From a virus, in IMG/VR virus record IMGVR_UViG_3300049997_000003, positions 1 to 22,815 of that record: a DNA stretch of 22,815 nucleotides, one strand, 5' to 3'. The position numbers and the translations under genes are program-made. Below the pieces are notes generated by a model. That model made no database searches, was not told the DNA's origin, and saw only the letters and a list, made by a program, of their open reading frames with translations. Shown one piece after another: positions 1 through 22,815 of the stretch. Every line of letters begins with the position of its first letter. Within the stretch, counting starts at the first letter, position 1.

Positions 1-2049
1 GGGACGTGGGAGCAAGAAGAGCCGGATGGCAGTGTGCTTGTCTACCATCGTGACCCGCGCCCAAACCGCGATGAGTCTGGCGATGATGACCATGACGCTA
101 ACCTGGCCGAGCAGCTTGAAGACGATGTACTCAGCGCCATTGCTTCCGATCTGATCGAGGGCATCGAAGAAGACAACCGCAGCCGGGCAGAGTGGCTGAG
201 CAATCGTTCCAAAGCGGTGACGCTGTTGGGGCTGATGACGGAAAATCCCCGCACGGATGCGTCGAGCGGTGCGGCGGTAGAGGGCATGAGCACGGTGCGG
301 CATCCGCTGTTGCTGGAAGCATCGGTTCGTTTCCAGGCCAACGCCTTGGGCGAACTTCTTCCGGCAGATGGCCCGGTGAAAGTCAAAGACGATGGCGCTA
401 GCGATGCAGACCGTGACGCCGCTGCGGTTGCGCTGGAGAAAGCTTCCAACACGTTCCTGACTGATACGGCGACTGAATATTATCCCGATACAGATCGCAT
501 GTTGTTCCAGACGGGTTGCTTTGGGGCAGGCGTAAAGAAGGGCTATCACTGCCCGGTACGGCGGCGCCCGGTGATCGAGGCGGTGGACGCCAAGGACATC
601 ATCGTCAACAACTCGGCGACCGATTTCGACAACGCCCAGCGCATCACGCACATTATAGATATGCCGCCATCCACGATGAAGTTGATGCAGCTCGCGGGGG
701 CATACCTGGACATTGACTTGTCCACGCCACAGGACGAGCCAACCGAGCTTGACCGCAAGCTAATGACGACGCAAGGCATCCAGCGCAATGGCAGCAGGCC
801 GCAGGATACCAATCACACTGTCTATGAGTGCCATTGCACATATGATATTTCCGGATTCGAGCATGAGGAAGACGGCGTAGAAACAGGTTTGCCTCTGCCT
901 TACAAGATTGTCATCGAGAGGACCAGCCGCAGGATTTTAGAAATCCGCCGTGATTGGCGTGAAGGCGAAGACGCGACGCAGAAACGCCGCACCTTTGTGA
1001 TGTACTCATTCGTTCCGATGTTCGGACTCTGGCCCTATGGTCTATATCATTTGCTTGGCAACACGACACAGGCCATCACGGCGGCGTGGCGGTTGATCCT
1101 CGACAACGGGATGTTCAACAATTTCGCGACGTTTCTCTATGCCAAGGGCGCGACAAACAACGAGACGCCCAACTTCCGCGCCGGTCCTGGCCAAGGCATC
1201 CCGATTGACTGCCCGCAAGGGAAGCTGAGCGATAGCGTGATGCCGGTCCCATACAAACAGACGGACCCGTCGTTCATGGCGTTCGTCGACAATCTGGCGC
1301 AGACTGGACAGCGGTTAGGCGGAACGGCGGAAGCGCAGGTCGGCGAAGGAAATCAGCAAGCGCCGGTCGGAACCACACTGGCGATGATCGACCAAGCCCA
1401 GAAAATCATGGCGGGGGTGCACAAGCGTTGTCACCGTGCCCAACGCCTGGAGCTAAGCATGCTCCGCGATCTCCTTCGCGAAGATCCAGAGGCGTTGTGG
1501 CGGCACCGGCCCGATAAGAAGGCGCCAGACAATGCGCAACAGATCATTGACGCGCTGAACAACTATGATTTCACGCCAGTTAGTGACCCGAACACCCCAA
1601 CGCATATGCATCGCCTCATGAAAACGATGGGGCTGGTGCAGCGGGCGGACACGCATCCAGATCGCTACGATGCAGCAACTGTTGAGCTTCAAGCTCTGCG
1701 CGCCATGGGCTGGGACAACCCAGAGCAATTCATGGCCAAGCCTCCAGCACCTGGTTCACAGCCAGCGCCTCCGCCTGACCCCAATGCAATCCGGGCGGCG
1801 GTGGCACTGCAAACATCCAAGCTTCGGTCTGATGCAACTCTACAGGCGGCGTTGCTAAAAGCGAAACAGGCTGATGCGGATCGCCAAGTGAAAATGATGG
1901 ACATCGAACGGCGTTCATCCGACGCGGCACAAAAACTTGCGGCAAGTAGGCAGAACAAAGTCCTCGACATTACTCACAGTCTAGCCGTTCACCCGCAAAG
2001 CCTTGGGGTAATAACCCAAGGAAATCCCAACAACTCTAACCAGCCCTGA
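1..2049 (+). CDS. Portal protein, 5'-partial
   Basis: This is the portal subunit that would form the dodecameric ring at the head vertex through which DNA is packaged and ejected. The reading frame is open from base 1 (GTWEQEEPDGSV...), so the GTG at 34 is probably internal and the start lies outside the window; there is no convincing ribosome-binding site before 34. The segment around HPLLLEASVRFQANALGEL, the tract DTDRMLFQTGCFGAGVKKGY and the stretch VDAKDIIVNNSATDFDNAQR match a portal family I recognise from many podoviruses. A Lys/Ala/Gln-rich helix near the C-terminus (about residues 590-650, counted from 34) fits the C-terminal barrel or coil of long portals. The gene ends 16 bases before the next one. 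The family call is confident; assignment to a P22-like subgroup is inference. Confidence 0.88.
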   Translation, partial: GTWEQEEPDGSVLVYHRDPRPNRDESGDDDHDANLAEQLEDDVLSAIASDLIEGIEEDNRSRAEWLSNRSKAVTLLGLMTENPRTDASSGAAVEGMSTVRHPLLLEASVRFQANALGELLPADGPVKVKDDGASDADRDAAAVALEKASNTFLTDTATEYYPDTDRMLFQTGCFGAGVKKGYHCPVRRRPVIEAVDAKDIIVNNSATDFDNAQRITHIIDMPPSTMKLMQLAGAYLDIDLSTPQDEPTELDRKLMTTQGIQRNGSRPQDTNHTVYECHCTYDISGFEHEEDGVETGLPLPYKIVIERTSRRILEIRRDWREGEDATQKRRTFVMYSFVPMFGLWPYGLYHLLGNTTQAITAAWRLILDNGMFNNFATFLYAKGATNNETPNFRAGPGQGIPIDCPQGKLSDSVMPVPYKQTDPSFMAFVDNLAQTGQRLGGTAEAQVGEGNQQAPVGTTLAMIDQAQKIMAGVHKRCHRAQRLELSMLRDLLREDPEALWRHRPDKKAPDNAQQIIDALNNYDFTPVSDPNTPTHMHRLMKTMGLVQRADTHPDRYDAATVELQALRAMGWDNPEQFMAKPPAPGSQPAPPPDPNAIRAAVALQTSKLRSDATLQAALLKAKQADADRQVKMMDIERRSSDAAQKLAASRQNKVLDITHSLAVHPQSLGVITQGNPNNSNQP

Positions 2050-2065
2050 AGCGAAAGTCAACGAG

Positions 2066-2608
2066 ATGAAGCAATATCGCGAGGCTGCTAACGCCTCCAA
2101 GTCTGCCAGCCTGAAGCGAGTTGCTGGCGGCGCAGTGCATTCCGACACAGCGGCAGACCGCAAATTGGTCGAAAAAATGGTTAAACCTGAAGCCAGAACC
2201 GGACACGCGGCCGGTGGTAAGGCGAAGCACAAGGCTAGCAAGCCTAAAACTTCTGTGAACATTGTTGTGGCTCCGCGTGGAGAAGATCGGCCGGTCCCCG
2301 TTCCTATTCCAGTTCGCGGTGTCGCTTCAAGGGCGGCGCCGGGGCCGGTATTGCCTTCTCGTGCTCCGGCGCCTACTCCGGCTCCTGCTGCTGGCCCTGG
2401 TCCGGGTGGCCCTGGCGGCGCGCCTCTGAGAGTGATGAATGTTCCGCCTCCGCAAGGGCCGTTGGGGCCGATTGAGGTGAAGCGTGGCGGCAGCGTCAAG
2501 AAGCGTGCGGCTGGCGGTAGCGTGAAGTTCACGGGTGGCGCGGGCGAGGGTATCGGACGGTTGGAGAAAATTAAGGCTCAGCCTGCCATCAAGCCAGCGA
2601 AGAACTAG
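2066..2608 (+). CDS. Proline/glycine-rich basic phage protein, function unknown
   Basis: I do not recognise a defined domain in this 180-residue protein. It is strongly basic. The central part (about residues 70-120) is a low-complexity Pro/Ala/Gly run, and the ends carry short Lys/Arg-Gly-Gly elements (SLKRVAGGAV near residue 16; KRGGSVKKRAAGGSV near 138-152). The same kind of element occurs in at least four other proteins of this window. The C-terminus is a Lys-rich tail (IKAQPAIKPAKN). It follows the portal by 16 bases, has only a weak ribosome-binding site, and is followed by an intrinsic terminator, so it looks like the last gene of the portal transcription unit. A minor virion or DNA-binding role is possible but unproven. 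The long antisense frame opposite it is a composition artefact. Confidence 0.65.
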   Translation: MKQYREAANASKSASLKRVAGGAVHSDTAADRKLVEKMVKPEARTGHAAGGKAKHKASKPKTSVNIVVAPRGEDRPVPVPIPVRGVASRAAPGPVLPSRAPAPTPAPAAGPGPGGPGGAPLRVMNVPPPQGPLGPIEVKRGGSVKKRAAGGSVKFTGGAGEGIGRLEKIKAQPAIKPAKN

Positions 2609-2616
2609 GCGCGGTT

Positions 2617-2638
2617 CCTACACAGTGCCTACACAGTT
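2617..2638 (+). repeat. Tandem 11-bp direct repeat in intergenic gap
   Basis: Two adjacent copies of CCTACACAGT plus one base (2617-2627 and 2628-2638) lie just after the stop of the basic protein and immediately before the terminator stem. Copies differ only at the last base (G versus T). The repeat could be a protein-binding site or simply a local duplication; nothing in the sequence decides this. Confidence 0.6.
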
Positions 2639-2641
2639 TTG

Positions 2642-2678
2642 GCCATGCTCTGCATTCCCCTGCGGCGCATGGCTTTTT
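2642..2678 (+). terminator. Rho-independent terminator between portal unit and capsid unit
   Basis: The arms GCCATGC (2642-2648) and GCATGGC (2667-2673) pair perfectly. The inner part can continue, after one mismatch, with C-G, U-G and GCA/TGC pairs around a TTCCCC loop. A run of five T residues (2674-2678) follows directly. This is the only convincing intrinsic terminator I see in the window. It separates portal and basic-protein genes from the scaffold/capsid genes. The remaining gap to 2729 holds no clear sigma-70 promoter, although the downstream genes need either read-through or their own start. Confidence 0.75.
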
Positions 2679-2729
2679 CATGCCTGGACGCACTGATTAG
2701 GAACTAGTGGCTACAGTTTCGAGGACCGA

Positions 2730-2921
2730 ATGCAACGCGAAACGAAGCGCTACGAGGACGAACTTCTCAAGCGGTTGGCCGTTCTCCGGCAAGAGAAGTT
2801 GGAGGCGGTAGGCGCGGGGGTTGAGTTAGACCAGTACAAATATTGGACCGGGTACATACGCTGCATAAAAGACGTGTGCAGCGTCATGGAAGACGTGCGT
2901 AAGAAAATCAGAGAAGAATAA
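2730..2921 (+). CDS. Small charged coiled protein, conserved in phage head modules
   Basis: This 63-residue protein is almost wholly helical and charged: an Arg/Glu/Lys-rich first half (KRYEDELLKRLAVLRQEKLE) is followed by a more hydrophobic helix (DQYKYWTGYIRCIKDVCSVM). The arrangement recalls small proteins that precede scaffold or capsid genes in other podoviruses, but I know of no assigned function. A good ribosome-binding site, GAGGA at 2721-2725, sits five bases before the ATG. It is the first gene after the terminator and is followed 16 bases later by the co-chaperonin gene. Confidence 0.65.
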   Translation: MQRETKRYEDELLKRLAVLRQEKLEAVGAGVELDQYKYWTGYIRCIKDVCSVMEDVRKKIREE

Positions 2922-2937
2922 AGGAAGGCAAACAAGC

Positions 2938-3351
2938 ATGCCAGTTTATGAACCTGCAACGATTGTTGAATATAGCGAGGGTGAAGACCCTAAGCAAGCG
3001 GTGTTCGACAAAATTCTACCGCTCATTGATGGTTTACGCCTGTTCCGCAATGAGGTGCTTCTTGTGACGGCGCCCAATAAGGTGAAGAGCGCGGGCGGCA
3101 TTATCCTGCCGGAGAAATACAAAAGCGAGCAGCGCTTCCAAGGCAAGGTTGGCCTTGTGGTCGCCATGGGAGAGCTTGCGTTCAACGACGATAAGCTGTG
3201 GCCCAATCCTGAGACGCGCCCTGTGGTTGGCTCTTGGGTGTTTTTCCGCACGGCTGATACCAGCGAGTGCGCCATTGGCGGTTACTCCTGCCGGTTCATC
3301 GACGACGACAAGGTGCGCGGCTCTGCCCTGGCACCAGATAGCCTCCGGTGA
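2938..3351 (+). CDS. GroES-like co-chaperonin
   Basis: This protein should cap a chaperonin ring, probably host GroEL, and help fold phage structural proteins, as T4 gp31 does. The Cpn10 pattern is visible: a first strand RLFRNEVLLV (about residues 34-43), a mobile-loop element SAGGIILPEK (51-60), then FQGKVGLVVAMGE (67-79), a VVGSWVFF strand (about 95-102), and a C-terminal strand near YSCRFIDDDKV. At 137 residues it is longer than typical bacterial GroES (about 97), with an N-terminal extension of about 30 residues and a longer insert before VVGSW. A strong ribosome-binding site, AAGGAAGG, precedes the ATG. The stop overlaps the start of the scaffold gene (TGATG), so the two are likely translationally coupled, and the neighbourhood points to capsid folding as its task. 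Confidence 0.82.
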   Translation: MPVYEPATIVEYSEGEDPKQAVFDKILPLIDGLRLFRNEVLLVTAPNKVKSAGGIILPEKYKSEQRFQGKVGLVVAMGELAFNDDKLWPNPETRPVVGSWVFFRTADTSECAIGGYSCRFIDDDKVRGSALAPDSLR

Positions 3352-4562
3352 TGCCCATGTCACGAAAGACCCAAATGCACAGGCAGCAGCGTGAGCAGCA
3401 AACAGACGACGAACTTGAACTTCAGAACTCTGAGGCTCTAGCGGGGAATATCGAGGAACACGAGGCTCGCGCGCTCCAAGAGGTGGACGAGGAACTTGCG
3501 TCGGAACATGCCCGCATCAAGCAGTTGAGCGGCGACCAGACCGAAGACGAGGAAGAGCCGGAACCTGAAACCGATCCTCTCGACGCGATGCAGACGAAAA
3601 TTGCAGAGCTGACAGGACGCCTTGAAGAATTAAGCAAGGCGGGTTCGAAAGAAGAGCCTGAGCCGGAATCAGACGATCCATTCCACGTCCTGAAACGGCA
3701 GTTTGATGCTCTCCAGCGCCGTGCTGATACAGTAGCGGCGGAACGGGACGCCGAACGTAAGCGCGCGTTCGAGCTGGAAGACCGGCAAGTGTCGGCTCAA
3801 GTCAAAGAACTCGAAAGCCACAAAACCATTATTGAGCAGGCAATCTCTGCCTGCGATCTGGAGGTGGAAGAGGCCAAGCGGCTGTACCGCGACGCCCGCG
3901 CTTCCGGCGATATTGACGAGGAGATATTGGCAACGGAAGCGCTTTCCGACGCCAAGGATAAGCTCCGCCAGCTCCATGCTGGGCGCGAAGCGGTCCAGAA
4001 ACAACTGGATACACCGCCAGAGAGGCCCAAACCTCAACCCGTTCAGTCCTCCGCGCTGGAGGTTGACCCGGCTGAAAAATACATTGTCGAAAACTTCTCG
4101 CATCCCAAAGACATCGCTTGGCTGCGTGCGCACAAAGCTGACCTGTTTGCTGGGAACGGAGAAAAGGGAGAACTTGCCCGCGCTGGGCACACTCTCGCGA
4201 CACTGAAGCATGGAATCAAGCCGGGAACGGATGAGTATTACCGATTCCTGGACGAGCACATGGGGTATGCGGAGCCGTCAACTGGCAAAGCGCAGCCCAA
4301 GGCGGCTTCCGCTCCCCATGATGACTCCGCCTCTGACGAAACTTCTGGCGGCACATCTCCCGCGCCTGCTGTACCACGGAAAAAGCCTCCGGTCTCTGCT
4401 CCAACGTCTCGGGCGCCCGCTGCGCCTGGCCGGGGCGTGGATCGTGCCAGCCCTGAAATCAAGGCGCTGGCCGCCGACCTCGGTATGACCGTCTCGGAAT
4501 ATCTGGCTAATTCCCAGAAAATCCGGGACGGCAAGTGGCACCATGGTTACAGCAACAAGTAA
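3351..4562 (+). CDS. Scaffold protein (putative capsid assembly)
   Basis: This is a candidate internal scaffold that would nucleate coat-protein assembly and then leave or be degraded. It is about 403 residues and very rich in Glu, Asp, Lys, Arg and Gln. The N-terminal 110 residues are acidic, a long coiled coil covers about residues 105-220 (LKRQFDALQRRADTVAAERD and following), and a conserved-looking globular segment begins at DPAEKYIVENFSHPKDIAWL. A Pro/Ala/Ser-rich linker follows, with a basic C-terminal helix near YLANSQKIRDGKWHHGYSNK. The best start is ATG 3351, overlapping the co-chaperonin stop; GTG 3348 and ATG 3357 are alternatives. Position before the capsid genes and composition support the call. 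No protease domain is visible. Confidence 0.78.
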   Translation: MPMSRKTQMHRQQREQQTDDELELQNSEALAGNIEEHEARALQEVDEELASEHARIKQLSGDQTEDEEEPEPETDPLDAMQTKIAELTGRLEELSKAGSKEEPEPESDDPFHVLKRQFDALQRRADTVAAERDAERKRAFELEDRQVSAQVKELESHKTIIEQAISACDLEVEEAKRLYRDARASGDIDEEILATEALSDAKDKLRQLHAGREAVQKQLDTPPERPKPQPVQSSALEVDPAEKYIVENFSHPKDIAWLRAHKADLFAGNGEKGELARAGHTLATLKHGIKPGTDEYYRFLDEHMGYAEPSTGKAQPKAASAPHDDSASDETSGGTSPAPAVPRKKPPVSAPTSRAPAAPGRGVDRASPEIKALAADLGMTVSEYLANSQKIRDGKWHHGYSNK

Positions 4563-4573
4563 GGCACACAGAA

Positions 4574-5152
4574 ATGGCAAGAGCACCGCAAACTGCGCGT
4601 AACACCACGCGTGACGAAGTCAGAGCACCAGTCCGTGAAGGCGGATTACGCCGTGGAGAATTCCGTGGCCGTAACGGGGAAGTCCTGCGTTTCCGCTCCA
4701 CTGGATCGAACCAGTTCGATATCCCAGAAGATTTGAAAGACCCAAATTGGTCATACCAGTGGCAGACGTTTTCTGTATACGGTGAGCCAAGCAACGATCT
4801 TTCGATGATGTATGCCAATGGTTGGCGATACGTTCCTGTAGACTCCACGATTGGCAAGTATTTCTGCCCCGCTGGGGAAAATGTTGACTATATTCTGCGC
4901 GGCGGCCTCGTTCTTATGGAGCGCCCGGCAGAGCTGACAGAGCTGTACGTCGAGGAAACCAACGAACGTACACGCCTTCAATACGAGAGCCTACAGGGCA
5001 AAAGTTTTGACCTTCAGGTTCCTGATGGTTTCGACAACCGGGGTAAGCAGGTGCGCCGCGAGCGTGCCCTTGCACGTGCCTCTGACCTGACAGACACCGG
5101 GCTTGTCCCCATGATGCACCACGCATCCGACGACATCCCGGACGAAGACTAA
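4574..5152 (+). CDS. Conserved phage head-module protein, function unknown
   Basis: I recognise this type of protein from the same position, between scaffold and capsid genes, in other podoviruses, but it has no assigned role. The preferred start is ATG 4574 (MARAPQT...), 11 bases after the scaffold stop, giving 192 residues. An in-frame start at 4535 would lie inside the scaffold gene and is less likely. The N-terminus is Arg-rich (about residues 1-45). The core contains NWSYQWQTFSVYGEP and NGWRYVPVD, followed by GLVLMERPAELTELYVEETN and a charged helix, and the tail is acidic (DDIPDED). It could be a minor capsid or assembly protein; that is inference from location only. Confidence 0.7.
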   Translation: MARAPQTARNTTRDEVRAPVREGGLRRGEFRGRNGEVLRFRSTGSNQFDIPEDLKDPNWSYQWQTFSVYGEPSNDLSMMYANGWRYVPVDSTIGKYFCPAGENVDYILRGGLVLMERPAELTELYVEETNERTRLQYESLQGKSFDLQVPDGFDNRGKQVRRERALARASDLTDTGLVPMMHHASDDIPDED

Positions 5153-5247
5153 TCCCCATCCGCCAATCCGCGCCGGAACGGCATCCCCCATCGCTCACGA
5201 TACGCGCTGTTGATTGAGCCAATCCCCTATTTTCAAGGAAAAACCAA

Positions 5248-5865
5248 ATGACGAGCGTTAACGTTAACGCGCCGTTCGGCTTTCAGCATCTTGGCTTCAG
5301 CCAAGGCGGCGCCGTGGCGAACTTCGGTATGTTACACCGGAAGGTGGCATCCAACTATGGTGTTGCCCTTTATGAGGGTGACGTGATGGTAGACCTCGGC
5401 AGCGGATATTGCCGCCGTTTTATCACTGCGGATGCTGGCTCTAATGTCGTCGGCATTGTGAAGGGCTTCGAATACCTTTCGACCGCCCAGGGCAAGCGGA
5501 TCGTCACCAATTATCTCCCGGTTGGCGATACGGCTTACGATGTCGAAGTCATTCTCACTCCGATCATGGGCGTTCCGCCGCAGCTCTTCAAGGTGCAGGC
5601 GACGGCTACCTACTTCACCATTGCGGACATTGGCACGAACATTGAACCCGCAGTCAGCGCGACCGGCTCCGTGAATGGCGGCTATGGCAAGTCGGCCATG
5701 ACCATCACGCAAGGCACTAACGCAGGCACGACCGCAACGTATCCGTTCCGCGTCGTCGATCTGTACTCCAGCATTGCACCGACCGGCACTCCCGGCACTG
5801 ACGATACCAGCAACTACAATATCGTCATCGTGCAGTCGAATCCGTTCAACGCCACCGGCATTTAA
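5248..5865 (+). CDS. Probable capsid decoration/structural protein
   Basis: The 205-residue product is rich in Gly, Thr, Val and Ala with predicted beta structure throughout and no membrane segment. The elements NAPFGFQHLGFSQGGAVANF near the N-terminus, VGIVKGFEYLSTAQGKR (about residues 71-87), a PFRVVDLYS strand and a C-terminal NYNIVIVQSNPFN match a family that I associate with genes directly upstream of phage major capsid genes. A head-decoration or stabilising role is therefore likely, though not shown. The ribosome-binding site is AAGGA shortly before the ATG. The 95-base gap before it holds no terminator or clear promoter. The capsid gene follows 20 bases later. Confidence 0.7.
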   Translation: MTSVNVNAPFGFQHLGFSQGGAVANFGMLHRKVASNYGVALYEGDVMVDLGSGYCRRFITADAGSNVVGIVKGFEYLSTAQGKRIVTNYLPVGDTAYDVEVILTPIMGVPPQLFKVQATATYFTIADIGTNIEPAVSATGSVNGGYGKSAMTITQGTNAGTTATYPFRVVDLYSSIAPTGTPGTDDTSNYNIVIVQSNPFNATGI

Positions 5866-5885
5866 GGAAGAGGAGGGCTTAAACT

Positions 5886-6797
5886 ATGGCTATTTCGGTC
5901 CACGCAATTAAGAACCAACTTCTTCCCGGCCTGATGGCGGTTGAAGGCAAATACAAAGAAGTCGATCCAGAGTGGAAAGACATTTTTACGACTAAGCAGT
6001 CCAAGATGCAGATTGAAAAAGTTCTGCACACGCGGCTGATGGGTATGGCAGCACTTAAGAAAGAAGGCGCTGCTTCTTATCTTGACCAGGGCGCGGGCGA
6101 CCGTTGGGTGGTGAACATGGAGACGGTGGAAGCCTCCCTGATGTACGCCATGACCCGCAAGGCCATCGCTGACGGATTGTACCGGACTGAGTTCACCCCT
6201 ACTAATCTGGGGCTGAACAACTCCATGCGCCAGTTCTGGAATACATATGCCGCCAATATCTTCAACACGGCGGGCACGTATGACACGAACACGGGCGGTG
6301 ACGGTCAGGCGCTGCTGTCAACGGCACATCCGATTGATACGGGCACCTACGCCAACACGTCCACCACGCCTCTTTCGCTCAATGAAACCTCGCTGTTGGG
6401 TGCCTATGAAAGCATCTTCACGGGGTTCTACGACGAGGCCGGCCTGCGTATCGACGTGGAAGCGGATAAGATCGTGGTGCCGAAGCATTTGGAGCCGGTG
6501 GCAATGCGCCTCCAGAACGCCGTCCTGCGTCCTGGCACCGCCAACAATGACCCTAACGTCATCAGCAAAGTTCTTGCTGCGGCAGACGGCATCAAGGTGC
6601 TGCGCTACCTCACCAGTAAGTACGCATGGTTCCTGACAACGACGATCAAGGGTTTGGTGCATCTTCAGCGCGAGCCTTACGAGACCTCCATGTGGGTGGA
6701 TGAAGCAACCGACAATCTCATGGTGAAGAACTATGAGCGTGCTGGGTTCTTCTGCACGAACCCTAGGGCTGTGTTCGGTCAGCTCGCAACCGCTTGA
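5886..6797 (+). CDS. Major capsid protein
   Basis: This is the shell-forming coat protein, expected to have the HK97 fold. It is 303 residues. The arrangement of an N-terminal helix region (QLLPGLMAVEGKYKEV), a middle LSTAHP element, a P-domain-like stretch VEADKIVVPKHLEPVAMRLQ (about residues 191-210), and a C-terminal segment with NLMVKNYERAGFFCTNPRAVFG resembles the Mu gpT-type head-subunit group. No long N-terminal delta domain is obvious, in keeping with a separate scaffold gene. It has the strongest canonical ribosome-binding site in the area, AGGAGG at 5871-5876, nine bases before the ATG, as expected for the most abundant virion protein. Its stop codon lies inside a perfect 14-bp palindrome. 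Confidence 0.87.
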   Translation: MAISVHAIKNQLLPGLMAVEGKYKEVDPEWKDIFTTKQSKMQIEKVLHTRLMGMAALKKEGAASYLDQGAGDRWVVNMETVEASLMYAMTRKAIADGLYRTEFTPTNLGLNNSMRQFWNTYAANIFNTAGTYDTNTGGDGQALLSTAHPIDTGTYANTSTTPLSLNETSLLGAYESIFTGFYDEAGLRIDVEADKIVVPKHLEPVAMRLQNAVLRPGTANNDPNVISKVLAAADGIKVLRYLTSKYAWFLTTTIKGLVHLQREPYETSMWVDEATDNLMVKNYERAGFFCTNPRAVFGQLATA

Positions 6798-6827
6798 GTA
6801 TACTCAAAGTATAGGAGACTTATACTC
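6794..6827 (+). promoter_or_regulatory. Palindrome and alternative hairpins around the ribosome-binding site after the capsid gene
   Basis: TTGAGTATACTCAA (6794-6807) is a perfect 14-bp palindrome containing the capsid stop codon. A second inverted repeat, AGTATA (6808-6813) with TATACT (6821-6826), encloses a 7-base loop holding GGAGA of the ribosome-binding site for the next gene. GAGTATA (6796-6802) can also pair with TATACTC (6821-6827). The structures are mutually exclusive, so they could set translation of the downstream beta-helix gene relative to capsid, or bind a dimeric protein as DNA. Function is inference. Confidence 0.5.
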
Positions 6828-8126
6828 GTGACGTTAACCTCGTTTCCTAACGGAATTATCGGGTTCCCTATCATTGGGGCAGTTGGTAATTTTCCGATTA
6901 TCAATCCGGGAGGAAACGTTTGGTTCGTTTCCTCCCTTCTCGGCAATGACGGCAATGACGGCTCTTATGGGACGCCATTTGCCACGTTGTCCGCTGCGGC
7001 TTCCAACTCCAGCCTTATGGCTGGAGACAACATCGTGCTGTTGGAAGGTCATACTGAGACCGTTACAGCGGCTGCTGGAATTGCCCTATCCATGGCGGGT
7101 GTGAGCGTGATCGGCAGTGGTTCTGGCACCTACGCACCAACCATTACCTTCACCACGTCTACGGCAGCAACGTTCCTGATCTCAGGAGCAGGTGTCTCCG
7201 TCCAGGGTTTGCGCTTTGTCAATGGCATTGCCTCTCAGGTGACGATGCTAGACGTCCAGGCGAAGAGTGTGCTGATTCTCGGCAACACTTTTGTGGAAGG
7301 TGCAGCGACAACCGGTTTGTCGTTCATTAACACGGTGAATGCTTCGACTGCAAATATGTCGGATGGCCTTCAGATCATCGGCAACACGTTCCATGCGCCT
7401 ACGGCTGGTAACTACAATCACGCGATTGGCCTGACTACGGTACATGACAACGTCGAGATCGGCGGCAACGTCATCTATGGCAATTTTGCTCTGTCTGGTA
7501 TCCACAACATCACTGGCATGGTGCTGACCAACCTTAAGATTCATGACAATACCGTCACAAATCTGACGGCGGCCAAGCCTGCGTTGAATCTCATCTCGGC
7601 ATGTACGGGCTGGGCGGCGAATAATAAGTTGATGGGTGGCGATGCTACCGTCAACAGCATGCTGTTCAATACTGCGCTCAAGGTGTTGCCCGGAAACTCC
7701 GGTCAGCACGGGAGTATGGATGCAACATCAGAATACTGGTTAGTCAAAAAAGGTGTCGTATCCAACACAATCACAACGGGGGGTGTGGCCATTTCGACGG
7801 CATCTGTTGGAGGTGAGTTGGCAGTAGTGTCAACAATCATGAAGACGAATTCCGTTGGACTTTCTGGCATCACTGGAAATGTCCAGTTGCAGTCGAACAA
7901 TACGAATGGTGCTGCTGTGTTCTGGTCTACACCGATTGCAACCCTTGGAGCTAGTGCAACTGTATGCATTGGTGTGGGGGCATCGGCGACACCGCTCACC
8001 GTCATCGAACTAGGAAAAGTCATCAGCATCAGTTCGTCTGCAACCAACGGTACTAATGCTGGTACGGTCGATGTCTATGTTCGATTTCGTCGCATAACAA
8101 ACGGCGCCAACATTACGTCGGCGTAA
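6828..8126 (+). CDS. Beta-helix structural protein 1 (head fibre or spike-like)
   Basis: This 432-residue protein is very rich in Thr, Ser, Asn, Gly and Val and looks like a right-handed parallel beta-helix. It opens with a short NFPNG-type leader (TLTSFPNGIIGF), then VSSLLGNDGNDGSYGTPFATL, GDNIVLLEGHTETVTAAAG, and repeated strand/turn units such as GVSVIGSGSGTYAPTITF. A C-terminal region from about residue 300 (SEYWLVKKG onward) forms a separate beta domain absent from its neighbour. The start is GTG 6828, with AGGAGA at 6813-6818 nine bases upstream. It is clearly paralogous to the next gene. A capsid fibre, decoration or receptor-binding role is possible; position next to the capsid gene favours a virion protein, but I cannot tell which. 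Confidence 0.72.
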   Translation: MTLTSFPNGIIGFPIIGAVGNFPIINPGGNVWFVSSLLGNDGNDGSYGTPFATLSAAASNSSLMAGDNIVLLEGHTETVTAAAGIALSMAGVSVIGSGSGTYAPTITFTTSTAATFLISGAGVSVQGLRFVNGIASQVTMLDVQAKSVLILGNTFVEGAATTGLSFINTVNASTANMSDGLQIIGNTFHAPTAGNYNHAIGLTTVHDNVEIGGNVIYGNFALSGIHNITGMVLTNLKIHDNTVTNLTAAKPALNLISACTGWAANNKLMGGDATVNSMLFNTALKVLPGNSGQHGSMDATSEYWLVKKGVVSNTITTGGVAISTASVGGELAVVSTIMKTNSVGLSGITGNVQLQSNNTNGAAVFWSTPIATLGASATVCIGVGASATPLTVIELGKVISISSSATNGTNAGTVDVYVRFRRITNGANITSA

Positions 8127-8167
8127 GAAATAGCAGTCTCATACAACACATCAACCTTACGGAACGC

Positions 8168-8200
8168 CATCATCTATATAGGTGGTGATGCAACAGGAGG
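8168..8200 (+). promoter_or_regulatory. Hairpin followed by a perfect AGGAGG ribosome-binding site
   Basis: CATCATC (8168-8174) pairs with GGTGATG (8184-8190), with one G-U pair and a 9-base loop. The 3' arm covers the upstream GTG, GTG and ATG candidates (8182-8190). A perfect AGGAGG (8195-8200) follows, five bases before an ATT at 8206. This is the pattern expected if translation begins at ATT 8206 rather than at the upstream codons, because AGGAGG lies downstream of those and cannot serve them. Confidence 0.5.
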
Positions 8201-9123
8201 CTAAAATTACTCTCACGAACTTCCCAAACGGGATTTCCAGCTTTGGTATCCCGTCAATCGGAAATGGCATCCCCACAGGGGGCGGAAGCTATTTTTTCGT
8301 TGATTCCACTAGTGGTGGCGATGGCAATGATGGCAGTTGGGAATCCCCACTTGCCACTATTGATTATGCTGTAGGTTTGTGTACTGCCAGTAAAGGCGAC
8401 GTAATCGTTGTCAAACCTGGGCACATTGAGACGGTGGTTGCGGCTGGCGGTGTAACGCTCGACGTTGCTGGTGTTACCATTGTCGGCCTCGGCACAGGGT
8501 CTCTTCGCCCTACTGTAAACTATACGACGGCGGTCGCGGCCAGCTTTCTGGTGTCGGCAGCAAACTGTTCGGTTGAAAATCTGCTCTTCACCGGTGGCAT
8601 TGATGCGCTTACAAACCCCATCCATGTACAGGCGGCGGATTTTTCACTGCTGAATTGCGAGTGGCGCGATGTGACAGGTCAAGCGACCGATGTCATTCTC
8701 ACCACTGCTGCTGCTAACCGCATGGCCATTCGCAACCTGCGGTATGACGGTGCAACTGCGGCAGGCACGAACGCTGGCATTGCTATCGTTGGTGGCGACC
8801 GTATCGTCATCGATGGGTTGTCCATGGATGGAAATTTCGCCGTTGGCGGCATTGACATTCGTACTACCGCGACAACCGATCTTGAGGTTCGCAACGTTAT
8901 GTTCCGCACGCGTAATGCGGCGGACATCTTCCTAGTTGACACCATTACGGCGTCCACTGGTTTGATTGGTCCGAACCTCTATCTGCGCTTGCAGGATAAC
9001 GCAGCCAACATCACCGAAGCATGCACCGGCGCAACATTCGTTTACTTCCAGCCGATTTCTATCGTCAATCTGGCTGGTGAGTCTTCGATGTTCACTAACA
9101 TTACCGCTTCCACTGATGCTTAA
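8188..9123 (+). CDS. Beta-helix structural protein 2, paralogue of the preceding gene
   Basis: This is a second right-handed beta-helix protein of about 306-311 residues, collinear with the N-terminal two-thirds of the preceding product. Shared landmarks are the leader TLTNFPNGISSFG, FFVDSTSGGDGNDGSWESPL, GDVIVVKPGHIETVVAAGG, GVTIVGLGTGSLRPTVNY and AASFLVSAANCSVENLLF. It lacks the C-terminal domain of its neighbour. The start is uncertain. ATG 8188 is given conservatively, with GTG 8182 also in frame; but alignment to the neighbour (VTLTSFPNG versus ITLTNFPNG) and a perfect AGGAGG at 8195-8200 favour ATT 8206. This N-terminal leader and helix type are familiar from phage virion proteins. A fibre, spike or decoration role is inferred. 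Confidence 0.7.
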   Translation: MQQEAKITLTNFPNGISSFGIPSIGNGIPTGGGSYFFVDSTSGGDGNDGSWESPLATIDYAVGLCTASKGDVIVVKPGHIETVVAAGGVTLDVAGVTIVGLGTGSLRPTVNYTTAVAASFLVSAANCSVENLLFTGGIDALTNPIHVQAADFSLLNCEWRDVTGQATDVILTTAAANRMAIRNLRYDGATAAGTNAGIAIVGGDRIVIDGLSMDGNFAVGGIDIRTTATTDLEVRNVMFRTRNAADIFLVDTITASTGLIGPNLYLRLQDNAANITEACTGATFVYFQPISIVNLAGESSMFTNITASTDA

Positions 9124-9134
9124 GGAGAGACAAC

Positions 9135-9383
9135 ATGGCTAAATCCAGTCCATTTTCCTCGGCTGGCGGCGGAAATGCGGACACTAATCCGCATTCCACG
9201 GCTGCCAGGAAAAACGGCGGGTCTGTCTGTCGCAGTGAAGGCGGGTCTGCCACTCTGCGCGAGGCGAAATCCGGCTCTATCGGCCGTGTGCCGGGCGACG
9301 GCGAGGATGTAAAACCTCGCCTCGACCGTAAGCGTGGCGGCAAAGCAGCTTGTAAGAACGGCGGCTCCCCACGGGGGCGATAG
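9135..9383 (+). CDS. Small basic Gly-rich protein, possibly the 5' part of a frameshifted gene
   Basis: The 82-residue frame has a good ribosome-binding site (AAGGAGAG shortly before ATG 9135). It carries several Lys/Arg-Gly-Gly elements: RKNGGSV (about 25-31), CRSEGGSATL, RKRGGKAACKNGGSP (about 65-79). There is no recognisable catalytic or membrane segment. Its last 50 bases overlap the next frame, which lies +1 relative to it and encodes a better-conserved module. Removing one base from the CCCC (9367-9370) or GGGGG (9373-9377) run would join both into a single product of about 150 residues. Either this is a short virion protein on its own, or the N-terminal half of a fused protein. Confidence 0.6.
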   Translation: MAKSSPFSSAGGGNADTNPHSTAARKNGGSVCRSEGGSATLREAKSGSIGRVPGDGEDVKPRLDRKRGGKAACKNGGSPRGR

Positions 9384-9588
9384 TTCCGAGACGCATGCTC
9401 TGAAAGACGGCGGAAAATGGGTGTCGGGGGCTATATCGCACCCCGGCGCCCTACATCGCTCGTTGCATGTGCCTCAAGGAGAGCCGACCCCAGCAAAGAA
9501 GCTCGCCCAAGCTGAACATTCCTCCAATCCCACACTTCGCAAGCGCGCGACTCTTGCCAAAACTCTGAAGGGGTTCAACCATGGCTAG
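9334..9588 (+). CDS. Conserved small phage protein with GGKW...HPGALH motif
   Basis: The segment DGGKWVSGAISHPGALHRSL followed by PAKKLAQAEHSSNPTLRKRA and LAKTLKGF is a module I recognise from many phage structural regions; its function is unknown. The start is unclear. GTG 9334 is the first in-frame candidate but has a poor ribosome-binding site and sits deep inside the preceding frame; CTG 9400, directly before KDGGKW, is another option. Production by +1 frameshifting from the upstream frame is a third. It is basic, short and helix-rich at the C-terminus, and the stop overlaps the next gene by 8 bases. That the reading frame is real is fairly sure; its N-terminus is not. Confidence 0.62.
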   Translation: MAAKQLVRTAAPHGGDSSETHALKDGGKWVSGAISHPGALHRSLHVPQGEPTPAKKLAQAEHSSNPTLRKRATLAKTLKGFNHG

Positions 9589-9913
9589 CAATGTCCGCCG
9601 GTATACATACACGGCTAACACAGACCCTGGCGGCCAGCACATTATCAACCTGGATACGTTCCAAAACCCCTACCGGGTTGGCATCGTTGTAGATGTCGTC
9701 AGCGGCCTTGCGTCATACGCTGTCGAATTTACGACAGACGAGCTCGACAAAGAACCTCCATACCGCTGGTGGTCAGATTCGGCGCTCCCAAGCGGGCAGA
9801 CGGCCAGCCAGAATTTCACCCTCGACAACAGCGCCGTCACCGGGACACGGCTAAACCTGACCACCATTACAGGCGAAATCAGGTTTTCGGTTAACCAGGG
9901 CTTCGGCAATTAG
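9581..9913 (+). CDS. Small structural protein, function unknown
   Basis: This 110-residue protein has a beta-rich composition (Thr, Val, Asn, Gly) with the strands NPYRVGIVVDVV and ASYAVEFTTDEL, then a WWSDSALPSG loop and a C-terminal GEIRFSVNQGFG. It has no charged coil or membrane segment. It starts with ATG 9581 inside the last codons of the previous gene, with AAGGGG about 8 bases upstream. Size and context suggest a minor head or connector protein, but I do not recognise the family well enough to name it. Confidence 0.6.
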   Translation: MASNVRRYTYTANTDPGGQHIINLDTFQNPYRVGIVVDVVSGLASYAVEFTTDELDKEPPYRWWSDSALPSGQTASQNFTLDNSAVTGTRLNLTTITGEIRFSVNQGFGN

Positions 9914-9922
9914 GATACCTCA

Positions 9923-10477
9923 ATGTCATACAATCTCGACCAGACCATTGCCGGGCGGATGTTCCATGCGACGACCGCATATGGCGGAGTGGCAATCCCC
10001 ATTTACTCGACGACGACGGCCCACACTTTTGCGTTCCTCAATCCGTCTGGCTCCAATCGCTTCATGGTGCCGGTCAAACTCAGTGTGGGCTATGGCTCTG
10101 CTACGACACCGGCCCTTAGCTCTCTGGGTCTTGGCGTGATCGCTAATGCAGGTGCAACATACGGCACTGGCATGCCTGTTGTCACGGCGACAGCGGCGAC
10201 GGTTTACAATGGCCGTTTGGGCCGGACCATTGGTAGCTCTGTCACGTTCTACTCCGCTGCCACCACCACCGCCGCAGCAACGCTTGAGTATGAACTTGGT
10301 CTGAGCCAGGAATCCGCAACGCCTGGAACTGGCATGGTCAATCTGCACCACGAGTTCAACGATTCAATCGCCATCGAGCCTAACACCTTCATCACGTTGG
10401 TTGGCGCTCCTTTGGCTGTTGGTCAGCCTCTCGTCTGCACGTTGACGTATTATGAAGTTGACTACAAGTCGATCTGA
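9923..10477 (+). CDS. Putative virion structural protein
   Basis: The 184-residue product is rich in Ala, Thr, Gly and Val and appears to be all-beta, with no coiled coil or membrane segment. Recognisable pieces are AYGGVAIPIYSTTTAHTFAF near the N-terminus, RFMVPVKLSVGYGSAT (about 46-61), TLEYELGLSQ and a C-terminal LVCTLTYYEVDYKSI. It lies 9 bases after the previous gene, and AGGA precedes the ATG by about 8 bases. The composition fits a capsid- or tail-associated beta-sandwich protein. I cannot assign a family. Confidence 0.62.
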   Translation: MSYNLDQTIAGRMFHATTAYGGVAIPIYSTTTAHTFAFLNPSGSNRFMVPVKLSVGYGSATTPALSSLGLGVIANAGATYGTGMPVVTATAATVYNGRLGRTIGSSVTFYSAATTTAAATLEYELGLSQESATPGTGMVNLHHEFNDSIAIEPNTFITLVGAPLAVGQPLVCTLTYYEVDYKSI

Positions 10478-10490
10478 TGTTCGCAGCCTT

Positions 10491-10514
10491 GGCCAGGGCG
10501 TGAAACTCCTGGCC
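10491..10514 (+). other. Intercistronic hairpin without U-tract
   Basis: GGCCAGG (10491-10497) and CCTGGCC (10508-10514) form a perfect 7-bp, GC-rich stem with a 10-base loop in the 59-base gap before the next gene. No T-run follows, so it is not a canonical intrinsic terminator; it may act on mRNA stability or processing. Confidence 0.5.
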
Positions 10515-10536
10515 TACTACCATAGGACTTTGGAAA

Positions 10537-10812
10537 ATGTCTGCTTTATCTCAGATCCACGATGTCAGCGCCGCTTGTCTAAAGTTGATTGTTCCTGGGG
10601 AACACTTTGAAGCTATCACAGCATCAAACACACCATTCACGGATGAGAACCGCCCACGTGCGATCTACATTGGTGTTAGCGGAACAATTGACGTTGTAGA
10701 CCTACACGGGCATGCCACAGCGTCGGTTGCTGTTGTGGCTGGGACTGTAATCCCCAACATCTTCAGCAAGGTCACGGCTATCACATCGGCTTCTATCTAC
10801 GGAATCCGCTGA
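10537..10812 (+). CDS. Small conserved phage protein (beta-rich)
   Basis: The 91-residue protein has the layout of a small phage structural family I have seen repeatedly next to connector genes: an EAITASNTPFTDENRPRAIY segment, then VSGTIDVVDLHGHATASVAV, VAGTVIPNIFSKVTAI and a hydrophobic C-terminal strand. The short strands joined by Gly turns suggest a compact beta barrel or sandwich. Function is not established. Its stop overlaps the ATG of the adaptor gene (TGATG at 10810-10814), so expression is likely coupled to the tail-connector genes. Confidence 0.65.
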   Translation: MSALSQIHDVSAACLKLIVPGEHFEAITASNTPFTDENRPRAIYIGVSGTIDVVDLHGHATASVAVVAGTVIPNIFSKVTAITSASIYGIR

Positions 10813-11519
10813 TGACCGTCCCTGTCTCGACTGGTTCGACGGGAACCTATGTCTTTAATCCATCGTCGGCAGATTTAGTTCTGAACGCCTATGGTAAGAT
10901 ACAAATACGTAGGCACGAGTTAACAACGAGCCATCTGGAAGATGCCTCCATAGAGGCCAACTTACTGATGATTGATATCAGCAACAGGCTCCCGCATCGA
11001 TGGCTTGTCAACACTCAGACCATTCCACTGCTGCTGGACACGGCTGCTTACACGCTGGCCGCTAACACTGTTAGCGTCACCATCGCCTATATTTCGACAA
11101 CGGCCACAGGGGATCGTGTCCTTGGCCCTATCTCGGCGGCTGACTATGCGGCCATTCCCCAGAAGACACAGAGCGCATCGCCTAGCAGTTACTATTTTCA
11201 GCTAGGAATTCCTCCCTCTGTGACGGTCTGGCCGGTCCCTGACGCTGCCACCATTGCGGCAGGTGCATCGCTGAAATTGATGTCGTGGCGGCAAATCCAG
11301 GACGTTGATTTGACCAATGGGCAGGGTTTTGACTCCCCTTACAGGTATCTCGACGCTATCACCACAGGTTTGGCGGCGCGGCTGGCAGAAACCTATAGAC
11401 CGGAGAAGGTGGACAGGTTGAACGCCCACTTCGAACAGAGGCTGTCTAGGGCGCTCAAGCGGGATCAAGAACAGATTCCGATTTCCATATCTCTTTCGCT
11501 TGGCTCATATTACAGATGA
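10812..11519 (+). CDS. Head-tail adaptor-like protein 1
   Basis: This would be a connector sitting below the portal, in the manner of P22 gp4-type adaptors. The 235-residue product begins with an all-beta leader, then a helix EDASIEANLLMIDISNRLPH (about 43-62), followed by SAADYAAIPQKTQSASPSSY, the strand PPSVTVWPVPD (about 143-153), MSWRQIQDVDLTNGQGFDSP, and a helical C-terminal part (YLDAITTGLAARLAETY and AHFEQRLSRALKRDQ). The order of these elements matches an adaptor family common in podoviruses. It is coupled to the preceding gene by TGATG, and the adaptor, zinc-ribbon, adaptor, nozzle order downstream supports a thin-tail module. Confidence 0.75.
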   Translation: MTVPVSTGSTGTYVFNPSSADLVLNAYGKIQIRRHELTTSHLEDASIEANLLMIDISNRLPHRWLVNTQTIPLLLDTAAYTLAANTVSVTIAYISTTATGDRVLGPISAADYAAIPQKTQSASPSSYYFQLGIPPSVTVWPVPDAATIAAGASLKLMSWRQIQDVDLTNGQGFDSPYRYLDAITTGLAARLAETYRPEKVDRLNAHFEQRLSRALKRDQEQIPISISLSLGSYYR

Positions 11520-11528
11520 GGTGAAAAA

Positions 11529-11846
11529 ATGGCATTTCGTCCTCATGACCGTGTTGAAGTAGACACAAGCGACCCAAGAGCGGCTGCACGATGCGGACGG
11601 TGTTATTGCTGGATAAATCATCACAAACTGCAATGGCAGATGCGCTGGAGCGGAATGAACCTCGTCAATACAGGTCTCCTGGTTTGCCCGCGATGTCTTG
11701 ACGATCCAAACCCGCAAGAACGCGCTCTTGTGCTCCCTCCCGATCCAATCCCCATTCGAAACCCACGCCTATCATCTCCAACAGCGCCGGGTCATATGAT
11801 CGTTGTTCAAGACCCGTATCACATTGAATTCGAAGACGACATCTAA
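11529..11846 (+). CDS. Zinc-ribbon-like phage protein in the tail-connector module
   Basis: The 105-residue protein has two Cys pairs, C22-x2-C25 and C53-x2-C56, separated by 27 residues, which is the layout of a structural zinc site. The first knuckle is CGRCYCW and the second LLVCPRCLDDPNPQER. Between them lies an aromatic segment HKLQWQMRWSGMNL. The tail is Pro-rich (LPPDPIPIRNPRL) and ends acidic. A closely similar type of protein is found beside adaptor genes in other alphaproteobacterial podoviruses, but I know of no functional study. GAGGTG lies just upstream of the ATG. It could be a minor connector part or an assembly factor. Confidence 0.7.
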   Translation: MAFRPHDRVEVDTSDPRAAARCGRCYCWINHHKLQWQMRWSGMNLVNTGLLVCPRCLDDPNPQERALVLPPDPIPIRNPRLSSPTAPGHMIVVQDPYHIEFEDDI

Positions 11847-11861
11847 AACGAGGATATCGCC

Positions 11862-12548
11862 GTGGCGCTTACCTACTCGACTTTTGTCACAACACTCGCC
11901 TCGCTTCTGACGGTAGACGAAGCCGACAGCGATTTCGTCACGCAGCTTCCATCTATCATCGAGAATGCAGAGCTACGATGCTATCGCGACCTGGACCTTG
12001 TGTCGTCGAGCGTGGCCACGAACGGCACCATGACGGCAAATAGCCGCTATTTCACGTTGCCTACGACTGATGGCCATATCATTGTCGTGGATGCCATCAA
12101 CGTGCTTGATGCATCGAGTGTTCGCCATCCCATGAAGATTGCCAGTCGTGATGTGGTGGACTTCATGTGGCCATCGGACACGGCTCCCACGGCCGCTAGT
12201 ATCCCAATGCTCGCTGCGCGTGTTGACGACACCCGTATGTTGGTGGGACCGGCGCCAGGCACAGCGTGGACGGCGGAAGTCGTCGGCACTGTGCGGCCTG
12301 ATCCGCTCAGCGTCTCAAACACAACCACGTTCCTGAGCAACTACATCCCTGACCTGTTCATGGCAGCCGCAATGGTGTTCTCCACGGGCGGACTGCTGAA
12401 GAATTACGGTGCCCAAGCCGACGATCCGCGCGCTTCTGTATCGTGGGAATCGACGTATCAGACGCTTCTGACATCAGCGAAAACGGAAGAACTACGCAAA
12501 AACTACATCTCGGCGAATTCGCCGCTCCCTGCTAGCGCAAAGAGCTGA
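11862..12548 (+). CDS. Head-tail adaptor-like protein 2
   Basis: This is a second putative connector or tail-adaptor protein of 228 residues. The N-terminal helical part (TYSTFVTTLASLLTVDEADS and IIENAELRCYRDLDL, about residues 4-44), followed by a beta segment (GTMTANSRYFTLPTTDG and HIIVVDAINVLD) and a late helical segment (YIPDLFMAAAMVFSTGGLLK), matches a phage adaptor family I know from podoviruses, including SU10-type phages. It starts at GTG 11862 with GAGG about 8 bases before it. The stop is two bases from the nozzle gene start. The exact ring it forms (first or second below the portal) is not decidable from sequence. Confidence 0.76.
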   Translation: MALTYSTFVTTLASLLTVDEADSDFVTQLPSIIENAELRCYRDLDLVSSSVATNGTMTANSRYFTLPTTDGHIIVVDAINVLDASSVRHPMKIASRDVVDFMWPSDTAPTAASIPMLAARVDDTRMLVGPAPGTAWTAEVVGTVRPDPLSVSNTTTFLSNYIPDLFMAAAMVFSTGGLLKNYGAQADDPRASVSWESTYQTLLTSAKTEELRKNYISANSPLPASAKS

Positions 12549-12550
12549 AC

Positions 12551-14596
12551 ATGCCCTGGGCACCTCTTACGCTCTCACCTGGCCTCAACGTCGAGTTGAC
12601 GGCTACGGACGCGCGCGGGACATACACATCCACCAATCTGGGGCGCTTCAAGGCGGGCCGCTTTCAGAAAATAGGCGGTTGGACGAAGTATTACCCGAAC
12701 GTCATCGACGGCGTGCCAAGGGCAACTCATGCGTGGCAAGACCTCTCTGGGGCTGATCGGCTGGCTGTTGGCACAACAACGAACCTTGTTGACATCACAG
12801 CCGATGTCACCACCAACATCACCCCGCAGACGATAACGACAACTCCTGCGGTAAGCTTCACGACGACTGCGGCGTCCAACGTAGTCGTTATCGTTGATGC
12901 AGGGATAACGAATGTCACGGCCTATGATGCTGTTTATTTTGACGTTCCGATATCGGTTGACACGATAATACTGCATGGCCTGTATCAGATCACGGCTTAT
13001 TTGTCGGCGCACAGCTATTCAATCACGGCTGCGACAGCCGGAGCGGCTGGTGTTACGGCTGGCGGTGCAGTCCCTACATTCACTGCCACCTCTGGCGAGG
13101 CCAATGTTACTGTCACGCTGGCGGATCATGGCCTTCTGGCTGGTGATGACATTGTTTTCAAGCTTCCAACAGCCGTTGGAGGTCTGACGGTTGTCGGCCG
13201 GAATATCGTGCAATCCGTCACCAGCAGCAGCGCGTTCGTGATTACTGCGGCCAACGCGGCGACTTCGACGCCAGGCGCACCAGTCTCAATGAACGCGGGC
13301 CTAGCTGGGTTCACATATCATATCGCGTTCGGGCCTATCGCATCAGGAACGGCCTATGGCGTTGGCAGTTATGGTGCCGGCGCTTATGGATCAGGTGTGG
13401 CCGTTACCGCGCAGACTGGCACGGCGATCACACCGACTGATTACAGCCTAGGGAATTGGGGTGAGTTGCTGATTGCTACCCCTGAAGACGGGGGCATTTA
13501 TTATTGGGGGCCGTCGAGCGGTTACAAAAATGCCGCCATCATCCCAACGGCGCCGGTCTACAACACTGGAGCGTTCATCTCCAACTCGCAGCAAATGATT
13601 ATCGCCTATGGCTCGACCGTGAAGGCAACCATAGGAGACTACCAAGACCCGCTGATGGTCAAGTGGTGCGATAGCGAGGATTTGACGACATGGACAGCGG
13701 CGAGCACCAATCAGGCTGGTAGCTGGCGCATTGCCACAGGATCGCGGTGCATCGGTGGCGCAACTACGGCAAATCGGAATCTGATCTGGACGGATTTGTC
13801 AGTCTGGGCCTTCGATTACATCGGGTCGAGCCTTGTATTCAGCGTCACCGAGAAAGGGACCGGCTGCGGTCTGATTGCCAAACACGCACACGGGAAGCTC
13901 GGCGAAACAATCTATTGGATGTCAAATAGCGGCTTTTGGAGCATGGCCGGTGATAGTGTCAATCAGCTTCTCTGCCCCGTCTGGGACGCAGTATTTCAAG
14001 ACCTCGACATGGCCAATGTGGACATGTGCCATACAGGGGCAAATTCAGATTTTACTGAGGTTATGTTTTTCTATCCATCCGCGTCAGGTGGGCTAGGATA
14101 TTGCGACAAATATGCAAAATTCAACGTTGCCACGGGCGAATGGGACATTGGCAACATGCAGCGCAACACCTGGATGGACCGAAGCGTTGTTGGCAACCCC
14201 GTGGCAACAACAAACAGCGGTCTGATTTATAAACACGAAGACGGATATGACGCTGATAATGCGCCCATATTGTCCTCGTTTGAGACGGCGTGGTTTTATA
14301 TCGGCGAGGGTGAGGACTGTTTCTTCATCGACCGCATCATGCCAGATTTCAAATGGGGCGAATACGGCGGGTCTAGCCCAGGGGCATCAATCAAGGTCAC
14401 TATCAAGACCGTGCAATATGCTGGTGATACGCCAAAAACGTTCGGCCCATTCACACTGACGCAGGCCACACAGTTCGTTAGCAAGCGCATGCGTGCCCGG
14501 CAGGCCATGTTCCGCATCGAATCCGATGACATGGGGAGCTTTTGGCGGTTAGGGCACTTCAGAATGCGGTATTCACCAGATGGCAGGGGGCGCTGA
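12551..14596 (+). CDS. Tail nozzle-like protein
   Basis: This 681-residue protein is the probable distal nozzle or tubular protein of the short tail, functionally comparable to T7 gp12 or P22 gp10. The N-terminus (LSPGLNVELTATDARGTYTS, then GRFKAGRFQKIGGWTKY) and the blade-like segments IAYGSTVKATIGDYQDPLMV, NRNLIWTDLSVWAFDYIG, GKLGETIYWMSNSGFWSMAG and a C-terminal RMRARQAMFRIESD are typical of the beta-propeller-bearing nozzle family. About residues 165-250 appear to be an inserted Ser/Thr/Ala-rich beta domain (GEANVTVTLADHGLLAGDD and following), perhaps surface-exposed. The stop overlaps the next ATG (TGATG at 14594-14598). Length and order after the adaptors support the call. Confidence 0.78.
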   Translation: MPWAPLTLSPGLNVELTATDARGTYTSTNLGRFKAGRFQKIGGWTKYYPNVIDGVPRATHAWQDLSGADRLAVGTTTNLVDITADVTTNITPQTITTTPAVSFTTTAASNVVVIVDAGITNVTAYDAVYFDVPISVDTIILHGLYQITAYLSAHSYSITAATAGAAGVTAGGAVPTFTATSGEANVTVTLADHGLLAGDDIVFKLPTAVGGLTVVGRNIVQSVTSSSAFVITAANAATSTPGAPVSMNAGLAGFTYHIAFGPIASGTAYGVGSYGAGAYGSGVAVTAQTGTAITPTDYSLGNWGELLIATPEDGGIYYWGPSSGYKNAAIIPTAPVYNTGAFISNSQQMIIAYGSTVKATIGDYQDPLMVKWCDSEDLTTWTAASTNQAGSWRIATGSRCIGGATTANRNLIWTDLSVWAFDYIGSSLVFSVTEKGTGCGLIAKHAHGKLGETIYWMSNSGFWSMAGDSVNQLLCPVWDAVFQDLDMANVDMCHTGANSDFTEVMFFYPSASGGLGYCDKYAKFNVATGEWDIGNMQRNTWMDRSVVGNPVATTNSGLIYKHEDGYDADNAPILSSFETAWFYIGEGEDCFFIDRIMPDFKWGEYGGSSPGASIKVTIKTVQYAGDTPKTFGPFTLTQATQFVSKRMRARQAMFRIESDDMGSFWRLGHFRMRYSPDGRGR

Positions 14597-14934
14597 TGGC
14601 CGACAATCTCCTTTACAGTCAGGCGGTTGGCGTAAACAGCAACCTGTCTGAGTTGACGAGCGTGATCCGAACGGCATTCCCGCTTCACAGCGCCACGGGA
14701 TCATTCACGATGGCGGCGGCTGCGACGAAGGCCGTAACCGAAACATCCATCAAGGCGGGTTCCATCGTGCTTTTAATGCCGACGAACGCCGCAGCGGCTA
14801 CGCTGATGGCCGGTAGCAGCTCGCTGTACATCTCAGCACGCACGGCAGGCGCGAGCTTCACCGTGGCGACGGCAAACGCTGCATCTGCGGCGGGCACAGA
14901 GACTTTTTCGTACATCGCAACGCAGATCGGATGA
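14596..14934 (+). CDS. Small beta-structured phage protein
   Basis: The preferred start is ATG 14596, overlapping the nozzle stop, giving 112 residues; the longer frame from 14542 would intrude on the nozzle gene. The sequence contains GSFTMAAAATKAVTETSIKA, GSIVLLMPTNAAAATLM and LYISARTAGASFTVATANAA, a pattern I recognise as a small conserved family in phage tail or structural modules. It has many Ala and Thr residues and few charges, suggesting a compact beta fold. The function is unknown. Coupling to the nozzle gene suggests a tail-associated part. Confidence 0.68.
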   Translation: MADNLLYSQAVGVNSNLSELTSVIRTAFPLHSATGSFTMAAAATKAVTETSIKAGSIVLLMPTNAAAATLMAGSSSLYISARTAGASFTVATANAASAAGTETFSYIATQIG

Positions 14935-14937
14935 TCC

Positions 14938-15531
14938 ATGCCGCTGAAATCAGGCAAATCCAACATCGGGCCGAACATCCGCGAGCTGGAGCGCCCAAGC
15001 AAACACGCGCCTGGCGGGCGATCCTATGAGCAGGCCCTCGCCATCGCCCTGAAGACGGCCGGCGTCCCCAAGAGGGCCAATGGCGGCCATGTAGGGGCAT
15101 TACGCGGAAAGACCATGGGTCGGGCCGACGAGATTCTGACCAGCGTAGCTGATGGGTCTCACATCATTCCGGCCGACATTACTTCCGCTCTGGGCGACGG
15201 GAACAGTGAAGCCGGATTTGCCAAACTGGAGAAGATTTTCCCCTCACAACGCGCACTAGGCGGCAGGATTTCTGGCATGAAAGGCATGAAGGGAATTCTT
15301 GGTTCCCGCATGCCGAAAATGCCAAGAATGCCTTCCATGAAGTTCTCACGTGGTGGTGCCGTTCCTGTAAAGCTGTCGGATGGAGAGTTCGCAATCGCTC
15401 CAGAACATGTGACGCGCGTTGGCGGCGGGGATATCGAGCGCGGGCATCGCTGTTTGGATCATTGGATTGTCTCTACCCGCAAAGCCGACATCGAACGCCG
15501 TAAACGCCTCCCAGGGCCTGTCCAGTCGTAA
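14938..15531 (+). CDS. Gly/Met-rich conserved phage protein
   Basis: The 197-residue protein begins with MPLKSGKSNIGPNIRELE and a helix YEQALAIALKTAGVPKRANG, a leader type common in phages. The middle is GRADEILTSVADGSHIIPAD and LGDGNSEAGFAKLEKIFP. A Met/Pro/Lys micro-repeat region follows (about residues 115-140, with MKGMKG and MPKMPRMPSMKF). The C-terminal part, SDGEFAIAPEHVTRVGGGD and ERGHRCLDHWIVSTR, is also seen in proteins of this kind. Two Lys/Arg-Gly-Gly elements occur (KRANGGHV, SRGGAVPV). A minor virion protein is likely; the biochemical role is unknown. It begins four bases after the previous stop without a strong ribosome-binding site. Confidence 0.68.
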   Translation: MPLKSGKSNIGPNIRELERPSKHAPGGRSYEQALAIALKTAGVPKRANGGHVGALRGKTMGRADEILTSVADGSHIIPADITSALGDGNSEAGFAKLEKIFPSQRALGGRISGMKGMKGILGSRMPKMPRMPSMKFSRGGAVPVKLSDGEFAIAPEHVTRVGGGDIERGHRCLDHWIVSTRKADIERRKRLPGPVQS

Positions 15532-15555
15532 AAACCGCTAAGGACCGATAGCACC

Positions 15556-16074
15556 ATGAACATCCATTGCACCGCAAAGTCAGCGGGCACTACCTCCATG
15601 CCTTCTGCCAATCTCCCCCGCGTCCGTCTGGGCATTGCGGCCGATCTCCCACAACTCCTGGAGATGGGCCGCATGTTGCATGGAGAAAATGCCCTTATGC
15701 CTCTTAGTGAGGATCGTATCCTTGCTGCGGCATGGCGTGCCATTAACCAGGATAACGCCATGGTCGGTGTCATTGGTCCAGTTGGGTACATCGAGGGCAT
15801 GATCTACCTTACAACAGGAGTATTTTGGTATACAAATCAACCACATATCGAAGAATTATATACCTACGTCAAGCCAGAGTTTCGCCGTTCCGATAATGCG
15901 AAAGCTTTGGTGGAATTCGCCAAGACTTGCTCGGATAAACTCGGTGTCCCTCTACTCATCGGCATCATCTCAAACGACCGGACGGCGGCGAAGGTTCGTC
16001 TCTATGAACGGCGCCTGGGGAAACCATCGGGCGCTTATTTCCTCTACGGGAAGAAAACTGGCTCGAAAAATTAA
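15556..16074 (+). CDS. GNAT-family N-acetyltransferase-like protein
   Basis: The 172-residue product has the layout of an acetyl-CoA-dependent GNAT enzyme: a first strand and helix (PRVRLGIAADLPQLLEMGRM, about 21-40), a central strand pair (MVGVIGPVGYIEGMIYL), then IEELYTYVKPEFRRSDNAKA (about 96-115), where the cofactor loop normally reads R/Q-x-x-G-x-G/A. Here the loop is RRSDNA, with Asp in place of the first Gly, so cofactor binding may be altered. A late strand and helix (LLIGIISNDRTAAKVRLYER) follow. The start may be ATG 15556, or ATG 15598 just before PSANLPRV; AAGGA lies 11 bases before 15556. Its place between tail and ejection genes is shared with other phages as I recall them; substrate unknown. 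Confidence 0.75.
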   Translation: MNIHCTAKSAGTTSMPSANLPRVRLGIAADLPQLLEMGRMLHGENALMPLSEDRILAAAWRAINQDNAMVGVIGPVGYIEGMIYLTTGVFWYTNQPHIEELYTYVKPEFRRSDNAKALVEFAKTCSDKLGVPLLIGIISNDRTAAKVRLYERRLGKPSGAYFLYGKKTGSKN

Positions 16075-16085
16075 GGATTATCGTC

Positions 16086-19000
16086 GTGGGTGGAAGTTCC
16101 AATACTACTACAAATCAAGCCTCTAACCAGGCTCAAAATCAGGCCACGAACTTCGCCACGCAGGCGGCGCAGGCGACTGCGAATACGGCACAAACGAACA
16201 CCGCGCAGAACACCGCGTCAAACACCGCGCAGACCTATGGAAGCAATGCCGCGTCAAATACGTCCGGTTCGAACGCCAATGTTTCCGGTTCGAATACGAA
16301 TGCGGCATATGCCGGACAGAATGCGTCTAGTACGGCTGGGACTTCCAGCAATCAGAGCATTTCTGACATTATATCAAGATATTTGACGCAAAGCAACCAG
16401 AACACGCAAGGAGGTTCTTCTGGAACGACATCACAGAACACGCAAGGCGGCTATGGCGGTACAACCGCGCAGAATACGCAAGGCGGATATTCTGGAACGA
16501 CCGCGCAGAACACGCAAGGCGGTTATACCGGTGCCACAAACCAAAACACGCAGGGCGGCTATACTGGCACAACCGCGCAGAATACACAGGGCGGCTATAA
16601 CGGCGTCACCAATCAGAACACGTCGAGCAGTAGCACAACTGGCCCTGTCGAGGCCGCTCTAAAAATTCTTCAGCAGTCCACAGGGCCAATCAGCGCTGGC
16701 CAGATACAAAACTATATCAGCCCATATTTGCATGATGTCGTCAGAACGACGACAGGGCAACAGGCGCAAAACAACGCAGTGCAGCAGCAGGCGTTGAAGG
16801 GCAATGCCATCTCTCAGAATGCTCTTGGTGGAGATCGCGCCCGAATTGCGCAGGCTGAGTTGATGCGCGGCCAGGGTCTCAATGATGCCTCAACTATCGC
16901 GGGTCTCTACGATACAGGCTATAGGCAAGCTCTGGCGGCGGCCCAGGCTGACCGTGCTGCGCAGCTCCAGGCTGCTGGTATGATGGGAACAACGACATCT
17001 GGCAATGCGGTTACCGCTGGGACCGCTGGCGGCACGAATTATGCGAACACTGCGGGCACGGCGGCGGGCACGAACTATGCAAACACTGCTGGGACAGCAG
17101 CGGGCACGAATTACGCGAACACTGCTGGGACCACTGGCGGCACGAATTACGCGAACACTGCGGGCACGGCGGCTGGAACGAACTATGCGAACACCGCTGG
17201 CACAACGGCTGGCACAAACTACGCAAACACTGCCGGGACCACCAGCGGCACCAGCCAACAGTTGCAGACAGGTACGACCATAGGGACAAGCCAGCAAAAT
17301 ATGACTGGCACGCAGGCGGGAACGAGCCAACAAGGCACGCAGGGATATTCGGCGGGGACCACTCAGGGGCAAACGAACGCGGCAACTCAGGGATACGCCA
17401 ACACAGCAGCGAATACCGCCACCTCTGGAACGTCGAACACGGCTTCTCAAGGGTTGACGCAGGCGGCGACGCAGGGTGTGCAGAATACGGCGAATGCTGG
17501 AGCCTCATCCACTGCTGGAAATTCCAGCACGTCAACAACACCTAGCCCACTTGGCATGGGGATGGCAGCACTAAGCCTGCTTTCTGACGGTGGTGCGGTC
17601 AAAAAACGTGCAGATGGCGGTTCAATCATTCCTAGTGCTCCAGTTGGATTCGGACAATTGCCACAATGGCAGATGCAATCCAATTCTCCGCCACAGGCCC
17701 CGGCACCACAACAGACAGATTTGCAGCATCTTCAGGGCATTGGTAAGAAAGCACGTACCGGGCTGGAAAACATGCTCAGCAAGATGGACGGGAACCAGGG
17801 TTGGACGCCCAAGGCATCAGAAACAAGCAATATGCCGAGTAGCATTGGCAAGGGAAGCAATACGGAGGCGAGTGCACCCCAGGCAAATGTTTCGCAGGCA
17901 TATGCGCCCACAGCCTCGGTGGAGACGCCTGTACTTCCTGAAATGTTCGCGATGGGCACTCCATACGCCCCCATGCCATCCGTTGAGATGCCAACCGTTC
18001 CCCAGGCTCAGGCGGCAGATAGTGGGGGCAAGGGCAGCGGCGGAGCTGTGCGCGGTCTTGCCGATGGGGGAGACGCCGGCATCGACTTTAGCACGTTAGG
18101 AGACAACACAGGGGCCAACGCTGATTTTAGTGATGCCTATCGTCAGTTCGAATCTCCAGAACAGCAGAAATACCATAAGTTCGGCATGCCCTGGCAATCC
18201 CCGCCGCCCCCTTTGGATAGCCCCGCGAACGCCGATGTACGCGGGATGGGGGCCGCTGTGACCAATGAAACGCCGCAGGGGATTGGAAACCTCGCGTCTA
18301 AAGATACCACCTCAGCGCAACCTATGGACCTTTCAACCGCATATCCGCTCGCTAATCCGAATGGCAATCCCATTCCGCCGGTACGGTACGAGCCGGGCGG
18401 TTCTCAAGTGCTGCCTAACCCGCAAATGGCGTATGCCCCACAGACGGCACCAGCTAACATAGGCTTTGGCAATTTGTCTGGACTGGCGCAAGTTGCCCCT
18501 CCTCAGTCTTCCGTCGATCAAGATCAGCCGATCCCCGTAAAAACGGAGGTGTTCCCTACTTCTCAGGCTGACCTTGCCAAGTCTGACATGGGGATTATCC
18601 CGTCTGCGCAAGCGGCGGAGCCTGCGCCACAGTCCGAGAATGCGACTGCTGGAATAGCTGATTTGAACCCGATAGCTGTTAATGATGATGAAGGGAAACC
18701 TGCTACAATTCAGAGCATTCCAAACCCTGCCATGCCTCGTTCCATCTCAGGTGCGTTGGAAACAGGGCAGCGCGATCCGTTGAGGGGGGTTGGAAACGTC
18801 AGTCCAGATACTAACGGCAGTTTCTCAGTAGGAAATTACGGCCTGAATTCCCAGAAGGGTGCGAGTGCTCACCAATTCATGCAGCAGTATGGACCCGAGT
18901 TGAAAGGGCTTGGTGTCACGGCGCGTCCTGGAACCTCGGAGTTCAACAGTCAGTGGAAAAATGCTGCACAGAGCGATCCTGAAACGCTACATTCCCTCGA

Positions 19001-20789
19001 AAATGACTGGTATCAGAAGAATGTTGCGGCTGGCGTGTCCGGCCACATGGCCAAGGCCGGTGTGCCTGATGGAATATCAGCCGATCCGCGCGTACAGTCT
19101 TACATTGCCGACCGTGAAGTACAGCAGGGCACAGGATCGACAGAGAACCACGCCAATCGCCTACGGCAAGCAGCCGTTGCAGCCAATGGCGACCCTGAGA
19201 AATTTCTGTCCACGCTCAGCGCCATTGATAAACAGCACATCAACGGCGACTTCCGCACTTACCTGAGTCAAAACCCTGGTAATGCTCGCGGGTTAATCAA
19301 CCGCATTGACAACCGTGAGGCTGGAGCGAAGGGCATAGGAGAACTGGATACTGGCACACAAACACAGAGTGGCCCGGCACCTGGCTTAGGTAAGGTCGCC
19401 ACTGCCCTTATCCAAAAAGGTGCCAATCCTGATCCAGAGCAGCAGCACCCCTATGCCTCAAAGCAGGATAAGAGAACAGGTGGCCTAGTTGAGCGTATCG
19501 TCAACGGCGTCTTTGGCGGAAGTATTGAATTCAATCCACTTAATCTGACACCTAGTGAGCGTATGACAATGCTGCACGTTGGTGCTGCGCTTATGAAGAA
19601 CGGCAATCCTGGTGAAGGGCTACAAGCTGGCCTAGATTATCAGTCAGGCATTGCCAAGCAAGATAGGCAGGCACAGCTTGACGCCATGAAACTGAGTAAG
19701 GAGTTCGCAGACCTTATGAAGCCTATTCCAGGTCCGAAAGATGCTATGGGCATAGAACAAGGGATGCTCCAGTACAATCCTGCGTCTCGCCAATATGAGA
19801 AGTTCACGGGAGCAGGGGCAACGGCACCAGCACATGGCGTCCAAGGTCCATTGATGATTGGCAGCGATCTCCATGGAGGAGACTACCTGACAAAAATGGA
19901 GGAGGTCGATCCAGCCGCAGTGGCGACGGCTAAGACTTATCTGGATGGGACAGCAACAGTTCCTTCGATAAATAGCAGGACTCCACCGCAAATCAGAAAC
20001 GCATATAACATGGCCTTGCAAGCTGATCCAAAATTTAACCAGTCAACTGCTAAATATAGGCAGGAGTATGTAAACCCCAACAAGAATGTTCAAAAGTCAC
20101 TAAACTCGTTCGAGACGGCGATTCATCATGTTAACTCATTGGATGATTATAACACTGGCGTGTCGGATACTGGCATGGTGGCAGGAAATGCCCTATATCA
20201 TGGCATTCAACGCCAGTTCGGGAATACAGGATTGAAAAGCTATGAAGACACGGCGTCTGCATTCGGCAACGAAGTTGACAAGGCATTCGTCGGTGGCGTT
20301 GGAACAGGTCATGAGCGCGAGGTGGCACAAGAGCGCGTAAGTTCCTCGTTGCCGAAAGAGGCTAGGCTTGCGGGTAACGCCGCGAATACCGAGCTTATGA
20401 TCGGCAAAATGCTGGCCTTTGAGAACCAGTGGAAGAAGGCGAACGGTGGACACTCCAGCCCTCCGCCGTCTCTTACAGATGACGAGAAGGCCATCGCCCG
20501 CAAGGTGTTCGAACATGAGCCAGATCCTGTAACAAGGCAAAAAAGATATGAACGCTTGAGCAAAGACCCAAGGACGGCTGACTTGGTCTCTGCCACTGGC
20601 AGCGCTGAAGCCGGGAACCTTCAAGCAGCCCGCCCCACCGGTGTTTCCCGCGTTGAGCAGGCGCGCCAACAGATGCAGAACAACAGCACTGCACCGCAGT
20701 CCGCGCCAACTCCCGGCCAGGTATACAAGGGTTACAGGTTCAAGGGCGGCGATCCAGGTCAGCAATCGAACTGGGAGGTAGCGCAATAA
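16086..20789 (+). CDS. Giant internal virion/ejection protein with repeats and lysozyme-like segment
   Basis: This 1567-residue protein is probably carried in the head and ejected with the DNA. Residues 1-93 are Asn/Gln/Thr/Ser/Ala-rich with no charged residue. Six 12-residue repeats (QNTQGGYxGTTA type) fill 105-176. A helical region (about 177-311) carries IQNYISPYL and ALGGDRARIAQAEL, typical of podoviral injection proteins. Six more 12-residue repeats (GTAAGTNYANTA type) fill 312-383. GGAVKKRADGGS lies near 501. About 885-1085 resembles phage peptidoglycan hydrolases: E892 in ALETGQRDP, then GNYGLN (916-921) and GTSEFNSQWKNAAQSDPE. A helical C-terminal part from about 1150 ends in YKGYRFKGGDPGQQSNWEVA. 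The start is GTG 16086, with AAGGA 8 bases upstream. The enzymatic assignment is tentative; the virion role is likely. Confidence 0.78.
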   Translation: MGGSSNTTTNQASNQAQNQATNFATQAAQATANTAQTNTAQNTASNTAQTYGSNAASNTSGSNANVSGSNTNAAYAGQNASSTAGTSSNQSISDIISRYLTQSNQNTQGGSSGTTSQNTQGGYGGTTAQNTQGGYSGTTAQNTQGGYTGATNQNTQGGYTGTTAQNTQGGYNGVTNQNTSSSSTTGPVEAALKILQQSTGPISAGQIQNYISPYLHDVVRTTTGQQAQNNAVQQQALKGNAISQNALGGDRARIAQAELMRGQGLNDASTIAGLYDTGYRQALAAAQADRAAQLQAAGMMGTTTSGNAVTAGTAGGTNYANTAGTAAGTNYANTAGTAAGTNYANTAGTTGGTNYANTAGTAAGTNYANTAGTTAGTNYANTAGTTSGTSQQLQTGTTIGTSQQNMTGTQAGTSQQGTQGYSAGTTQGQTNAATQGYANTAANTATSGTSNTASQGLTQAATQGVQNTANAGASSTAGNSSTSTTPSPLGMGMAALSLLSDGGAVKKRADGGSIIPSAPVGFGQLPQWQMQSNSPPQAPAPQQTDLQHLQGIGKKARTGLENMLSKMDGNQGWTPKASETSNMPSSIGKGSNTEASAPQANVSQAYAPTASVETPVLPEMFAMGTPYAPMPSVEMPTVPQAQAADSGGKGSGGAVRGLADGGDAGIDFSTLGDNTGANADFSDAYRQFESPEQQKYHKFGMPWQSPPPPLDSPANADVRGMGAAVTNETPQGIGNLASKDTTSAQPMDLSTAYPLANPNGNPIPPVRYEPGGSQVLPNPQMAYAPQTAPANIGFGNLSGLAQVAPPQSSVDQDQPIPVKTEVFPTSQADLAKSDMGIIPSAQAAEPAPQSENATAGIADLNPIAVNDDEGKPATIQSIPNPAMPRSISGALETGQRDPLRGVGNVSPDTNGSFSVGNYGLNSQKGASAHQFMQQYGPELKGLGVTARPGTSEFNSQWKNAAQSDPETLHSLENDWYQKNVAAGVSGHMAKAGVPDGISADPRVQSYIADREVQQGTGSTENHANRLRQAAVAANGDPEKFLSTLSAIDKQHINGDFRTYLSQNPGNARGLINRIDNREAGAKGIGELDTGTQTQSGPAPGLGKVATALIQKGANPDPEQQHPYASKQDKRTGGLVERIVNGVFGGSIEFNPLNLTPSERMTMLHVGAALMKNGNPGEGLQAGLDYQSGIAKQDRQAQLDAMKLSKEFADLMKPIPGPKDAMGIEQGMLQYNPASRQYEKFTGAGATAPAHGVQGPLMIGSDLHGGDYLTKMEEVDPAAVATAKTYLDGTATVPSINSRTPPQIRNAYNMALQADPKFNQSTAKYRQEYVNPNKNVQKSLNSFETAIHHVNSLDDYNTGVSDTGMVAGNALYHGIQRQFGNTGLKSYEDTASAFGNEVDKAFVGGVGTGHEREVAQERVSSSLPKEARLAGNAANTELMIGKMLAFENQWKKANGGHSSPPPSLTDDEKAIARKVFEHEPDPVTRQKRYERLSKDPRTADLVSATGSAEAGNLQAARPTGVSRVEQARQQMQNNSTAPQSAPTPGQVYKGYRFKGGDPGQQSNWEVAQ
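16398..16613 (+). repeat. Six in-frame 36-bp repeats (array A)
   Basis: Six consecutive 36-base units encode QNTQGG, two variable residues, then GTT/GAT/GVT plus one residue. A seventh degenerate start (QNTSSS) follows at 16614. The third-base variation between copies shows they are not fresh duplications. The array is coding and uncharged and probably forms a flexible or beta-solenoid region of the giant virion protein. Confidence 0.85.
17019..17234 (+). repeat. Six in-frame 36-bp repeats (array B)
   Basis: Six consecutive 36-base units encode GT[A/T][G/A]GT or close variants followed by NYANTA. A partial unit (GTTSGTSQQ) and further degenerate Gly/Thr/Ser/Gln repeats follow to about 17500. 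Unit length and copy number equal those of array A, although the peptide differs. Confidence 0.85.
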
Positions 20790-22815
20790 TGGGCGGTCCT
20801 TGGGAAGATTTCGGCACTCCGCAGGCGGGCAGCAGTGGGCCGTGGAATGACTTTGCGGCTCCGGCCGCCCAGGAACAGCCGGCATCCGTAGTCGCGGCAT
20901 TCGATCCAAGCCAAACTACACCACGAACCGATGTGCAGAAGGATGCGAGCGCGCGCCTTGCTCAACACCCGACGCTCGACCGCTTCATGACGGGGTTAGT
21001 TCAACCGCTCATCGGCGGGACGCAGCTCGTCGCACATGCTCTCCCAGGCGTTGATACATCCGGCCCAGACCTTGCGGCACACAACGCTGCTCTGTCGCAG
21101 AGGCAGGCGGCAACAAACGCCGGACTAAAGGAGAACGACACCGATTGGGTGAACATCGCTGGTAACGTTGCCAGCCCTATCAACTACCTGCCCGGCGTGG
21201 GTGCGGTAGCTCGTGGTGTAGGCGCAGCGACCGGTATCGGTGCGCGTATCGCAGGGAACACCGTGGCGCGTGGTGTACTCCAAGGCGCGGAGATGGCGGC
21301 CTACCAACCTGTTGACGTAAAACCTGAAGAGTCTTTCGCCAGCGAGAAGGGTAAACAGATCGGAATTGGCGCTGGAACTGGCGCCATCGCCGCCCCCGTC
21401 ATTAGCGCGATTGGAAGCGTGGTTAAGCCAGCCATCAACCCGTCCGCCGAAAAGCTCATGGCCGAGGGGGTGAAACCAACTGTTGGCCAGATACTCGACA
21501 AGACGGGCGTGGTCGGTTCGAACATCAGGCGGGTTGAGGATGTGGCGGCGAAGATGCCCATCGTTGGCGCATGGGTGCGCGCGGCACAGGAGTACGGAGT
21601 TGATACATTCAACATCGCTGCGGCGAACCGCGCGCTGAAACCTATCGGTGAGACCGTCAACAAGGGTACAAAGGCTGGACACGACCTGATAACCCATGTT
21701 GAGGACAAGCTTTCGAATGCCTACAATGCGGTACACCCGCACATTTCTGCCGGAATAGATCAGGGGCTTGTGCACGACCTCGGCACCATTGCAAATGCGT
21801 CACGCACCATGCCAGCCGCGCAGCGCGATCAACTCCAGGCCATCATTGACACGCAGATCACAGAGAAGTTTGCGACGGCAGGCGGCAGAGCAGACGGGAA
21901 GACAATCCAGGGAATGACCTCTGAACTTGGCCGCATGTCAGCCGGCTATGCTGGGGATCAGAGTTTTGACACGCGTACCCTTGGGCACGCCTTGAACGAT
22001 GTCCGCGACGCGCTCAGCGCTGCGTTGGAGCGCCAGAACCCAGCACATGCCCCCGTTCTCAAGAACATAAACGAAGGATGGTCGAACTTTGTCAGGATGC
22101 GGACAGCGGCCAGCAGCACGGCGTCACAGGCGCGACAGGGTGTGTTTTCTCCGACGCAACTCGGCATGGCCACCCGCCGCATGGACAAATCAGTTGGTAA
22201 GGGAGCCTCCGCACGTGGGACCGCCCTCATGCAAGACTTGGCGGAGGCAGGCCGCAACGTCCTCCCCTCGACGTTGGCGGACAGTGGAACACCCGAAAGG
22301 CTCATGACCGGAGCACTGCCAGAGCTTCTGTTCCATGGCGCAGGGGCGAGCACGCTTGGGATTGGGCACATTCTTACCGCCGCCGCGCTGCCTCTACTCT
22401 ACACAAAGACGGGGCAAGCCGCCGCGCGCGCCGCGTTCGCATCCCGGCCATCTGGCGCTCAACACGTTCGCGACATCATCAAACGCTATGCCCCATCGGC
22501 GGCGGCACGGCTTCAACTTCTCAATCAGGACACACCATCTCATAAGAAGCCTGTTGAGGTGGGGACAACCGGCGTTCTGAAGGACAGGCTGGCTGGCACT
22601 GCTGTAGGCTCGGCAACAGAGGCGATGGCTTATCCTACAATCAAAGCCATTAAGGACGTAGAAAATGCGGTGAATAGTGCTCAGACTATCATGGGTGAGC
22701 CACAGCAGCCGAATCCCCCTATGACGTTCAAGAATGGCGGGCATGTTCACCCGTCCTTTTTGCCTCATGGGGCGAGGAAGGCGTCTGATGGTCATCACTA
22801 TATCTCAGACCCATC
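20789..22815 (+). CDS. Second large internal virion/ejection protein, 3'-partial
   Basis: Reading from ATG 20789, which overlaps the previous stop (TAATG), the frame has no stop to the window end, giving at least 675 codons. GGGAGG at 20773-20778 is its ribosome-binding site. The N-terminus has two GPWxDF elements (GPWEDF 3-8, GPWNDF 17-22), seen in phage virion proteins. Gly/Ala-rich hydrophobic stretches (about 122-173, 191-216 and 511-538) could insert in membranes. Between them are amphipathic helical segments (DLGTIANASRTMPAAQRDQL, LGHALNDVRDALSAALERQ). Near the visible end are FKNGGHVHPSFLP and ARKASDGHHYISDP; the latter resembles a C-terminal signature of such proteins, so little may be missing. 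It likely acts in genome delivery with the giant protein upstream. Confidence 0.75.
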   Translation, partial: MGGPWEDFGTPQAGSSGPWNDFAAPAAQEQPASVVAAFDPSQTTPRTDVQKDASARLAQHPTLDRFMTGLVQPLIGGTQLVAHALPGVDTSGPDLAAHNAALSQRQAATNAGLKENDTDWVNIAGNVASPINYLPGVGAVARGVGAATGIGARIAGNTVARGVLQGAEMAAYQPVDVKPEESFASEKGKQIGIGAGTGAIAAPVISAIGSVVKPAINPSAEKLMAEGVKPTVGQILDKTGVVGSNIRRVEDVAAKMPIVGAWVRAAQEYGVDTFNIAAANRALKPIGETVNKGTKAGHDLITHVEDKLSNAYNAVHPHISAGIDQGLVHDLGTIANASRTMPAAQRDQLQAIIDTQITEKFATAGGRADGKTIQGMTSELGRMSAGYAGDQSFDTRTLGHALNDVRDALSAALERQNPAHAPVLKNINEGWSNFVRMRTAASSTASQARQGVFSPTQLGMATRRMDKSVGKGASARGTALMQDLAEAGRNVLPSTLADSGTPERLMTGALPELLFHGAGASTLGIGHILTAAALPLLYTKTGQAAARAAFASRPSGAQHVRDIIKRYAPSAAARLQLLNQDTPSHKKPVEVGTTGVLKDRLAGTAVGSATEAMAYPTIKAIKDVENAVNSAQTIMGEPQQPNPPMTFKNGGHVHPSFLPHGARKASDGHHYISDP

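Follow-up and report, generated by a model that had tools for sequence, protein, structure and literature searches.

Background

Genes that initiate at AUU are already known, and the gene described here, the second of two related beta-helix genes in a phage structural gene block (copy 2), is a further case of them, with a membership that we regard as provisional. In Escherichia coli, infC starts at AUU, and its output is probably reduced through discrimination by IF3, a situation to which copy 2 would be comparable (PMC5472188). However, infC regulates its own factor via IF3 autoregulation, whereas nothing in copy 2 suggests autoregulation; an infC-type autoregulation of copy 2 was rejected as an analogy, the encoded protein being a beta-helix and not a translation factor. 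The translationally-limited pcnB of E. coli likewise has AUU as a low-output start, as proposed for copy 2, but is a host gene. In S. aureus, cvfC1 (AUU) and ccpN (AUA) display an extended Shine-Dalgarno and attain about 10% of the AUG output, with ccpN reaching up to 30% in rich medium (PMC13009471, excerpted text). Copy 2 would share with them the pairing of a near-cognate start with a strong Shine-Dalgarno; yet these are cellular genes whose non-canonical starts are conserved and backed by ribosome profiling and reporters, whereas the ATT of copy 2 is not conserved in its near relatives and is a predicted start.

On an evolutionary scale, the switch from AUG to AUU is very rare, being recorded for one of 61,358 ancestral starts, which weighs against such a switch in copy 2. 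Stronger Shine-Dalgarno motifs accompany GUG and UUG starts across prokaryotes; that study left out genes with AUU because there were too few of them, and its test for joint switches did not reach significance (PMC5622118). Among phages, the genome announcement of the Salmonella phage f18SE states in its accessible text that ten coding sequences begin with AUU (PMC4599075). AUU starts are thus claimed there as in the present case, but that claim is, in the text seen, an annotation statement without homology or protein evidence, whereas ours is based on a comparison of homologues. In the open-access literature, within the portions available and with subscription papers mostly outside its scope, we found no demonstrated AUU start in a phage structural gene.

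Gene context and the start region of copy 2

The window, i.e. the whole stretch of DNA that was analyzed, corresponds to a 22,815-base virus record and contains a phage structural gene block; our search recovered no DNA similarity between it and phage records. The block comprises, in order, a portal gene (phrog_1216), a gene for a GroES-like protein, the major capsid protein gene (phrog_371) and the two related beta-helix genes (Table 1). The GroES-like co-chaperonin gene thus lies within the head gene block, at 2938-3351 (phrog_3188, E=1.3e-10). The arms AGTATA and TATACT form an inverted repeat (6808-6826) whose loop coincides with the Shine-Dalgarno of copy 1, which is separated from the GTG by a 10-base spacer. 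Among 199 loci with a family frame the window alone holds two such frames, a count that is rough as flanks were limited and some contigs are present twice.

Table 1. Positions of the features discussed, numbered from the first base of the window.
Feature	Position	Strand	Basis
Gene for the major capsid protein, directly preceding copy 1	5886..6797	+	match to phrog_371 (major head protein), E=3.9e-8; capsid annotation in several hits
AGGAG, Shine-Dalgarno of copy 1	6813..6817	+	10 nt before GTG; -7.3 kcal/mol
Beta-helix copy 1, GTG start	6828..8126	+	35% identical to copy 2 in alignment A1
Possible hairpin over AGGTG/ATG 8188	8168..8190	+	competing registers
AGGTG, resembling a Shine-Dalgarno but weaker, before ATG 8188	8180..8184	+	AGGUG/CACCU -5.1 kcal/mol; predicted mostly paired
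ATG, rival start (6-residue extension MQQEAK)	8188..8190	+	in frame
AGGAGG, predicted Shine-Dalgarno of the ATT start	8195..8200	+	5-nt spacer CTAAA 8201-8205; duplex -10.3 kcal/mol
Proposed ATT start of copy 2	8206..8208	+	aligned with the codon at which homologues have their ATG; ATT recurs in L061
Copy 2 (beta-helix) as read from the ATT: 305 codons and a stop	8206..9123	+	intact frame; 74% identical to L003
Codons 1-21, conserved N-terminal tag (ITLTNFPNGISSFGIPSIGNG)	8206..8268	+	conserved in A1; predicted disordered, pLDDT under 50 at residues 1-21

The open frame of copy 2 spans 8182 to 9123, and its 5' end reads GTG GTG ATG CAA CAG GAG GCT AAA ATT ACT CTC ACG AAC TTC. Reading and translating the sequence bore out every coordinate of the initial annotation (AGGAGG 8195-8200, ATT 8206, GTG 8182, GTG 8185, ATG 8188), along with its statement that the paralog reads VTLTSFPNG from GTG 6828. 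GTG 8182-8184, GTG 8185-8187, ATG 8188-8190 and ATT 8206-8208 share a single frame, giving VVMQQEAK-ITLTNFPNG; unlike in the contig L061 considered below, in-frame AUG and GUG codons are present upstream of the ATT, but all three of these conventional starts precede the AGGAGG, which is followed at a proper spacing by the ATT. By itself the hexamer is unremarkable, as the window has five copies on both strands versus 8.5 expected in shuffles; what is remarkable is its placement, because it lies 5 nt before the codon where the homologs start.

Start sites across the family

A homology search of virus contigs recovered 58 related loci with 43-74% identity, which, together with alignment A1, place copy 2 by its body in a capsid-locus beta-helix family with an N-terminal MxLTNFPNG tag. 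In most of the motif-keeping relatives an ATG coincides with the ATT codon or is displaced from it by a single codon in either direction, such that the ATT occupies the start position indicated by the homologs. The ATG is found at the exact codon in the near relatives L003/L004 (74%), L023 (70% in A1), L007 (69%) and L006 (67% in A1). The DNA of L023 (TAA CAG GAG GCA GAC ATG vs CAA CAG GAG GCT AAA ATT in the window) has an in-frame TAA 12 nt upstream that closes the frame, which makes it the clearest case. The initial annotation had left it to homologs to tell whether conservation begins at the ATT or further upstream: among the listed motif-keeping relatives it starts at the ATT codon, and residues like VMQQEAK occur in none of the ORFs.

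To place these starts in a wider set, 200 HMM hits were pooled, of which 36 without the motif, with other N-termini, and 51 sequence duplicates were dropped. The resulting 113 non-duplicate motif-bearing sites, two of them the window's own, were enriched by scans demanding N-T-N or A-T-H at the start, and their proportions are not population frequencies. In 107 of them an ATG either coincides with the ATT codon (94 sites) or follows it by one codon (11 sites) or two (2 sites); the others comprise two GTG sites, one being copy 1 of the window, two ATT sites, namely the window and the contig L061, and two with ATC and an ATG four codons upstream. When the set was confined to hits from homology alone (123 hits, 36 without the motif, 63 unique), L061 (listed there as L185) was the only one of the 63 sites without a conventional start nearby. 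Among the matches listed for the N-T-N scan, 118 besides L061 comprised 111 ATG, five ATC followed by ATG, one GTG and one unrelated GTT. Based on these comparisons, the start site of copy 2 is the ancestral one, which now reads ATT.

Two aspects of the relatives count against an AUU start. The closest motif-bearing ones have ATG, such that ATT is not kept among close relatives and recurs only in the distant L061; and L005, which is equally near in the body (74% over residues 33-311), lacks the motif and begins with another N-terminal sequence. The same one-base distance from the family state, a G-to-T change, would also be expected if the ATT were a sequencing or assembly error for a true ATG. 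The window is a single metagenome contig, and an exact-pattern search, whose coverage may not extend to very near records, found no sister contig with any ATN at the site that could confirm it. Against such an error, which we consider improbable, stand the otherwise intact frame of copy 2 and the following observations on L061.

A second ATT at the start position in a divergent phage

When virus contigs were scanned for an AGGAG followed within 3-10 bases by ATT and the motif, a single one matched, L061. Its ATT occupies the equivalent codon, is preceded by AAGGAGGT and lies in the sequence AAGGAGGTATATT ATT TCA CTA ACT AAT TTT CCA AAT GGA. Here there is no in-frame ATG, GTG or TTG upstream: the frame opens eight codons before the ATT start, the last of those eight codons being ATT as well. 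The L061 protein is 37% identical to that of copy 2 and, as the near relatives of each have ATG (in the case of L061 the sister L186, 85% identical), the simplest reading would be that the two ATT codons arose by separate changes. A GGAG precedes an internal ATG of L061, which counts against initiation at its ATT. Over the 16 codons from the ATT to the first internal ATG, the comparison with L186 gives 8.75 synonymous and 3.25 nonsynonymous differences (pS 0.74, pN 0.09); this mostly synonymous change shows constraint at the protein level in that segment, some of which may predate the ATT. The minus strand of L061 has at 1159-1707, between a capsid-like gene and the ATT gene, a frame with what we take to be an HNH-like pattern.

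Further ATT starts of the family were found neither by a scan for GGAG with ATA, ATC or ATT nor by one with the SFG motif that made no demand for a Shine-Dalgarno. The former gave 11 matches, of which nine were ATC ATG (start ATG), one was L061 and one was L182, a chance match that we rejected since its frame closes after 26 codons. The latter gave 15, comprising 11 ATC ATG, one ATT ATG (L277), L061, and two (L278, L279) in which ATC is preceded by an ATG at a distance of four codons. In bacterial and archaeal genomes the ATT pattern had 11 matches, none recognizable as family when translated.

The ATT start proposed in the initial annotation is thus supported in part, namely in that its codon is where the family starts and in that a second, divergent ATT exists in L061. 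A sequencing error would have had to strike an unrelated contig at the same codon, to favor AGGAGG at both sites, which errors would not choose, and to leave no ATA or ATC starts in the same scans. L061 also bears on the reading that copy 2 lost its start recently and is falling silent while copy 1 supplies the function. A second copy is indeed available, in the one locus among the 199 that holds two; but copy 2 is intact and is the copy closer to the family, with 74% identity to L003, copy 1 being only 35% identical to copy 2, and L061 is in the same ATT state with one known copy of the family gene. We therefore hold silencing to be very improbable.

Shine-Dalgarno strength and the upstream ATG

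The Shine-Dalgarno of copy 2 is unusually strong for the family. Among the 62 conventional homology-only sites, GGAG occurs at 3-11 nt in 41 and AGGAGG at 3-8 nt in two. At this latter distance the hexamer is found in each of the two ATT sites (Fisher's test, p=0.003, or 0.007 when the comparison is confined to sites with GGAG). A duplex energy at least as strong as that of the window's ATT is seen in 8% of these 62 sites, and one at least as strong as that of L061 in 2%. By a slightly different criterion, seven of 108 conventional sites in the pooled set have AGGAGG. Across the virus collection, and with duplicates still included, 49 matches of the AGGAGG class have ATG, while a single one besides the window has ATT; the ATG frames of this class that are not cut by a locus end encode 134 to 485 aa. 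The link of ATT with a strong Shine-Dalgarno is suggestive, as it rests on two cases; it agrees with the extended Shine-Dalgarno of the S. aureus AUU and AUA starts (PMC13009471) and with the stronger motifs at prokaryotic GUG and UUG starts (PMC5622118).

An AUG at 8188, in frame six codons upstream, counts against the AUU. On that reading, which we regard as unlikely, the old start was lost and translation proceeds from AUG 8188 via AGGTG 8180-8184, adding MQQEAK before the tag and leaving AGGAGG as a leftover read as Gln-Glu-Ala. This AUG is conventional, and AGGTG, which is absent from the initial annotation, could act as its Shine-Dalgarno with five pairs, its aligned spacing from the AUG being equal to that of AGGAGG from ATT. 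Its pairing is nevertheless weaker by 3.5 kcal/mol (-5.1 for AGGUG/CACCU vs -8.6 for AGGAGG/CCUCCU). A free duplex search over the 20 bases upstream of ATG 8188 gives -7.1 kcal/mol, about the family median, and a longer rRNA tail gives -9.2 kcal/mol in a register that touches the AUG; the usable register amounts to -3.0 to -5.1 kcal/mol. Extended N-termini do occur: L278 (near 4275) and L279 (near 2646) have the 4-residue extensions MPLN and MALN followed by Ile at the usual start position, suggesting that an extension is tolerated somewhere in the family. However, their Shine-Dalgarno lies before the upstream ATG, whereas in the window the strong one lies after ATG 8188. Moreover, upstream in-frame starts occur within eight codons at nine of 109 conventional sites, four of them with ATG, such that the presence of ATG 8188 needs no function and may be accidental. 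Initiation at AUG 8188 would also leave L061 unexplained, there being no conventional upstream in-frame start in that contig.

The initial annotation had further placed the upstream candidates in the 3' arm of a hairpin (8168-8174 with 8184-8190). These arms do pair by sequence, with seven pairs including one G-U, but the best predicted fold of 8168-8190 uses a shifted register (8168-8175/8180-8187) that hides AGGTG and leaves ATG 8188 free; overall, AGGTG is buried to a greater extent than the ATG in the predicted folds. Two of the three longer folding windows have T8189 and G8190 mostly in pairs, together with GAGG 8197-8200, which belongs to the Shine-Dalgarno proposed for the ATT. ATT 8206 is predicted to be 0.94 unpaired (95th percentile of the 109 conventional sites) and ATG 8188 0.60 (39th), while the ATT of L061, at 0.11 (1st percentile), is predicted to be poorly accessible; the latter and the pairing of GAGG count against the AUU. 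As the longer folds pair both the bases of ATG 8188 and the Shine-Dalgarno of the ATT, the structural argument is weak either way, and predicted folding decides nothing between the starts.

The beta-helix protein and its N-terminal tag

An AlphaFold model of copy 2, built with 23 sequences, shows a right-handed beta-helix with a mean pLDDT of 82. The nearest viral model is A0A1B1IT72 (TM 0.79); matches to known beta-helix proteins in the PDB are weak (TM 0.33-0.51 for the five with E under 0.001), and searches of Pfam and PHROGs gave no confident family for either beta-helix protein of the window. In the window the order is capsid, copy 1, copy 2, and in MW202647.1, the one phage record matched, a homolog follows the major capsid gene, such that adjacency to the capsid gene was seen in these two sequences. 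We infer that the copy 2 protein may be a capsid decoration or fiber docked by its N-terminal tag. MxLTNFPNG also heads proteins of 134 to 485 aa (L123, L292, L294 and others), some of which fall outside the family profile, with 51 pattern matches outside the HMM; the motif behaves as if it were a portable docking tag.

Proposed initiation and its implications

In light of the above, we propose translation from AUU 8206 as the best reading for copy 2 and a reasonably probable one, with this codon best read as a working but weakened start. An ancestral AUG at 8206 would have become AUU by a single G-to-T change, and the AGGAGG five bases upstream would sustain initiation there. The initiator tRNA would pair near-cognately with the AUU, the protein would accordingly begin with Met, and the conserved tag would be left at its normal position. 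Both the use of AUU 8206 by ribosomes and the resulting reduced rate of synthesis of the copy 2 protein are what we would infer from this arrangement. It is plausible that the AUU thereby lowers the number of copy 2 proteins relative to the paralog.

The tandem copies of the window start with GUG (copy 1) and AUU (copy 2). That neither has AUG in the sole two-copy locus, against AUG in 107 of 113 family sites, raises the idea, which we put forward as a doubtful one, that weak starts with compensating Shine-Dalgarno motifs set the ratio of the paralogs on the virion and that the AUU copy responds to the level of host IF3. Non-AUG starts in both copies fit a tuning of dosage after duplication, although this is one case, noticed after the fact.

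If initiation does occur at the AUU, gene finders restricted to ATG, GTG and TTG would give copy 2 a wrong N-terminus and would cut the conserved tag off the L061 protein. Use of the AUU would further mean that a phage structural gene has taken up a near-cognate start in two separate lineages, each with the expected compensating Shine-Dalgarno, and would provide an easy reporter system for how far a strong Shine-Dalgarno rescues a weak start.
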